In this document: piece after piece, positions 1-63,634 of the stretch
Position numbering within the stretch: the first letter of the stretch is position 1
Layout: the number at the start of each line of letters is the position of its first letter
The notes under the pieces: generated by a model
What the model was told of the DNA's origin: nothing
Databases searched by the model: none
What the model saw: the letters and a program-made list of their open reading frames with translations, nothing else
Position numbers and translations under genes: made by a program
Origin: Vicingaceae bacterium
GTDB lineage: Bacteria; Bacteroidota; Bacteroidia; Flavobacteriales_E; Vicingaceae
Length of the DNA stretch: 63,634 nucleotides
Direction: 5' to 3'
NCBI GenBank assembly: GCA_019429185.1
Contig: JAHYJH010000006.1
Coordinates: 1-63,634, forward strand

Positions 1-190
1 ATGCCTCCAATTGTGAGGTTTTCATGCCATCTACTCCTGCACTACCTTTGTTGGCTATTACTTGTTGTAATGCTTTTTGCAGGTTGTAAGGGTGTACTAC
101 TTGTTCAATCATAATTGGTTTACTTTTGGTTCTAACTTGTTTTCGTTTCGGGTGGCTATCTTTTGAATTCCATTCCGAATTGAAAACCAT
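1..190 (-). CDS. Group II intron reverse transcriptase/maturase, N-terminal fragment cut by window edge
   Basis: Reading the minus strand from an ATG at 190-188 gives an open frame that runs off position 1. It contains the block QQVIANKGSAGVDGM, the characteristic N-terminal RT-0 region of group II intron-encoded proteins (usual pattern: VxxNKGxxGVDGxT). These proteins splice their own intron and copy it into new DNA sites. About 63 codons are visible; the RT catalytic YADD block, maturase and any endonuclease domain would lie left of the window. The RNA of the intron lies directly upstream on the same strand (195-660), which supports the call. An internal ATG at 112 is a possible alternative start, but the basic residues before it look like real coding sequence. 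Confidence 0.85.
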   Translation of the reverse strand, partial: MVFNSEWNSKDSHPKRKQVRTKSKPIMIEQVVHPYNLQKALQQVIANKGSAGVDGMKTSQLEA

Positions 191-194
191 TTTA

Positions 195-660
195 CGTTCA
201 GTCCTTCCTTTGTTTGTGAGTCCTCCAACTTTCTTTTTTCTTTTGTTGGCTCGTTACTACTAAGTACTATGACCTCTGCTGACTTCTCAATTCTGCTAGC
301 TCGTAACTATTGAGAGCTCCCTCGGTAAGCGTGTTTTCTTTCCCCGAATTACTGGCACATCTACATAATAACGATATTGGTATGCTTTGGACGTTACGTT
401 GCTGTGGACGCTTATCCTCGTTATTATGCCTCTTATGTACTTTCTGTTCGTCAGTACCCGGTTTTGCAGTCTTGCTTCCTTCAGTTCCAACTTCGCAGTT
501 GACAACCTTGCAACTTGCTAATGGTTAGAGGCGTTACCCTCCCCCACAGAGGATTTCCACCTCCTAGAAAATTTTGCTCCACTCCTTTGCTTACTATTAA
601 ATAAATTTGCATTTTTGCAATTTATTCTGTAGCTTCGCTATGGTGTGGTGCAGCACGCAT
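195..660 (-). ncRNA. Group II intron RNA, 5' half (domains I-III region, upstream of the RT gene)
   Basis: On the minus strand this stretch has the look of group II intron domain I: a GGGTAACGCCTCTAACC segment near 519-535, then the AAGTTGGAACTGAAGGAAGC segment near 475-496, leading into the reverse transcriptase start at 190. Positions 195-369 match 12311-12538 almost base for base, except for a ~70-bp insertion in the other copy, so the unit is repeated at the far end of the defence island. The exact 5' splice boundary could not be fixed; it should lie near 640-680. Short open frames here (for example 296-505 minus) are not believed to be genes. Confidence 0.7.
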
Positions 661-674
661 GCAAGGCACACACA

Positions 675-787
675 GCGTGTATAAGAAATAGCGGTTTTAG
701 TGGTAAATCAAAGGTTAGTGCCAAAATGAAAGTGAAGTGCTTTTTAATCCGCTACTTCTCATACACGCAAAACGTTATAGCCAATGG
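675..787. repeat. Hairpin element with island-end motif (left)
   Basis: Two 20-nt arms, 675-694 and 749-768, are inverted copies with 18 of 20 positions matching; the loop is 54 nt. The hairpin is followed at 774-787 by GTTATAGCCAATGG. The reverse complement of that 14-mer recurs with one mismatch at 9541-9554, next to another imperfect hairpin. The two elements therefore face each other across about 8.75 kb. The layout is reminiscent of recombination-site hairpins, but no integrase is visible. Confidence 0.7.
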
Positions 788-983
788 TAGGACGACCGTT
801 CCAAAGACGACCGACCGACCAAAATTTGAACATAAAACCCAAGACAAACCATTTTGACAGGTGACCAACATACAGACCATATTCTAACTGGACAGCGAGT
901 AAGCCGACACTCAACCCGACCCGATGTTTTTTATTTTTTTTCCCACCGCACTTTTTTTAAAACAATTTTAGACAGCCGCACAA

Positions 984-1043
984 GTGGCACATTTGGTTTT
1001 GCCCGACACACAAGCCAACGCTTCGCAAAACCAAAAGAGCCAC
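984..1043. repeat. Stem-loop upstream of the first defence gene
   Basis: Arms 984-1002 and 1025-1043 are inverted copies (17 of 19 positions), separated by 22 nt and followed by a short T run. This could act as a transcription terminator on the plus strand before the gene at 1111, or be a dispersed element. A stem-loop of the same build is present at the other edge of the block (9341-9404). The remaining sequence from 788 to 1110 shows no convincing gene. Confidence 0.6.
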
Positions 1044-1110
1044 TTTTTAGCCAACGCACCAAAAAAGGTAATATTGATAGCACAGTAAATATATCTTGAA
1101 AATGCTTTAA

Positions 1111-2832
1111 ATGAAAGTAAATGAATCCACATACATAAAAGAAATAATCCAAACTGAGACTTTAAAAATTAGAGATACATTTTCAGGGCCAAGTTACCAC
1201 GCAATTCAACATATTCTCAGACGGCTAGACTTCGTAATGCTTTTCTATAATGATGCTCCCGGAAAGACAAAACAAGAAGTAGAAAAACTCCGAGAATTTT
1301 ACAATTTCGGTTGGGCACCAGCTTTAAAACCATTTTATAATGACTTGGACATAAACACCCATGAACCTTTCCCTGAAGTGTACAAGGAGGCGATGAATTG
1401 GGCAGATGGTATAATTCAATTTTTTGGACACATTGCCTTTTTAACCCAATTAGTTGAATATGAAAAAGCTGACTTAATTAAACTATCAATCCCAAAAGAG
1501 AATGAAATTTCGTTTTCATATGTTGTCGAAAAAGCAGGCTTAGAATATTATGATCGTAAAAGTCGTGATTTTTTTAGTGATATGATTGTTCAACGAATCA
1601 TTGAACAGAAAAAGAATAAAGACAATTTAAATGAAGATGAAATAAAAATTAAACTTAGAGAAATAATCCGTAACCCTAAAGGTAAATACATAAGTTATGA
1701 TGCTACCCCAGAAATTGACGATTACTATAAGAAAAAAGGACACTATTTTATTCTTGGACTGCAAGGATATGATGAATTTGGAGAAAATGATGTATTTGGA
1801 GGTATTGAGTATTGGAAATACTTAGACCTAGTTGAAACAATTGTAGGGGTTGCGATAATGCACACAGAAGCCTGTTTAGAGCTAACTAAAATAAACCCTA
1901 AAGTAGATTTACATAATCTATTGACATATACTTATTTTAAAGACAAAACTCTTGAGATATATAAAAATCATTTTGGAGCCTCGCAAAGTGAAATTGAGCA
2001 AATATTCTCTTGTATAACTCTTAATAAAGAAAATTTCAATTACTATTTAGAATATCCTGCCGCTTCATTACCAATGTATGTTCAAGTATCAGACAATATG
2101 CTTGTTAGGCTTATTTCTGGATGCTTAGGAAATCCTTTTGAATTATTAAATAGAGAACTCAAACGAAAATTTGAAAAGGATTATTTTGAAGCCGTAAACA
2201 AAAGAGAAGAAAGATTTAGAAATGAATTGTTCCACTTGTTTCCGTATCCTAATATGATAAAAATACCTAAGGGAGTTGATATAAAAATAGACGGCAGAAA
2301 AACAGATATTGATGCAGTTATTTTCGATACAAAGACTATGACCCTAGGTCTTTTTCAGTTAAAGTGGCAAGACCCATTTAGAAAATCAATGAGGGAAAGA
2401 TTTAGCAGAATTTCAAATTTATTTAAAAAGGCAAGTGAATGGGTTGAAAAAGTTGAATATTGGTTAACAAACACAGACCCCAACAATATCCTTGATACTC
2501 TTGATATAAAGAAATACTATAAAGGTGAAATTAATATCAGTGAAGTTCATTTATTCGTGCTATCACGTAACAATATAAACTTCACTAATGTTGATGGAAT
2601 GGATGACAGAGTTGCTTGGGGAACTTGGTATCAGATGATAGAATCACAAGCAATCGTTAAAAGTTCATCTGACAATCCAATAAGAGACGCATTCGTAAAA
2701 TTAAAAACATTAAGCCCCGAAAATAGAATGAAATATGAAAAAATTCCTGAAATACCAAGTTTTGAAACAATGTTTGGAAAATATCGAATTTACTATGATA
2801 AAGAGAATAAAAATAATGGTTATCAAGTATGA
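1111..2832 (+). CDS. Uncharacterised protein with C-terminal PD-(D/E)XK nuclease-like motif
   Basis: A 573-residue soluble protein that I do not recognise by name. The first ~370 residues are helical and charged with no visible motif. Around residues 393-420 there is a restriction-endonuclease-like core: a strand with Asp399 and Asp401, a turn, then FQLKWQ (Gln416-Leu-Lys418). This fits D-x(n)-(E/Q)-x-K of the PD-(D/E)XK superfamily, with Gln in the usual Glu place. The rest is rich in Lys and aromatic residues. It starts with ATG just after a stem-loop and stands alone, 185 nt before the AbiE operators. Its place at the head of a defence island suggests an anti-phage or DNA-processing role, but that is inference only. 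Confidence 0.55.
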   Translation: MKVNESTYIKEIIQTETLKIRDTFSGPSYHAIQHILRRLDFVMLFYNDAPGKTKQEVEKLREFYNFGWAPALKPFYNDLDINTHEPFPEVYKEAMNWADGIIQFFGHIAFLTQLVEYEKADLIKLSIPKENEISFSYVVEKAGLEYYDRKSRDFFSDMIVQRIIEQKKNKDNLNEDEIKIKLREIIRNPKGKYISYDATPEIDDYYKKKGHYFILGLQGYDEFGENDVFGGIEYWKYLDLVETIVGVAIMHTEACLELTKINPKVDLHNLLTYTYFKDKTLEIYKNHFGASQSEIEQIFSCITLNKENFNYYLEYPAASLPMYVQVSDNMLVRLISGCLGNPFELLNRELKRKFEKDYFEAVNKREERFRNELFHLFPYPNMIKIPKGVDIKIDGRKTDIDAVIFDTKTMTLGLFQLKWQDPFRKSMRERFSRISNLFKKASEWVEKVEYWLTNTDPNNILDTLDIKKYYKGEINISEVHLFVLSRNNINFTNVDGMDDRVAWGTWYQMIESQAIVKSSSDNPIRDAFVKLKTLSPENRMKYEKIPEIPSFETMFGKYRIYYDKENKNNGYQV

Positions 2833-2903
2833 CTTCAGCAGAATATGAAAAGTGATTAAAAAATCCTAAAATGACCCCAAAATACTATGTTTCATATCCT
2901 ATA

Positions 2904-3010
2904 TGACAGGTTTGTCCTGACAATTAAACTATAAAATATAATTTTTTAAGCCTAAAAGGTGAAACATTAAATTATCTTTCGTATCATTGCAGTCAGGTTT
3001 ATCCTGACAT
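2904..3010 (+). promoter_or_regulatory. Two AbiEi-type operator dyads in front of the abiE pair
   Basis: TGACAGGTTTGTCCTGACA (2904-2922) and AGTCAGGTTTATCCTGACA (2991-3009) are near-identical inverted repeats (TCAGG/CCTGA arms) 69 nt apart. The second ends 8 nt before the abiEi start codon. AbiEi antitoxins are known to repress their own operon by binding a pair of inverted repeats in the promoter, so these are the expected autoregulatory sites. No other gene uses them. Confidence 0.7.
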
Positions 3011-3017
3011 TGTTACT

Positions 3018-3839
3018 ATGAAAAATAAATACATATCAACACAGTCAAATGAACTTCTATCCTATTTCAATGGACAGAACAAGGCTTGCTTTGATTATAG
3101 TGAAGCTTTCAACGCATTACCTGATTCAAAGGAAAGCACACTTCGGGAACTCCTAAGCGACATGACAAAGCGAGGACTTTTAATGAGATTGAAGGATGGA
3201 ATTTATTACATCATACCATACGAAGCAAATACTGAAACCTTCATGCCCGACTGGCATTTGATAGCAGAATATTTAGTCAATGATGCCGAACACTACATCG
3301 GTTATTATTCAGCACTACAAATTCATAACCTTATTACACAACCTTCTTTGAAAGAGCAAATTGTCGTTTCAAAGCAAATCCGACCATCAGAAATAAAAAT
3401 CAAGAATATTCCTTTCCAATTTATTTACCACAACGACAAACATTTTTTCGGTGCAAAGAAAATATGGATTGACAGTTTCAATAAAGTGCTTTGCTCTGAT
3501 TTAGAAAAAACTTTTATTGACTGCCTATTTAAACCAAACTACGCAGGCGGAATAGTAGAAATTGCAAAAGCTATTTATATGTCAAAAGAAAAAATTAAGT
3601 ACAATCAGATATATGATTACGCCATTAAATTTAACTCTCAGGCAGTAATAAAAAGACTTGGTTTTTTATTGGAGTTTCTTGAAATCAATACAGAAATAAT
3701 CGAAAAACTTCAAGAAAAGAAAACGAACTCTTATGTCCTTTTGGACACCGAATTACCAAAACAAGGCAAACGATTAAGCCGTTGGGGCATTCAACAAAAT
3801 TTGGAATTAGAAACCATTAAATCTGCCATTTACACATGA
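3018..3839 (+). CDS. abiEi: AbiEi-family antitoxin / autorepressor (type IV toxin-antitoxin)
   Basis: The 273-residue protein has an N-terminal winged-helix region (about residues 5-65: ELLSYF, then STLRELLSDMTKRGLL and LKDGIYYI) and a longer C-terminal domain typical of AbiEi antitoxins. In this family the HTH binds the operon's inverted repeats and the C-terminal domain counteracts AbiEii without forming a stable complex with it. The start lies just downstream of two matching operator dyads (2904-3009). The stop overlaps the toxin start by 4 nt (ATGA), so the two are translationally coupled. Family membership is from pattern recognition; length and order fit well. Confidence 0.8.
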   Translation: MKNKYISTQSNELLSYFNGQNKACFDYSEAFNALPDSKESTLRELLSDMTKRGLLMRLKDGIYYIIPYEANTETFMPDWHLIAEYLVNDAEHYIGYYSALQIHNLITQPSLKEQIVVSKQIRPSEIKIKNIPFQFIYHNDKHFFGAKKIWIDSFNKVLCSDLEKTFIDCLFKPNYAGGIVEIAKAIYMSKEKIKYNQIYDYAIKFNSQAVIKRLGFLLEFLEINTEIIEKLQEKKTNSYVLLDTELPKQGKRLSRWGIQQNLELETIKSAIYT

Positions 3840-4642
3840 TTAAGCCCGGGGAAATACAGCAAAAAGCAAGAGCGGTTGGCGTTCGTGACCAGCAGATTGA
3901 AAAAGATTATATTCTTTCATGGATATTAAAAGGCATTGCACAACATGAACAACTTTCAAAAATTATTGTGTTTAAAGGGGGAACTGTTTTAAAGAAAATC
4001 TATTTTGAAGATTACCGATTTTCGGAAGACTTGGATTTCACGCTAATCAATAATGAGATTTCTAATGAACAAATCTTTGAATGGTTCAGAGAAACATTTG
4101 AATACATAAAGGAAGAGGCTAATATTCCACTCGAAATCATTGATAACAACGAACACGAAGATGGGGGCATTAACTTTTACATTAGTTATATCGGCCCTCT
4201 TGGTGGACAAGGCAATAACAAAAGAGTAAAGATTGATATTTCCCGAAGCGAACAACTGGTTTTTGAACCCGTAATGAAAAATGTTTTCGTTGGCTATTCC
4301 GACATGGAAGAACATCAACTTTTGTGTTACCCATTGGAAGAAGTATTGGTAGAAAAAATGCGTTCGGTAATGCAGCGAATGCAAGCAAGAGATTTTTACG
4401 ACATCTGGTATTTACTCGAAGAACATGGAATGGATGCGGATTTTTATCTGAATGAGTTTGAAGCAAAGTGTAAAAGCAAAGATTTACTGTACACAGATTT
4501 TCCAAAGAAATTAACTGAACGATTACCTCAATATAAAGGCAGATGGCAAAGTTCCATGAGCGAACAAATACAAGATTTGCCAGACTTTGACAAAGTAGAA
4601 CGTGAAGTGCAACGACATTTTAAAAAATTAGATATAAAATGA
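3836..4642 (+). CDS. abiEii: AbiEii/AbiGii-family nucleotidyltransferase toxin
   Basis: The 268-residue protein carries the DNA polymerase-beta-type nucleotidyltransferase signature: VFKGGTVLKK (Gly48-Gly49) followed by FSEDLDF (Asp65, Asp67), the metal-binding pair. AbiEii toxins are bacteriostatic enzymes that modify cellular RNA (tRNA acceptor ends in characterised relatives), giving abortive infection when phage infection upsets the antitoxin balance. The gene overlaps abiEi by 4 nt and also overlaps the next gene, the methyltransferase at 4639, by 4 nt, so toxin-antitoxin and restriction genes form one transcript. All catalytic residues visible for the family are present, so it looks intact. 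Confidence 0.85.
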   Translation: MIKPGEIQQKARAVGVRDQQIEKDYILSWILKGIAQHEQLSKIIVFKGGTVLKKIYFEDYRFSEDLDFTLINNEISNEQIFEWFRETFEYIKEEANIPLEIIDNNEHEDGGINFYISYIGPLGGQGNNKRVKIDISRSEQLVFEPVMKNVFVGYSDMEEHQLLCYPLEEVLVEKMRSVMQRMQARDFYDIWYLLEEHGMDADFYLNEFEAKCKSKDLLYTDFPKKLTERLPQYKGRWQSSMSEQIQDLPDFDKVEREVQRHFKKLDIK

Positions 4643-5415
4643 AGAAATTGAAATTCATAGATTTGTTCGCAGGACTTGGTGGGTTTCATCTTGCCTTAGC
4701 AGACTTGGGACACAAATGCGTTTTTGCGAGTGAATTAAATGAAGAACTTAGAGAACTTTACGAAAAAAATCATCAGACAAAAATTCAAGGAGACATCAAC
4801 GAAGTTGATATAAATTCAATTCCTCCTCACGATATTTTGTGTGCTGGTTTTCCTTGTCAGCCATTTTCAAAAGCAGGAGCGCAATTAGGTCTTAATGACC
4901 CAAACAACGGAAATCTGTTTTATAAAATTATGGAAATTATAGAACAGCACGAACCTGAATTTGTGTTTTTAGAAAATGTTTCAAATCTTAAAGGACACGA
5001 TGAAGGAAACACTTGGAAAGTTATTCATAAAGAATTATCAAAACTTTATGATGTTAGAGAAGAAATTTTGTCGCCTCATCATTTCGGAATACCGCAGCAC
5101 CGTTCAAGATTTTACATTGTAGGACGACTTAAAAAGAAAGGTGGGTTAGACGATTTTAAATTCCCTGAGAAAGAAGTAAACGAAAATATCAGCATTCATA
5201 ATATCATCATAGAAGATGATACAGACTTTATGACTTTGCGTGAAAATACAAAAAATCATTTAGACGTTTGGCAAGAATTCTTAAATAATTTGGGCGTTCC
5301 CCTATCGGGTCGGGCTTTACATTTCAATCTTTTTGTTCGTTCCTCACAAAAAGGATTTCCACTACAATCCCTAACGCAACGAACTTCAACAACAAATCAT
5401 AAATTAGCTGCATAA
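4639..5415 (+). pseudogene. DNA (cytosine-5) methyltransferase, C-terminally truncated
   Basis: The N-terminal part is a clear C5-methyltransferase: FAGLGGF (motif I, residues 10-16), GFPCQPFSKAG with catalytic Cys73 (motif IV), LENV (motif VI, ~111-114) and QHRSR (motif VIII, 153-157). Genuine similarity stops at about residue 217 (position 5290), exactly where hairpin element A begins; the last ~40 codons are read from that element. The target-recognition domain and motifs IX-X are therefore missing and the enzyme should be inactive. It was probably the first gene of a MORC/MutL-type restriction operon (5mC methylase, GHKL ATPase, Z1 helicase, DUF4420 nuclease), judging from the genes at 6024-9328. 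Confidence 0.85.
5291..5379 (+). repeat. Hairpin-rich repeat element A (cassette boundary)
   Basis: An 89-nt element that starts TGGGCGTTCCCC and ends ATCCCTAACGCAA. Its outer ends (GCGTT/AACGC) pair. Inside are a small CCC-TATC-GGG hairpin and a longer one with arms AATCTTTTTGT and ACAAAAAGGATT. Element B (5936-6023) is the same sequence family in inverted orientation. From memory, elements with the CCTATCGGGTCGGGC core occur in accessory regions of many Bacteroidota; their function is not known to me. Confidence 0.8.
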
Positions 5416-5419
5416 CAAT

Positions 5420-5935
5420 ATGGAATATCAATTAGTATATCAACTTTTTCCTCGTTCATTTGGAATAACAGACGAAATAAGATCAGTAATTTCTTGTTTT
5501 GAAAAGCATTATGAAGAAATAAAATCACCTGAAAATAATTTGAGTAGCGATGGAGTCTTGCGAATTATTGCCGATGATTTGGAAGAATTGAATTTTAAAG
5601 TTGAAAAAAGCAAAGCAAGTATTGATAAAATAAAAGTTCCCGTTTTATTCAGTATAAACAATCGGATAGATAAGTTCTTTGATGCCGATGCAGTTAGTAC
5701 AGACGGAAAAATTGTGATTGAAGTTGAAGCAGGAAGAGGTTATCGAAATAATCAATTTTTGAAAGATATTTTTCAGGCTTGTATGATGCCAAATGTAGAA
5801 TACTTAGTTATAGCAGTTAGAAATCACTATCATAATACAGATGACTTCAAATCAATTTTTCAATTTTTAGAAACACTTTATATAAGTGGAAGACTTCAAC
5901 TTCCTTTAAAAGGAATTGTCCTTATTGGTTACTAA
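5420..5935 (+). CDS. Cassette gene: small PD-(D/E)XK-like protein of unknown function
   Basis: A 171-residue intact gene lying wholly between the inverted elements A and B; its stop codon touches the first base of B. The middle holds FFDADAV (Asp88, Asp90) followed by IVIEVEAGRGYRN (Glu101, Glu103), which resembles the D...ExE/K layout of a restriction-like nuclease fold. The conserved-looking tail is rich in FQACMM, YLVIAVRN and LPLKGIVLIGY. I recall small proteins of this look as stand-alone accessory genes but cannot name a function. It interrupts an older restriction operon, so it arrived separately from its neighbours. The ATG at 5420 is the only sensible start. Confidence 0.6.
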   Translation: MEYQLVYQLFPRSFGITDEIRSVISCFEKHYEEIKSPENNLSSDGVLRIIADDLEELNFKVEKSKASIDKIKVPVLFSINNRIDKFFDADAVSTDGKIVIEVEAGRGYRNNQFLKDIFQACMMPNVEYLVIAVRNHYHNTDDFKSIFQFLETLYISGRLQLPLKGIVLIGY

Positions 5936-6023
5936 TTGCGTGAGGGATAGAAGCGAAAAGCCCACAGCGAGGAACGAGCGAGGACTTGCAGCGAATAGCC
6001 CGACCCGATAGGGGGCACGCCCA
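5936..6023 (-). repeat. Hairpin-rich repeat element B (cassette boundary, inverted)
   Basis: The reverse complement reads TGGGCGTGCCCCCTATCGGG at one end and ATCCCTCACGCAA at the other, matching element A (5291-5379) in order and orientation when flipped. The central hairpin differs in sequence but keeps the CGTTCCTC loop. Coding sequence of the Z1 gene begins immediately after position 6023, so this edge marks a precise breakpoint. Confidence 0.8.
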
Positions 6024-7610
6024 AGAAAAAACAGCAAATCGGAAGACTGGGAAGACGATGAATTCAGTTCAACATATTCAAGTATTTTAGATTTGAGGGC
6101 TTCTCTTTCCAATCATTCTTACATTCAATATACAGCAACACCACAAGCACCGTTGCTCATAAATATTATGGATTTGCTTTCGCCAACGTTTCACGTTGTC
6201 CTTACACCGGGCAAATCATATACTGGTGGAAGAACCTTTTTTGAGGAAAATACAGACCTGATTTTTACTATTCCAGACAAAGAAGTATATCACCACAAAT
6301 ACAATCAACTACCCGAATGTCCACAAAGTTTGATTGACGCCTTGCAATTATTTTTAATGGGCGTTGCCATTAATGTAAATATTAAACAGAAAGAGAATTT
6401 TCTTTCCATGATGATCCATGCAGATAGAGAACAAGACGCAAGTAAAACATTTTATGATTGGGTAAAAAGACTAATCGGAATTTGGTCTGATATACTCGCT
6501 TTACCAGATAATGACCCAAGTAAAATAGAACTGGCAGCGGAGTTTTTTAAAAATTATGATGAAGCAATAAGACGAATTACTAATCCTCCAAGTTTTAATG
6601 CAGTGCTTGAGGAAGTGTTACAAGTAATACTTGACACAAACATAGAATTAGTTATCAGTAAAAATTCTACTGGAAAGCAAAAAAAGAATAATGAAATAAA
6701 CTGGGCAAATTACTCTTCTCATATTTTAGTTGGTGCTGAAATGTTGAATAGAGGCTATACAGTTGAAGGATTGGCTGTTTCTTATATGCCACGATATAGC
6801 ATTGGAAAATCAAATGCTGATACCATACAGCAACGATGCAGATTTTTCGGATATAAACTTAACTATCTCGATTCTTGTCGTGTATTTCTTCCTACCGATT
6901 CTATTTTAGAATATCGGGATTACGTAGAACACGAAGAAATTATGCGTACAATGCTGAAGGAAAACACTCTTGAAAGAGTTGAACAGTTGCTAATTCTTAA
7001 AAGCACGATGAACCCAACAAGAAACAATGTGCTTTCAGCCGATTTAGTAAAACATAAATTGAACGGTTGGCGACAAATGAATGCCTTACAGCATATTGAT
7101 GAAAACATTTCATTTGTTTCAAGTTTTCTTTCTTCACAAACATTTAAGAATTTCGAAAACTTCGGCACCGCTGATAGAAATCATCGTTATGTAAAACTTG
7201 AAATTGAAAAGGTTATTGAATTTTTGAAAGACTTCAAAATAATGAATATGCCTGATGCTTTACGTAAATCTTCAACCATTCAGTATTTACGCTATTTAGC
7301 AGACAAAATGGATATAAAATATGCTTATGTTTTTGAAATGAGTTACGGAGTAGTCAATGGTCGTGAAAGAAGTTTAGTTACTGAAAAAGAAATCTTAAAA
7401 ATCAGCAACATCTTTTCTGGTCGCTCAACATCAGGGTCTCAAACTTACCCAGGCGATAAGGGTATTCGTTTTGAAGATTCTCTTTGTATTCAAATTCACA
7501 AAGTAAAACTGAAACATAATTCAATGCAATGGGATAAAAAACTTGTTTACACTTTGGGTATTTACTATCCAGTAGATTTTGCTCATTCATTTGTAGGTAT
7601 AGAAAAATAA
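6024..7610 (+). pseudogene. Z1-domain helicase-like restriction protein, 5'-truncated
   Basis: Coding sequence runs in frame from the very edge of element B at 6024 (RKNSKSEDWEDDEFSSTYSS) to the stop at 7610, about 528 codons, with no proper start; the TTG at 6093 is only the first possible initiator. The block NHSYIQYTATPQAPLLINIMDLLSP and the later EMLNRGYTVEGLAVSYMPR and QRCRFFGYK are typical of the Z1 domain (PF10593), a superfamily II-like ATPase/helicase part found in MORC/MutL-type restriction systems. Family members are roughly 900 residues, so the N-terminal third or more, with the Walker A region, is gone. Downstream genes keep the normal operon order. Confidence 0.8.
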
Positions 7611-7611
7611 T

Positions 7612-8598
7612 ATGAAGTCCGTATTTAAAATATTCCAAGAACTTAAAAATGAGTCGCCCAAAAATGGCGACAGTTTTGCTATTGCTTCATTACCTTCAAT
7701 CAAAAATCACAAAATTGGAATTTCACAAAACGGACAGCCAATGTTCTTTATCAAATGTGACAATAGCACAAGTTCAAAATCATTAGATAGTAATCTTGAA
7801 TTTATTTCTGTTCAGTTCAACCGCCAATGCCAATTGATTAACAAAAAAATGAAAATTGAAGAAGACATTTATACAATTATTTCACTCAAAACAGATTCCG
7901 ACTATTTACAGGAATATTTCTTGAAAATTGTTTTTGTACTCGTAAACAAGATTCCCGAGAAACCACTCCTTAAAGATTTGAAAATTGAAATAGAAAAGTT
8001 GATAAACTTATTTACCAAATTTTCAAAACCACCTTTAAAAACAATTCAAGGTCTTTGGGCAGAACTATTAGTTATTGAACAATCAAAACACCCCGACTAC
8101 TTAATTCAATCTTGGCATAATTCAGCATATGATAAATACGATTTTAATGACGGCATTGACAAAGTTGAAGTAAAAAGTACAGCAAAAAGCAGAAGGATTC
8201 ATAGTTTTTCATTGGAGCAATTAACGCCAAACACAAACTCTAAACTTATTGTTACCTCTATTTTTTCAATCGAAACGGGAACAGGTACTAATATCTTTGA
8301 TTTAATTGACAGAATAGAAGCCAAAATCAACGATAAAAATTTAAGTTTTCGTGTTAATGAAATGGTTGGTTTAACACTTGGTAAGGACTTTGAAAAATCA
8401 TTAGATGTTTTCTTTGACTATCAATTTGCGATTGATTCTATAAAGCATTACAATAGTGATGATATTCCTATTATTAGTGATATTCACATTCCCTCAAATA
8501 TTATGAATGTTAGATTTGATTGTGATTTAACAGATGTAAAAACAGTTTCAAAAAGGAAATCTAAGTCAAAACTTCATAACTCAATATTTAACGTGTAG
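7612..8598 (+). CDS. DUF4420 / PD-(D/E)XK motif protein of a MORC-type restriction system
   Basis: The 328-residue protein shows the DUF4420 pattern: GLWAELLVIE (147-156), then YDFNDGIDKVEVKST with Asp177/Asp183 and the Glu186-Val-Lys188 pair, followed by RRIHSFSLEQL. These are the D-ExK catalytic residues of a PD-(D/E)XK nuclease. In characterised gene neighbourhoods the family sits with a 5mC methylase, a MutL/MORC-like GHKL ATPase and a Z1 helicase, and is thought to be the cutting subunit. Here it follows the truncated Z1 gene with only one base between them and appears intact. With the methylase and ATPase lost, its activity in this strain is doubtful. Confidence 0.75.
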   Translation: MKSVFKIFQELKNESPKNGDSFAIASLPSIKNHKIGISQNGQPMFFIKCDNSTSSKSLDSNLEFISVQFNRQCQLINKKMKIEEDIYTIISLKTDSDYLQEYFLKIVFVLVNKIPEKPLLKDLKIEIEKLINLFTKFSKPPLKTIQGLWAELLVIEQSKHPDYLIQSWHNSAYDKYDFNDGIDKVEVKSTAKSRRIHSFSLEQLTPNTNSKLIVTSIFSIETGTGTNIFDLIDRIEAKINDKNLSFRVNEMVGLTLGKDFEKSLDVFFDYQFAIDSIKHYNSDDIPIISDIHIPSNIMNVRFDCDLTDVKTVSKRKSKSKLHNSIFNV

Positions 8599-8599
8599 T

Positions 8600-9328
8600 A
8601 TGAGAAAATTAATTGCAAAAGACCTAAAGATAAAGTTCACTGAAACTTTAAATGAATTAGATGAATTCTCGTATGAAGATGGAAATCCGTTTTTAATTAA
8701 AATAGGAAAAAAACAATACTTTGTATTTCTAAAAAATTTGTCTCCAGCGTATTTTAAAAATTCTCCAGACGTTACAAGAGTTCAATTGCCTTACAGCAAT
8801 CATTTTTCAAAAATTTTCAAAGCAGATATTCCATTTATTATTCTTGGCTACGATGTGGATAACGACACAGTTGTTTCATGGAATCCTAAGAAAATAAAGG
8901 AGCGTTTAAATGCTAAAAACAATGTGTCGTTGTATTCTCGTTCATCGCTACAAGAGCAAGTTAAAGACCATGAGTTTAAGTTTGGCTATTTATCAAATGG
9001 GGAAAAAATCGTATTGTTCAAACGAGACAACCTCACTAACTTCTTTAATCAAATTAAAGACTTGTTTAAAGAACGTCAAGAAAAAGATACAACTACTTCT
9101 GTAAAAATAGCAATTGAACCGACAATTGAATATTCATCAAATAAACTACTAGAAATTACTGACAAAGCGTTGCTGCAAGACTTAAAACCATTACTTAGAA
9201 AAAACCAAGTTTTACAGGCAGTTGAAATAACTTCAAACTATTTTGATGGCAAGTTTAAAGATATGACATTTAAAGACTGGTATCAACTTGTCAATCAACT
9301 TTATAAAAAAATGAATTCAAAAGAATAA
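8600..9328 (+). CDS. Uncharacterised last gene of the MORC-type restriction operon
   Basis: A 242-residue protein that begins 2 nt after the DUF4420 gene. I do not recognise a named family. The first ~120 residues (KKQYFVFLKNLSPAYFKNSPDVTRVQLP, FIILGYDVDNDTVVSWNPKKIKERL) look like a compact beta-rich recognition domain; a glutamate/lysine-rich linker and a helical C-terminal half (LKPLLRKNQVLQAVEITSNYF) follow. The tight spacing makes it a likely functional partner of the nuclease, possibly the DNA- or modification-reading subunit, but that is inference from position only. No truncation is visible. Confidence 0.55.
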   Translation: MRKLIAKDLKIKFTETLNELDEFSYEDGNPFLIKIGKKQYFVFLKNLSPAYFKNSPDVTRVQLPYSNHFSKIFKADIPFIILGYDVDNDTVVSWNPKKIKERLNAKNNVSLYSRSSLQEQVKDHEFKFGYLSNGEKIVLFKRDNLTNFFNQIKDLFKERQEKDTTTSVKIAIEPTIEYSSNKLLEITDKALLQDLKPLLRKNQVLQAVEITSNYFDGKFKDMTFKDWYQLVNQLYKKMNSKE

Positions 9329-9340
9329 ACCCAACGCAAT

Positions 9341-9404
9341 TTGCAAGCACAATTAAAAACCGCACAAACCGACACACGACCAAAGTTTTTAATAGAGCTT
9401 GCAA
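9341..9404. repeat. Stem-loop after the restriction operon
   Basis: Arms 9341-9360 and 9385-9404 are inverted copies with 18 of 20 matches and a 24-nt loop. It lies 13 nt past the stop at 9328 and may terminate the operon or stabilise its message. Its build (19-20 nt arms, 22-24 nt loop) equals that of 984-1043 at the other end of the block, though the arm sequences differ. Confidence 0.6.
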
Positions 9405-9540
9405 AACCGATCCCACAAGAAAAATTGTTTTTAAAAATTTCCATCGCTTCAAAAAAAATAAAAAACGCAACGCACAGCCGACACGATAATGACACAGAAA
9501 CTCAATACTGACAATGGTTTGCAAGGACGGAGGGCAATAA

Positions 9541-9676
9541 CCACTGGCTATAACACGGGTTTGGCGCAAGTGGCGGTTCAGTGCTTCTATGACAGTTTTG
9601 TTGGTAAACAATCTGTAGTGCATTTAATAAACATTTGTGGTGTAAATCGCCACCTTCGGGTAGCTGCAAACCGTTA
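9541..9676. repeat. Imperfect hairpin element with island-end motif (right)
   Basis: CCACTGGCTATAAC at 9541-9554 is the inverted partner of 774-787 (13 of 14). An imperfect hairpin follows: GTGGCGGTT (9570-9578) pairs with AATCGCCAC (9645-9653), and the GGGTTTGGC area (9557-9565) pairs loosely with GCAAACCGTTA (9666-9676). This is a sequence type I have seen beside accessory genes in Bacteroidota. The rest of 9405-9735 shows no believable gene. Confidence 0.6.
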
Positions 9677-9735
9677 CCTGCAAGCTTGCAAAACGACTTT
9701 GATTGAACCATGTTGATAAATATTTAAAAAAACGA

Positions 9736-9785
9736 TTTGGACATTCAAAAAATTAGACTACTTTTGTCCAAACAATAATTGTCTA
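9736..9785 (+). promoter_or_regulatory. Promoter and operator of the type II R-M controller gene
   Basis: A perfect Bacteroidota promoter is present: TTTG (9736-9739), 19-nt spacer, TACTTTTG (9759-9766). The transcript should start near 9773, giving a leader of about 13 nt. Both boxes sit in a dyad: TTTGGACA over the -33 box and TTGTCCAAA over the -7 box. A bound controller would cover the promoter. The same arrangement precedes the controller at 35476. Confidence 0.75.
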
Positions 9786-10088
9786 ATGAAAACTTTTGGA
9801 GAAATCATTAAAGCGAAACGAGAAGAACAAAATCTGTTGCTTCGAGAAATTTCAGCCTTGACTAATATTGATCAATCAATTATTAGCAAATTAGAAAAAG
9901 GTAAAAGAAAAGCTTCACGAGAGCAAGTATTGAAATTTGCTGCAGTTTATAAGTTACCACCAAGTGATTTAATTATTTCATGGCAAAGCGACAAAGTCGC
10001 TTATGATTTAATACTTGAAAATGATGCAGAAAAAATTTTAAAAGCTGCTGAATCAAAAGTTAAATATCTTAAAACCATAAAAAAATGA
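9786..10088 (+). CDS. XRE-family controller (C) protein of a type II R-M system
   Basis: A 100-residue helix-turn-helix protein: IIKAKREEQNLLLREISALT, then IDQSIISKLEKGKRKASREQVLKFA (HTH about residues 20-65), with a short C-terminal tail containing SDKVAYD and KVKYLKT. Controllers of this size time the expression of restriction relative to modification so that a new host is methylated before it is cut. The stop overlaps the methyltransferase start (ATGA). It is homologous to the controller at 35150-35476: same HTH, same SD(K/Q)xAY and KVKYLKT tail, and same operator. The ATG at 9786 fits the promoter. Confidence 0.85.
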   Translation: MKTFGEIIKAKREEQNLLLREISALTNIDQSIISKLEKGKRKASREQVLKFAAVYKLPPSDLIISWQSDKVAYDLILENDAEKILKAAESKVKYLKTIKK

Positions 10089-11362
10089 AAAAAAATTTAT
10101 TGTCACTATTTACTGGTTGTGGCGGAATGGATATTGGTTTTGAAGGTGGTTTTAAAATTCCTAAAGCAACAATTAATGCTAACATACACAATGAATGGAT
10201 TCAAGAAGAGGATGAAATATATTATTATTTAAAAGAAACTTTTTTTGAAACCAAATTTGCAAATGACATTAGCGAACACGCTAAAATTGCATGGAACGAT
10301 TACTTTTCAAAGAAGCGAGGGCAAGACCTAAATGGAACTTTTCGAGTTGGAAGCATTGTAGATATTGTAAAGGAATATCAAAATGGAAACAAAAATGTAT
10401 TTCCAAAAAATATAGAAATTGTTACTGGCGGCTTCCCATGCCAAGATTTTAGCGTAGCTGGTAAACGTAATGGATTTAATTCACACAAAGACCATCACGG
10501 AAGAATAATAAACTCAGATATTCCAACCGAAGAGACAAGGGGTAAACTTTATATGTGGATGAAGCAAGTTGTTGAAATTACTTTACCTAAAATATTTATC
10601 GCAGAAAATGTAAAAGGTTTAGCAAATTTAGGACAAGTAAAAGAAATTATCCAATCAGATTTTTCAAATATAAATGGAGATAGTTACTTAGTTTTATCGC
10701 CTAAAATTTTACATTCAGGGCATTACGGGATTCCTCAATCAAGAGAAAGAATAATATTTATAGGATTTAAAAAATCTGCTCTTACAGAAGAAGCTTTAAA
10801 AGAATTATCGAAAAACGATATTTCAGAAAAATATGACCCTTATCCAATTGCGACACACCGGTTAAATGGAGAAATGCATTATTCATCCGTTGAAAATTTG
10901 ATGACATCATTTACAAAATGCAAAGAAGTATTGTTGGATTTGAAAGAACCAGAAGAAGCATCTGACCTATCACAAATGCACTATTCTAAAGCAAAGTTTA
11001 TGGGTACTCATTGCCAAGGTCAAAAAGAAATTGAATTAGAAAAACTTGCTCCAACAATCCGTTCTGAGCATCACGGAAATATTGAATACCGAAGACTTAC
11101 GGTTGCAAACGGTGGTAAAATCATCAATGAATTACAAAATGGGCTTAAAGAAAGACGCTTAACTTTAAGAGAATGTGCAAGAATTCAAACATTTCCAGAC
11201 GATTTTAATTTTGTAATCCCTAATAATAAAAAGAATACTAAATTTTCTGTCAGCCCATCGGTTGGTTATAAATTAGTGGGTAATGCTGTTCCTCCTTTAT
11301 TAGCATACCACATTGCAAAAAAGTTAGAATCAAACTGGACATTATATTTTAAGCCTTTGTAA
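10085..11362 (+). CDS. Type II DNA (cytosine-5) methyltransferase
   Basis: The 425-residue enzyme is complete: LFTGCGGMDIGF (motif I, ~8-19), GGFPCQDFSVAG with catalytic Cys119 (motif IV), AENVKG (motif VI, ~173-178), PQSRERIIFIGF (motif VIII), a target-recognition region about 260-350, and LTLRECARIQTFPDDF plus VGYKLVGNAVPP (motifs IX-X). It transfers a methyl group from S-adenosylmethionine to C5 of cytosine. It overlaps the controller by 4 nt and precedes the endonuclease by 28 nt, forming a compact C-M-R operon. If the endonuclease is truly ThaI-like the site would be CGCG, but nothing in the methyltransferase itself proves this. Confidence 0.9.
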   Translation: MKKNLLSLFTGCGGMDIGFEGGFKIPKATINANIHNEWIQEEDEIYYYLKETFFETKFANDISEHAKIAWNDYFSKKRGQDLNGTFRVGSIVDIVKEYQNGNKNVFPKNIEIVTGGFPCQDFSVAGKRNGFNSHKDHHGRIINSDIPTEETRGKLYMWMKQVVEITLPKIFIAENVKGLANLGQVKEIIQSDFSNINGDSYLVLSPKILHSGHYGIPQSRERIIFIGFKKSALTEEALKELSKNDISEKYDPYPIATHRLNGEMHYSSVENLMTSFTKCKEVLLDLKEPEEASDLSQMHYSKAKFMGTHCQGQKEIELEKLAPTIRSEHHGNIEYRRLTVANGGKIINELQNGLKERRLTLRECARIQTFPDDFNFVIPNNKKNTKFSVSPSVGYKLVGNAVPPLLAYHIAKKLESNWTLYFKPL

Positions 11363-11390
11363 TTTCGCCTAAATTTTTAATTTAGGTATA

Positions 11391-12026
11391 ATGTCAAAGA
11401 AAATACTTAAAATATTCAACGAGAAATTATTAATTAATAAAATTCAAGAAAAACTCCCCTTTCTTTTTCAATTAGCTGAAATTGATAATTCTCGTGATGG
11501 AAAATTAGGAATGGAAATTGGTTCTGCTAGAGAAAGAATAGTAATTGCACTACTGATTTACAAATTTGGAGAGAAAAACGTAAAAACTGATATAGCAATA
11601 ACTGAAAGTGAGATAGATGTGATTGTTTATGATGAGCCAATTTCAATAAAAACAGTAACAAATAAAAAAGTAGTAGGAGTAAAATTGATTTGGACAGTTG
11701 ATGCACAAAAGGCTTTAGCTTTTATTAATAACTATTCTCCTGAATGTGATATTTTATTTGTTCATATTAATTGGGGTGGAAAAGGTGCATTATATCTATT
11801 ATCTAAAGAAGGTCAAAAAGAAATTTTAAATAAATATGGAAAGGCTTTCTATTTCAAATTACCAAAACCAGGGACGAATCCTATAGGAGTTGAAATTACG
11901 AATGAAGCAATAAACAAACTTGTAGAACATGCTTCAACGAAAAAGGTCGAAATTGATTGGAGTAGAGATGATTCAGTAGAATACAATTCTTATGCAAGGT
12001 GGGTGGAGCATTGGAAAGAAAAATAA
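11391..12026 (+). CDS. Type II restriction endonuclease, ThaI-like
   Basis: The 211-residue protein matches my memory of the ThaI family (known member cuts CG^CG): EIDNSRDGKLGMEIGSARERIVIALLIYKFG followed by ITESEIDVIV with Asp76 and ISIKTVT with Ser85-Ile-Lys87. The last would be a D-(S)xK variant of the PD-(D/E)XK site; Glu72 and Glu74 are nearby alternatives for the missing acid. Position right behind a controller and a 5mC methyltransferase makes a restriction role very likely even if the family name is wrong. The ATG at 11391 follows a short gap, and no truncation is visible. Base composition is as AT-rich as its partners. Confidence 0.7.
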   Translation: MSKKILKIFNEKLLINKIQEKLPFLFQLAEIDNSRDGKLGMEIGSARERIVIALLIYKFGEKNVKTDIAITESEIDVIVYDEPISIKTVTNKKVVGVKLIWTVDAQKALAFINNYSPECDILFVHINWGGKGALYLLSKEGQKEILNKYGKAFYFKLPKPGTNPIGVEITNEAINKLVEHASTKKVEIDWSRDDSVEYNSYARWVEHWKEK

Positions 12027-12145
12027 TAATTTACAGTTGTAAAGCACTTGAAATATTTAACAAAATAACGAGAATATAAAAAAGCCAGCAGGTAATCGAG
12101 TAGATGGCTCCGCCAGATAACCTGACGGAGTGCACCTCTCACACC

Positions 12146-12180
12146 ACTGGTCCTTCGGCTACGCTCAGGATAAACCAAGC
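12146..12180. repeat. Palindromic dispersed repeat inside intron domain V
   Basis: The segment with TCCTTCGGCTACGCTCAGGA replaces the second strand of the intron's domain V stem. This is a very common Bacteroidota interspersed repeat; it yields the spurious peptide YPERSRRT when translated on the minus strand (11990-12205), which is not a gene. Confidence 0.65.
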
Positions 12181-12451
12181 GGGTCACGTACTTAGCGGTT
12201 CGCAAGTCATCAGATAGAATGCTCTTTACACCAACCTACCTTATTCGGTTACTTTAATCAGGAGCTATACACCTTTAAGTGTATTCTCAAGTTCATTTCC
12301 CGAAAACTTGCGTTCAGTCCTTCCTTTGTTTGTGAGTCCTCCAACTTTCTTTTTCTTTTGTTGGCTCGTTACTACTAAGTACTATGACCTCTGCTGACTT
12401 CTCAATTCTGCTAGCTCGTAACTGTCAGCCCTGCAAGCTGGCTCGTTCGCT

Positions 12452-12475
12452 AAAAATGTCCACTGGACATTTTTT
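12452..12475. repeat. Short perfect hairpin inserted in the intron remnant
   Basis: AAAAATGTCCA and TGGACATTTTT form a hairpin inside a ~70-bp stretch (about 12424-12491) absent from the left intron copy, where a short GAGAGCTCC-containing sequence occurs instead. Confidence 0.65.
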
Positions 12476-12699
12476 TTACGCTCCGCCCTCTCGGTAAGCG
12501 TGTTTTCTTTCCCCGAATTACTGGCACATCTACATAATGTCTCGTCCTAAAATATTTTATTTACTTTTGTAGTGGTGGACAGTGAAGTAGTTTCTAATGC
12601 CGCCAACCGTTATTAACATAATCAAATGAATAACTAAAGTTTGTTAAAAAAGTGAACAGTCATTATTTTTTAATTATTTTTACAAATAAATTTATAACT

Positions 12700-13341
12700 G
12701 TGAAAGCATTTCAACTCTTTTTCCTTATAATTTTTGCCCCTTGCTTTTTGTTTAGTCAAACAGATGATTCGGATATTTATGTTAATCCAGATGAAGAATA
12801 TGTTATTCCTTTTGACTCATTAAGTGTTAAAGACAAATTACATTATAATTTTCAAATGGGTGTAACAGCTTCTTCAAATGGGAGTTTTGGTACTTTTTAT
12901 AAACCATCATTGGTTTATCAGGTTTCGCCAAAATTTTCAGTAAGTACAGGATTCATGTATCAAAACATTCACGCCAATAACTTGCCCATTTTGAATGATT
13001 TTCAATACCAATCATTTTCTGGTAACATTGCTCAATACTATGCTTTCGTAGCAGGAAAATATCAACTTAATGAACGATGGGCTGTTGGTGGTTCTGTTTT
13101 TTATGATTTTACTCAATTTAATGATGTAAACGGATTTAGTTTAAATCAAAACACTTCAGGTTTTGATAGAGTAGGTTATGCTGGTTTTTTTGAATATAAA
13201 GCACCAAGTGGGTTTGTTATCAGTGGCGAAATTAGAATGAATGATCAATACAATCCTTTCAACAGATATGGAAATGGTTTTAACACTTCTTTTGGAACTG
13301 GTTTCGATAGAAGTTTTGGTTCACCGTTCCGAACTTGGTAA
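12700..13341 (+). CDS. Probable outer-membrane protein (small beta-barrel-like)
   Basis: From a GTG at 12700 the protein is 213 residues: a lysine, a hydrophobic stretch and FSQ form a signal peptide (cleavage after about residue 16). The mature part alternates hydrophobic and polar residues with many Gly, Phe, Tyr and Asn (GVTASSNGSFGTFYKPSLVYQVSPKFSVSTGFMYQ), the style of short outer-membrane beta-barrels. It ends in an aromatic-rich GFDRSFGSPFRTW. I cannot assign a specific family. An upstream GTG at 12652 is in frame but would add 16 residues before the signal peptide. It lies between an intron remnant and ychF, pointing the opposite way from ychF. Confidence 0.65.
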   Translation: MKAFQLFFLIIFAPCFLFSQTDDSDIYVNPDEEYVIPFDSLSVKDKLHYNFQMGVTASSNGSFGTFYKPSLVYQVSPKFSVSTGFMYQNIHANNLPILNDFQYQSFSGNIAQYYAFVAGKYQLNERWAVGGSVFYDFTQFNDVNGFSLNQNTSGFDRVGYAGFFEYKAPSGFVISGEIRMNDQYNPFNRYGNGFNTSFGTGFDRSFGSPFRTW

Positions 13342-13431
13342 TTAATTTTCTTTCAGAATGTTTTGTCTAATACACTCAATCTAACAATCTTTTTTAATGA
13401 AAAGCTACTAATTTTGAGTATATTATTAAAA

Positions 13432-14529
13432 TTATACATTAAACCTAAAGTGCATAATATCGCCATCTTGCACAATGTATTCCTTGCCTTCTACTGACAT
13501 TTTTCCGGCTTCTTTCACTGCGGCTTCAGAACCAAAAGAAATAAAATCGTTGTACTTGATTACTTCTGCTCGGATAAACCCTTTTTCAAAATCGGTATGA
13601 ATAACACCAGCCGCTTGAGGTGCTGTTGTGTTTTTACATATAGTCCATGCTCTTACTTCTTTTACTCCAGCCGTAAAATAAGTTTCTAAATTCAATAACT
13701 TATAAGCTGCTTTTATGAGTTTATTTACCCCAGCTTCTTCTAATCCTATATCTTGTAAAAATTCTTGACGTTCTTCATAGGTTTCTAATTCTGCAATATC
13801 AGTCTCTATTTGGGCTCCTATCATAATTACTTCTGCATTTTCATCTTTCACGGCTTCTTTAATTTGCTCAACGTATTTATTTCCAGTTACAACAGACGCT
13901 TCATCAACATTGCAAACATATAAAACGGGTTTGTTGGTGAGTAGGTGAGCGTCTTTTATAAAAAGGTATTCGTCTTTCGTAACATCAACAGTTCTTGCTG
14001 ATTTACCAGAATTTAAAGCATCAACATAGCGTTGCAATACTTCGGCTTCTTTCACAGCACTTTTATCTCCTGTTTGTACTTTTCTTTTCATCCCATCTAA
14101 TTTTTTCTGAACAGTTTCTAAGTCTTTCAATTGCAATTCAATATCAATAATTTCTTTATCTCTTACAGGATTTACTGAGCCATCAACATGAACCACATTT
14201 CCATCGTCAAAACAACGTAACACATGAATAATGGCATCAGTTTCTCTAATATTTGCTAAAAATTTATTACCTAATCCTTCGCCTTTACTAGCTCCTTTTA
14301 CTAAACCAGCAATATCAACAATTTCAATAGTGGTTGGTTGCACGCGTTCAGGTTTAACAATAGCTTCTAATTGTTCTAACCGTTCATCAGGAACAGTTAT
14401 AACACCAACATTTGGTTCAATAGTACAAAAAGGAAAATTTGCCGATTGAGCCTTAGCATTTGATAAACAATTAAACAAAGTTGATTTTCCTACATTTGGT
14501 AAACCTACTATTCCACATTTTAACGCCAT
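13432..14529 (-). CDS. ychF: Ribosome-associated ATPase/GTPase YchF (OLA1 family)
   Basis: 365 residues, the usual length. [19 protein letters not shown] is the P-loop at residues 6-24, [17 protein letters not shown] gives the G3 region, and the C-terminal TGS domain (about 280-365) ends in [20 protein letters not shown]. The family hydrolyses ATP rather than GTP and binds ribosomes; it acts in translation and stress responses. It is a cytosolic housekeeping gene with ATG at 14529 and no overlap with neighbours. Nothing unusual was seen. Confidence 0.95.
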
Positions 14530-14617
14530 ATTCTTCTTATAAAATTTTTGAGCTGCAAATGTAACAGATTAATCTATTTTATACTCAAACTAACTATCTT
14601 TTCTATCGAAAAGCCAC

Positions 14618-14783
14618 TAAGGGTCTGTAATGAAATAAACTATACATTTAGCCTTGCTCTTTTGCTCGCTAATTGCGTTGAAAATATTCGCCATAGCGTT
14701 GCTATGTCTGTGTTTTTCGTCTTATTAGCAAACAAAATAACTTCGCCTATTCTGTACACTTTATTTCATTACAGACCCTAAGT
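14618..14783. mobile_element. MITE-like element with 20-bp terminal inverted repeats
   Basis: The left end GGGTCTGTAATGAAATAAA (14621-14639) recurs inverted at the right end (TTTATTTCATTACAGACCC, 14760-14778). TAA flanks both ends and would fit a 3-bp TNA target duplication. The inside folds back on itself: GCTAAT/ATTAGC and a CATAGC-gtt-GCTATG tip. It holds no gene. A lone copy of one end is at 43679-43700. This fills most of the ychF-glycosyltransferase gap. Confidence 0.75.
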
Positions 14784-14881
14784 TTGAGTGTGCTTGAGAA
14801 AATACCATAGGGGTATTAAGAAGATAAATGGGATAACACAAATTTTGTTTTTGTATTTTTGTAAGTGCAAACAACATAAAA

Positions 14882-16102
14882 TTGAACATTTCTAAACATA
14901 ATTTTTCGTTATTTCCTAGCTCAACTTTTTTAATAGTAGTTATTCCCTGTTTTAATGAACCAAATCTAATAAAATCGCTCCAAAGCCTTTTAAACTGTGA
15001 AACAACAATAAACCATGTTGAAGTTATCACAGTTATAAACGCACCAGAAAATGAAAAACCAGAAGTGTTGCAACAAAACAGCAAAACATTAACAGAAGCA
15101 TTAAATTGGGCTGCAACTAACCAACGAAAAAACATCCACTTTTCATTTATTGAAGCAACCAATTTACCAGAAAAAGATGCAGGTGTAGGATTGGCAAGAA
15201 AAATAGGTATGGACGAAGCTTACAGCCAATTTTTAGCAATAAAAAATTCGGATGGCGTTATTGTTTGTTTTGATGCTGATGCCACTTGCTCCGCAAATTA
15301 TTTAGTAGAAATAGAAAATCATTTTAAAAAACAGCTTAAAACAACAGGTTGTTCTATTCATTTTGAACATCCGATTGAAGGAAACGAATTTTTACAAGCA
15401 ATTTATAATGGGATTGCTCAGTACGAATTGCATTTGCGTTACTATAAAGAAGCGCTTCATTTTATTGGGTTGCCTTATGCTTTTCACACAGTTGGTTCAA
15501 GCATGGCTGTTCGGGCTAGTGTTTATCAAAAACAAGGCGGAATGAACAAGAAAAAAGCAGGCGAAGATTTTTATTTTTTACAAAAAGTAATTCCACTTGG
15601 AAATTTTTCTGAAATTAATTCAGCAACTGTTTTTCCATCACCTCGAATTTCTAATAGAGTTCCTTTTGGTACTGGGAGAGCCATGCAACAATGGATAGAC
15701 AATAAGCAGAAAGAATTTCTAACTTATAATTTTACTTCGTTTTTAGATTTAAAAGCGTTGGTTGATAAAAGTGAGCGGTTTTTTACTGAAGATGATGTTG
15801 AACTTCCTGAGAGTATCCAGTTATTTTTGTACGAAATTAATTTCAACGAAAACTTGATTAAAATCAGAGCAAATTCCAAAAACGAAAAACACTTTAAGTT
15901 ATTGTTTTTTAAATGGTTTAATGCTTTTAAAACATTAAAATATTTGCATTTTTCCAAAGCTAATTTTTATGAAAATGAATCCATATTAATTGCATCAACT
16001 AAATTAGCAACTAAAATTGGAGTAACTCCTCAAAACGAAGTTAAAAGTATGTTGTCTGTGTATCGTAATTTTCAACAAAAAAGAAACATGAATTATGCAT
16101 AG
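14882..16102 (+). CDS. Family 2 glycosyltransferase
   Basis: 406 residues starting from TTG; LIVVIPCFNEPNLIKSLQSLL (residues 17-37) is the nucleotide-sugar binding start of a GT-A fold, and FDADATCSANYL provides the DxD-type metal site (Asp at ~122-124). GEDFYFLQKV fits the conserved ED motif before the acceptor site. There is no membrane segment, so it is probably cytosolic. It likely transfers a sugar to a lipid- or protein-linked acceptor; substrate unknown. It overlaps miaA by 8 nt. A TATTTTTG box lies just upstream (~14853), but no good -33 element is present at the right spacing. Confidence 0.7.
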   Translation: MNISKHNFSLFPSSTFLIVVIPCFNEPNLIKSLQSLLNCETTINHVEVITVINAPENEKPEVLQQNSKTLTEALNWAATNQRKNIHFSFIEATNLPEKDAGVGLARKIGMDEAYSQFLAIKNSDGVIVCFDADATCSANYLVEIENHFKKQLKTTGCSIHFEHPIEGNEFLQAIYNGIAQYELHLRYYKEALHFIGLPYAFHTVGSSMAVRASVYQKQGGMNKKKAGEDFYFLQKVIPLGNFSEINSATVFPSPRISNRVPFGTGRAMQQWIDNKQKEFLTYNFTSFLDLKALVDKSERFFTEDDVELPESIQLFLYEINFNENLIKIRANSKNEKHFKLLFFKWFNAFKTLKYLHFSKANFYENESILIASTKLATKIGVTPQNEVKSMLSVYRNFQQKRNMNYA

Positions 16103-17009
16103 AACAGATTTGATAGTAATTTTAGGAGTAACCGCCACAGGAAAAACGAAGTTAGCTACGCATTTGGCTGAAAAGTTAAATGGAGAAATTATTAGTGCCG
16201 ATTCTCGCCAGGTTTATAAAGGTATGGATATTGGAACTGGCAAAGATCTGAATGATTTTGTGGTAAACAATAAACAAGTTCCTTATCATTTAATTGACAT
16301 TAAAAAAGCAGGAGAAGAATACAATGTATTTGAATTTCAACAAGATTTTTTAGAGGCATACCAAGCTATAATTAATAGGAATAAACAAGCTATTTTGTGT
16401 GGAGGAACAGGTTTGTATATTGAAGCAGTGTTGAAAGGGTATCGAATGTTACAAATTCCAAAAAATATCGAACTCAGAAAAGAATTGGAAACGAAAAGCA
16501 ACCAAGAATTAGTAGGGCTACTAAAAAAACACAAAAAACTTCATAATAATACCGACACCAAAGACAAAGAAAGATTAATTAAAGCCATTGAAATAGCTGT
16601 TTATCAAAAAGAAAATGAGCATTTAATCAATGATTTTCCTAAATTTAATTACCAATTGTTTGGAATTCATTTTGAAAGAGCAACAATAAAACAACGCATT
16701 ACCGAACGCTTAAAACATCGATTAGAAAATGAAGATATGATAGGAGAGGTTGAACTGCTTTTAAAAAAAGGCGTTCAACCCGAAAAACTTAAATTTTATG
16801 GATTGGAATATAAATTCGTTACCGCTTATTTGTTGAATGAAATAACTAAAGAAGAACTATTTACGAAGCTAAACATTGCCATACATCAATTTTCAAAACG
16901 CCAAGCTACATGGTACAGAAAAATGGAAAAAAACGGATTCAACATTAACTGGATAGATGGAAACTTGAGTTTAGAGGAAAAAGTGAATGAAGTGATAGCT
17001 AGTCTATAA
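16095..17009 (+). CDS. miaA: tRNA dimethylallyltransferase MiaA
   Basis: 304 residues with GVTATGKTKLATHLAEKL (P-loop 11-18), SADSRQVYKGMDIGTGK (the tRNA-binding DSRQ block, ~35-51), LCGGTGLYIEAVLKGY and the C-terminal QFSKRQATWYRK. It adds the isopentenyl group to A37 of tRNAs reading UNN codons. Length and motifs are complete. It starts inside the end of the glycosyltransferase gene, suggesting a shared transcript. No special features. Confidence 0.95.
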   Translation: MHRTDLIVILGVTATGKTKLATHLAEKLNGEIISADSRQVYKGMDIGTGKDLNDFVVNNKQVPYHLIDIKKAGEEYNVFEFQQDFLEAYQAIINRNKQAILCGGTGLYIEAVLKGYRMLQIPKNIELRKELETKSNQELVGLLKKHKKLHNNTDTKDKERLIKAIEIAVYQKENEHLINDFPKFNYQLFGIHFERATIKQRITERLKHRLENEDMIGEVELLLKKGVQPEKLKFYGLEYKFVTAYLLNEITKEELFTKLNIAIHQFSKRQATWYRKMEKNGFNINWIDGNLSLEEKVNEVIASL

Positions 17010-17194
17010 GGTCAGAATGTTATAGGTTTTAGGTATTTTTTAAACTTTGCCGTGATGTTAAAAGATGTTGAAAAAACACATCTTTACCACATCATCTGGT
17101 TTTGAACAAAGTCGGAACTATCGGAATCGGTACAAGAGGAGATAATTACAATTTTGATTGGCTTTGTGTGCTGGAAAAGTCCCCTTTCGGGGGA

Positions 17195-17515
17195 TTAGGG
17201 GGCTACCTTAGATTCCAAACTTTTCCAACCGCCTCCATTATAAACCTGTGTGTAGCCCTGAGATTTTAAATATCTTTTTGCCATTCCACTTCGAGCACCA
17301 GAGGCACAACAAGTTAAGATTGGACGGTTTTTATCTTTTAATTTACTTATATTTTTGTGCAACACATCCACAGGAATATTTATCGATTTTTTTATATTTC
17401 CTGCTCTAAATTCGTTGTTGGTTCTAACATCAAGAATAAGTGCATTTTGCTTGAGTAGTTCCTTGTAATCTATTTTTGGACCAATTCCAAACAATTGTTT
17501 TAGTGTAGATAACAT
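17195..17515 (-). CDS. Single-domain rhodanese (sulfurtransferase)
   Basis: 106 residues with one rhodanese domain: ALILDVRTNNEFRAGNIKKSINIP and the active-site loop CCASGARSGMAK (nucleophilic Cys near residue 71, second of the pair). It moves sulfane sulfur from persulfides or thiosulfate to acceptors. The next gene upstream (17518-17805) is another rhodanese with the same CCASGARSGM loop, so the two are a tandem duplication, and a Crp/Fnr regulator follows. Shared transcription on the minus strand is likely because only 2 nt separate the two rhodaneses. Confidence 0.85.
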   Translation of the reverse strand: MLSTLKQLFGIGPKIDYKELLKQNALILDVRTNNEFRAGNIKKSINIPVDVLHKNISKLKDKNRPILTCCASGARSGMAKRYLKSQGYTQVYNGGGWKSLESKVAP

Positions 17516-17517
17516 CG

Positions 17518-17805
17518 TTATTTTATTGATTTAGATTGATAAAAATTAACATCCAACCATGAGCCTGCATTGCAACATTCAATGCCATTTTGAGTTAAAA
17601 ACTGTTCAACCATACCACTTCTAGCACCAGAAGCACAACATAAAATCAGTGGTTGTTGAAATGATTTTACTTCTTCTATTCTGTTTGCAATTTCTTGTAA
17701 AGGGATGTTTAGAGAATCAACAGCATTTCCAGCCATAAATTCATCAGGAGTTCTAACATCAACGATAGTTCCTTTTTTTTGAGTAATTAATTGTTCTATG
17801 TTCAT
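17518..17805 (-). CDS. Single-domain rhodanese (tandem paralogue)
   Basis: The ATG at 17805 (MNIEQLI) gives 95 residues that begin right at the rhodanese fold; the longer reading from 17856 adds an unconvincing tail that runs into a dispersed repeat. Motifs: TIVDVRTPDEFMAGN and CCASGARSGMVEQFL with the reactive Cys pair. It is paralogous to the gene at 17195-17515. Such small rhodaneses often serve sulfide or persulfide handling together with a Crp/Fnr-type sensor, and one lies 150 nt upstream here. Confidence 0.8.
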   Translation of the reverse strand: MNIEQLITQKKGTIVDVRTPDEFMAGNAVDSLNIPLQEIANRIEEVKSFQQPLILCCASGARSGMVEQFLTQNGIECCNAGSWLDVNFYQSKSIK

Positions 17806-17828
17806 TTTTATATTTGATAATTGGAGGG

Positions 17829-17907
17829 TGTTTATAAAGTCGAGAGTTTGAGTCATAATGTTCGAGCTCGATAGCTATCGGGGTCGGACATTATGGACAA
17901 ACTCTAA
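17829..17907 (-). repeat. Dispersed inverted-repeat element, short copy
   Basis: On the minus strand it reads AGAGTTTGTCCATAATGTCC ... CAAACTCTCGACTTTATA, the same two ends as the longer copy at 39307-39447. In this copy the centre is replaced by the CCGATAGCTATCG palindrome. No coding role. Confidence 0.7.
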
Positions 17908-17954
17908 TTGAAAACAAAATTAGCTTAATTATGAAATGTAATCTGTTACTTATG

Positions 17955-18575
17955 TTACACAAGTGTAATTTTATTTCTTCCAAGCAAAACAATGCCTTCA
18001 ATCTCTAATTGTTTCAATAATCTTGAAATTACAACTCTTGCTGTGCCTAATTCATTTGCCAATTGTTCGTGTGTGATAGAAATAGAATGTGTTTTGTTTA
18101 ATTCAGCTTTCTTTTTAATGAAATTGAGCATCCTTTCATCCATTTTTTTAAAAGCAATTGCATTAACAACTTCCAACAACTCTTCAAACCGCTTGTGATA
18201 AAGCCTAAAAATGTAATCTAACCATTCAGGATACTCTCTAATCAGCATACTGATTTTATCTGTAGGGATAAATAAAATCTCCGTTTCTTCTTCTGCTATA
18301 GCTTTCACTTTGCTCGTGTCTTGGTGAAGTCCTCCCAGAAAAGACATGATACAACTTTCTCCTGCTTTGATGTAATACAGTAAAATTTCTCTACCATCAT
18401 CATCTGTTCTTAAAATTTTAATACTTCCACTTGTAACAATAGGGATTGATTTAATATATGCGTGGTCATTTATTATAACATCTCCTTCTTTAAAAACCTT
18501 AGAAGTTCCAATTTCTTTAAGTTTTTCACTCATTCTCAAAGAAGTTGTAAACTCAACAATATCATTTAATTCCAT
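17955..18575 (-). CDS. Crp/Fnr-family transcription regulator
   Basis: Starting at the ATG at 18575 (MELNDIVEF) gives 206 residues; the frame stays open further upstream, but that part lies over the next gene. Residues ~20-130 form a cyclic-nucleotide-binding-like barrel (GDVIINDHAYIKSIPIVTSGSIKILR, ILLYYIKAGESCIMSFLGGL). The C-terminal winged helix shows ITHEQLANELGTARVVISRLLKQLE. One Cys (ESC) sits in the barrel; no N-terminal iron-sulfur Cys cluster is present, so it is not a classical Fnr. The two rhodaneses downstream make persulfide or redox sensing a plausible signal, which is inference. Confidence 0.8.
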   Translation of the reverse strand: MELNDIVEFTTSLRMSEKLKEIGTSKVFKEGDVIINDHAYIKSIPIVTSGSIKILRTDDDGREILLYYIKAGESCIMSFLGGLHQDTSKVKAIAEEETEILFIPTDKISMLIREYPEWLDYIFRLYHKRFEELLEVVNAIAFKKMDERMLNFIKKKAELNKTHSISITHEQLANELGTARVVISRLLKQLEIEGIVLLGRNKITLV

Positions 18576-19173
18576 AGTTAATTTTTTTAATTTGATTATC
18601 CTGTGTTTTTGAAAGCAACACCAACATACAAATAGCACCAACAGTTGCATATAGCATATCCGATTGTGTGTCCCATACATATCCTTGAGTTCCCAAAAAA
18701 GCGTCTGCCGATTCTCCAGAAAAAACAGCGACAAACCATTCTAAAAACTCGTAAACAGCACTAAAACTCAAGCATACACAAACCACAATAAAATTAAGCC
18801 ATTTTTTAGAGCAAATAATTTGCTTTCTTACAAAAAGCTCTCTCACTATCATTGCGGGAATAAATCCTTGTGCAAAATGCCCCACCTTATCATAATTATT
18901 TCTTGATAAATCGAACAACTCTTTAATCCAATCAAACAAAGGTACTTCTGCATACGTATAATGACCTCCAACAAATAGTATCAATGCATGAAGTAAAATA
19001 AAACAATAGGTAAGAAATGTAAATTGAAATTTTTTAGATGTAGTTGTCAATACAATAAAACCAATCACTGCAGGAAATACTTCTAATGCCCAAGTGAAAA
19101 AATCATTAGGCTGAATACCAGACCAAATTAGTCCGGTTGTAAATAAAAAAATTAGAATAATGTGTTTGTTCAT
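18562..19173 (-). CDS. DUF2238 (YjdF-like) integral membrane protein
   Basis: The ATG at 19173 (MNKHIILIF) gives 203 residues with about six hydrophobic segments. The family hallmark is YDKVGHFAQGFIPAMIVRELF and VYEFLEWFVAVFSGESADAFLGTQGYVWDTQSDML (conserved His, Glu and Asp facing the membrane). The function is unknown. It overlaps the Crp/Fnr gene start by 14 nt, so the two are probably co-transcribed. A longer start at 19203 is possible but less likely. Confidence 0.75.
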   Translation of the reverse strand: MNKHIILIFLFTTGLIWSGIQPNDFFTWALEVFPAVIGFIVLTTTSKKFQFTFLTYCFILLHALILFVGGHYTYAEVPLFDWIKELFDLSRNNYDKVGHFAQGFIPAMIVRELFVRKQIICSKKWLNFIVVCVCLSFSAVYEFLEWFVAVFSGESADAFLGTQGYVWDTQSDMLYATVGAICMLVLLSKTQDNQIKKINYGIK

Positions 19174-19240
19174 AGTGCGAAACGAATTGTTCAAAGATAA
19201 CAAATGTTAGGGCTTGAAACCTGATTATACAATAGAAAAT

Positions 19241-19600
19241 CTATCGATGAAACTCTTCAAAGGTATTATCGGAGTAAAAAACCACTATTTTCTGTATTTT
19301 TTTATCCCCTTCATGTTGATTGGTTGGTGTAGGAGGGGAGTGGTAAGTCGGATTAGGTTCACTTTCTACCTGATTGGAAGGGATAGTTTCATTAACAACA
19401 GTATTTCCTGTCAGTAACCATTCAGAACTTACTTTAGGAAAAGCGACCAATACTTTCTGAATAAATTCCAAACTGGGTTTATTTCGCCCGGAAAGGATGT
19501 GGGAAATACTTGATCGTTGCACTTCAATTTTGTCGGCAAAAGCAGAAGCCGATAAATTATTTAGCTTCATAATGTATTGCAATCTTTCGGTAATGTTCAT
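19241..19600 (-). CDS. XRE-family transcription regulator
   Basis: 119 residues. An HTH spans residues ~5-60: ITERLQYIMKLNNLSASAFADKIEVQRSSISHILSGRNKPSLEFIQKVL. A Pro/Asn-rich linker and a tail KKIQKIVVFYSDNTFEEF, a pattern I associate with Bacteroidota XRE proteins, follow. The upstream region holds at least five TTACA-nn-TGTAA-type dyads (19615-19864), the first only 15 nt from the start codon, so autorepression is likely. It stands alone with no obvious target gene beside it except itself. Confidence 0.8.
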   Translation of the reverse strand: MNITERLQYIMKLNNLSASAFADKIEVQRSSISHILSGRNKPSLEFIQKVLVAFPKVSSEWLLTGNTVVNETIPSNQVESEPNPTYHSPPTPTNQHEGDKKIQKIVVFYSDNTFEEFHR

Positions 19601-19614
19601 GGTATTTTAGTGTG

Positions 19615-19864
19615 TTACAATTGTAAATTAATTAATTTGTTACAAATGTAACCATAAGATTTGAAACAGCCACGTTACAAATGTAAATTATTTCTAAAAG
19701 CTCTATTTTTGCCAGTACTTTTACTTTATATAATTATATTTAACTAACTGATTATTAATGATTATGATTTTGCAATATAGGGTTAGACTTAGTTGTATTA
19801 CAATTGTAATGTTATTGATTGGTTTTTATTTGTTTTGATACGAATTTACTGTTTACATTTGTAG
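19615..19864. promoter_or_regulatory. Cluster of five TTACA-nn-TGTAA operator dyads
   Basis: Sites are TTACAATTGTAA (19615-19626), GTTACAAATGTAAC (19639-19652), GTTACAAATGTAAA (19674-19687), ATTACAATTGTAAT (19797-19810) and TTTACATTTGTAGT (19851-19864). On one strand several read TACATTTG, which also fits the Bacteroidota -7 box TAnnTTTG, so binding would occlude a promoter. The nearest gene is the XRE regulator at 19600. The TACA-nn-TGTA core also resembles BlaI/MecI operators. Confidence 0.65.
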
Positions 19865-20324
19865 TGTTTCGATTTATTTTGCCACGAATGCACGAATGTT
19901 TTGCTTGACAAAATGCAGTGTTATAAGTTCAGAATTTGGTTAGTATTTTTATCCTTTTGAGAGAAAAAAAATGTTGTTCGAAACCACATGAAGTGGTGAG
20001 ATTACAACATCAAAGGTGTGTTTTAAATTTATCCTTTTTGGTTAAACACACCCCTAACTCCTCTCAAAAGGGGAATTTTCCAATCTGCAAAGCCAATTCT
20101 AATCGTCATCAGCCTGAGGCAGACAGGTTTCTGAAATTTTTAAAGCACGAAAAAAATTGTCAGGAATATCTTTCGTTTGCAATAATAAAGATTCCTGTTA
20201 GAGTTTACCTTGAAGTATCGAAGGGTTGCTCTTCACAGGGATGACGGTAAAAGGGAAAGGAATGACGTACAGAAAGAGCAGCGCTAAATTGAAAAATAAA
20301 GAATGTTACTTATAGTTTGATGCA
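19865..20324. other. Gene-free stretch with degraded dispersed repeats
   Basis: No believable gene. It contains a repeat fragment of the ACCCCTAACTCCTCTCAAAA type (about 20045-20072), related in style to the CCCCTTT/GGGG repeats at ~17176-17206, ~26230-26312 and ~49141-49190. The open frame 19936-20244 plus runs over these repeats and is rejected. Confidence 0.5.
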
Positions 20325-21515
20325 CTACACAATTTCATCTTCAATTATTTTCTTCTCTTTTTTGTTGGTAATTAATCCCAACATCATTATCAAAGACGTT
20401 AAGATTATTACTTGTATTATTAGTGATTTATTTACTAATTCAATGGATTGAGAAGGATCTATGGCCAAAAACAACAAAATTGTTATTAACCCCCTAGGGG
20501 CAATTAGTAATAAGGGGCTTAAAGGAAGCCTTGATAATTTTAACTGAATGAGCCTAAAAAAGAAAATAGCAGCCACAATACTTCCAGACCATATAAGCGA
20601 TGCTTGATTAACAATTTCAGCAGTATTTATCAGATAGCCGAAAAGCATAAAAAAGATAGTGCGTATCAAAAAAGTACCCTCCATAACTATTTCCTTAAAT
20701 TTTATTATTTCTAGATTAAGTTTGTCGGGCTTAACTTTTTCAACCCATTTTATTTTTTTTAACTCATCTAAATTGCCCAACAAAATTCCAAACAACAAAA
20801 TAAAAATTAAGGCAGGGAGATGAAATAGCTTAGAAATAGCATAAATAGTGATGATGATAATGATGATAGGTACAAATTTAGTATGGTTTTTTATTTTACT
20901 TAATAAGTATGCTAATCCAATGGTGGCTATAAATGAAATAGCTAAAATTATTAAAATTTGTAGTGCAAAATTGCCAAAAGCTGCTACATTAATAGTCTCG
21001 TTTAGTGCAATAAAATCGAAAAAAATTACACCAAAAATATCTGAAAAACTACTTTCATAAATAATAAATTCTTTACTTGATTTGGAAATGTTTCTAACAC
21101 TGGGAATGGCTATTGCACTGCTTATTATTGAAAGAGGAATAGCATTTAACAAGCTATCTTTGTAGGAATAATTCCCCAAATAATAAAACGCATAGCCAAC
21201 TAAAAAGCTAAGCCCAACGGTTTGTATTAATGACGCAATAACAGACTTTCTTATAAGAGAATAGTTCGATTTTTTTAATTCCAATTCAAGAGAGCCTTCT
21301 AATACAATCAAAATCAATCCAATTGTTCCAAAAATAGGGAGTAATACGTCTAAATCTGGAATTTTAATTCCAAGAAAATCAACTATTTGTTTTGCTAACC
21401 ACCCAGAAGTTAATAGCAATATTACAGAAGGAATTCTAGTTTTAGGAGCCGTTAGGTCGAATAAATAAGCTATAATGATTAAAGCACAAATTGTTATTAT
21501 AATAGGAATAGCCAT
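20325..21515 (-). CDS. Cation:proton antiporter (CPA family)
   Basis: 396 residues with about 11-12 hydrophobic segments from the first residue (MAIPIIITICALIIIAYLFDLTAPKTRIPSVILLLTSGWLAKQIVDFLG), no large soluble domain, and the short polar tail KKEKKIIEDEIV. Features such as IGLILIVLEGSLEL and the ESSFSDIFGVIFFD block (acidic residues inside a membrane segment, expected to be the ion site) fit the Na+/H+ or K+/H+ antiporter superfamily. Ion specificity cannot be told. It stands alone on the minus strand between a repeat-rich gap and the rhomboid gene. Confidence 0.8.
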   Translation of the reverse strand: MAIPIIITICALIIIAYLFDLTAPKTRIPSVILLLTSGWLAKQIVDFLGIKIPDLDVLLPIFGTIGLILIVLEGSLELELKKSNYSLIRKSVIASLIQTVGLSFLVGYAFYYLGNYSYKDSLLNAIPLSIISSAIAIPSVRNISKSSKEFIIYESSFSDIFGVIFFDFIALNETINVAAFGNFALQILIILAISFIATIGLAYLLSKIKNHTKFVPIIIIIITIYAISKLFHLPALIFILLFGILLGNLDELKKIKWVEKVKPDKLNLEIIKFKEIVMEGTFLIRTIFFMLFGYLINTAEIVNQASLIWSGSIVAAIFFFRLIQLKLSRLPLSPLLLIAPRGLITILLFLAIDPSQSIELVNKSLIIQVIILTSLIMMLGLITNKKEKKIIEDEIV

Positions 21516-21640
21516 AGTTTGTCTAAAACGAAATTAAATATTTCGCAAGTTTTCAAAGATAATTAATATAACGTGTGCTTTTCTTCAACAAGCAAAATTA
21601 CTTTTCAAAAAAAAAACAATCGGTATAAAAACACAACGAC

Positions 21641-22378
21641 TTAATAAAACCTATTTCTATCGGCTTTCCAATATTTTATTAAGATAAAACCAAACAACAT
21701 ACCTCCTAAATGAGCAAAATGAGCAACATTATCGTTTGGGTTGTTGGAAAACCCTGCGTAAAGTTCAAAAACACCATACATTATCACAAACCATTTTGCT
21801 TTAATGGGAATAGGAGGGAAGAGCAACATTAATTCGGTGTTGGGAAACAACATTCCAAAAGCCAATAAAATACCAAAAACAGCTCCCGAAGCTCCAACCG
21901 TACTCACATTAATTAGAATATTTAATTGCCCAGAAATGGGGTCGGAGTAATTTCGATTTGTTTGCAAAAGTTCGTAACCATTGGAAACAATATAATCCAT
22001 TTGTTCAGGTGTAACAAGTTCATTCAGAGGTATAATTCTGATATAAGCTACCAAGAGTTGAATTAATCCTGCACCAATTCCAGTTGCCATATAGTAAATT
22101 AAAAATCGTTTTGGACCCCAAACCTGTTCCAGCACTTTTCCAAACATCCAAACGGCAAACATATTAAAGAATATATGTGAAATACCACCGTGCATAAACA
22201 TATAAGTAACGAGTTGATGCGGATAAAAATTATCACTTGTAAAATAGTGTAAGGCTAAATACTGCGTTACATTTATTCCTTGTCCAGCTAAAAATTCGGT
22301 ACCCAGAAACACTAACAAATTAATGATGAGTATATTTTTTACAACAGGTGGTATGTTTCTAAATATATTTTCTAACAT
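21641..22378 (-). CDS. Rhomboid-family intramembrane serine protease
   Basis: 245 residues, six or seven membrane segments. HGGISHIFFNMFAVWMFG (63-80), the catalytic serine in GASGAVFG (Ser164) and the histidine in AHFAHLGGMLFG (His223) make the Ser-His dyad complete. It cuts membrane-spanning proteins within the bilayer. It sits one base after mutL on the same strand, an arrangement that suggests co-transcription. A second rhomboid is at 48070-48960. Confidence 0.9.
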   Translation of the reverse strand: MLENIFRNIPPVVKNILIINLLVFLGTEFLAGQGINVTQYLALHYFTSDNFYPHQLVTYMFMHGGISHIFFNMFAVWMFGKVLEQVWGPKRFLIYYMATGIGAGLIQLLVAYIRIIPLNELVTPEQMDYIVSNGYELLQTNRNYSDPISGQLNILINVSTVGASGAVFGILLAFGMLFPNTELMLLFPPIPIKAKWFVIMYGVFELYAGFSNNPNDNVAHFAHLGGMLFGFILIKYWKADRNRFY

Positions 22379-22379
22379 A

Positions 22380-24242
22380 TTAATAATTAAATTGTTGGTT
22401 TAGATTTTCAATGTCTAACGAAATAATTATGGGTTTTCCATTTGGTAAGCTATAAGGCATTTGGCAGGCAAAAAGTTGTTCTACTAAATGAAGCATCTCT
22501 TCCTGACTAAGCACTTGTCCTGATTTTATGCTTGCACTTCTTGCCATTGCTATGGCAATGCGTTCTTGTTGAGCCAATTTAAGCTCAGGCTGGTGGTTTT
22601 TAAATTGTTCCAATAAATTTTCGAAACTACGCTGAATAGGTTGGTTCGATAATTCAACAGGAACGCCATTAATGATAAATGCCGTTCTGCCAATAGCATT
22701 AAAACTAAAACCTAATTTTTTAATATCGGGTTCAATTTCTTTAATTAGTTCAGCATCAGCATTACTAAGTTCTATGGTTTCAGGAAAAAGAAGTTGTTGC
22801 GAATGTCCGTTTCCGTTTTCTAAATGGGTTAAAAATTGTTCAAATAACACCCTTTCGTGTCCTCTTTGTTGGTCTATAAACAAGTGTTTGTTATTCAGTT
22901 GTGTAAGTATAAATTTTTGATGAATTTGAACAACTGTTTTTGATTTAACTACCGTATCTTCATCAAAATTTGAAGCAAAAAGGTGTTCGGTTTTTTCTGT
23001 TGTATTTTCATTTATAGCAGATTGGGCTTCAAGTATAGAAGTAGTATTTTGTTCAAAATTATCGTATAAATTTTCCCAACTCGTTGCATTTTTATTAATG
23101 GTTTTTTGGGAGGGTGAAAAAGGCTGTTTTTCTTTGTCAAAAGGATTAAAATTAGGATTAACTCGTATGGTTGGAATTTTCACTTCTTCTTTGTATTTAG
23201 ATAGGGGAATATCAAAACTTTTTTCTTGCTCAAAATCGAGTGTAGGAGCAATGTTAAATTTTCCCAAGGCTTGTTTTACGGCTGTTCGTATTATAGCATA
23301 AATAGCCCGTTCATCTTCAAATTTAATTTCGGTTTTTGTAGGATGAATGTTAATGTCAATTTTTGAAGGATTTACCGAAAGGTTAAGAAAGTAAGATGGA
23401 AATTGTTCTTTGTTTAATAATTGATCAAACGCATTTTGCACGGCATGGTTGAGGTAAGCATTTTTGATAAAGCGACTGTTTACAAAGAAATATTGCTCGC
23501 CCCTGGTTTTTTTTGCAAACTCGGGTTTAGTAACAAAACCTTCGATGGTTACAATGTCGGTTTGCTCAGCAACAGGAACTAATTTTGTGTTGTATTTCTC
23601 GCCAAAAACAGCTACAATTCGCTGACGGAAACTTCCAGAATTAAGGTTGAATACCTCATTTCCATCATTATACATACTGAAAGCAATGTTGTGATGAATT
23701 AAAGCCACCCTTAAAAATTCATCAATAATATGTTTAGATTCAACGCTGTTCGATTTTAAAAAATTTCTTCGGGCAGGCACATTGTAAAATAAATTTTTGA
23801 TAGAAAAAGTAGTTCCTTTAGCACAACTACATGCTTCTTGAGCTTTAATTTCGCTTCCTTCGATGGAAATTTTTGAACCTAACTCAGCATTTTCTTTTTT
23901 TGTTTTAAGTTCTACCTGAGCAATGGCAGCAATGGAAGCCAATGCTTCACCTCTAAACCCTTTGGTGTGCAAGTTAAATAAATCATCGGCAGTTTTTATT
24001 TTTGATGTTGCGTGGCGTTCAAAACTCAATCGGGCATCAGTATCCGACATTCCTTGTCCGTTATCAATAACCTGAATGAGGGTTTTTCCGGCATCTTTTA
24101 TGGAAAGCGAAATGGAAGTTGCTCCGGCATCTATGGCATTTTCCAAAAGTTCTTTTACAGCCGAAGCAGGGCGTTGCACCACTTCACCCGCAGCAATTTG
24201 ATTAGCAACCGCATCTGGTAAAAGTTTTATAATATCTGCCAT
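22380..24242 (-). CDS. mutL: DNA mismatch repair protein MutL
   Basis: From the ATG at 24242 (MADIIKLLP) the protein is 620 residues. The N-terminal GHKL ATPase is complete: QIAAGEVVQRPASAVKELLENAIDAGA, VIDNGQGM, KGFRGEALASIA. The C-terminal dimerisation domain is present, but the endonuclease motif usually written DQHAxxExxxxE reads DQQRGHERVLFE, and the ACR and CPHGRP motifs read ARSAS and LPNGKP. The nicking activity is therefore probably lost or altered. The frame is open upstream to 24302, but that part lacks similarity. It is a single gene followed by the rhomboid. Confidence 0.93.
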   Translation of the reverse strand: MADIIKLLPDAVANQIAAGEVVQRPASAVKELLENAIDAGATSISLSIKDAGKTLIQVIDNGQGMSDTDARLSFERHATSKIKTADDLFNLHTKGFRGEALASIAAIAQVELKTKKENAELGSKISIEGSEIKAQEACSCAKGTTFSIKNLFYNVPARRNFLKSNSVESKHIIDEFLRVALIHHNIAFSMYNDGNEVFNLNSGSFRQRIVAVFGEKYNTKLVPVAEQTDIVTIEGFVTKPEFAKKTRGEQYFFVNSRFIKNAYLNHAVQNAFDQLLNKEQFPSYFLNLSVNPSKIDINIHPTKTEIKFEDERAIYAIIRTAVKQALGKFNIAPTLDFEQEKSFDIPLSKYKEEVKIPTIRVNPNFNPFDKEKQPFSPSQKTINKNATSWENLYDNFEQNTTSILEAQSAINENTTEKTEHLFASNFDEDTVVKSKTVVQIHQKFILTQLNNKHLFIDQQRGHERVLFEQFLTHLENGNGHSQQLLFPETIELSNADAELIKEIEPDIKKLGFSFNAIGRTAFIINGVPVELSNQPIQRSFENLLEQFKNHQPELKLAQQERIAIAMARSASIKSGQVLSQEEMLHLVEQLFACQMPYSLPNGKPIIISLDIENLNQQFNY

Positions 24243-24332
24243 TAAAAAAATATTTTTTAAGAACACAAATTTACTAAGAACTATTGAGAAATAAAGGTGC
24301 AACCTTTTAAGTTTTTATTATAACAAAACTCA

Positions 24333-24536
24333 CTATGCTGCCATTTTTATAATTTCCACAACTTTCTCCCACCGATTACTTTTTTGATACGCTCTTAGAT
24401 TAACAATCCGTTGTGCCTCCTTTATCCTCCAACCAGTGGGGGAGAGCTGTTTGCAAACTTCAATTCTTTTTGCTACATTTGGAAAAAATTGAAACAGAGA
24501 AGCAATGAAACCCCACCTGTTCTTAGTAGCGGAATG
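24333..24536 (-). pseudogene. Transposase-like C-terminal remnant
   Basis: A 67-codon minus-strand frame without start, bounded upstream by a stop. It reads NRWGFIASLFQFFPNVAKRI ... LSPTGWRIKEAQRIVNLRAY ... NRWEKVVEIIKMAA and looks like the tail of a larger basic protein, probably a transposase; I cannot name the IS family. The surrounding 24243-24704 has no other gene. The call rests on composition and on the truncated state. Confidence 0.4.
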
Positions 24537-24704
24537 TTATGGTGCATTGAAAAAACTGACCGTTTCAAATGACAAATTATGAATAATTCAGAGCAATCAG
24601 GTAAAATAAAAAAGTTTATACAAATAGCTTTGCTTGTCTCGTCCTTTTACGCAGACAGCATTTCCTAAAAAATTATTAATATGTTACCATAAATTAAAAC
24701 TAAT

Positions 24705-25457
24705 TTGAACAAGCAACTTAAAAGTTATTTAATAATACTCGGGCACTTAATTATCTGCCTGACAATTTTTGTTTCTATTCAGCAACTGAAATTACCGACT
24801 TGGTTAAGTGCTTCTGTCTTAATTTTACTGGCTTTTATTTTTCTTAACCTCATACATTTTTACTTCTTCAAACTAAAAAATGAAATCAGAGAGTTTTGGT
24901 CAATAAGAAAAATCACTTATTTGCCCATTGGAATTATTGGCGGTGGACTAATTGCCATAAGCCCAACATTCTTAGGCTTAATTTCAGGGCAATTATCTGC
25001 TTCCGACATTTCTTTCAATACGGACTTCTCTATTTCTTCAATTGGTCTAACATTCGTAATAATTGCTTGGGAAGAATTATGGTTCAGAGGTATTTTTTTA
25101 AACTATTGCAATAGATATTTATCGTCAATTAACCTTTCACTAACCATAGGGTTATTGTTTATGTTGGTTCATCTTTTAAACCCAAAAATTGATTTACTTA
25201 AAACCGGTCTGACACTATTTTTTGCAGGGGCGTTGCTGACCATTTTATATTTTTACTTTAAAACAATTTGGCTGCCAATCGGACTTCATTTTGGTAACAA
25301 TTATTTAAACTCAGCCATAAACACAAAATTTGAAACTGACATACTATTTGGGGATGATGGGTATGTAGGAACAATTATTTTAGCGGGATTATTTCTTATA
25401 TTCGTTAAAATGACTATTGACAAAAATAAAAGTGAAAACCAAAAATACTTACCGTAA
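24705..25457 (+). CDS. CPBP-family intramembrane metalloprotease
   Basis: 250 residues from a TTG start, six or seven membrane segments. The CPBP (Abi/Rce1-like) signature EELWFRG (Glu123, Glu124, Arg128) is followed by a helix with VHLLNPK (conserved His ~156) and GLHFGNNYLNS (His near 204). These residues bind zinc in prenyl-protease relatives. The function in bacteria ranges from bacteriocin immunity to signalling. The gene is followed without a gap by the broken peptidase at 25458, so the two probably arrived together. Confidence 0.8.
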   Translation: MNKQLKSYLIILGHLIICLTIFVSIQQLKLPTWLSASVLILLAFIFLNLIHFYFFKLKNEIREFWSIRKITYLPIGIIGGGLIAISPTFLGLISGQLSASDISFNTDFSISSIGLTFVIIAWEELWFRGIFLNYCNRYLSSINLSLTIGLLFMLVHLLNPKIDLLKTGLTLFFAGALLTILYFYFKTIWLPIGLHFGNNYLNSAINTKFETDILFGDDGYVGTIILAGLFLIFVKMTIDKNKSENQKYLP

Positions 25458-26065
25458 ATGTGCATAAAAAAGATACTTTTATTTTTAATATTATCATCTA
25501 ACTTATTTGCTTTTGGTCAAAAATTAGTTTATCAGGGAGATAGAAAATATAGCTCTAATCAAATCCAACATGATTTCAGCATTTTAGTTTCTACCATTAA
25601 AGAATATCATCCATCTGTTTACAATTACATCACAACAGATAGCTTAGAAAATTACATTACAAAAACAACTGCAAAATTGAACGACAGTTTAACGGAAAGC
25701 GAATTTCATATTATTGTTAGAGAATTTTTGATGCAAATACGTTGCGGTCATACCGTAGCCAAACCATCAGAAGAATGGTATTCTTATCATAAATCAAATC
25801 CCAAATTATTGCCTTTTGAAATATTCCTTTTTAATGACAGCGTATTTATTAAAACATCCTTAACCGAAAATACAGATTTACAGCAAGGTATTGAACTAAT
25901 TTCAATAGATAATATCCCGATAAAAACTATTATAGACCAAATGAAATCTATTCAGCCAAGAGATGGATTTTCTGAATCTTTTGTAAATTAGGTATTACAA
26001 GATTTAGAGTGAAGTTCTTTTATAAAAACAAATATACTCTTAAACACAAATTGACATAAAAAATC
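25458..26065 (+). pseudogene. S41-type peptidase, N-terminal remnant
   Basis: 177 residues remain open: a signal peptide (KKILLFLILSSNLFAFGQ) and the N-terminal helical plus PDZ-like part of a C-terminal-processing peptidase-like protein (IKEYHPSVYNYIT, FLMQIRCGHTVAKPSEEWY, GIELISIDNIPIKTII). The frame stops at 25991, and after it only short in-frame pieces with more stops continue to about 26065. The catalytic Ser/Lys part is absent, so the gene is broken. The start immediately follows the CPBP stop codon. Confidence 0.65.
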
Positions 26066-26080
26066 ACTACATACATACTA

Positions 26081-26175
26081 ATGTGGCTAAAGCTAAATGA
26101 GTTGATTACGATTTATTACCCCGACCTTAAGGTCGGGGCTTTTAAAACCAAATAACAAAAGGGCTTTAGCCACAT
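26081..26175. repeat. Nested palindrome element
   Basis: Outer arms ATGTGGCTAAAGC (26081-26093) and GCTTTAGCCACAT (26163-26175) are perfect inverted copies. Inside is the perfect 20-bp palindrome CCCCGACCTTAAGGTCGGGG (26119-26138). It resembles MITE-like dispersed repeats of Bacteroidota. It could also form a strong terminator-like stem after the broken peptidase gene. Confidence 0.7.
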
Positions 26176-26227
26176 TATATTATTTTACTTTATTATTAAT
26201 AGGAGACGTTAAGGAAATTAAGGATTT

Positions 26228-26318
26228 ACTCCCTCCGCTACCCCCGACCCCTAAAGGGGAGTGCCAACACACACTACCACGTGCGTAGACTCCCTTTAGG
26301 GATTAAGGGTGTGCCTGA
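26228..26318. repeat. Dispersed G/C-rich inverted repeat
   Basis: Contains CCCCTAAAGGGGAG and CTCCCTTTAGGGATTAAGGG, inverted relative to each other around the short palindrome CACGTG. The same style of repeat is seen at ~17176-17206 and within 49130-49190. It lies in a gene-free gap (26066-26389) with no coding signal. Confidence 0.55.
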
Positions 26319-26389
26319 GCCTTTAAATTTTCGGAACTGCCAAGATTAAGAGTGAAATTCTTTCAAGGTAATTTAAAAATGTTTCACTC

Positions 26390-27826
26390 TTAATCTTGTA
26401 ATTCCGTTTTTTCTAAACTACTTTTTATCATTGCTAAGGCTCTATCTATAGTTGAAAGTTTGGTTCTAAAAGATAAAATAGCCATTCGTATTACAAACTG
26501 CTCATTTATAAGTGAAGAACTCAAAAACACACTTCCATCTTTATGAATAGCATCAATTAATAGTTTGTTTTGCTCATTTTCATTTTCCTTAAAAGGATAC
26601 CAAAAATAGCTGACGGATAAATCAGGAGTTGGTCCAACTTTAAAACCCATTTCAACCAATTTTTTTCTAAAATATGTTGTAAGCAATAACTTTTCTTCCA
26701 AACAAGCAATAAAAGGTTCTATTCCATGCAACTGCAAAGGCAACCACAACCGTAATCCTCTAAAATGCTTAGTCAGTTCAGGAGAAACATTGGCAGGACT
26801 ATAACTTAAATCGTCATTCTGAGCATCTTGCATATAATTAGCTAAATAATGATTGGAGTGAAAAACAGCTTCTTTGTCTTTAATTAATACAGCTCCTAAT
26901 CCATAAGGCAAAAACATTCCTTTGTGAGGGTCAATTACCAACGAATCGGCTTTTTCAATCCCTTTAAACAATGCTTTTTTGGACGTTAAAATAAAAAAAC
27001 CGCCATACGCAGCATCAACATGAAACCACATCTTATTTTTTGTTGTAATTGTTGCAATTTCGACTAACGGATCAATAGCACCTGTATCTGTTGTTCCTGC
27101 TGAAGCTACGACTAAAAAAGGGTTTAAATTGTTTGCTTTGTCGTTTTCTATTAATAGTTCTAAAACATCAATTTTCATTTTGTGTTTTTCATCTAGCTCC
27201 ACATATCTAATAATTACATCTTCCAACCCTATTATCCGAAGTGCTTTTTGTATGCAATGATGCACTTGAACACTCAAATAAATTACGCTTTTAGTGATTT
27301 TTTCGTTTTTAATTTGATGTTTATCTCGAGCTGCTGTTAACGCAATTAAGTTTGAAATGGAGCCTCCCGAAGCCAAATTTCCTACGGCACTTTTGGGAAA
27401 ATCAAAAACATTTTTTAACCAATCAATCACTTCATTTTCAATGGTAACAGCTCCTGGAGATGCGTAAAAAATTCCAGCATAAGGGTTGGTAACTGCTGCA
27501 AGAAAATCGGCTATAGAAGCATTAAAAATTCCACCGCCAGGAATATATCCTAAATGCCCTCCTGAAGCGGCAATTATTCCTTTTTCAACTACTTCTTTTT
27601 GATAAATTTCTAACAGTTTATTGAGTGATTTTTTAATATTGTTTATTTCAAGACCACAAGAAGGTTGATTGGCTTCATTAAAAGCTTTAACGACAGGTAA
27701 TTGGTTGATAAATTGATTGGTATAGGCTGAAACTTGCTTTAAGGTATTTTCTCGTTCAAATTCAGAAACTTCTAATTGATTACTCAACTCCTCAAGTTGT
27801 TTTATTTGTTGTACTAATTCTTGCAT
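26390..27826 (-). CDS. PLP-dependent group II amino-acid decarboxylase
   Basis: 478 residues of the glutamate/aromatic amino acid decarboxylase family. Key pieces: GHLGYIPGGGIF (~90-101), NLASGGSISNLIAL (PLP phosphate loop, ~150-163), VVASAGTTDTGAIDPL, WFHVDAAYGGF (Asp271, pyridine nitrogen) and the Schiff-base lysine in IDPHKGMF (Lys302). It removes CO2 from an amino acid; the substrate cannot be told from motifs. The gene is flanked by repeats on one side and a terminator on the other, so it is a single-gene unit. Confidence 0.88.
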   Translation of the reverse strand: MQELVQQIKQLEELSNQLEVSEFERENTLKQVSAYTNQFINQLPVVKAFNEANQPSCGLEINNIKKSLNKLLEIYQKEVVEKGIIAASGGHLGYIPGGGIFNASIADFLAAVTNPYAGIFYASPGAVTIENEVIDWLKNVFDFPKSAVGNLASGGSISNLIALTAARDKHQIKNEKITKSVIYLSVQVHHCIQKALRIIGLEDVIIRYVELDEKHKMKIDVLELLIENDKANNLNPFLVVASAGTTDTGAIDPLVEIATITTKNKMWFHVDAAYGGFFILTSKKALFKGIEKADSLVIDPHKGMFLPYGLGAVLIKDKEAVFHSNHYLANYMQDAQNDDLSYSPANVSPELTKHFRGLRLWLPLQLHGIEPFIACLEEKLLLTTYFRKKLVEMGFKVGPTPDLSVSYFWYPFKENENEQNKLLIDAIHKDGSVFLSSSLINEQFVIRMAILSFRTKLSTIDRALAMIKSSLEKTELQD

Positions 27827-27886
27827 AAATTAACTTTTGTGAGAACAAAAATAAGCATAAGGAAATAGGTTTCTCTTGTAACTGCA

Positions 27887-27923
27887 ACAAAAAAAAAGCA
27901 GTAAATCCAATCGACTTACTGCT
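27887..27923 (-). terminator. Rho-independent terminator (minus strand)
   Basis: Arms AGCAGTAA (27897-27904) and TTACTGCT (27916-27923) with an 11-nt loop. On the minus strand the stem is followed by a run of nine or more Ts. It ends the transcript carrying the small gene at 27955-28152. Confidence 0.8.
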
Positions 27924-27954
27924 ATTCATTAAAAATGAAAAATGAAAAAAAAAA

Positions 27955-28152
27955 TTAATTTAAGACCATTTCAAATACATGCATATATTTTGATTTTCTA
28001 ATACTTAGGGATTTAGAATAATTCAAAAGTGCTGCAACTGTAGTTTTTTTTGGAGAAAACTCTTTTTGATTTTTTTTACAGAAAAGAAGGCTTTTTAGCT
28101 CTTTTTCTTCTTGTTTTAATGCTTGATAATTAAAAATAGTAATTTGATTCAT
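27955..28152 (-). CDS. Small conserved-looking protein (65 residues)
   Basis: A 65-residue Lys-rich protein (MNQITIFNYQALKQEEKELK, then NYSKSLSIRKSKYMHVFEMVLN) with its own ATG and a downstream terminator. The KSLSIRKSK part and FEMVLN ending look like a conserved short family from Bacteroidota, as I recall, of unknown function. There is no membrane segment or signal peptide. Alternative: chance frame; the terminator argues against that. Confidence 0.55.
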   Translation of the reverse strand: MNQITIFNYQALKQEEKELKSLLFCKKNQKEFSPKKTTVAALLNYSKSLSIRKSKYMHVFEMVLN

Positions 28153-28233
28153 AGGCTAGTTTTGTTTTTTTTATTTTTTCATCAATGTAAACTATAAATT
28201 AAATTAAATATTGTTTCGAGGATAAAAAAAAAA

Positions 28234-29274
28234 TTAATTGTAAATTTTACGTCTGTTGAGTTCTTTTTGAAAATTCCTTGCATTTACCAAATGCTCATTA
28301 TAATTAATTGCAAAAGCATGATAACCAGAAAAATCAGCCTTCGCACACATATAAATATAATTGTGTTTTTCGTAATTCAATACTGCATCTAACGATGAAA
28401 TTTCTGGTAAATTAATAGGTCCAGGAGGCAACCCTTGGTGAAGGTAAGTATTATAAGGTGTGTTTGTGTTTATATGTTTGGTAAGCACCCTGTTAATATT
28501 GAAATCGCCAATTCCATAAACCACAGTTGGATCAGATTGCAACAACATTCCTTTTTTTAATCTGTTGATATATAAACCTGCAATTTTAGGTCGTTCATCT
28601 CTATAAACAGATTGTTCTGCCTGAACAATAGAAGCTAAAATAGAAACTTCCGATTGCGTTAAATTAATTGCTTTTGCTTTTGCTTTTCGTTCTTCTGTCC
28701 AAAATTTTTTATACTCGTCAGCCATACGTTTTACAAATTGCTCTGCAGAAGTGTTCCAGTAAAACTCATAGGTATCAGGTAAAAAAAGTGTTAGGATAGT
28801 GATGGTGTTAAATCCATAGTTTGATGTAAATGTTTTATCTGTTAATAAATTATAAAGCGACAAACTATCACATTCTAAGTTCTTTGATACAACCCCAGAA
28901 AGCTCATTAATTGTTCTAACATTGGAAAAAGTAACCTTTACGGGTGTTTGATTTCCTGAGCGTAACAAATCTATTAATTGGTTGTTGCTCATTCCTTCTT
29001 TGAGTTTATATCGCCCTGGTTTTACATTATTAATGAAGTTAGATTTTTTTTCAGAAACCCATTTAAAAGAAACTCTATCAATTATATAGCCTTGTTCATA
29101 TAAACTATTGATTAAATCATCATAAGTAAAATGACTATACACATAAAAATAGTCGGAATTGGTGTTTTTTAAGGTTACGTTTGGTTGATAAACACGTTGA
29201 TACATCTCATAAACATAATAACCTCCCGCAAGAATTACAATTAAAAGTAAGGATATGAATATTTTTTTAAGCAT
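28234..29274 (-). CDS. mltG: Endolytic murein transglycosylase MltG
   Basis: 346 residues: one N-terminal membrane helix (~4-24), a LysM-like region, then the YceG domain with ASIVQAEQSVYRDERPKIAGLYINRLKKGMLLQSDPTVVYG (catalytic Glu220) and the tail TPYNTYLHQGLPPGPINLPEISSLDAVLNYEKHNYIYM. It cuts nascent peptidoglycan strands within the chain, setting glycan length. Motifs are complete. A GNAT gene and an unknown gene lie just upstream on the same strand with a 14-nt gap, likely one operon. Confidence 0.93.
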   Translation of the reverse strand: MLKKIFISLLLIVILAGGYYVYEMYQRVYQPNVTLKNTNSDYFYVYSHFTYDDLINSLYEQGYIIDRVSFKWVSEKKSNFINNVKPGRYKLKEGMSNNQLIDLLRSGNQTPVKVTFSNVRTINELSGVVSKNLECDSLSLYNLLTDKTFTSNYGFNTITILTLFLPDTYEFYWNTSAEQFVKRMADEYKKFWTEERKAKAKAINLTQSEVSILASIVQAEQSVYRDERPKIAGLYINRLKKGMLLQSDPTVVYGIGDFNINRVLTKHINTNTPYNTYLHQGLPPGPINLPEISSLDAVLNYEKHNYIYMCAKADFSGYHAFAINYNEHLVNARNFQKELNRRKIYN

Positions 29275-29288
29275 AGATAGTTTTAAAG

Positions 29289-29792
29289 TTATTTGTTACA
29301 TTTAATTTCGTAGTACCGCATTATTTTCTCATTTCTAAAGTTATCCTTAACAAATTTAAAATTACACTTTTCAAATAAACAAATACTTGAACTATTATTT
29401 TTATCAATTTCGGCAAAAACAGTAACCAAGTTGAATTTATTGAATGAAAGTTGAAGTAATAAATTCAACGCTTGTGTAGCAAACCCTTTATTTCTAAGTT
29501 CTTTTTCACCGATTAAAATACCTACTCCGGCTTTTTTTAATTCTGCATCATAATCAAATAAATCGATGCAACCGATAGGCTTATGATTGCCTTCTAAACA
29601 AATCATAAACCGCATTTGACTGTGTGTGAAAATATGTTGGTTTGATGCTGCAAAAAACACAATTTCTTCTTTTGAAAAAGGAGCTGTTGTGCTGCTTACC
29701 TCCCAATTTTCGACATCATTTTCCCAATCTAAAAGAATTGGTACATCGGTTAAAATTACTTCTCTTAAAAAGATTTTTTGATTAGCTAACAT
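29289..29792 (-). CDS. GNAT-family N-acetyltransferase
   Basis: 167 residues with RimJ/RimL-like organisation: IFLREVILTDVPILLDWENDVENW at the start, GCIDLFDYDAELKKAGVGILIGEKELRNKGFATQALNLLLQ (acetyl-CoA loop, RNKGFA ~112-117), and a tail FAEIDKNNSSSICLFEKCNFKF. It transfers acetyl from acetyl-CoA to an amine; target unknown. It overlaps the upstream gene by 7 nt and precedes mltG. Confidence 0.85.
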   Translation of the reverse strand: MLANQKIFLREVILTDVPILLDWENDVENWEVSSTTAPFSKEEIVFFAASNQHIFTHSQMRFMICLEGNHKPIGCIDLFDYDAELKKAGVGILIGEKELRNKGFATQALNLLLQLSFNKFNLVTVFAEIDKNNSSSICLFEKCNFKFVKDNFRNEKIMRYYEIKCNK

Positions 29793-30343
29793 ATTACTTC
29801 TTTACGGTTTAATGCCTCTAAGCAATTTAGTATATCCTCTTTGGTGTAGGTTTTTAATAAAAATTCATTTTGATTTATATTTCTTTCTAAATTTAGGTGA
29901 TAGGTATTGATAATTAATTGGTTTTCTATTAACAATGGAATTAAATCAAAAATAAAATTTACTTGAGAAGTATTGAGCTGGTAAGTTTCATTAAAAAAAA
30001 ATTTAAGCGGAGAAATACAACTTGTTGTTTCCGAAATTTTCTGAAACTGTTTAATTGCATTTTTTAAGCTCTGAATAAGATTTTCTTCCTCACTTTCTTT
30101 AGGTTGATGTATTTCAAAAAAAATTGTTTTAGTGAATTTTTTAATGATAGAAGTTAAAAATTCAGAAGCATCAACACCTAAATTAGGTTCTTGCAAGGTA
30201 ATGTCATAGAGTTTGCCATTAAAAATAATTCCTAAATGTGGTGGAATTCGAGTTGCTCTATACATAAACACAAAAAGCCCTTTTTCTAGCTTATTTATTG
30301 GTAGTTCTGCATGAATTTTTATGGGATATTGAGTGTTAGACAT
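29786..30343 (-). CDS. Uncharacterised protein upstream of GNAT/mltG
   Basis: 185 residues, no membrane segment. The first half (LPINKLEKGLFVFMYRATRIPPHLGIIFNGKLYDITLQEPNLGVDASEFL) looks like a compact beta-rich domain, possibly papain-fold-like, with His-Leu-Gly in strand context. The second half is helical. I do not recognise a family. It probably forms a small operon with the GNAT gene (7-nt overlap) and mltG. Just downstream of its start codon, at lower coordinates, the strand keeps direction. Confidence 0.6.
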   Translation of the reverse strand: MSNTQYPIKIHAELPINKLEKGLFVFMYRATRIPPHLGIIFNGKLYDITLQEPNLGVDASEFLTSIIKKFTKTIFFEIHQPKESEEENLIQSLKNAIKQFQKISETTSCISPLKFFFNETYQLNTSQVNFIFDLIPLLIENQLIINTYHLNLERNINQNEFLLKTYTKEDILNCLEALNRKEVIC

Positions 30344-30380
30344 AATGTATTTGTTGTGTCTTTTTTTATTCGTGTATTGG

Positions 30381-31766
30381 TTATTTTAAATAAATTTCAT
30401 CTCTTACATACGTGTTGTTTAGCCAAAAACAGTGTTTTGTATATTCTTTCGCTTTTGTCAATTTGTCTTTGGTTGGTAAAGGATAAGTGTCTGCTGCGTT
30501 TGTGGCGTGTGGTCTAACGTGGGATACAGAGTTGAAAGATTTGTTCGGAAAATTAGTATAACGTGTTGTTCCTTTAACTTCTCTAACAATATTGCCTTTT
30601 GAAACAATGTTTTTCGTTTTAGCCCATACTTTCTCTGCTTCAAGAATGTCTGCATAAGGCATATTCCAAAATTTCACTTTTCTCAAAATTAATTGCTCAT
30701 TTTCAAATTGGAAGAACACAAACAAAAATTTATGCTCTAAAATGTCTTTGAAATTAGAGTCTTCCCATTCTTCATTTACAATTTCTTCGTATTTGAAATT
30801 TGGAAAGGAAATATCCTCTTTCGGTAAATTGTTTTCCTTTAGTCTTACTGTTTTTACTATGATTTCAGCCTTTTCAAATTCTTCTATTTCTTTATCAAGT
30901 TCAATTCCTAGAATTGCTTTTGTAAGGTTAGCGTAGAAACTTTTTGCCGTTGTGTTTATTTTAACTCCTGTAATAGCTAATATTTGCTCAATTGTTTTTC
31001 CATAATAAGGTTTGAATTTAGCAATTACAACTTCTTCAATTGTTTGCTTTTTTGCAACTGCCACTGATGGAATCAGTTTACCGTAAATTCCTATTGTTTC
31101 ATTGGCAATTGAGGCAATGATATGATTTACATAACCTTGTTTTAGTGAGTATGCTCTTTGTTTTGCCGGAATGTCACAAAAAGGTTGTCTTCTAGTTGAA
31201 TTTGCGTTTGCTCCTTTTGTGCAAGCACCAAGATAAAATGTGTCTCCTTCTGAAAGTTCGTGTGCTTTTCCGTCAGCAATCTTTTGTTTGATGAGTTCCC
31301 AATCCTTTTTGATAATTTCTAAATCGGTGCTTGGAAAGTTCCATTCGTCAACAATTTTTATAAGGTAATCAAGAATGTCATAGCCTGCCTGATGCAAATA
31401 GAAAATCAAAAGAATATTTGCATTCTTTTTCCAAAAATCACTCTTCTCAAATTGTTGATTTACAACTTCAATGTAATTGATAATGTTTAATACCAATCGT
31501 TCTTTTGAACGATATTCATTATTTTTCAGCTGTTTTAAAGGAGAGGTTTTGAGTTCCATTCCTATTTCAAAAAAATCAGCTTCTGATTTGGAATTTGGGC
31601 TATAACCAAAATAGAACTTTTCAAGTATTTGCCCGAAGTTTCCTTTTCCTGTATAATTGTGTTCTAAAATACTAGGGTCGCAAATTTGTCTTAAAGTTTT
31701 TCCTTTAAGTAATTTAGCATAATCAATTACTGACTTTTTATTTTTCTGGTTATAAGGTAATTTCAT
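30381..31766 (-). CDS. Sau3AI-family type II restriction endonuclease
   Basis: From the ATG at 31766, which overlaps the upstream stop as ATGA, the protein is 461 residues. LKGKTLRQI, GNFGQILEKFYFGYSPNSKSEADFFEIGMELKTSP is the MutH/Sau3AI catalytic core: Asp64, Glu71-Leu-Lys73, with Gly and Glu residues around QILE. The long C-terminal half is the second, allosteric domain expected for Sau3AI-like enzymes (~480 residues, recognition ^GATC in the named enzyme). The start at 31799 gives an 11-residue longer, weaker alternative. It is the last gene of the operon and faces the end of 29786-30343. The site in this strain is inferred from family, not proven. Confidence 0.82.
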   Translation of the reverse strand: MKLPYNQKNKKSVIDYAKLLKGKTLRQICDPSILEHNYTGKGNFGQILEKFYFGYSPNSKSEADFFEIGMELKTSPLKQLKNNEYRSKERLVLNIINYIEVVNQQFEKSDFWKKNANILLIFYLHQAGYDILDYLIKIVDEWNFPSTDLEIIKKDWELIKQKIADGKAHELSEGDTFYLGACTKGANANSTRRQPFCDIPAKQRAYSLKQGYVNHIIASIANETIGIYGKLIPSVAVAKKQTIEEVVIAKFKPYYGKTIEQILAITGVKINTTAKSFYANLTKAILGIELDKEIEEFEKAEIIVKTVRLKENNLPKEDISFPNFKYEEIVNEEWEDSNFKDILEHKFLFVFFQFENEQLILRKVKFWNMPYADILEAEKVWAKTKNIVSKGNIVREVKGTTRYTNFPNKSFNSVSHVRPHATNAADTYPLPTKDKLTKAKEYTKHCFWLNNTYVRDEIYLK

Positions 31767-33058
31767 TCTTCTATTTGTTTTGTAATCCAATTTATCCAAC
31801 TTAAAATAGTCGAAGATCTCCTGAGAAAAGTAATATCAGAATTAATATTATATAAATTTGAAACTTTCATTATTTCAACTATTCCTTTTTTAGTTGGCAT
31901 TTCTCCATTTTCAAAATACTTTTTCAAAACTTCGTTATATACTTTATGTGAAAGAATAGCCTTTATAAATTCAATTTGTCTTTCTTTAATTGAAAGTTCA
32001 AATATATTTTTCCCTTTTTCAGTAAGTATTCCACCTAAATCACCATCCCTTTTTTCATCACAAATTAAGCCTAAATATTTTCCAGCATTAAGATAATAAT
32101 CGGTTTGCCTTGAATTAAAATCATAATTTTGAGTGATGTTTTCTTTTGAAATAAATTCATTGTCATATAATAATTCACATAAGTTAATTATTCTTTCCAT
32201 TGAATTTGCTTGTGGAAATGGCAATTTAGGGTCATCAATAATCAAGGTAGAATTTAAGATAGTTTCAATAAATTCAACATTTAAAACAATTTCGTTTACT
32301 GTTTCATCTTGCAAAAGATATTTTTTGTGTTTTATTAATCGTAAAGAATTATAATGTTTAGGATTTGTAAATTCATACTCTCGTAAATCAAAAAAGCCAT
32401 TAGAATATGTTAAAAATATTGGGCGAACTTTTTTACTTATTTTGTTATTCCATAATTGATAAGGATAAAAGAGTTGTCTTATTATAAAATCATCAGAAAT
32501 ATAATTTTTAGCCTCTATTAAACTTAAAGAATTATCACCTTCATAACCACCATCTATTTCAATTTGAGAATTTTCGACATTTATTGATAATTGATTATCG
32601 TTAGAATTAATAATAAAATCAAAAGATTTTGAACTCATTCTGCCACTAACTGTGGGTTGCAAATTATTTTCTCCTGTAAAATCCTGTAAAATCTTTGAAA
32701 CATACGCACAATTTATAGCTGTTGCTTCGCTTGTTATTTCTTTATGGTTAATGCTCTCAATAGATGATGGAAAAGTAATTTTTGTAATTTCAACATCATC
32801 ATCATTTAAATTGTGAAATATATCAAAATTACCTATTATGTAACTTCCTCTAGAAATTGGTAAAATGGATAAGTTATATTTAATAAATAATTCGGGTCTT
32901 TGAGCTTGATGATCAAATTTTGTCATCAAGCGTGCTTCTCTATATTTATTTATTTGTGCCGAAGTAATTATAAAACAACCTTGAATTTCGATTATTTTAA
33001 TAATATTAAAATCGTCAAAAATCAATTCCCATTTGGCATCATTTTTTGTCATTCCCAT
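31763..33058 (-). CDS. Second type II restriction endonuclease of the operon (PD-(D/E)XK)
   Basis: 431 residues. IEIDGGYEGDNSLSLIEAKNYISDDFIIRQLFYPYQLW holds the nuclease core: Asp169 and Glu182-Ala-Lys184 in the D-(E)xK spacing typical of type II enzymes. A helical C-terminal region (about 290-431), ending in IDR-like ITKQIEE, may read DNA. It overlaps the Dam-like methyltransferase by 20 nt and the Sau3AI-like gene by 4 nt. The natural reading is that it is the partner of the adenine methyltransferase, but no site can be given. A start at 33052 is an equally good alternative. Confidence 0.65.
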   Translation of the reverse strand: MGMTKNDAKWELIFDDFNIIKIIEIQGCFIITSAQINKYREARLMTKFDHQAQRPELFIKYNLSILPISRGSYIIGNFDIFHNLNDDDVEITKITFPSSIESINHKEITSEATAINCAYVSKILQDFTGENNLQPTVSGRMSSKSFDFIINSNDNQLSINVENSQIEIDGGYEGDNSLSLIEAKNYISDDFIIRQLFYPYQLWNNKISKKVRPIFLTYSNGFFDLREYEFTNPKHYNSLRLIKHKKYLLQDETVNEIVLNVEFIETILNSTLIIDDPKLPFPQANSMERIINLCELLYDNEFISKENITQNYDFNSRQTDYYLNAGKYLGLICDEKRDGDLGGILTEKGKNIFELSIKERQIEFIKAILSHKVYNEVLKKYFENGEMPTKKGIVEIMKVSNLYNINSDITFLRRSSTILSWINWITKQIEE

Positions 33059-33890
33059 AATTTCTTATTAAAACTTCTTCTACTTCACCTCTTTTCTCTC
33101 CATTTGAATTTATAGACCTATTTGCTTTGACAATATTTATTTCATAAGCACTATACTGATCTTTGATAAAATCAGTAGATGAATTTGATAATAAAAATTT
33201 AATTCCTTTTTTATCTAATTCATCGCAAACTTCTCTCAATCTAATTTGATCATAAATATTCCAACCTCCTTGAACGTATCCAGTAAAACTTGAACCTTCT
33301 GTTAAAGGATGATAAGGCGGATCTAAATATATAAATGAACTTTTAGTTGTATTATTTAAAATATCTGCATAATCTCCTGTTATTAAATCTATTTTATTTG
33401 AATTCAAATATTTGTTTACGGCTTTTAAAGTTGGTGCATTTACAATATTTGGGTTTTTATATCTACCAAAAGGGGCATTAAATTCTCCTGCATTATTTAC
33501 TCGATACAAACCATTAAAACAAGTTTTGTTTAAATAAATTATCCTAGAAGCTCTTTGAATATTTGATAACTTTTGATATTCCTCTGTTCTATCTAAACTT
33601 CTTAATTTATAAAAATATTCGGCTTCATTTTTATGTTTTTGTAAATCAATAATTAATTCATCTAAATTATTTTTTATCACTTTATAAACATTTATTAATT
33701 CAGCATTAAAATCATTAATGACAGCTTTTTTAGGTTGAAGATGAAACAATAAAGCACCTCCTCCGATAAAAGGTTCAACATAATTTAATTTATTAATATC
33801 TTTTGGTAATAGATCAACTATTGAAGACATTATTTGTCTTTTACCACCAACCCATTTTAAAAAAGGTGTTACTAAATTATTTTTTGCCAT
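33039..33890 (-). CDS. Dam-family DNA (adenine-N6) methyltransferase
   Basis: 283 residues with the D12-class order: FLKWVGGKRQIMSSIVDLLP (motif X, ~10-29), YVEPFIGGGALLFHL (motif I, ~37-51) and IYLDPPYHPL (DPPY, 190-193, motif IV). Such enzymes methylate adenine in GATC or GATC-like sites. The GATC guess is strengthened by the Sau3AI-like endonuclease in the same operon but remains inference. It overlaps the 5mC methyltransferase by 14 nt upstream and the endonuclease downstream, so the operon is tightly coupled. Confidence 0.88.
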   Translation of the reverse strand: MAKNNLVTPFLKWVGGKRQIMSSIVDLLPKDINKLNYVEPFIGGGALLFHLQPKKAVINDFNAELINVYKVIKNNLDELIIDLQKHKNEAEYFYKLRSLDRTEEYQKLSNIQRASRIIYLNKTCFNGLYRVNNAGEFNAPFGRYKNPNIVNAPTLKAVNKYLNSNKIDLITGDYADILNNTTKSSFIYLDPPYHPLTEGSSFTGYVQGGWNIYDQIRLREVCDELDKKGIKFLLSNSSTDFIKDQYSAYEINIVKANRSINSNGEKRGEVEEVLIRNYGNDKK

Positions 33891-35160
33891 ATTTAATTTT
33901 TTCTTTTAAAGCAATTCCAATTTTTTCAATTACACCAACAACCAAAGCATTTCCCATAAAGAAAGCTCTTTTTGTATCTGATACTCCTTCCAATTTTGTA
34001 TGGTCATCTGGAAACATATTTAATCGTTCCAATTCAACAGGAGAAAGCCTTCTATGTCCATTTGGAGTTTGAATAACGTGCTTAAATCTCGATGGAGATT
34101 TTCCACCTTCACCCGTAATAATTGTTCTTGAAGGTTTGTCTAGTGAATCAGGGAAACTCATACCTCCCTCACTGTAATTATATTCAAACCCTTGGGCATT
34201 GGTTTTTATTAGCTTTTTCGGACCTTTTAAATATTTCCATTTTTCGAGTTCTTGCTCATTAATGTAAAATTCTTCAGTTACTTCTCCATTTTGTATAAGG
34301 TCTCTCAAGATTGTGAACTTTCCATCATAGTTTGGTTGCGTTTTTATAGTAGTTACCAAACCGTTTATCATTACTCCTGTATTTTCAAAAAGTCCAGTTG
34401 AACCACCTTTGTTAAAGTTTTCGGAAATTGAAACTATATCTCCTTTGAGTTTAAATTCTGTTGGAAATAAAGTATTTTCTGATGTTACAGGAAAAGCTTC
34501 GGCTAAAGTTCCTTTTTTTAAAATCCATTCTGTTGGTGTAACTTCTTTCAAACTTTCGTGAATAGTCGTTCCTTTTAGGTATGCTAAAATGAAAATTCTT
34601 CTTCTTCTTTGTGGCATTCCAAATTCGGCTGCGTTTATAACTCTCCACTCTACAGCATAACCTAATTCGTTCAAACTTTGTAATATAATTGCAAAATCTC
34701 GTCCTCTTTGTCCTGATGGAGAAATTAAAAGTCTGTCAACATTTTCAAGAAATAGATATTTTGGTTTTTTCTGCTTCTCCGTAAGTATTTTGTGAATACT
34801 CCACCATAAAACTCCCTTTTTTCCAATAAGTCCTTTTGAATTTTTCAAAGTTGTTGCTACAGAGTAGTCTTGGCATGGAAAACCACCAACCAATAAATCG
34901 TGGTCGGGAACTTCTGAAACATTAACTTGCGAAATATCTTCATTTGAATGTCCGTTTTTTCCAAAACGGTTTTCATAAACTAATGAAGCGTGTTGCATTT
35001 TTGTTGATGGCTCCCATTGGTTACTCCAAACAACTTTGTATGGTGATTTTATTCCTTTTTTATATCCTGATGTTGCCGATTTTCCATTCCAGCCCTCAAG
35101 TCCAAGACGAAAGCCTCCAACACCTGCAAATAATTCTACGACTTTAATTTCATTTTCCAT
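33877..35160 (-). CDS. Type II DNA (cytosine-5) methyltransferase
   Basis: 427 residues, complete: ELFAGVGGFRLGL (motif I), GGFPCQDYSVA with Cys96 (motif IV), LENVDRLL (motif VI, ~138-145), PQRRRRIFILAY (motif VIII), a target-recognition part (about 220-350) and LSPVELERLNMFPDDH with MGNALVVGVIEKIG (motifs IX-X). If the Sau3AI-like endonuclease is its partner, it should methylate the C of GATC, as M.Sau3AI does. It overlaps the controller gene by 11 nt and the Dam-like gene by 14 nt. It is of the same class as the complete enzyme at 10085-11362 but not a close copy. Confidence 0.9.
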   Translation of the reverse strand: MENEIKVVELFAGVGGFRLGLEGWNGKSATSGYKKGIKSPYKVVWSNQWEPSTKMQHASLVYENRFGKNGHSNEDISQVNVSEVPDHDLLVGGFPCQDYSVATTLKNSKGLIGKKGVLWWSIHKILTEKQKKPKYLFLENVDRLLISPSGQRGRDFAIILQSLNELGYAVEWRVINAAEFGMPQRRRRIFILAYLKGTTIHESLKEVTPTEWILKKGTLAEAFPVTSENTLFPTEFKLKGDIVSISENFNKGGSTGLFENTGVMINGLVTTIKTQPNYDGKFTILRDLIQNGEVTEEFYINEQELEKWKYLKGPKKLIKTNAQGFEYNYSEGGMSFPDSLDKPSRTIITGEGGKSPSRFKHVIQTPNGHRRLSPVELERLNMFPDDHTKLEGVSDTKRAFFMGNALVVGVIEKIGIALKEKIKYGKK

Positions 35161-35476
35161 AGTAAACCGTTTTTAAGTATTTAACTTTTTCTTCTGCAAC
35201 TTTTAAAATGCTTAAATCTGCTTCTTCGTCAAGGATTTTGTAAGCGATTTGGTCACTTAAAAAATCATTTTGCAACTCTTTTTCATCAACCTTAAAAAAA
35301 TCAGCAACTTGCTTAATAATTTGTTTGGTTGGTTGTCTTTCGTTGCGTTCTATTTTAGCAAGTAGAGAAGTGTCAATACTAATTTGTTCTGAAACAAATT
35401 TTAGCGTTAAGCCAGCTTCCTCTCTCAGATTTCTAAGATGTTCTCCGATAGATTTTGTTTTTTTAACTGTTGCCAT
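35150..35476 (-). CDS. XRE-family controller protein of the double R-M operon
   Basis: From the ATG at 35476 (MATVKKTK) the protein is 108 residues: HLRNLREEAGLTLKFVSEQISIDTSLLAKIERNERQPTKQIIKQVADFF (HTH), then a tail with SDQIAYKILDEEADLSILKVAEEKVKYLKT. It matches the controller at 9786 in HTH layout and tail. The reading could start 9 nt upstream at a TTG (35485), but that would lie about at the expected transcript start, so the ATG is preferred. It heads a five-gene operon of two methyltransferases and two endonucleases, and probably acts as its autorepressor/timer. Confidence 0.83.
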   Translation of the reverse strand: MATVKKTKSIGEHLRNLREEAGLTLKFVSEQISIDTSLLAKIERNERQPTKQIIKQVADFFKVDEKELQNDFLSDQIAYKILDEEADLSILKVAEEKVKYLKTVYYGK

Positions 35477-35535
35477 ATTGGTCAAATTATGTCCAAATTT
35501 AAGAACAATAATTTAATGGACAAAAAAAGTCCAAA
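35477..35535 (-). promoter_or_regulatory. Promoter and operator of the double R-M operon
   Basis: On the minus strand: TTTG (complement of 35521-35524), a 19-nt spacer, then TAAATTTG (complement of 35494-35501), a perfect match to the Bacteroidota consensus. TTTGGACTTTTTTTGTCCA covers the -33 box and TTTGGACATAATTTGACC the -7 box. The same TTTGGAC arms occur in the promoter at 9736-9785. Confidence 0.78.
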
Positions 35536-35606
35536 GAAGTTTTTAACAATGTTTGGGTGGTAAATTGCGAAATGGGAGTAGCTTTTATATTTTTAGCATG
35601 TTTAAA

Positions 35607-38192
35607 CTAAAAATCAACGTGTAACTTTAAGTTTAACTGTCTTGATGTAAGATAATTTGGTACTGCGAAATTTCTCCCTGTAACATCTTCAACCCAAAGA
35701 TAGGAAATAACATTATTAACTTGTAATAAATTAAAGACTTCCACACTTAGCCATATATTTTTAAATGTGTTTAGTGGGTTTTTGCCTTTAAACTTTTTTT
35801 CTTCTTTTTTTATCACATAAGAAAACCCGATATCTACTCTTCGGTAAGGAGGAATTCTGAATGTTGCTAAATGTCTTTCTCTGGATTGAGGAGGGCCGAA
35901 AGGCAATCCTGTTGCATAGTGCAACGAAATGTTCATCTTAAAATCGGGCAATTTTGGAATATAATCTTGAAAAAACAAACTAAATGCAAAGCGTTGGTCT
36001 GTTGGTCGTGGAATGTAGCCAGGCTCAATTCTTTTTGTTTCCACAACTACATCATTTTCCGTAAATCCTGAAATAATTTCTTCACCATCGCTGTTGAAGT
36101 TTTTGAAGAAAAAATCATCTTTTAGATTTTCTTCGGTTTTCATAAAAGACATACTAAACCAAGATTCAACACCTTTTACAAATTCGCCATTTACTTTTAA
36201 ATCTAACCCTGTAGCATAAGCATCAGCATTATTTGTAGCAAAATAACGTACCCTAACATTGTCTATTTGATAGGGAATTACATTTTTCATGTGTTTGTAG
36301 TATATTTCTGAAGTAAACTTAAAAGGTCTTTCCCAAGCTTTAAAATTATAATCGGAAGAGAGTACTACTTGGTAGGAAAGTTGAGATTTTATATTTTCAT
36401 TAAGAACACCATCAAAATCACGCATTTCTCTATAAAAAGGAGGTTGATAATAAACTCCTCCTGCTAAACGAAACAGATAATTTCTTTTCCAGTTTGGTTT
36501 AATAGAAAAGGAAGTTCTAGGACTAAAAATAAATTCGTCATTAAAATCCCAATAAGCTCCTCTTCCTCCAATCGTGAACGTGTATGCAACGGTATCTCTG
36601 CTCCATTGCCAAGAACGCTGCAAATAAGCACTGTATCTATTACTGGCTAATGAAATACGAGTTTTTAGCACTTCTTTTAGCTCCAATAGTTGGTCGGGTT
36701 GTGCATTTGGATTAACATAACCTATTGAATCTGCAGGACGAGGGGTGAAAAAATCGGCTGAATCAACAAAAGACCATTCGCTCAATTTATCTTTGATGAG
36801 TTCTCTTTGGTATTTTACACCCCAAAAGGTGGTGTGTTTTTCTTTCACAACTTTCCCTTTATGCTCGGCATTAAAAACAGTTGCGTCAAGTGTATTTCTT
36901 GAGTGGTCGAAAAATGTACCTACGCCCCTATTAAACTTAACATCTCCAAAATTATCGCTTCCTAAATCTCGTTCAAGTTCATTGATTCTATAAGCTCCTT
37001 CAATGTCAAATTTTTCGTATTCTAATGAAGAAAATGTGGATGTAATAAATTTTAACTCAATGTTCTCACGAGGTTTGAAGGTATTAGAAATAGCACCAAA
37101 ATAAGTTTGAAATTGATCAACTTCTTGCCCGTCAAAAAAAACAGTAAGTTGAAGGGCTTCGTTGATAGTCCCAAATTCTGTTTGACGGGTTTGAGGAATA
37201 AATTTATACCTGTTTAATGCCATGTTTCCCAACACTCCAATTTCCCATTTTTCACTAATATCGTAGGTTAGATACGTTTGAAAATCGAAAAAAACTGGTT
37301 TAAAGTCACCATCCGTATCTAAACTTCTTAATACATACTGATTGCTTTTGAAACGAGCTCCTGTAATATAAGTAAACCGATGATTTTTACTTGCACCCTC
37401 AATATGAGCATCTGCACCTAACAAACTCATACCTACAGAACCAGAAAATCCTTCAGGTTCTTTATATTTTACATCCAATACAGAAGCCATTTTATCGCCA
37501 TATTTAGCTTCAAAACCTCCAGCAGAAAAATGAATGTCTGAAACCATTTTTGAATTTATAAAACTTAATCCTTCTTGTTGTCCCGAACGAATTAGAAATG
37601 GACGATAGATTTCTATATCATTTACATACACTAAATTTTCATCAAAATTACCTCCACGAACAGAATATTGAGAACTAAGCTCATTGTTTGAATTTACACC
37701 TGGAAATGTTTTAAGTATAGCTTCAATAGAGTTGTTGGGTCCAGCCATTTGAGTAGCTAAATTCGGATTAATTTTAGTTAATGTTGACGAACGATTTCCC
37801 TCTTCGGCTAATTCAAATTCTTTCATATCAACAACATCAATTTCCATTTTAATTGAAAATTCTAATTTTTCATTCGGCTCAAGAAAAACAACTTTTTTAA
37901 TGGTCTTTAATCCAACATAGGAATAAGCGATAACAACATTTTTGTTTGCTTCAACAGTAATAGCGTATTTGCCGTCAGAACTTGTTTTCGCTCCTCCTAC
38001 CACTCCTTCAACAGCAATATTCACATTTTCAATAGGCTCACCATTCTCGTTATTTATGGTTCCATATACAGAAGCCGTTTCCTGTGAGAAAACCAACTTA
38101 CTAATAGTTACTATAAATAGTGTGAAATATATGTGTTTTAAACTCAAAAGCTGTAATTGACCGTTGATAAAAAAGAAGACAAAACTACTCAA
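35607..38192 (-). CDS. TonB-dependent outer-membrane receptor with carboxypeptidase-regulatory domain
   Basis: 861 residues. After a signal peptide (ends near FSQ, ~36), a CarboxypepD_reg domain (~40-110: GTINNENGEPIENVNIAVEG) leads to the plug (about 135-245: INPNLATQMAGPNNSIEAILKTFPGVNSNNELSSQYSVRGGNFDENLVYVNDIEIYRP) and a 22-strand-type barrel. It ends in LNLKLHVDF, a C-terminal aromatic typical of barrels. It imports a siderophore, glycan or similar via TonB; no SusD partner is next door. The start is uncertain because the first ~15 residues before the signal peptide look non-native. The downstream neighbour (minus strand) is the R-M operon, whose insertion ends before this gene. Confidence 0.85.
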   Translation of the reverse strand: MSSFVFFFINGQLQLLSLKHIYFTLFIVTISKLVFSQETASVYGTINNENGEPIENVNIAVEGVVGGAKTSSDGKYAITVEANKNVVIAYSYVGLKTIKKVVFLEPNEKLEFSIKMEIDVVDMKEFELAEEGNRSSTLTKINPNLATQMAGPNNSIEAILKTFPGVNSNNELSSQYSVRGGNFDENLVYVNDIEIYRPFLIRSGQQEGLSFINSKMVSDIHFSAGGFEAKYGDKMASVLDVKYKEPEGFSGSVGMSLLGADAHIEGASKNHRFTYITGARFKSNQYVLRSLDTDGDFKPVFFDFQTYLTYDISEKWEIGVLGNMALNRYKFIPQTRQTEFGTINEALQLTVFFDGQEVDQFQTYFGAISNTFKPRENIELKFITSTFSSLEYEKFDIEGAYRINELERDLGSDNFGDVKFNRGVGTFFDHSRNTLDATVFNAEHKGKVVKEKHTTFWGVKYQRELIKDKLSEWSFVDSADFFTPRPADSIGYVNPNAQPDQLLELKEVLKTRISLASNRYSAYLQRSWQWSRDTVAYTFTIGGRGAYWDFNDEFIFSPRTSFSIKPNWKRNYLFRLAGGVYYQPPFYREMRDFDGVLNENIKSQLSYQVVLSSDYNFKAWERPFKFTSEIYYKHMKNVIPYQIDNVRVRYFATNNADAYATGLDLKVNGEFVKGVESWFSMSFMKTEENLKDDFFFKNFNSDGEEIISGFTENDVVVETKRIEPGYIPRPTDQRFAFSLFFQDYIPKLPDFKMNISLHYATGLPFGPPQSRERHLATFRIPPYRRVDIGFSYVIKKEEKKFKGKNPLNTFKNIWLSVEVFNLLQVNNVISYLWVEDVTGRNFAVPNYLTSRQLNLKLHVDF

Positions 38193-38330
38193 AAAAGTAG
38201 TATCGTTACAAACAGAAAAATGGATAGATTATTGTGGTATATGAATGATTTAAAAATATTAACAAAACGGTGTTTAAAATAGAACATTTTAGGTAACAAG
38301 TTTTATATTTCTTCGTATTAATTTAACCAT

Positions 38331-39305
38331 ATGAAAATCATTAACACATCAATGCTATTTTTTCTTATTCTATTCAGTACTTATTTGTCTGGGCAGGGAA
38401 ACAATTATACGTACAACCTTATTGAGGCTGTGAACTTTAATAAAACAGATAACTATCGTTTTGTTCAAACTCAAGCTCTTTATAATGAAAAATGGGATGA
38501 ACTGCCTCAACCAAACTTTTGGCGAACATTAATGACCATGGAGGAAGATTCTGCATTAATAAATGTTGGATTTAACAGACAAATCATAAAAAAAGTGGCT
38601 GTAAACGATTGGAATAAAAAATCAGACATTGAAAAAAATAGCTTTAGAGATAGTGTTAGAACTTTTTTTGGTTATCCTCAAGGTACTCGAATTTTTCTGA
38701 CTTCGGGGAAAAAGTCTTTTTATGATTTTGAAAAAGTAATACCTACAATTGAAAAAGGTATTGATGTTTTTCAATATAATAATGTTGATCCATTTTATGC
38801 TCAAGCAATTTTATTAATTGAAAGTCCGAATAAATTACAAAAATCGCCAGTTGGAGCTTATGGCTCTTTTCAACTAATGAAAAAAGTAGCTACTCAAATG
38901 GGGTTAACCGTCAATAATGTTATTGATGACCGTAAAGATTTTGATAAATCGGCTTGGGCTGCAGCAAAATTAATTCGTACAATTTGCATACCTGAAACTA
39001 ACCGAATTTTAGATGAAAAATGCATCGCTTATGAACCTACCGATTTGTGGTATAGGTTATTAGTTCTGCATGTTTATCATGCTGGAGCGGGTAATGTAAA
39101 AAAAGTGCTTGATGTTATTAATCCTGAAAAAGGTAACATGGAGTTAATTACAACCATGTGGCAAACCGAAGCTGGTGGTTTTAGAAATGCTTCTCAAAAT
39201 TATTCTCAACTTGCTTTAGCTTCCATTTTAGAGTTAAATGCAATCATCTATAATAAATGTGATTTTATTTACCCTTGTGCTGAAGAAGAATCTATGATAG
39301 AATAA
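38331..39305 (+). CDS. Lytic murein transglycosylase (SLT domain)
   Basis: 324 residues with a signal peptide (ISMLFFLILFSTYLSGQ-like start). The SLT domain is at ~145-285: AQAILLIESPNKLQKSPVGAYGSFQLMKKVATQMGL (catalytic Glu in LIESP, then the GAYGSFQLM block) and VYHAGAGNVKKVL. It cleaves peptidoglycan glycan strands to 1,6-anhydro ends. It is located in the periplasm. It is divergent from the TonB receptor on the left; a 138-nt gap between them should hold both promoters, which I could not place with confidence. Confidence 0.88.
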   Translation: MKIINTSMLFFLILFSTYLSGQGNNYTYNLIEAVNFNKTDNYRFVQTQALYNEKWDELPQPNFWRTLMTMEEDSALINVGFNRQIIKKVAVNDWNKKSDIEKNSFRDSVRTFFGYPQGTRIFLTSGKKSFYDFEKVIPTIEKGIDVFQYNNVDPFYAQAILLIESPNKLQKSPVGAYGSFQLMKKVATQMGLTVNNVIDDRKDFDKSAWAAAKLIRTICIPETNRILDEKCIAYEPTDLWYRLLVLHVYHAGAGNVKKVLDVINPEKGNMELITTMWQTEAGGFRNASQNYSQLALASILELNAIIYNKCDFIYPCAEEESMIE

Positions 39306-39306
39306 G

Positions 39307-39447
39307 TAGAGTTTGTCCATAATGTCCGATATCTTCGTTATTCTCGACTTTCAAATCAGTCATGTACTTTAGTACACTCCTGATTCTCAATTCATCGAAA
39401 CCTCAATCTCGAACATTCTGAACCAAACTCTCGACTTTATAGACAGA
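39307..39447 (+). repeat. Dispersed inverted-repeat element, long copy
   Basis: The ends AGAGTTTGTCCATAATGTCC (39308-39327) and TCGAACATTCTGAACCAAAC (near 39410-39429) are imperfect inverted copies. An inner stem AATCAG/CTGATT around GTACTTTAGTAC is present. A shortened copy is at 17829-17907 in opposite orientation. The tail CTCTCGACTTTATA is shared as well. Confidence 0.65.
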
Positions 39448-39497
39448 CACTAAGTAGAGTCTGTTTCTAAAGTCGAGTGTTGCATTTTACAAAAAAT

Positions 39498-40070
39498 TCA
39501 CTTCCATTCAAAGGTTTCAAAAAGATGTTGAATGTCTTTTTCTATGTATTCCAATACAGGTTGAATAGAATCTTGATTCGGAACATTATTAAAATATAAT
39601 GAACCTCTCACAAAATGATGGATACTATCCGTTAAGTGAAATTGATAAGCTGATGCCGCATTTCCTTCAATAACATAAACCAATCCATATACTTTTTTTT
39701 CTGGAAATGAAATGGTATTCTGCTCAATATCAAACGCTTTTACAGTGTGTTTAAACGCCAATGTTCGGGAATCTTCTAAAAATTGATTGATGTTGTTTTC
39801 CACTGGTTTATAACTAAAATAGATACTTGCGTTCATTCCGTTAAAAACGATATCAAACCAACAGGGTTTATCTATATTGTTTTTATTGGGTTGAATAGAT
39901 GCGTAAGTTGGAATTTCAAAAGAAAACGAACAGTCAGTTTCAATGATTTTATATGATTTCTCAGGCAATTCAATCCTGAAATATCCTGTTGGTTTTGGTG
40001 TATATGTTGGCGATTCACAAGCAGTGAGCAGAAAAATTATAGTTATTAAAACGATATTTTTTGTTTTCAT
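39498..40070 (-). CDS. gldD: Gliding-motility lipoprotein GldD
   Basis: 190 residues: lipoprotein signal MKTKNIVLITIIFLLTAC (lipobox LTAC, Cys18), then PKPTGYFRIELPEKSYK and CWFDIVFNGMNASIYFSY, the GldD fingerprint. GldD is required for gliding and the T9SS-associated machinery in Flavobacterium and is anchored to a membrane. It overlaps ruvX by 4 nt (ATGA) and is followed by a dispersed repeat. It is a useful marker of the taxon. Confidence 0.88.
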   Translation of the reverse strand: MKTKNIVLITIIFLLTACESPTYTPKPTGYFRIELPEKSYKIIETDCSFSFEIPTYASIQPNKNNIDKPCWFDIVFNGMNASIYFSYKPVENNINQFLEDSRTLAFKHTVKAFDIEQNTISFPEKKVYGLVYVIEGNAASAYQFHLTDSIHHFVRGSLYFNNVPNQDSIQPVLEYIEKDIQHLFETFEWK

Positions 40071-40489
40071 TTTAAAAATTGTTTTTGTTCGAGGTAGCTT
40101 TGTAAAATTAGTGTTGCACTAATTTGATCAACTAAGGCTTTATTTTGACGTGCTTTTTTGTTCAATCCAGCATCTATCATTGTTTGAAAAGCCATTTTAG
40201 AAGTAAATCGTTCGTCTATTCGCTCAATCTTTATGGTTGGAAATTTCCTTGAAAAATGTTTTACAAAAGGTTCAATAAATCGGGCTGATTCGGCTGGATT
40301 ATTTTTTAAATCTTTTGCTTCTCCAATTACTACAAGTTCAACCTGATGTTTTATTAAATAGTTTTCGAGAAAAGGAATTACTTCGGTTACGTGAAGCGTT
40401 GTTAATCCTGAAGCAATAATCTGCAAATCGTCTGTTTCAGCTATTCCAACTCTTTTTTGACCGTAGTCTATGGCTAAAATTCTTGACAT
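40067..40489 (-). CDS. ruvX: Holliday-junction resolvase-like RuvX (YqgF)
   Basis: 140 residues: ILAIDYGQKRVGIAETDD (RNase-H fold, Asp7), VVIGEAKDLKNNPAESARFIEPF and IERIDERFTSKMA, ending DQISATLILQSYLEQ. In E. coli the protein also matures 16S rRNA 5' ends. It is cytosolic and complete. It lies between ribBA and gldD on the minus strand with short gaps. Confidence 0.92.
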   Translation of the reverse strand: MSRILAIDYGQKRVGIAETDDLQIIASGLTTLHVTEVIPFLENYLIKHQVELVVIGEAKDLKNNPAESARFIEPFVKHFSRKFPTIKIERIDERFTSKMAFQTMIDAGLNKKARQNKALVDQISATLILQSYLEQKQFLK

Positions 40490-40522
40490 TGATTTAGTTT
40501 ACAATATTCAATTCTCACAAAA

Positions 40523-41731
40523 TCACATTTTCAACTCATGTCCCATTTTATCTTTTTTTGTTTGAAGATAAAGTTTATTAAACTTGTTTGATTGAATTTC
40601 CAACGGCACATTTTCAACTATTTCTAGTCCATACCCCATTAATCCTGTTCTTTTCTTTGGATTGTTGCTTAATAATTTAATTTTGGAAACACCTAACGCT
40701 CTTAAGATTTGAGCTCCAATTCCGTAATCACGTTCATCAGCTTTAAAACCTAATTCTAGGTTTGCCTGCACAGTATCTCTGCCTTCCTCTTGTAGTTTGT
40801 ATGCTTTCAACTTATTTATTAATCCAATACCTCTACCTTCTTGATTCATGTAAACAATAACTCCTTTTCCTGCTTTTTCTATCAACTCCATAGATTTTTG
40901 TAGTTGAGGACCGCAATCGCAACGGCAAGAGCCAAAAATATCGCCAGTCATGCAAGAGGAGTGAACTCGAACTAAAACAGGTTCATCAGGTTTCCATTCT
41001 CCTTTTATCAAAGCCAAATGATCCATATCATTGGTAGTTTGTTTAAAGGCTACCATATTAAAATCACCATATTCTGTAGGTAGTTGAACGGTTACAATTT
41101 TATTTATTAATGTTTCGTGCTGTAAACGATAAGCTATCAAATCTTTTATGGAAACAATAACCAAATTATGTTTTTCTGCAATTTTCAATAATTGAGGTAA
41201 ACGAGCCATTGTTCCATCTTCGTTCATAATTTCAACAATTACGCCTGCTGGTTCAAAACCTGCCATTCGAGCAAAGTCTATTGCTGCTTCGGTATGTCCT
41301 GCTCTTCTCAACACACCACCTCTTTTGGCTTTTAAAGGGAAAATATGTCCAGGTTTTCCTATTTGTTCTTTTTTTGTTGAGGGATTTATTAATGCCAAAA
41401 TGGTTTTTGCTCGATCACTTGCAGAAATACCTGTTGTACACCCATCACCAATTAAATCAACCGAAACTGTAAAAGGTGTTTCATAAGCTGCATTGTTTGT
41501 TTGAACCATTAAGTCTAATCCTAATTCTTCACACCTATCTTCAATAATTGGAGCACAAATTAAACCCCTTCCGTGGGTTGCCATAAAATTTATCATTTCG
41601 GGAGTAACAGCACGAGCTGCGGCAATAAAATCACCTTCATTCTCTCTTTCCTCATCATCTACTACTATAATAACTTTTCCTGCTTTTATAGCTTCAATCG
41701 CTTCTTCGATTGTATTTAATTTTGTTTCCAT
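40523..41731 (-). CDS. ribBA: Bifunctional 3,4-DHBP synthase / GTP cyclohydrolase II (RibBA)
   Basis: 402 residues. RibB is about residues 1-205: [41 protein letters not shown]. RibA is about 206-402: [23 protein letters not shown] (zinc Cys residues) and [26 protein letters not shown]. It starts riboflavin synthesis from GTP and ribulose 5-phosphate. Both halves keep their catalytic residues. No FMN riboswitch was seen in the 41732-41940 region. Confidence 0.95.
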
Positions 41732-41940
41732 CTACTATATTTTATACAAAATTAAGAAAATTGAAGTTGTAAGCTATGTTGTTTTTGAGAAACTTTTTAG
41801 CCATCGTTTGGTTTGTATCGCACAAACGATATTTCTTTTGTTTGTGAGGATGCAAACAAAGGCGAAAAATTTATAGTTTAACTCAAACTCCTTTCTAAAA
41901 ATAATGCTACTTTTAACCAAAATTTTAAAATTATAGAACT

Positions 41941-43617
41941 ATGGGATTTCCTTCTGATATTGAGATAGCTCAAAAAAATGTAATGAAACACATTACAAAA
42001 ATTTCTTCTTATTTAAACATCAATGAAGATGATATAGAAATGTATGGTAAATACAAAGCGAAACTTCCGTTATCATTAATTAACAATAATAATATTGAAA
42101 AAAGCAACTTGGTTTTAGTTACAGCATTAACACCAACTCCTGCTGGAGAGGGAAAAACAACTACTTCTATTGGGCTAACAGAAGGATTAAACAAAATAGG
42201 AAAAAAAGCAACTGTAGTGTTAAGAGAACCTTCATTAGGTCCTGTTTTTGGAATTAAAGGTGGTGCTGCTGGTGGTGGATATGCTCAGGTTGTTCCTATG
42301 GAAGATATTAATTTACATTTTACAGGAGATTTTTCAGCCATTGAAAAAGCAAATAATTTATTAGCTGCTCTTATTGATAATAACATTCAAAACAAAAATA
42401 GCACCTTAAATATAGACCCTCGAACCATCGTTTGGAAAAGAGTGATGGATATGAACGACAGGGCATTAAGAGAAATTGTGATTGGTTTAGGTGGCACAGG
42501 AAATGGAGTTCCTCGTCAAGATGGTTTCAACATTACACCTGCTTCCGAAGTAATGGCTATTCTTTGTATGTCGGAAAGTTTTAGCGATTTAAAAACTAAA
42601 CTTGGAAACATTTTTATTGGATTTTCTTTTGATAAAAAACCTATTTATGCCCGTGATTTAAAAGCAGAAAATGCGATGGCTATTTTATTGAAAGATGCCA
42701 TAAAACCTAATTTAGTTCAAACCTTAGAAGGAAATCCTGCTATTATTCATGGTGGTCCTTTTGCCAACATTGCTCAAGGTACAAACAGCATTCTCGCAAC
42801 AAAAATGGGATTGTCTTTGTCTGAATATGTAATTACTGAAGCTGGTTTTGGAGCCGATTTAGGTGCTGAAAAGTTTTTAGATATAAAATGCGTTTCTGGT
42901 GGATTAAAACCAAAAGCACTGGTGTTGGTAGCAACAATAAGAGCATTGCGTCATCATGGAGGAGCAACAAAAGAACAATACAACGATGCTAATCTTGAAC
43001 GTGTTGAAAAAGGTTTTGCCAACCTAGAAAAACATATAGAAAATTGTAAGAAATTTGGTTTAAACCCTGTTGTAGCAATAAATGCCTTCCCAAGTGATTC
43101 TGATGCAGAAGTGAAGTTAATACAAGAAAAATGTGCTAAACTAAATGTGAAAGCTGTTGTTGCCGAAGGTTTTGCAAAAGGTGGTGATGGAATGATAAAT
43201 TTAGCTAAGGCAGTTGTTACAGAGGTTGAAACTGGTAAAAATAATTTCAAACCGCTTTATGACTGGAATTTACCCATCAAAGAAAAAATTGAAAAAATAG
43301 CTAAAGAAATTTATGGTGCAGATGGGGTAGAATATTCAAAAAAAGCACTTATTGATTTACGAAAAATTGAAGCTTTAGGAATGCAAAGTCTGCCTATTTG
43401 TATGGCAAAAACTCAAAAATCTTTTTCAGATAATGAAGCGTTGATTGGGCGACCGACAGGTTTTATGGTTAATGTTAGAGAATTTGAATTTGCTGCTGGT
43501 GCTGGATTTATTATTCCTATTTTAGGAAACATGATGCGTATGCCAGGCTTACCAGCTATTCCTGCATCAGAAGGAATGGATATTGATGATAATGGTAAAA
43601 TTAGTGGGTTGTCGTAA
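41941..43617 (+). CDS. fhs: Formate-tetrahydrofolate ligase (Fhs)
   Basis: 558 residues with TPTPAGEGKTTTSIGLTEGL (P-loop, ~63-82), REPSLGPVFGIKGGAAGGGYAQVVPMEDINLHFTGD and MPGLPAIPASEGMDID at the C-terminus. It uses ATP and formate to make 10-formyl-tetrahydrofolate. It is full length and stands alone. The gap to tilS (43618-43759) contains only repeat fragments. Confidence 0.96.
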   Translation: MGFPSDIEIAQKNVMKHITKISSYLNINEDDIEMYGKYKAKLPLSLINNNNIEKSNLVLVTALTPTPAGEGKTTTSIGLTEGLNKIGKKATVVLREPSLGPVFGIKGGAAGGGYAQVVPMEDINLHFTGDFSAIEKANNLLAALIDNNIQNKNSTLNIDPRTIVWKRVMDMNDRALREIVIGLGGTGNGVPRQDGFNITPASEVMAILCMSESFSDLKTKLGNIFIGFSFDKKPIYARDLKAENAMAILLKDAIKPNLVQTLEGNPAIIHGGPFANIAQGTNSILATKMGLSLSEYVITEAGFGADLGAEKFLDIKCVSGGLKPKALVLVATIRALRHHGGATKEQYNDANLERVEKGFANLEKHIENCKKFGLNPVVAINAFPSDSDAEVKLIQEKCAKLNVKAVVAEGFAKGGDGMINLAKAVVTEVETGKNNFKPLYDWNLPIKEKIEKIAKEIYGADGVEYSKKALIDLRKIEALGMQSLPICMAKTQKSFSDNEALIGRPTGFMVNVREFEFAAGAGFIIPILGNMMRMPGLPAIPASEGMDIDDNGKISGLS

Positions 43618-43645
43618 ACACTGAAACAATTATCGAAAATTTGGT

Positions 43646-43702
43646 TTAATCTGTGGCAAAGAAAAAAATAGATGGCTAAGGGTCTGTAATGAAATAAACT
43701 AA
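43646..43702. repeat. Two solo repeat arms between fhs and tilS
   Basis: TTTAATCTGTGGCAAAG (43648-43664) is one arm of the nested palindrome family at 48966-49325. AAGGGTCTGTAATGAAATAA (43678-43697) is one end of the MITE at 14618-14783. Neither has its partner nearby. Confidence 0.6.
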
Positions 43703-43759
43703 AACCGAACCAACGAATACTTTTTTTTTCTTAATCGAAAAAAGCTAATTTTACATCTT

Positions 43760-45082
43760 ATGTTAGCTACTTTTCAATTCTATATCAATACGAATAAACT
43801 TTTTCAATCTACAGATAAAATATTGCTAACCGTTAGTGGCGGAAAAGATTCTATGGCAATGCTGCATTTATTTGTAGCTGCAAAATATACTTTTGGCGTG
43901 GCTCATTGTAATTTTCAACTTAGAGGAAAAGAAGCCGACAAAGACGAACTTTTTGTTCAACAGACGTGCAAACAACTCAACATTCCTTTTCATTCCATTA
44001 AATTTGAAACTACAGCTTTTTCCGAAAAAAATAAGGTTTCTACCCAAATGGCTGCCAGAACACTGCGTTATCAATGGTTTGAAGAATTAAGAATCACACA
44101 TAATTACAACTATATTGCAACAGCTCACCATCAAAACGATGTTGCTGAAACGATGCTTATTAACCTTGTTAAAGGAACTGGTTTAAGTGGGTTGCATGGT
44201 ATTAAAAATAAAAACAACACACTTATTCGTCCGCTACTTTGTTTTGATAGTGCTGCTATTCAACAATACATTGAAAGCAACAACATTTCTTTCAGAGAAG
44301 ATCAAAGCAATGCTTCAACAAAATATGTACGCAATAAAATTAGGCATCAAATTTTACCTAAACTTGCAGAAATTAATCCTACAATTATTAAAACACTCAA
44401 TCAGTCGGCACTTCATTTTTCGGCTGTTGAACGTATTTTAACTCAAAAAATTGAAGAAGAAAAAAACCGATGTTTTAGTTCTGAAAAGGCATGTATTAAA
44501 ATAAATATTGAACAACTCAAAAAACTAACTCCTCGCTCAACTTACCTCTATTATTTTTTATTACCCTATCATTTTAATTTTGATGATTGTGACCAAATTG
44601 CAAATTCACTTCACGCAATTTCTGGTAAGCAATTTTTATCTTCTTCGCACCAACTTATTAAAGACAGAGAATTTTTATTGCTTACTTCTCGTCATTCAAA
44701 CAAGGAAAAAAGTGTAACTATAAACACGTTGGAGGATTTTAAAAATAGCCCTGTTCCTATGAAAACAAGCGTTATTGGTGCTAAAAACATACAATTCCTC
44801 AATAATAAAAAATTTGCTTATTTAGATGCTGATAAAATTACTTATCCACTTTTTTTTAGAAAATGGAACGAAGGCGATATCTTTTCCCCTTTTGGGTTAA
44901 AAGGCAAAAAAAAAGTGAGTGATTTTTTTATTGACGAAAAATTTTCCATGCCCGAGAAAAAGGAATGTTGGTTACTAACCGATAAAAATGATGCTATTAT
45001 TTGGATAGTCAACTCCAGAATCGATAATTTTTTCAGCGTAACCTCAAATACAAAAAAAATACTATTACTGGAAACTTTATAA
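43760..45082 (+). CDS. tilS: tRNA(Ile)-lysidine synthase TilS
   Basis: 440 residues: SGGKDSMAMLHLF (PP-loop, 26-38), AHCNFQLRGKEADKDE, ATAHHQNDVAETMLINLVKGTGLSGLHGI (~121-149) and REDQSNASTKYVRNKIRH. It attaches lysine to C34 of tRNA-Ile(CAU) to change its decoding to AUA. The C-terminal domain ends FFSVTSNTKKILLLETL. It is followed one base later by the BtuF-like gene. Confidence 0.93.
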   Translation: MLATFQFYINTNKLFQSTDKILLTVSGGKDSMAMLHLFVAAKYTFGVAHCNFQLRGKEADKDELFVQQTCKQLNIPFHSIKFETTAFSEKNKVSTQMAARTLRYQWFEELRITHNYNYIATAHHQNDVAETMLINLVKGTGLSGLHGIKNKNNTLIRPLLCFDSAAIQQYIESNNISFREDQSNASTKYVRNKIRHQILPKLAEINPTIIKTLNQSALHFSAVERILTQKIEEEKNRCFSSEKACIKINIEQLKKLTPRSTYLYYFLLPYHFNFDDCDQIANSLHAISGKQFLSSSHQLIKDREFLLLTSRHSNKEKSVTINTLEDFKNSPVPMKTSVIGAKNIQFLNNKKFAYLDADKITYPLFFRKWNEGDIFSPFGLKGKKKVSDFFIDEKFSMPEKKECWLLTDKNDAIIWIVNSRIDNFFSVTSNTKKILLLETL

Positions 45083-45083
45083 A

Positions 45084-45875
45084 ATGATTTTTAAAGATCA
45101 ACTTAATCATACCATTGAACTTACAACCGTTCCAAAACGAATTATAAGCGTTGTGCCATCGCAAACAGAATTACTTTTTGAGTTGGGTTTGGATGAAGAG
45201 GTGATAGGTATCACTAAATTCTGTGTTCATCCCAACAAATGGAAGTTGGGGAAAACTAAAATTGGTGGAACAAAAAACCTAAATATTAAAAAAATTGAAG
45301 CCTTACAGCCCGATTTAATTATTGCCAACAAAGAAGAAAACAACGCTGAACAAATTAAGTTTTTGCAACAAAAATTTTCTGTTTGGACAAGCAATATTTC
45401 AACACTTGATGAGAGTTTAGCTATGGTTAAATCTATTGGTGAACTTTTTGGGAAAACTAAAAATGCTACCACACTTTGCTCAGCCATTCTTTGCGAGTTT
45501 GAAACATACAAACCTAAATTTAATAAACAATACAGCGTATTGTATTTAATTTGGAAAACACCTTACATGAGTATTGGAAACGATACTATCATTCATTATT
45601 TATTGAATTATTGTGGTTTTAAGAATGTATTGAGCAACAAAAAACGCTATCCTGAAATTAGTGAAACAGAAATTGCTATGCTTCAACCTGAATTCATTTT
45701 CCTTTCTTCCGAGCCTTATCCTTTTAAAGAAAAACACATCAACGAATTGCATGAAATTTCTCCTACAAGCAAAATTATATTGGTTGATGGAGAAATGTTT
45801 TCTTGGTATGGCTCTCGTTTAAAACTTGCACCTTCTTATTTTTTAAGATTACATAAGCTATTAAATTTATCTTAA
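45084..45875 (+). CDS. BtuF-like helical-backbone metal/cobalamin-binding protein
   Basis: 263 residues, family of ABC-transporter substrate-binding proteins (TroA-like fold): RIISVVPSQTELLFELGLDEEVIGITKFCVHP and LQPDLIIANKEENN, VLYLIWKTPYMSIGNDTIIHYLL, SRLKLAPSYFLRL. It lacks any visible N-terminal signal peptide or lipobox, so it would stay in the cytosol as read, unlike true BtuF. It follows tilS by one base and has no riboswitch of its own. A role with the B12 operon at 53.4 kb is possible but unproven. Confidence 0.7.
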   Translation: MIFKDQLNHTIELTTVPKRIISVVPSQTELLFELGLDEEVIGITKFCVHPNKWKLGKTKIGGTKNLNIKKIEALQPDLIIANKEENNAEQIKFLQQKFSVWTSNISTLDESLAMVKSIGELFGKTKNATTLCSAILCEFETYKPKFNKQYSVLYLIWKTPYMSIGNDTIIHYLLNYCGFKNVLSNKKRYPEISETEIAMLQPEFIFLSSEPYPFKEKHINELHEISPTSKIILVDGEMFSWYGSRLKLAPSYFLRLHKLLNLS

Positions 45876-45905
45876 TTTTACACTTCTTTATAAAAAACAT
45901 AACTT

Positions 45906-47993
45906 TTGTTAGTAGCTATAGAAATTACAACTTCTTATTCCTTTTGGTTTATTCCATTTTGCTTGCTGCTTGGAGTAGTTTATGCTGGTATTTTTTACTA
46001 CAAAGAAAATAAGTTTGAAGGCACATCGGTTTGGCTGAAAAGAACAATGCTATCGCTTCGTTTTTTATTAATAAGCTTACTTGCTTTTTTATTACTTTCG
46101 CCTTTTATAAAAACCATTTTCAATAAGGTTGAAAAGCCTATTATAATTATTGCTCAAGACAATTCTATTTCAATTATTTCAGCTCAAAATACTGCTTTTA
46201 ACAAAACTACTTACTTAGAAAATTTAGCCAATTTAAAAACCACTTTATCAGAAAATTACGAGGTACGTAGTTTTACTTTTGGTGAAAAAATTACCGAGCA
46301 ACCAACCATCAATTTTTCTGAAAAAACCACCAACATTTCCCAAGTTTTTGAGGAAATCAACACCAAGTTTTACAATCGAAACATTGGAGCGTTAATTTTA
46401 GCTTCCGATGGAATTTACAATGAAGGAGCGAACCCTGTTTTTAGTGCCGAAAAAACTGTTTTTCCTGTTTATAGCATTGCTTTGGGCGACACAACCATAC
46501 ATCCTGATATTATTTTAAAAGAAATAAAATCAAATAAAATCACTTTTCTTAACAACCAATTTCCACTTGAAATAAACGGCTTTGCTCAATCTTGCAACAA
46601 TAAAAAAACCACATTAACGGTAACTCATAAAGGAAAAACAATTTTCACGAACGAATTTTCTATTTCAACCCAACAGCAACTGCTCGAAGAAAATATTTTT
46701 ATAAAAGCCACCGAAGTTGGCGTGCAACGCTATACGATATCTTTTTCTGTTGTTGATGGAGAAATTTCTACTACTAATAATACTAAAGATATTTATGTGG
46801 AAGTGCTTGATGGCAGACAAAACATTCTCATTCTCGCCAATGCACCTCATCCCGATATAAAAGCACTAAAAAATAGCATTGAATTTAATGAAAACTACAA
46901 CGTAACCACTTCCTTTTTTAGTGATTTTGATGGCAATGTTTCTCCTTATAATTTAATTATTTTTCATCAAATTCCAGCTACCAAAACTGCTTGGATGACT
47001 TCCATTGAGAACGAAGAAATAGCAACCCTCTATATTTTAGGAAATCAAACACTTTTTAATCAGTTTAATACTTTGAACACGGGGTTGATTGTACAAAAAA
47101 CAAACAACCGCTTCAATAGTGTTTTACCTTCGTTTTATGAAAATTTTCCACTATTCACTATTTCTGAAGAAACAAAAAAACAACTGCAACAGTTTCCTCC
47201 ACTCGAAAGTGCTTTTGGCGAATACCGACTCAAAGAAAATGGATACACCTTGCTTCAACAAAAAATTGGAAGCGTAATTAGTAATAATCCACTTTTGGTT
47301 TTTTTCCAAAAAGACAAACAAAAAACAGCCATTCTATGTGGAGAAGGTATTTGGAGATGGCGAATGACCGATTTTTTAAAAAATAATAATCCTAACGCAT
47401 TTAATGAATTCATCAATAAAACAGTACAATTTTTGGCAGTTAAAGCCGATAAAAGTAAGTTCAGAATTATCTCTAAAAATAGTTTTAACGAAAACGAAGA
47501 AATTACTTTTAATGCTGAACTATATAATAACAGTTATGAACTGATTAACGAGCCCGAAATGGCAATTGAACTAAAAAACGAAGAAGGTAAAAAGTATAAT
47601 TTTGTATTCAATAAAACCATCAAAAGCTATTTTTTAAATGCAGGTATGTTGCCTGTTGGAAGTTATGAATATGTGGCAACTGTAAAACTAAGTGATAAAA
47701 CCTTTACCGAAAAAGGGCAATTTCAGGTAAATGCACTTTTGCTAGAAGCCAACAATACGGTTGCTAATCATCAATTGCTTCAAAACTTATCCGAAAAACT
47801 AAATGGAGCTATGCTCTATCCTAATCAGCTCAATCAATTGGTAGGAATGATTAACAAAGACAACAACATTGCTTCTATAATTTATGAAGAAACTGATTTA
47901 AAAGAACTTATTAACTTGCGTTGGATATTCTTTGTTTTACTTGCACTTCTTAGTTTAGAATGGTTTTTAAGAAAACGAAATGGAGCGTATTAA
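45906..47993 (+). CDS. Membrane protein with von Willebrand factor A (VWA)-like domain
   Basis: 695 residues from a TTG start: membrane helices at ~10-30 and ~48-72, an IIAQDNSISI segment with the VWA metal-ion (MIDAS) pattern DxSxS (Asp85, Ser87, Ser89) and ILASDGIYNEG later for the second Asp. Long beta-rich extracellular part, then a C-terminal helix LRWIFFVLLALLSLEWFL. I recall conserved proteins of this build in Bacteroidota without known role; some are placed near Bat-type genes. It stands between btuF-like and the second rhomboid, with a 76-nt gap to the latter. Confidence 0.65.
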   Translation: MLVAIEITTSYSFWFIPFCLLLGVVYAGIFYYKENKFEGTSVWLKRTMLSLRFLLISLLAFLLLSPFIKTIFNKVEKPIIIIAQDNSISIISAQNTAFNKTTYLENLANLKTTLSENYEVRSFTFGEKITEQPTINFSEKTTNISQVFEEINTKFYNRNIGALILASDGIYNEGANPVFSAEKTVFPVYSIALGDTTIHPDIILKEIKSNKITFLNNQFPLEINGFAQSCNNKKTTLTVTHKGKTIFTNEFSISTQQQLLEENIFIKATEVGVQRYTISFSVVDGEISTTNNTKDIYVEVLDGRQNILILANAPHPDIKALKNSIEFNENYNVTTSFFSDFDGNVSPYNLIIFHQIPATKTAWMTSIENEEIATLYILGNQTLFNQFNTLNTGLIVQKTNNRFNSVLPSFYENFPLFTISEETKKQLQQFPPLESAFGEYRLKENGYTLLQQKIGSVISNNPLLVFFQKDKQKTAILCGEGIWRWRMTDFLKNNNPNAFNEFINKTVQFLAVKADKSKFRIISKNSFNENEEITFNAELYNNSYELINEPEMAIELKNEEGKKYNFVFNKTIKSYFLNAGMLPVGSYEYVATVKLSDKTFTEKGQFQVNALLLEANNTVANHQLLQNLSEKLNGAMLYPNQLNQLVGMINKDNNIASIIYEETDLKELINLRWIFFVLLALLSLEWFLRKRNGAY

Positions 47994-48069
47994 ATAATGA
48001 AAAAGTACTTATAAACCTGAGTTCTGGTTGAGGAAAATACTGACAGTCAGAGCTAATAGTCAAAAAAAT

Positions 48070-48960
48070 ATGAGTATAATAGAAGATTTAAAACATCAAT
48101 TTAAACAAGGAACAGCATTGATAAAGCTCATATTTATTAATGTAGCTGTTTTTGTGTTGGTGCATTTAATTGGATTGTTCATTTTCTTTTTCACAGGTAG
48201 TTCAGGAGCCAATTTAGTGGTTAGCTGGTTGGCACTTCCTTCTGAATTAAGTCAATTAATATTCCAACCATGGACATTTATAACCTATATGTTTTTACAT
48301 CAAGGGTTTATGCACCTTATGTTTAATATGTTAGTACTCTATTTTGGAGGTCAAATTTTCTTACAATTTTTAGATGAAAAAAAACTTGTTGCTACATATC
48401 TACTTGGTGGTTTTGCTGGAGGTTTAATTTATATTATTACGTTTAATGTGTTTCCTGTATTCAATCAATTAGCTCCTATTTCCATTTTATTGGGTGCTTC
48501 AGCTTCGGTTATAGCTGTTTTAATTGCAGCTGCTACCTATGTCCCTAATTTTACTGTTCGGTTGCTATTTTTAGGAAATGTTCGTTTAAAATACATTGCT
48601 ATTTTCTATTTAGTATTAGATTTAATTAGTATTCCTCAAAATAATGCAGGAGGACATATTTCTCATCTTGGAGGAGCTATTTTTGGGTTTCTATTTATCA
48701 CTCAACTAAAAAAGGGAAAAGACATTACCTTAGGTTTTAGCAAATGGCTAAACTATTTTAAACTTCTTTTTTCTTCTCGAAAAAATATGCGGGTAGTCTA
48801 TAAAAAACCTGGTAAAACAAAAACAGACGAAGAATACAATAATCAAAAAATACTTCATCAAAAAAAAGTAGATGCTATTTTGGATAAAATAGCAAAATCG
48901 GGTTATGATAGCTTATCAAAAGATGAAAAAGCATTTTTGTTTGATGCAAGTAAGAAATAA
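48070..48960 (+). CDS. Rhomboid-family intramembrane serine protease with C-terminal extension
   Basis: The ATG at 48070 (MSIIEDLKHQF) gives 296 residues; an upstream frame start at 48028 adds 14 doubtful residues. Six membrane segments, FLHQGFMHLMFNMLVLYFGG, Ser144 in LLGASASVIAV and His199 in GGHISHLGGAIFG form the dyad. The last ~75 residues are polar (KPGKTKTDEEYNNQKILHQKKVDAILDKIAKSGYDSLSKDEKAFL), the kind of short tail found on Bacteroidota rhomboids. It is distinct from the rhomboid at 21641. Confidence 0.9.
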   Translation: MSIIEDLKHQFKQGTALIKLIFINVAVFVLVHLIGLFIFFFTGSSGANLVVSWLALPSELSQLIFQPWTFITYMFLHQGFMHLMFNMLVLYFGGQIFLQFLDEKKLVATYLLGGFAGGLIYIITFNVFPVFNQLAPISILLGASASVIAVLIAAATYVPNFTVRLLFLGNVRLKYIAIFYLVLDLISIPQNNAGGHISHLGGAIFGFLFITQLKKGKDITLGFSKWLNYFKLLFSSRKNMRVVYKKPGKTKTDEEYNNQKILHQKKVDAILDKIAKSGYDSLSKDEKAFLFDASKK

Positions 48961-48965
48961 ACGTA

Positions 48966-49325
48966 ACTACTCAGTCGATTTAAAATACTAAAAAACAAAC
49001 ACATGCCACAGATTCACGGATTAAATAATACATAAATAATAATTACACAGATTTAAACAACCAAAGGTTGTTTTATATGCTTATCCGTTTGCTTACCTAA
49101 ATAAGTTCCAATGGTTTGAAAATCAATTTGATTACCCCAAACCCTAAAGGGAGCAAATTGATTTTCTTTACACCCTTTAGGGATGGGGTAAAGGAAAGAA
49201 ATCAATTACCAAAATAGGTAAACAAACGGATAAGCATATTGTTTTATTAGCGAAAATTTAATAAAATTGTTCAAGTTTAATCTGTGAATCTGTGGCAAAT
49301 AAAAGAAAAACAGTGGCTGAGTAGT
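48966..49325. repeat. 360-bp nested palindrome (multi-layer inverted repeat)
   Basis: Four layers pair in order: ACTACTCAG/CTGAGTAGT (48966-48974, 49317-49325); GCCACAGATTCACGGATTAA with its partner at 49276-49296; ATGCTTATCCGTTTGCTTAC with its partner at 49215-49239; and AATCAATTTGATTACCCCAA with the CCCTTTAGGG area (~49111-49208). The gap between rhomboid and pyrD is filled by it. No gene is inside. Confidence 0.75.
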
Positions 49326-49408
49326 AAAAAATAAACTATTGCTTCAATAAACAGAACTTTATCATACAACATTCATTTTTAGTAATTTTGTAAAAAACAA
49401 TTTATTGT

Positions 49409-50452
49409 ATGTACAAACTTTTTGTAAAGCCTCTTTTATTTGCCATGCAACCCGAAAAGGCTCATTATTTTGCTACAAAATGTTTAACAATTATCTCAAT
49501 AATTCCTGGTGGAACTTGGTTGATGCGAACATTGTATGAAGTGAAAAACAAAAAACTAGAACGCAATTTATTTGGATTAACCTTTAAAAATCCTGTTGGT
49601 TTAGCTGCTGGGTTCGATAAAGATGCCCGTTGGTTCAATGAATTGGCTAACTTAGGATTTGGTTTTATTGAAATTGGAACGCTTACCCCAAAAGCTCAAG
49701 TAGGAAATCCTAAGCCTCGTTTGTTTCGGATTACTGAAGATGAAGGACTAATCAACCGAATGGGATTTAACAATTTAGGAGCTGAAGATGCTATCAATCG
49801 CTTAAAGAACCGAAAAACCAACATCATTATTGGTGGAAATATTGGTAAAAACACAGCAACGCCAAATGAACAAGCGTTGGATGATTATTTGTTCAATTTC
49901 AATACCTTACACGATTATGTAGATTATTTTGTGGTGAATGTAAGTTGCCCGAATGTGAAAGATTTAACTAAATTACAAGACACGCCATTTTTGTTAAATT
50001 TATTAGGCGAGCTTAAAAAAATAAACCAAACCAAAACAAAGCCTAAACCTATTTTATTAAAAATTGCTCCCGATTTAAACAATTCGCAGTTAGATGAAGT
50101 AATAGAAATTGTTGCTCAAACAAAAATTGATGGAATAATAGCAACCAACACTACCACTTCAAGAGAAAATTTAAAAACTTCAGCAGCAGAAATTGAAGCT
50201 ATTGCCAACGGTGGTTTAAGTGGAAAAGCATTAAAAAAACGCTCAACAGAAGTAATTCGATATTTAGCCGAAAAATCAAATAAAGCGTTTCCCATTATTG
50301 GTGTGGGAGGAATACATTCAGCCGAAGATGCAATAGAAAAGATAGAAGCCGGAGCAGATTTGGTTCAAATTTATACTGGATTTATTTATGAAGGTCCGAG
50401 TTTGATAAAGGCTATTAATAAAAAAATTCTAGAGAATGACAAAACTAATTGA
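49409..50452 (+). CDS. pyrD: Dihydroorotate dehydrogenase (quinone), class 2
   Basis: 347 residues with an N-terminal membrane-associating helix region ([27 protein letters not shown]), [40 protein letters not shown]-type block ([14 protein letters not shown]), VVNVSCPN (Ser catalytic base, class 2) and the FMN-binding [34 protein letters not shown]. It oxidises dihydroorotate in pyrimidine synthesis, passing electrons to quinone. It is complete. The upstream gap holds TAATTTTG at 49383-49390, a plausible -7 box. Confidence 0.95.
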
Positions 50453-50570
50453 ATATTAGGAAGATAAAAAAACTATTAATAAAATAAATCAACACTATAA
50501 TAAGCAGTTTCTTTAAAAATTTTTATACCTTTGTGTATTATACCAATAAGTATAATTTTAAAATGTTTAA

Positions 50571-51716
50571 ATGAAAAACTCACCTTTTATATATGGAACA
50601 ACAGTAAGTACTTTCTCCTTTACAAATCGTGAAAAAGAGACCGACAAGCTCAAAAGTAATTTACTTAACGGCATCAATACTACGATTATATCTCCAAGAA
50701 GATGGGGTAAATCTTCCTTAGTTGAAAAAGTAATTTTTGATATAAATAAAAAAGATAAAAAATCAAAAACAATAATTATTGATTTGTTTTCTTTGAGCTG
50801 TGAGGAAGCATTTTTGGAAAATTTTGCAAAAGAAGTCATTAAAGCATCCTCTTCTAAATGGCAAGAATGGATAATTAATGGACAAGAATTTTTAAAAAAA
50901 TTAACTCCTAAATTAAGTTTAGGTATAGACCCTACGCATGATTTTAGTTTAAGTTTTGATTGGAATGAACTATCTAAAAATGGAGAGGAGATTCTAAATT
51001 TACCTGAAATAATTGCCCAAAAAAAGAACATCAAGTTTATTATCTGCCTTGATGAATTTCAACACCTTGCAAGTTTTAATAATTATCAAACATTAGAAAA
51101 GAAATTTAGAGCAATCTGGCAACGTCAAAAATATGTTACTTACTGTTTGTATGGGAGTAAAAGGCACATGATGACTGATATTTTCAATAATCCATCTAAA
51201 CCATTTTATAGGTTTGGCGATATTATGCTATTGCAAAAAATTGAAACTTCAAAGTGGATTTCGTTTATATGTAAAGGATTTGAAGATACGGGAAAAATGA
51301 TTGATAAAGAAACAGCAGCCTTAATTCCTTTAACTATGAAAAATCACTCATGGTATGTGCAGCAATTTGCTCACTATGTTTGGAATTTAACAAAAACAAA
51401 GGCAACTACAACAGAAATAACTGTTGCTTTGCAAGAGCTTATTAACGCTAATTCACCACTTTACCAAAAAGAAGTTGAGATTATTAGCCAAACTCAGTTA
51501 AATTTACTTAAAGCAGTAATAAAAGAAGAAACTCAGTTTACAAGCATAAAAACAATGCAAAAATATGCATTAGGAACACCTCATAATGTAAGTAAAAATA
51601 AAAAAATATTGATAAACAATGACGTTATTCACGAAATAAATAATGTTTATGAATGCGTTGATCCTGCTTTTGAACTTTGGTTTAAAATGCAATTTTTTAA
51701 CGAAAAAATAATTTAA
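50571..51716 (+). CDS. Archaeal-type/STAND P-loop ATPase
   Basis: 381 residues: FTNREKETDKLKSNLLNGINTTIISPRRWGKSSLVEKV (Walker A, ~41-49), FIICLDEFQHLAS (Walker B, Asp161-Glu162), then a winged-helix-like C-terminal region ending FELWFKMQFF. This is the pattern of the AAA_14 / archaeal ATPase group; such genes move between genomes and some serve defence or regulation. It lies between pyrD and HMG-CoA lyase, unrelated to both. The stop is 7 nt before the lyase start. A TACCTTTG box (50526-50533) sits 37 nt upstream. Confidence 0.8.
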   Translation: MKNSPFIYGTTVSTFSFTNREKETDKLKSNLLNGINTTIISPRRWGKSSLVEKVIFDINKKDKKSKTIIIDLFSLSCEEAFLENFAKEVIKASSSKWQEWIINGQEFLKKLTPKLSLGIDPTHDFSLSFDWNELSKNGEEILNLPEIIAQKKNIKFIICLDEFQHLASFNNYQTLEKKFRAIWQRQKYVTYCLYGSKRHMMTDIFNNPSKPFYRFGDIMLLQKIETSKWISFICKGFEDTGKMIDKETAALIPLTMKNHSWYVQQFAHYVWNLTKTKATTTEITVALQELINANSPLYQKEVEIISQTQLNLLKAVIKEETQFTSIKTMQKYALGTPHNVSKNKKILINNDVIHEINNVYECVDPAFELWFKMQFFNEKII

Positions 51717-51723
51717 CTATAGT

Positions 51724-52575
51724 ATGATAAAACTAATTGAATGTCCCAGAGATGCTATGCAAGGTTTGCATGATTTCATTCCAACCGAAAAGAAAGCAGC
51801 CTACATCAATCAACTTTTAAAAGTAGGTTTTGATACCATAGATTTTGGCAGTTTTGTTTCTCCAAAAGCCATTCCTCAATTAAAAGATACTGCAGAAGTG
51901 CTTTCTAAACTTGATTTATCGGCAACAAAAAGTAAGTTATTAGCCATTATTGCCAACACTCGTGGTGCAAATGATGCTGTTTTATTTGAAGAAATTGATT
52001 ATTTGGGTTTTCCATTTTCTATTTCTGAAACTTTTCAGCAACGTAATACCAATTCTAGCATTTTACAATCCTTAAAAACAGTTGAAGAAATTCAATCGCT
52101 TTGTGTAAAACACAACAAAAAATTGGTGGTTTATATTTCTATGGCTTTTGGAAATCCTTATGGTGATGAATGGAACAGCGAAATTGTAATTAATTGGACT
52201 AAAAAAATAACCGATTTAGGCATCAATATAATTGCCTTGAGTGATACAGTTGGCGTTTCCAATAAAGAAAATATAAGCTATCTTTTTAAAAACATCATTC
52301 CAGCATTTAAAACAGTAGAGATAGGAGCCCACCTCCATACAACGCCAACCACTTGGAAAGAAAAAATTGCTGCTGCTTATGAAAACGGTTGCCGAAGATT
52401 TGATGGAGCCATTAAAGGTTTTGGCGGTTGTCCTATGGCTACCGACAAACTCACAGGTAATATGCCAACTGAAAATTTGGTTGATTTTTTTACATCTAAA
52501 AACATAAAAACAGGAATAGATAAAGAAGCGTTTGACAAAAGTATGTTAGAAGCAAATAAAGTTTTTCTAATTTAA
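51724..52575 (+). CDS. Hydroxymethylglutaryl-CoA lyase
   Basis: 283 residues, TIM-barrel family: IECPRDAMQGLHDFIPTEKKAAYINQLLKVGFDTIDFGSFVSPKAIPQLKD (RDAMQG, conserved Arg-Asp), SDTVGVSNKENI, GAHLHTTPTTWKEKIAAAYENGCRRFDGAIKGFGGCPMATDKLTGNMPTE (His-x-His metal site and Cys lid). It splits HMG-CoA to acetoacetate and acetyl-CoA in leucine breakdown. It is full length. It is 7 nt from the ATPase gene and 6 nt before the DUF3667 gene. Confidence 0.9.
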   Translation: MIKLIECPRDAMQGLHDFIPTEKKAAYINQLLKVGFDTIDFGSFVSPKAIPQLKDTAEVLSKLDLSATKSKLLAIIANTRGANDAVLFEEIDYLGFPFSISETFQQRNTNSSILQSLKTVEEIQSLCVKHNKKLVVYISMAFGNPYGDEWNSEIVINWTKKITDLGINIIALSDTVGVSNKENISYLFKNIIPAFKTVEIGAHLHTTPTTWKEKIAAAYENGCRRFDGAIKGFGGCPMATDKLTGNMPTENLVDFFTSKNIKTGIDKEAFDKSMLEANKVFLI

Positions 52576-52581
52576 AAAAAA

Positions 52582-53301
52582 ATGCAAGAAATTAACTGTT
52601 CTAATTGCAATACAACCATAAATGATGCTTATTGTGCACATTGTGGTCAAAAATTTGTGCCTAAACGAGTAAACATTTTCACTATTTTTTCAGATTATGT
52701 TTCTCAAATTCTATCTTTAGAAAAATCAGGTTTTGCAACATTCATAAAACTCATTACTCATCCTAAAAAAGTAATAGAAAACTATCTTAATGGGTATCGA
52801 AATTTTTATCAATCACCCGGAAGGTTATTATTTTACTTTATAACTGTTGCTGGGCTTCATGTTTTACTTGTTGATAAAAAACTTTTTGGAACAGCAATTA
52901 ATGTAGGTTCCGAATTTTTATCTCCACAAATAATACTAACAGCCTTAATTATACCTTTTTTATCATTGGTAGCCTACCTTGCTTTTATTAAACAAAATAA
53001 CCATAAAAATTTTGCAGAACACCTTATTGCTCAAACGTATTTGTTTTCTGTTTTTGGTATGTTGTTTATCATTTTAGATGACATTATTAGTTTATTTACG
53101 CTCGAAATAGATTATTTTTCAATAGAATTTTTAATGCCAGCAATATTGTTTTGGACAGCATTAACTTTTTCTAAGAAACGAACATGGTATTTTATCCTAT
53201 TAAATTTTTTATTATTACTTTTAGTGCTAGTTATATTTATTCTACTCCTAATACTATTAGGAAAGTTTACGGACGGAGGAATCACTTTACAAGAATATTA
53301 A
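52582..53301 (+). CDS. DUF3667 zinc-ribbon membrane protein
   Basis: 239 residues: an N-terminal zinc ribbon (CSNCNTTINDAYCAHCGQKF; four Cys), then the DUF3667 block RVNIFTIFSDYVSQILSLEKSGFATFIKLITHPKKVIENYLNGYRNFYQSPGRLLFYFITV, followed by four or five membrane segments and a short polar tail. The function is unknown; the family is common in Bacteroidota. Co-transcription with the lyase is likely (6-nt gap). The next 530 nt hold no gene but the B12 riboswitch. Confidence 0.75.
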   Translation: MQEINCSNCNTTINDAYCAHCGQKFVPKRVNIFTIFSDYVSQILSLEKSGFATFIKLITHPKKVIENYLNGYRNFYQSPGRLLFYFITVAGLHVLLVDKKLFGTAINVGSEFLSPQIILTALIIPFLSLVAYLAFIKQNNHKNFAEHLIAQTYLFSVFGMLFIILDDIISLFTLEIDYFSIEFLMPAILFWTALTFSKKRTWYFILLNFLLLLLVLVIFILLLILLGKFTDGGITLQEY

Positions 53302-53342
53302 TTTTATACGCTATTTATTGTTCATAAACTTTTTTCTCAACA

Positions 53343-53373
53343 TTTCTTTTTTCAATTTTTTATTTTACATTTG
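53343..53373 (+). promoter_or_regulatory. Promoter of the B12 uptake operon
   Basis: TTTC (53343-53346), 19-nt spacer and TACATTTG (53366-53373) fit the Bacteroidota TTTG-N19-TAnnTTTG promoter with one mismatch in the -33 box. The transcript would start near 53380, just before the riboswitch. Confidence 0.6.
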
Positions 53374-53389
53374 TTGTGTTATTGGTTTT

Positions 53390-53575
53390 CGAATTTAAAG
53401 TTCGGAATTAATAGGGAATCAGGTGTAACACCTGGACTGTACCCGCAACTGTAAACGCTAGTAGTTTTTACATTTTGCCACTGTCTCGATAGTTTCGATA
53501 GCTATCGGAATCGAGATGGGAAGGCGTAAAAATAAGGCGTAAGTCAGGAGACCTGCCATTTAACAGAAGTTTTTT
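53390..53575 (+). ncRNA. Cobalamin (B12) riboswitch
   Basis: The conserved blocks are in order: GGGAATCAGGTG (53414-53425), ACTGTACCCGCAACTGTAA (53436-53454), GCCACTG (53477-53483), TGGGAAGGCG (53517-53526), and the B12 box AGTCAGGAGACCTGCC (53542-53557). Binding of adenosylcobalamin-type ligands shuts down expression. The peripheral stem between GCCACTG and GGGAAGGCG contains the dispersed palindrome TCGATAGCTATCGG flanked by TCTCGA/TCGAGA. It precedes the operon beginning at 53832 and is the evidence that the operon serves vitamin B12. Confidence 0.93.
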
Positions 53576-53588
53576 ATTTTTTAACAAT

Positions 53589-53654
53589 GTGTTTTTAACA
53601 AGGGGTCATGACCCCTTGCTGAAAAAACGGACATGACCCCTTGCTGAAAAACAC
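53589..53654. repeat. Long hairpin/duplicated motif in the riboswitch leader
   Basis: GTGTTTTTAACAAGGGGTCA (53589-53608) pairs with the segment ending AAAACAC at 53654. The unit CATGACCCCTTGCTGAAAAA occurs twice. AAGGGGTCATGACCCCTT is a perfect palindrome. It could be part of the riboswitch expression platform or an inserted repeat. A further hairpin CAAATGAA/TTTCATTTG lies at ~53758-53791. Confidence 0.6.
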
Positions 53655-53831
53655 AACCCTTGTTAAAATTTAAATTCTTCAAAAGCTTTCGGGAATAAGG
53701 GCGAAGAATATTTTCTAGCAAAAATCTCTTCACTTTATTTTTTCTTTTTTGAACAATCAAATGAATGTCCTTTTGTGGATTTCATTTGCTTGAATTAATT
53801 TATTTATTAACTCATTAAAAAAAATTAAACG

Positions 53832-54845
53832 ATGAGAAAAACAATCAAAATAGCAAGCACAGCTTTGCTCGGAGTAATGTTATCCGTAACAAACATTAAC
53901 GCACAATCAGTTTCCGATTTTGAAAATTTAAACTTACCTGCTGGAGCTTTTTGGAATGGTTCTGATATGTCTGGAACACACAACAATGGTCAATTTTTTA
54001 ATAATTTCACAAGTGGAGATGCTATTTTCCCTAATGTTTATGATACTACCTTTGGATTGCCTGGTTTTTGGGCTGATGGTTTTGCCTATTCTAATGTTTC
54101 GGATAGCGTTACCTCTGGTTTTGGAAACTTATACGCTTCAAGATCTGGAGTAGGTGTGAATGGTTCTGCTAATTACGTTGTAAGTCAAAACAATTCCATA
54201 ATTCATTTAGCACCTGCTTTTCAAAACACCGTTGTTTCTGGAGTTTACATCACCAATGGAACTTATCCAGCATTAAGTATGGAAAATGGAGATATGTTTG
54301 CTAAAATTTTTGGTGGAGCATCGGGCAACGACCCTGATTGGTTTTTGTTGACAATAAAAGGCTACACAGGTGGAAATTTAACCACAAACAGCATTGAATT
54401 TTATTTGGCTGATTATCGTTTCTCTAATAATGCACAAGATTATATTGTAAAAAACTGGCAATGGGTCGATTTAAGTGGTTTAGGAGCTATAGACAGTGTT
54501 CAATTTTTCCTTACATCTTCCGATACAGGCTCTTTTGGGATGAACACACCCGCTTTTTTCTGTTTAGATAACTTTAATGATCAAACAGTTTTTATAAAAG
54601 AATTGGCTCAAAATAACGATATTAAAATCTATCCAAATCCTGCCAAAAACAACATTTATTTTAATGCTAAAAACAATATTGATGTCGTTGAAATAATCGA
54701 TGTTACTGGAAAAGTTGTATTATCAAAAACAAATTTAGCAATTGGTAGTCAACGTATTGATATCGAATCACTATCCAATGGAATTTATTTTGTTCGGATA
54801 AAAAGTAATCAAAAAACAAGTACAAGCAGAATAATTAAAAACTAA
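53832..54845 (+). CDS. DUF4465 surface protein with T9SS sorting domain, B12 operon
   Basis: 337 residues: signal peptide (to INAQ, ~25), the DUF4465 domain (~27-250: DFENLNLPAGAFWNGSDMSG, WADGFAYSNVSDSVTSGFGNLYASRSGVGVNGSANYVV) and a type A T9SS C-terminal domain (KIYPNPAKNNIYF to RIIKN). I recall DUF4465-type proteins as B12-binding surface proteins (BtuH-like) in gut Bacteroidota; here the protein is expected to be secreted by T9SS instead of being a lipoprotein. It is the first gene after the cobalamin riboswitch. A hairpin at 54899-54931 separates it from the next gene. Confidence 0.8.
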   Translation: MRKTIKIASTALLGVMLSVTNINAQSVSDFENLNLPAGAFWNGSDMSGTHNNGQFFNNFTSGDAIFPNVYDTTFGLPGFWADGFAYSNVSDSVTSGFGNLYASRSGVGVNGSANYVVSQNNSIIHLAPAFQNTVVSGVYITNGTYPALSMENGDMFAKIFGGASGNDPDWFLLTIKGYTGGNLTTNSIEFYLADYRFSNNAQDYIVKNWQWVDLSGLGAIDSVQFFLTSSDTGSFGMNTPAFFCLDNFNDQTVFIKELAQNNDIKIYPNPAKNNIYFNAKNNIDVVEIIDVTGKVVLSKTNLAIGSQRIDIESLSNGIYFVRIKSNQKTSTSRIIKN

Positions 54846-54898
54846 ATCAACAGATAAATAAACCGAAAGCTATTTTCTGTTGTGAATGTAAAATCATC

Positions 54899-54931
54899 AA
54901 ACCTAACAGGTATCAAAGACCTGTTAGGTTT
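54899..54931 (+). repeat. Intercistronic hairpin
   Basis: AAACCTAACAGGT (54899-54911) and ACCTGTTAGGTTT (54919-54931) are perfect inverted arms with a 7-nt loop. There is no long T run. It may tune expression between the first two genes of the operon, or be another dispersed repeat. Confidence 0.6.
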
Positions 54932-54945
54932 AAAAACTAAAATAA

Positions 54946-55926
54946 ATGAAAATCTATTTAATTTTTACCTGCTTAACTTTTGCTATACAACTTATCGCTC
55001 AAGGTCCTTATGCTCCACCTGCCAATCAAATAGGCAGCACTGCAATTCATAAAGACTCTTCGATATTTGTGGCTTGGGCTACCAATGCAACCATTGAAAG
55101 AGGTTGGCAAAATAGAGCTGATACTTCTTTAGGAAAAACTACAGCTGGAACGGTAACTGATGTTTTAGGAAAATCAGGCACCGCAGGAGTTGTTAGTCTC
55201 GGTGATGGTGGAAGTGCTATTTTAACTTTTGCAACTCCCATTAAAAATGGATTAGGAGCCGATTTTGCTGTTTTTGAAAACTCTTTTAACGGACAGTTTT
55301 TAGAACTCGCTTTTGTGGAAGTTAGCTCCGATGGTATCAACTTTTTTAGATTTCCTGCTCATTCATTAACTCAAGATACTATTCAGTTAGATAACAATGC
55401 CAATATGGACGCTACTTATATTCATAACTTGGCTGGAAAATACCGAGCTCAATACGGAACTCCTTTCGATTTAGATGATGTAGATGGAATTTCTGGCTTA
55501 GATGTAAACAATATTACTCACGTAAAAATTATTGATGTGGTTGGCAGTATTAATCCAACTTATGGAACTTACGATGATGAAAACAATATCATAAACGACC
55601 CTTTCCCTACTTCGTTTCCTACAGGTGGTTTTGATTTAGATGCTGTTGGCGTAATTCATTCATTGAGTACTTCTGTTTCCGAAAATAAAGATATTGTACA
55701 AAAAATTTATCCTAATCCAGTTCAAGATATGTTGACAATTATTTTCACCAATGATCAAGTATCCACATATCAAATTACAGATTTAAGTGGAAAAGAAATA
55801 AGTTCAGAAAATGTAAATAAACTGCAATTAACAATTAATACTGCCTCATTTGAAAAAGGGATTTATTTTCTAACAATTGTTACAACAAACAATCAAAAAT
55901 CAATACGCAAAATAGTGAAACAATAA
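54946..55926 (+). CDS. Secreted cell-surface protein with T9SS sorting domain, B12 operon
   Basis: 326 residues: signal peptide (IFTCLTFAIQLIAQ), a beta-rich domain with GDGGSAILTFATPIKNGLGADFAVFENSFNGQFLELAFVEVSSDGINFFRFPAHS and YRAQYGTPFDLDDVDGISGLDVNNITHVKIIDVVGS, then a type A T9SS C-terminal domain (KIYPNPVQDMLTIIF ... IRKIVKQ). I recall the first domain as a cell-surface type seen repeatedly next to B12 receptors; it has no proven biochemical role. It is directly followed by the BtuB-like gene. Confidence 0.75.
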   Translation: MKIYLIFTCLTFAIQLIAQGPYAPPANQIGSTAIHKDSSIFVAWATNATIERGWQNRADTSLGKTTAGTVTDVLGKSGTAGVVSLGDGGSAILTFATPIKNGLGADFAVFENSFNGQFLELAFVEVSSDGINFFRFPAHSLTQDTIQLDNNANMDATYIHNLAGKYRAQYGTPFDLDDVDGISGLDVNNITHVKIIDVVGSINPTYGTYDDENNIINDPFPTSFPTGGFDLDAVGVIHSLSTSVSENKDIVQKIYPNPVQDMLTIIFTNDQVSTYQITDLSGKEISSENVNKLQLTINTASFEKGIYFLTIVTTNNQKSIRKIVKQ

Positions 55927-55954
55927 TTTAACGTGAAAATCCTTAAGAACTAAC

Positions 55955-57853
55955 TTGTATAAATTAATTACATATATCATTTTCATATTGTTAACATCAA
56001 AATTGTTAGCTCAAGAAAAAATAGACACTATAAATTTTAAGGCATTTACTGTTGTTGATTATGCTATTTCAGAAAATTATACCACCACAAAAATTGATTC
56101 TGCTGCCGTTGCTTCTAGTGAAAACTTGTCAGATTTATTACAACATCAATCAACCGTGTTTGTAAAAACCTATGGAGCTGGTTCCTTAGCTTCGGTGTCA
56201 TTTAGAGGAACAGGAGCTTCGCACACACGAGTTTTGTGGAACGATGTTGAAATTAATTCGCCTATGAACGGTCAAATTGATTTTTCACTTTTCCCTTCTT
56301 TCTTTTTTAATAGTGCTGAATTACATCATGGAGCAAGTGGTTTAATTGACGGAAATGGTGCCTTGGGTGGGAGTGTTTTAATAAATAACTTTACGCCATC
56401 ATACACATCAACAGCAAAGCCGTTTTCACTATCATATCATTCCGCTGTTGGTAGTTTTGGTAAAAAAACGAATGGAATTAAAATGGCTTTCAACCAAAAA
56501 AAAGATTGGTTTTTGGAAACACATATTTATCATTCAATAGCTGAAAATAATTTTATTTATAAAAATATTTCACAAAAAAATCATCCTGAAGAAAAATTAG
56601 AAAACGGTAATTATTTTCAATATGGTTTTCAGCAAGCTATCTTTAAAAAAATAAAAAACAATACCTTAGGATTACGATTTTGGTATTTCAACAGTGATAG
56701 AAATTTAGCTAGTTCTATGGTAGTTGAAGATCATCAGGAAAATCAAAAAGATGAGTCGTTCAGAACACTATTAGAATGGAAAGGATTTACAAAAAAATGG
56801 TCTTATAAACTTAGTAGTTCCTTTATCAAAGATAATTTGGTATATGAAAATAAATCTATTGACTTGATTTCTAATAATGAATCTATATTTTTTTCTAACG
56901 CTTTAAACACAAAATACTTTATCAATAATTCTAGTTTATTAATCAATACCTTTAAAGTAAGATATGAATATGCTAATGCTGATGGTGTTGACGGTGTTAA
57001 TAGTAGATTTAACAGCAGTTGGTTGAGTGGTTATACTAAAAATTTTAAAGCAATAGAAGTTAACATTTTTAATAGAATGACTATAGTAAGTAATTATCAA
57101 AACTTTATTGCTCCGAGTATTAGTGTAGGATATACACTTCCAAAAATTAAAACATTATTGTTAAAAACATCTTGGGGAATCAATTATAATTACCCCACTT
57201 TTAATGATTTATATTGGAATCCGGGAGGAAATCCTGATTTGTTGCCTGAAAAAGCTACCATGAGTGAATTTGGCATAAAATACATTCTAAAACAAAATAA
57301 AAAAATCACACTGTCATCTGAAATAAATTATTTCTATTCGTTGGTCGATAATTGGATAATGTGGCAACCTACTTCTTCTTCCATTTGGTCTCCTACAAAT
57401 CTTAAAAAAGTAGAAAATAAAGGCATAGAAACTAGTTTATCTCTTTCAAAAAAGATGAATCAACTTCAATTTTCTTTTAAAGGAAAATACGCTTATACAA
57501 AATCGACCAACATTGAATTGCATCAACAAATCAATGAATCACTAAACAAACAGTTAATTTATGTTCCCAAGCATCAATTTAACTATACCATGGAAATTGG
57601 TTTAAAAAACACACAATTTACTTATAATTATAGATATACAAGCTTACGTTATATCAGTACGGACAATAATTGGTATTTACCTGCAAATTTCATTTCAGAT
57701 ATCGCATTGAGTCAAAAAATTAAAATATCAGGAAATACAAAATTACATCTCTCATTTAGAGTAAATAATTTATTCAACCAAACCTATCAATCCATTGCCT
57801 GGAGACCAATGCCATTGAGAAACTATTTGTTTAACCTAATTTTTCAACTATGA
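55955..57853 (+). CDS. TonB-dependent vitamin B12 receptor (BtuB-like)
   Basis: 632 residues from a TTG start, with signal peptide (KLITYIIFILLTSKLLAQ). Plug: SSENLSDLLQHQSTVFVKTYGAGSLASVSFRGTGASHTRVLWNDVEINSPMNGQIDFSLFP (~53-115), then a 22-strand-type barrel ending RNYLFNLIFQL with an aromatic residue. There is no CarboxypepD_reg domain, unlike the receptor at 35607. It imports cobalamins via TonB, judged from the riboswitch. It overlaps the next gene by 4 nt (ATGA), so the lipoprotein is its partner. Confidence 0.85.
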   Translation: MYKLITYIIFILLTSKLLAQEKIDTINFKAFTVVDYAISENYTTTKIDSAAVASSENLSDLLQHQSTVFVKTYGAGSLASVSFRGTGASHTRVLWNDVEINSPMNGQIDFSLFPSFFFNSAELHHGASGLIDGNGALGGSVLINNFTPSYTSTAKPFSLSYHSAVGSFGKKTNGIKMAFNQKKDWFLETHIYHSIAENNFIYKNISQKNHPEEKLENGNYFQYGFQQAIFKKIKNNTLGLRFWYFNSDRNLASSMVVEDHQENQKDESFRTLLEWKGFTKKWSYKLSSSFIKDNLVYENKSIDLISNNESIFFSNALNTKYFINNSSLLINTFKVRYEYANADGVDGVNSRFNSSWLSGYTKNFKAIEVNIFNRMTIVSNYQNFIAPSISVGYTLPKIKTLLLKTSWGINYNYPTFNDLYWNPGGNPDLLPEKATMSEFGIKYILKQNKKITLSSEINYFYSLVDNWIMWQPTSSSIWSPTNLKKVENKGIETSLSLSKKMNQLQFSFKGKYAYTKSTNIELHQQINESLNKQLIYVPKHQFNYTMEIGLKNTQFTYNYRYTSLRYISTDNNWYLPANFISDIALSQKIKISGNTKLHLSFRVNNLFNQTYQSIAWRPMPLRNYLFNLIFQL

Positions 57854-58905
57854 GATTACTATTAGGATATTCTATTTTAAGCCTATTACTTATCTTATTT
57901 TCCTGTAAAAAAGAAGAAGTAGGACCACAATGTAAAAATTGTATAGAAAATCCAATAATACCTAATTCTGACAGCAAAATACTTATTGTTAATGAAGGTA
58001 ATTTTGGCTTTGGAAATGCATCTATCTCTTTATATAATCCTACTTCCAACGTATTAAACAACAATGTGTTTCAGCAAGTAAATACTTACCCGTTGGGAGA
58101 TGTAGCTCAATCAGGAGTACTCTTTGAAAATAAGTTATACATAGTTGTAAATAATTCTGGAAAAATTGAAGTAGTAAATAAAGATACTTATAACTCAATA
58201 GCAACAATAACAGGTTTAATTTCTCCTCGACATATGCTGCCAATAAACAGTTCAAAGGCTTACGTAAGTAATATTTTTAGCAATCAAATTCAAATATTGA
58301 ATTTATCCAATAATTCTATTTCTGGAGGCATTACAACCTCATCAAACTGGACAGAAGAAATGCTATTATTTAATGACACCGCTTATGTTTGTGATATGAA
58401 AAACAACAATTTATTGCTTATTAACACAACCAATGATTTATTAATTGATAGTGTGAAAATGGGCGTACAACCCAATAGTATTGTTATAGATAAAAATAAT
58501 AAATTTTGGATTTTATGTGATGGAGGATTTAACACAGATTTCCCTAAACTGATTAAATTTAATCCCCAAACAAGAACCATAGAACAAACATTGATTTTTA
58601 CTGATATAAATAGTTCTCCTTCCGACTTATCAATTGATGGAAATAAAGAAAATTTGTATTTCATTAACTACCATGTTTACAAAATAAATTGTACGGATAA
58701 TGTCCTTCCAACATCAAATTGGCTTTCCAATAATAGTCAAGTTTTTTACAGCATAGGAATTGACCCTTATGCTAACAACATTTACATCTCAGATGCAAAA
58801 GATTTTGTGCAAAGCAGTTCCATTTTAAGATACTCAGAAAATGGTGTGTTACTTCATAGTTTTCAAGCTGGTATTAATGCAGGACAATTTTTATTTTTGC
58901 CATAA
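57850..58905 (+). CDS. BtuG-like beta-propeller surface lipoprotein
   Basis: 351 residues: lipoprotein signal ILSLLLILFSC (Cys ~19) then acidic KKEEVGP, and a YncE/SMP-30-like propeller with repeated blades (ILIVNEGNFGFGNASISLYNP, LYIVVNNSGKIEVVNKDT, AYVSNIFSNQIQILNLSNNSI, AYVCDMKNNNLLLINTTNDLLIDSVKMGVQPNSIVIDKN). BtuG proteins of Bacteroides bind B12 very tightly at the cell surface and cap BtuB. The 4-nt overlap with the BtuB-like gene supports this pairing. I judge the family by layout; sequence identity was not measured. Confidence 0.75.
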   Translation: MRLLLGYSILSLLLILFSCKKEEVGPQCKNCIENPIIPNSDSKILIVNEGNFGFGNASISLYNPTSNVLNNNVFQQVNTYPLGDVAQSGVLFENKLYIVVNNSGKIEVVNKDTYNSIATITGLISPRHMLPINSSKAYVSNIFSNQIQILNLSNNSISGGITTSSNWTEEMLLFNDTAYVCDMKNNNLLLINTTNDLLIDSVKMGVQPNSIVIDKNNKFWILCDGGFNTDFPKLIKFNPQTRTIEQTLIFTDINSSPSDLSIDGNKENLYFINYHVYKINCTDNVLPTSNWLSNNSQVFYSIGIDPYANNIYISDAKDFVQSSSILRYSENGVLLHSFQAGINAGQFLFLP

Positions 58906-59065
58906 AATTTTAATTCAATCATTTTTTTATTTTTTCAACTCACTAAAAACTAGAGTTTCGCTTTTTGGTTATCAACAATTGTTAATAAATCTGCACGTTT
59001 CTATTTTTATTCTCTATTGAAATTTTATTTACATTTAACATCAATTTTAACTTAACACATAACTT

Positions 59066-62000
59066 ATGAAAACAAAATTACAATTCAAAAACTCCTTTAT
59101 ATTAGCAGTATTAATGTTAATTTCATCGGTAATTTTTTCACAAAAAGTCTATGATAATTATCAAGATGGAAAAATTTGGTTTAGGGTAAAATCAGATCAA
59201 ATTGTTCAACAACAAGCATCTCGTGAAAAAGGAGCTGAATTAATTGACAACCATAACATCAAACTATCGAGTATGCCTTTTCTTAGAGGTGTATTTTTAA
59301 ATCACGTTGTTAAAAAATTATCAAGACCTTTCCCTAAAGCATATTCATCTGAAGATTTATTAAACACCTATTTAATTGAATTTGAAGACATCAATAATAT
59401 AGAAGCATTTATTAATGAACTAGAGGCTTCTGGCACTGTACTTTATGCTGAGAAAGTTCCTTTAGATAAAATTAGTTTAACACCAAATGATCAATATTAC
59501 AATACAACTCAGGCGTGGGGCTTATTTAAAATAAATGCAGGTCAGGCTTGGGATGTGAGTTTAGGAAGCTCAAGTGTTGTTGTAGCTACAACAGACAATG
59601 CAATACAAATTGGACATCCTGATTTAGTAAATCAATTGTGGGTAAATCCAGGCGAAATACCTGGCAATGGAATTGATGATGATGGTAATGGATACATAGA
59701 CGATATCAATGGATATGATGTTGGAGATAACGATAACAATCCAAATCCTCCAAGTACAGCTTTTAACCACGGAACACACGTAGCAGGAACAACAGGAGCT
59801 CAAACAAACAACACTATTGGAGTTTCCTCTATCGGCAATGGAATTAGTATAATGGCTGTAAAATCAACAAGAAATAATGCTGGGTCTAATTCTGTAACCA
59901 ATGGTTATGATGGTATTTATTATGCAGCCGTTAGTGGTGCTGATGTGATAAATTGCTCATGGGGAGGAACAGGTTTTTCAACCACTGGACAAAACATTGT
60001 AAACTTTGCATGGAACAATGGTAGTATTGTTGTTGCTGCTGCGGGTAATGATGGAACAAACAATGACAACACACCTCACTATCCTTCTAACCTTAATAAT
60101 GTAATTTCTGTTGCTTCTTCAACAACAACGGATGCCAAATCTAGTTTTTCCAATTATGGAAATACTGTTGACATTACAGCACCAGGTAGTAATATTGTAA
60201 GTACAGTTCCAAACAATACGTATGCTACTATGAGTGGAACATCAATGGCTTCACCGTTGGTTTCTGGATTATTAGGATTAATGAAATCTTTAAATCCTAG
60301 TTTGTCAAATACAGCATTAATCAATTGCATGTATTCAACTGCTGATAATATTAACGCTGCAAACCCTTCTTACGTAGGCTTATTAGGTGCAGGCAGAATT
60401 AATGCTCATCAAGCCATGTTATGTGTTTCCGCAACATTAAGTAATCCTCCTGTTGCTCAATTTTCTGCTAACTATACAACAATTAATGCTGGTAGTTCTG
60501 TAATATTTACAGATTTATCCACTTTTGGACCTACAACGTGGGCATGGAATTTTGACAATCAAAGCTTAGGAGGTGTTGTTCCTTCAACCGCTGGAACGCA
60601 AGGTCCTCACACGGTAACCTATAATAACATAGGTGTTTATGAAGTTTCCTTAACCGTTACAAATTCCAACGGTAGTGATAATGAAACAAAAACTGCTTAC
60701 ATAAATGTTGTTGCCCCTGGTACTTGTGAAATTATTGACTTAGACACAACAGGCGTTCCTTTTCACTTTGGTTGGTCACCCACTTTATATTCTGCTGGTG
60801 CTGGAAATGGATATGTTTCTGGAACTAATAATTATGGAGACATAGCAAAAGCAAATTATTACAATGCAACTCAAACGGGTGGATATAACTTTATTATAGG
60901 TACTTATATGTGGTTTTCTAGAGCTGCAACTTCTACTCCAACAAAAACAGTGAACATAAATGTTTATGACGGAACAGGTGGAACAGTTGGTGCAATACTT
61001 GGTACAAAAACACTAACGATGGCTTATGTTATGGCAAATACTCCTGGAATGCCTTACATTAATTTTGATAATCCTATAACTCTTCCTGCTTCTGGAGAAA
61101 TATTTGTTGGAATAAGTTTTCCTAACTTAAATATGTCCGTTGGAGATACTATCGCAATAGTAACAAACCTTAATAATCAATCCAACCCAAATACGGCATG
61201 GGAGCGATGGAGTAACAATACATGGAATGCCTATAACGGTACTGGAGGTTGGGGTTTAAGTGTAACCCATTATATTTTTCCTTGGCTAACCAATACTCCA
61301 ACTACAGTATCTTTAGCTGCAACACCAACAACAATTTGTGCTGGCGAAGTTGTTCATTATAACGCAACAGGTTCTACAGGTCAGGATACTTTGTTATGGA
61401 CATTTGCAGGTGCAAACCCTCTTAACTCTAATAATATTATTGATAGTATCATTTATAATACTGCGGGTACTTACACAACCTATTTAGAAGTAATTGGAGG
61501 TGGTTGCAGCAGATACGCAGTTGATTCGGTAACTATAACGGTTAATCCTTCTCCAAATGTTAGCATAGCTACAATAGCTGATACTATTTGCTCTGGAGCT
61601 TCTGTAACATTAACGGCAACTGGTGCAACAAGCTATTTATGGACTCCTGGTGGACAAACAACCAATGCAATTACTGTTTCTCCAACTTCTACAACTACTT
61701 ATAATGTTGCAGGAACCACAGGAGGTTGTTCCGATAATGGGTTTATCACTATTTATGTAATGAATTTGCCAACTATCGCTAATGCAACATTCACTCCTTC
61801 AACAACTATTTGTCAAGGAACAAATGTTATATTTGATGGAACAAGCTCAACAAATGCTTCAACATACAGTTGGTCTTTTCCTCAAGGAAATCCATCTATC
61901 AGTACATCTACCAATCCATTTGAAACGGTTAGTTTTGGAAGTCCTGGAACACACAACTATTCATTACAAATAACAAGTGTATGTGGTACCGATACTTATA

Positions 62001-63409
62001 ATGGAACAATTACAGTTGAAGCTCTTCCTACAGTTACAGCTAATGCATCAGCCTCCACCATTTGTGCTGGCGACCCTGTAACACTTACAGGTAATGGTAC
62101 TGCAACTTCTTATTCTTGGGATAACGGAGTTACTAATGGTGTTGCTTTTACGCCTTCAGTAACCACAACTTACACGGTAACTGGAACAGGCACTAATACC
62201 TGTCAAAATACGGCTCAAGTAACAGTTACTGTTAACCCATCACCTACTGTAACGGCAAATGCCACTTCCACCTCTATCTGCACAGGAACATCTGTAACAC
62301 TAACTGGTTCTGGAAATGCAACTTCTTACTCTTGGAATAATGGAGTTACCAATGGAGTTCCTTTTACGCCTTCAACAACCACTACTTATACGGTAACTGG
62401 AACTACTGGAAGTTGTAGCAATACGGATCAAATCACTATTACAGTTACACCAACCCCTACTGTAACAGCAAATGCTACTTCTACCTCTATTTGTGCTGGA
62501 GACCCTGTAACACTAACTGGATCTGGAAATGCAACTTCTTACTCTTGGAATAATGGAGTTACAAACGGTGTTCCTTTTACGCCTTCAACAACCACTACCT
62601 ATACAGTAACTGGAACAACAGGAGGTTGCTCTTCAACTGATCAAATCACTATTACGGTTAATCCTGCTCCAACTGTAACAGCTACTGCAACTGCAAGTTC
62701 CATCTGTGCTGGAGACCCTGTAACACTAACTGGTTCGGGTAATGCTTCTTCTTATTCTTGGGATAATGGAGTTACCAATGGAGTTCCTTTTACGCCTTCA
62801 ACAACCACTACCTATACAGTAACTGGAACAACAGGAAGTTGTAGTAATACAGACCAAATTACCATTACAGTGAATCAACAACCTTCAATAAATGTAGCAT
62901 ATACTCCAAATAGCAATATTTGTGAAAACATGAATGTTCAATTTGATGCTTCAAGCTCTATAGGTGCAACTTCCTACAATTGGTCTTTCCCTCAAGGTAG
63001 TCCATCAATGAGTTCATCAACAATTGCTAATCCATTGGTAAGTTTTGGAGCTGCTGGAATGCACAATTTTGCAGTAATCATTTCTAACTCATGTGGTACA
63101 GATACACACAATGGTTCTATTGTGGTTGATATTTGTAATGGAATTGAAGATTTAGAATTATCCCATTCATTTACTTCTTATTACGATAATGTTAACAACA
63201 ACATCATACTTTCTTTTGTTAATTTTAAACAAGGGACTTATAATTTCAACATTGTAAATGCCTTAGGACAAATTATCATTAACGATAAAATTAATATCTC
63301 AACAAATGAAGAAAAAGTAATTGTTCCTTTTACAGAAACCTCTAAAGGAATTTACTTAATTAATGTGTTTAACAACGACAGTAAATTCAATGGTAAGTTT
63401 ATGAAATAA
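59066..63409 (+). CDS. Secreted subtilisin-family (S8) protease with PKD/Ig-like repeats and C-terminal sorting domain
   Basis: 1447 residues. Signal peptide (to IFSQ, ~26), a propeptide-like region to ~145, then the S8 domain: Asp177 in VVATTDNAIQIGHPDL, His235 in FNHGTHVAGT, Asn328 in AAAGNDG and Ser393 in SGTSMASPLVSG. The usual D(T/S)G reads Asp-Asn-Ala. A PKD domain follows (~463-545, AQFSANYTTINAGSSVIFTDLS). Residues ~565-735 are a jelly-roll-like part. Then come Ig/PKD-like units and, at ~988-1271, four tandem ~71-residue repeats. The end (~1370-1447, VNALGQIIINDK, SKGIYLINVFNNDSKFNGKFMK) is a T9SS-type sorting domain. It should be exported and perhaps cell-attached. Confidence 0.88.
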   Translation: MKTKLQFKNSFILAVLMLISSVIFSQKVYDNYQDGKIWFRVKSDQIVQQQASREKGAELIDNHNIKLSSMPFLRGVFLNHVVKKLSRPFPKAYSSEDLLNTYLIEFEDINNIEAFINELEASGTVLYAEKVPLDKISLTPNDQYYNTTQAWGLFKINAGQAWDVSLGSSSVVVATTDNAIQIGHPDLVNQLWVNPGEIPGNGIDDDGNGYIDDINGYDVGDNDNNPNPPSTAFNHGTHVAGTTGAQTNNTIGVSSIGNGISIMAVKSTRNNAGSNSVTNGYDGIYYAAVSGADVINCSWGGTGFSTTGQNIVNFAWNNGSIVVAAAGNDGTNNDNTPHYPSNLNNVISVASSTTTDAKSSFSNYGNTVDITAPGSNIVSTVPNNTYATMSGTSMASPLVSGLLGLMKSLNPSLSNTALINCMYSTADNINAANPSYVGLLGAGRINAHQAMLCVSATLSNPPVAQFSANYTTINAGSSVIFTDLSTFGPTTWAWNFDNQSLGGVVPSTAGTQGPHTVTYNNIGVYEVSLTVTNSNGSDNETKTAYINVVAPGTCEIIDLDTTGVPFHFGWSPTLYSAGAGNGYVSGTNNYGDIAKANYYNATQTGGYNFIIGTYMWFSRAATSTPTKTVNINVYDGTGGTVGAILGTKTLTMAYVMANTPGMPYINFDNPITLPASGEIFVGISFPNLNMSVGDTIAIVTNLNNQSNPNTAWERWSNNTWNAYNGTGGWGLSVTHYIFPWLTNTPTTVSLAATPTTICAGEVVHYNATGSTGQDTLLWTFAGANPLNSNNIIDSIIYNTAGTYTTYLEVIGGGCSRYAVDSVTITVNPSPNVSIATIADTICSGASVTLTATGATSYLWTPGGQTTNAITVSPTSTTTYNVAGTTGGCSDNGFITIYVMNLPTIANATFTPSTTICQGTNVIFDGTSSTNASTYSWSFPQGNPSISTSTNPFETVSFGSPGTHNYSLQITSVCGTDTYNGTITVEALPTVTANASASTICAGDPVTLTGNGTATSYSWDNGVTNGVAFTPSVTTTYTVTGTGTNTCQNTAQVTVTVNPSPTVTANATSTSICTGTSVTLTGSGNATSYSWNNGVTNGVPFTPSTTTTYTVTGTTGSCSNTDQITITVTPTPTVTANATSTSICAGDPVTLTGSGNATSYSWNNGVTNGVPFTPSTTTTYTVTGTTGGCSSTDQITITVNPAPTVTATATASSICAGDPVTLTGSGNASSYSWDNGVTNGVPFTPSTTTTYTVTGTTGSCSNTDQITITVNQQPSINVAYTPNSNICENMNVQFDASSSIGATSYNWSFPQGSPSMSSSTIANPLVSFGAAGMHNFAVIISNSCGTDTHNGSIVVDICNGIEDLELSHSFTSYYDNVNNNIILSFVNFKQGTYNFNIVNALGQIIINDKINISTNEEKVIVPFTETSKGIYLINVFNNDSKFNGKFMK
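62027..62878 (+). repeat. Tandem coding repeats in the protease (four units of ~213 bp)
   Basis: Each unit encodes PTVTANATxxSICAGDPVTL, then SYSWNNGVTNGVPFTPSTTT and a QITITV ending. The third and fourth units are most alike at DNA level (for example ACTCTTGGAATAATGGAGTT), which suggests recent unequal recombination. This is a region where assembly collapse or copy-number change would be easy. Confidence 0.8.
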
Positions 63410-63430
63410 AAATTTCTAAATTAAAAAAAG

Positions 63431-63457
63431 AGAGGCTAAAAAAAGCCTCTTTTTTTT
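63431..63457 (+). terminator. Rho-independent terminator after the protease
   Basis: AGAGGCT (63431-63437) and AGCCTCT (63444-63450) with a 6-nt A loop, followed by seven Ts. It is a strong terminator 21 nt past the protease stop codon. Confidence 0.9.
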
Positions 63458-63527
63458 GTTAATTTTTAAATTATACCCTTTTAACTTCTTATCCCGAACT
63501 CAGATTATTAACCCAAGTTGCAGCTAA

Positions 63528-63633
63528 TTAACCCGAACTTCCTTTATTTAAAGCATATTGGTAATTTTTAATTTCCAGTTTGTGTACTACGGATTTTTTT
63601 GTAAAAGGTTGTTTTTTTATTTTTAGGGTGGTG
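63528..63633 (-). other. Possible 3' end of a minus-strand gene at the window edge
   Basis: A 34-codon open frame on the minus strand ends at 63528 with a TAA (LEIKNYQYALNKGSSG) and continues past the window end. To its left, repeated CCCGAACT/ACCCGAACTT motifs (63493-63540) look like the end region of an insertion sequence. Coding status is unproven. Confidence 0.25.
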
Positions 63634-63634
63634 T

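Follow-up and report, generated by a model that had tools for sequence, protein, structure and literature searches.

Homologs of the methyl-specific nuclease McrBC occur inserted in RM gene complexes, and McrBC kills the host cell upon genome methylation (PMC2614495); such inserts and such killing are a precedent for reading other restriction loci in terms of a conflict between methylation and nuclease. Repair-based copying has been proposed for the free-standing endonucleases of T4 by which nrdA and gene 60 are split, and split genes, stop/start spacing, deletions and microhomology are on record for T4 mob/seg genes or introns (PMC2988022). The Flavo-1 RNA motif (Rfam RF01705) was described by Weinberg et al. 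2010 (PMC2864571), and in F. psychrophilum its matches lie in transcripts in either sense, with many outside transcripts (PMC9723704). Our literature search on restriction genes that interrupt methylase genes found nothing specific.

All three systems bear on a locus in a 63,634-nucleotide stretch of DNA from a Vicingaceae bacterium (genome G000, assembly GCA_019429185.1, contig JAHYJH010000006.1), referred to here as the window. Our preferred reading, to which we give a probability of about 45%, is that a mobile one-gene unit, probably encoding a methylation-dependent nuclease, was established there by an illegitimate integration that destroyed an m5C methylase. The biochemical part of this reading is drawn from the distribution of the gene.

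The replaced operon segment and its boundaries

An uninterrupted operon in a genome of the same family (locus L039 in G027) was used as the reference for breakpoints. It encodes Dcm (431 aa), GHKL (514), Z1 (724), DUF4420 (329) and MTaX1 (350), in that order. The order in the window is an N-terminal Dcm fragment, a hairpin element (A), an intact 171-codon gene, a second element (B), and then Z1, DUF4420 and MTaX1 coding sequence. DNA homology between the two loci ends at 5292 and restarts at 6022 (84% and 79% identity), and 729 bp in the window occupy the place of 2,768 bp in L039. The missing segment comprises Dcm past codon ~217, the entire 514-aa GHKL gene and Z1 codons 1 to ~202; the GHKL ATPase gene by which a MORC-type RM operon is recognized is thus missing from the Dcm-Z1 interval of the window and present in L039. 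A custom covariance model, R1, detected no Flavo-1-type element in L039. This comparison bears out a preliminary description of the locus, according to which the central part of the operon had given way to a one-gene cassette, the element is found at both breakpoints, Z1 coding resumes to the right of B, some 2-3 kb (the Dcm end, the GHKL gene and the Z1 N-terminus) are missing, and an uninterrupted relative should lack A and B.

The remnant of the C5-cytosine methyltransferase (codons 1-217; 4639-5290, + strand) matches PF00145 (E = 9e-61) and has 84% DNA identity to the intact G027 dcm gene. Element A (5291-5379, - strand, start at 5290/5291) directly adjoins the methylase breakpoint with its outer end, CCCAA; the native sequence there has TTTG. 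The earlier claim that methylase coding stops exactly at this point stands for the homology. It does not stand for the reading frame, which passes in frame through element A and 36 nt beyond it, to 5415, where it ends in ..NHKLAA*. This ..KLAA-stop tail falls in the left end of the cassette (5380-5419, + strand), with its stop 4 nt ahead of the nuclease ATG, and the same xAA-stop tail occurs in the sequence of other insertion sites. The intact gene for the 171-aa nuclease (5420-5935, + strand) is, as first described, the only one between the elements, and its TAA (5933-5935) abuts the 5' end of element B (5936-6023, + strand, end at 6023/6024). The outer end of B, CCCAAG, is flush with the resumed Z1 sequence (native GCAAG at the junction). 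The Z1-domain remnant (6024-7610, + strand), from which ~202 N-terminal codons are gone, matches PF10593 (E = 8e-34) and shares 80% amino acid identity with the Z1 protein of G027; its first ORF start is a TTG at 6093. An intact DUF4420 (PD-(D/E)XK) gene (7612-8598, + strand; PF14390, E = 3e-32; 81% identity to G027) and the MTaX1 (methylase-associated X1) gene (8600-9328, + strand; PF20296, E = 4e-21) complete the operon.

At both junctions the CCCAA ends of the elements coincide with a native CAA of the host, as judged against L039. At the left junction, native AATTTG corresponds to AATTTGGGCG, and at the right junction, native TATGCAAGAAAA corresponds to CGCCCAAGAAAA. The sister genome, Flavobacteriales BRH_c54 (G003), has the left junction, element A, the nuclease gene and the start of B in common with the window at 94% DNA identity, so the replacement event is older than the split of the two genomes. 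Additional Dcm sequence is gone in G003 between direct repeats (AAAAATCAT), as is everything to the right of the start of B.

Several features surround the operon. An AbiEi/AbiEii pair (3018-4642) lies immediately upstream of the Dcm fragment; the same AbiEi/AbiEii-Dcm order is found at L084, where just ~7 Dcm codons are left before a different nuclease. Beside the broken operon is a complete RM system (9786-12026) made up of a helix-turn-helix gene, a further C5 methylase and a restriction gene of the ThaI family. The defence genes are bordered by a 573-aa ORF (1111-2832) for which Pfam gave no significant match, and matches to group II intron D1D4 domains occur on the - strand at 329-502 and 12336-12442, the second barely above threshold.

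The cassette gene and its occurrence at C5-methylase loci

The AlphaFold2 model of the cassette gene product (pLDDT 89.3) has a minimal BglII/BamHI fold. The predicted model matches BglII with Z 13.3 and rmsd 3.1 over 144 residues, and OkrAI with a Foldseek probability of 1.00; Foldseek/VIA rows beyond the BglII group were middling and were left out. Residues D90, E101 and E103, which form a D...E-x-E pattern, are invariant in 47 sequences. On this modelling, the product is a predicted PD-(D/E)XK nuclease of BglII/BamHI fold, for which no family was found in Pfam, NCBIfam, PADLOC or PHROGs. Plasmids and phages gave no protein match; a match to a Priestia plasmid, in unannotated DNA there, is to the nuclease coding sequence and does not include the element. 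Comparison of G000 with G003, in both of which the operon is broken, gives dN 0.0025, dS 0.177 and dN/dS 0.014 for the nuclease. Judged by these substitution rates, strong purifying selection after insertion is shown, and the nuclease is therefore selected although no intact methylase lies beside it.

The nuclease and its host operon differ in their similarity to the window from locus to locus. At L071, Dcm is 40% and the nuclease 89% similar, and at L070 the figures are 69% for the host and 92% for the nuclease. The balance is reversed at L090 (Dcm 85%, nuclease 65%) and at L084 (AbiEii 81%, MTaX1 97%, nuclease 68%). These comparisons show that the nuclease is independent of the ancestry of the host operon. 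In the nuclease tree the MORC-type label requires 6 changes and the GGCC label 9. Counts as low as these came up in 0 of 500 shuffles, and each label is clustered by clade: one Bacteroidota clade is found mostly at MORC-type Dcm and one multi-phylum clade at GGCC systems.

The survey covered the 80 relatives listed of 246. C5-methylase sequence was present at 31 of the 80 nuclease loci and at 0 of 60 control loci. As immediate neighbours, C5 methylases were found upstream in 14 of 69 cases and downstream in 9 of 62, NgoPII genes upstream in 6 and downstream in 2, and N6 or N4 methylases in none among the listed families. The same type of operon was replaced with other breakpoints at L071, L073, L074, L084 and L090, and also at L095 (Verrucomicrobia), where the nuclease is flanked by Dcm and by a GHKL gene without its first ~216 codons. 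In intact-operon coordinates, the left/right breakpoints are 6913/9682 for G000, 7444/11821 for L071, 7498/9396 for L073, 7432/9312 for L090, 6937/12367 for L074 and ~6285/12523 for L084.

Elsewhere the nuclease was found inside or between M.HaeIII-like, HaeIII and NgoPII genes (L098, L102, L103, L112, L115, L125, L127, L130, L136, L137, L143, L144 and L148). In three GGCC-type systems (L112, L115 and L136), it sits with a small companion ORF within an M.HaeIII-like gene, in the order methylase N-half, nuclease, Flavo-1 past the nuclease stop, C-half and intact HaeIII gene. At L137/L063 it lies farther along the same M.HaeIII-like gene, with the HaeIII start deleted, and at L143 it follows a methylase fragment and abuts an NgoPII gene without its start. 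Other methylase or restriction-gene fragments adjoin it at L098, L102, L103, L122, L125, L127, L130, L144 and L148; these fragment-adjoining loci (L098-L148) belong to Pseudomonadota, Bacillota, Planctomycetota and others. Gaps between nuclease and host gene are typically 5-50 nt, elements and companion ORFs aside. Taken together, the insertions lie flush within C5-methylase or GGCC restriction genes, at a dozen or more different codons. They come from several phyla, and most of them have no Flavo-1. These breakpoints show that relatives of the nuclease have repeatedly entered restriction loci with a C5 methylase, at many different codons and across several phyla.

Two further gene types were seen next to the nuclease. 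Two mutually unrelated families of small ORFs, of about 80 and 70 aa (L112 4762-5004 and L098 4192-4398), with no Pfam or PHROG family, alternate directly upstream of it and may be its functional partners. The gene directly past the nuclease stop at L070 (5524-7824) and L111 (5506-7821) is probably a Piwi-domain gene, an assignment based on two Piwi matches in the tally of downstream neighbours.

The left boundary has a further regularity. Usually the broken methylase frame closes with an in-frame Ala-Ala-stop that precedes the start of the nuclease by a few bases, with the tails KLAA, KIAA, KNAA, NAA, RIAA and LLAA in 16 loci (at L083, the tail is on a regulator gene); exceptions are L069, L075, L084, L088 (PA), L101, L111 and L115. 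Both the Ala codons and the stop codons vary among the 16 loci, which looks like conservation at the protein level combined with translational coupling. The Ala-Ala tail on the broken methylase may be an ssrA-like degradation signal.

An alternative is that the nuclease is an ordinary type II enzyme with the same specificity as the methylase, so that the R genes were shuffled in an isoschizomer replacement and methylase truncation is later decay. The BglII/BamHI fold, the canonical C-R-M or M-R layouts at L080, L083, L085, L088 and L095, and the match of nuclease clade to methylase type agree with this account. We nevertheless consider it unlikely. In most loci the methylase is cut flush at the cassette with no other full-length close methylase in the genome, yet the nuclease remains under strong purifying selection, and decay would not halt again and again right at the cassette and leave an AA-stop tail in frame. 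Searches with intact MORC-type Dcm or M.HaeIII-like sequence as queries found no second full-length close methylase in 28 nuclease genomes (12 MORC-type, 16 GGCC-type), which may be incomplete, and this disfavours an ordinary type II enzyme; the sole nearly complete close methylase among them is the in-situ copy at L073. The intact cognate methylase of a type II RM system is likewise missing here, the window methylase being truncated and G000 and G003 having no full-length close copy.

Gene-in-gene insertions that split a coding region (L112 and L136), stop/start spacing suggestive of translational coupling, and large deletions with short microhomology at junctions would also suit a selfish gene of the homing-endonuclease type, which cuts methylase genes and enters them as a copy when the double-strand break is repaired illegitimately, with resection. 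We rate this as quite improbable, since homing would call for a single conserved target site and the insertions instead fall at a dozen or more codons. A BglII-type fold normally reads 4-6 bp palindromes, which are too frequent for homing, and two host classes are matched to two nuclease clades. Illegitimate entry of a methylation-dependent nuclease is the reading we retain.

Flavo-1 elements at the edges of the unit

Elements A and B are, as first described, inverted copies of one hairpin element, scoring 91.9 bits (E = 3.5e-21) and 79.5 bits (E = 6.7e-18) with model R1. The core 17-mer occurs exactly twice, with 0.01 occurrences expected from shuffling. The element is already in Rfam as Flavo-1, to which A matches with 54.5 bits, above the RF01705 gathering threshold of 42 bits, and B with 34.4 bits (E = 2e-5), below it. 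An alignment of 22 full-length copies yielded an extended fold beyond the Rfam model, in which 15 of 24 pairs have compensatory changes. The last pair of the outer 5-bp stem, GCGTN/NACGC, covaries (T-A in 14, G-C in 6 and A-T in 1 of the 22-copy alignment), and an ACCC/GGG side hairpin also lies outside the Rfam model.

Flavo-1 occurs well beyond this locus, as had been anticipated. Its distribution is patchy, with 1 to about 70 copies each in 38 of 100 genomes of the class and up to 72 matches per genome. Of about 48 copies of the A/B subclass outside nuclease loci, those listed are intergenic, often 1-25 nt from a stop codon, and give no sign of a general cassette arrangement. Being intergenic, near stop codons and present in many copies, Flavo-1 is a REP-like repeat that rarely bounds cassettes. 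Mobilisation by a RAYT/IS200-type enzyme was considered and rejected, 30 Y1-transposase loci giving one weak element match and no adjacency otherwise. Phages contained no copy of element B, and for a copy on contig C35 of the window's own genome, an empty-site comparison found only one flank conserved in a relative. Nearly identical 82-nt copies at L001, L007, L008, L010, L012 and L192-L195 have flanks conserved beyond the element, and some of them are in direct repeat, 9 or 23 kb apart; these copies suggest a longer repeat unit in the Flavo-1 family.

The preliminary description had proposed that such elements are the substrate of a general gene-cassette recombination system, in which case the inverted pair would be the recombination sites that moved the nuclease gene and others. 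Both breakpoints do lie at element ends with native CAA, and several other Bacteroidota nuclease loci have the element at the edge of the unit (G000, G003, L063/L137, L071, L073, L112, L115 and L136, and weakly L064/L065). A second inverted pair in an A/B-like layout, at L183 (G093:C18, 4111-5127), surrounds a 0.84-kb pair of small genes that resembles a RelE/ParE toxin with its antitoxin, so a cassette role of Flavo-1 ends is possible in some events. As a general system, however, we find the proposal very improbable. The generic copies listed are ordinary repeats without cassettes, most nuclease replacements have one element or none, and Flavo-1 is absent from all 47 further nuclease loci, nearly all outside Bacteroidota. 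No recombinase partner or RAYT link was found, and polarity and orientation are unlike those of attC: an integron gene cassette was rejected since the ends here are GCGTKAGGG..NACGCCC in inverted orientation, as against RYYYAAC..GTTRRRY in direct orientation for attC.

Across these loci, the common denominator of the replacements is the nuclease gene, not the hairpin. The Flavo-1 pair at the window locus is best explained as the outer ends of the arriving unit, with the elements as passengers or occasional end sequences and not as a general determinant. Within Bacteroidota, Flavo-1 ends may be favoured recombination points, because they are far commoner at nuclease edges than expected from a background of a few to tens per genome. 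Our results also correct the picture of Flavo-1, which has an extended structure here and behaves as a DNA repeat.

Proposed mechanism and comparison with known systems

Under the preferred reading, a compact unit, essentially one BglII-fold nuclease gene, would have entered the C5-methylase/GHKL/Z1 operon by illegitimate recombination, through microhomology or hairpin ends, with deletion of 2.77 kb of the operon. The nuclease would now be expressed from the operon via translational coupling to the truncated methylase. From its distribution, we infer that it cuts m5C-methylated DNA. A BglII-type enzyme should read a short site, and an unprotected genome would therefore be cut; a methylation-dependent nuclease would be harmless where methylation is absent, and in a methylating cell it could gain a foothold only at a site where its arrival destroys the methylase. 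Methylation dependence predicts nesting in C5-methylase genes at arbitrary codons, matching of clade to methylase, and selection on the nuclease. A broader version is tentative and, to us, doubtful: that m5C-dependent single-gene nucleases of BglII fold spread between bacteria by landing in, and abolishing, C5-methylase genes, that landing is set by methylation incompatibility and not by sequence recognition, and that the Ala-Ala tail may tag the broken methylase for degradation.

Several observations speak against the preferred reading. Proteins with the BglII/BamHI fold are typically ordinary type II enzymes, and methylation dependence is deduced from where the gene occurs. Complete C5 methylases lie beside the nuclease at L080, L083, L085/L088 and L095, and a nearly complete one at L073. 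Full-length HaeIII or NgoPII genes lie beside broken methylases (L112, L115, L136, L108, L121 and L125), which should kill the cell unless the restriction genes are inactive or the split methylase is functional. Roughly half of the nuclease loci have a non-RM or unassigned context, and we found no transposase, integrase or integration intermediate. Separately, an apparently full-length NgoPII-like gene lies directly before the nuclease at L108, L121, L125, L097 and L119; an intact GGCC methylase was found neither close by nor elsewhere in the genome.

What the survey reveals is that one nuclease family has invaded methylase genes repeatedly and independently in many phyla, with specificity for the gene yet not for the site. 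If the nuclease is methylation-dependent, these cases would be evidence from nature that restriction loci are shaped by a conflict of methylation with methyl-specific nucleases.

In comparison with described systems, elements A and B have the 76-nt core hairpin of Flavo-1 with its symmetric internal loops, but the A/B subclass adds to the Rfam model the covarying outer stem and the side hairpin. A single gene followed at its 3' end by a hairpin repeat recalls integron cassettes; the window elements, in contrast, are inverted at both ends and have other end motifs, and no integron integrase was seen. The operon resembles MORC-type (GHKL/Z1) operons and PADLOC MzaC/MzaD in having Dcm, Z1, DUF4420 and MTaX1, whole or as remnants, but is without GHKL, the Dcm C-terminus and the Z1 N-terminus. 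The predicted nuclease has the fold of BglII, BamHI, BstYI and OkrAI over about 140 of 171 residues, including the catalytic-type pattern of acidic residues, but is smaller, has 12-16% identity to them and is usually without an intact cognate methylase nearby. As with T4 mobE in nrdA (PMC2988022), the insertion is intronless and in a coding region, with overlap or near-overlap of stop and start and a split host protein; unlike the T4 homing endonucleases, it has many insertion points, lies in bacterial restriction loci and encodes a different nuclease fold. Like McrBC in RM complexes (Fukuda et al. 2008, PMC2614495), nuclease genes occur here as inserts in conflict with methylases, but the cassette is a single small BglII-fold gene, with no McrB GTPase, that lands inside the methylase gene itself.
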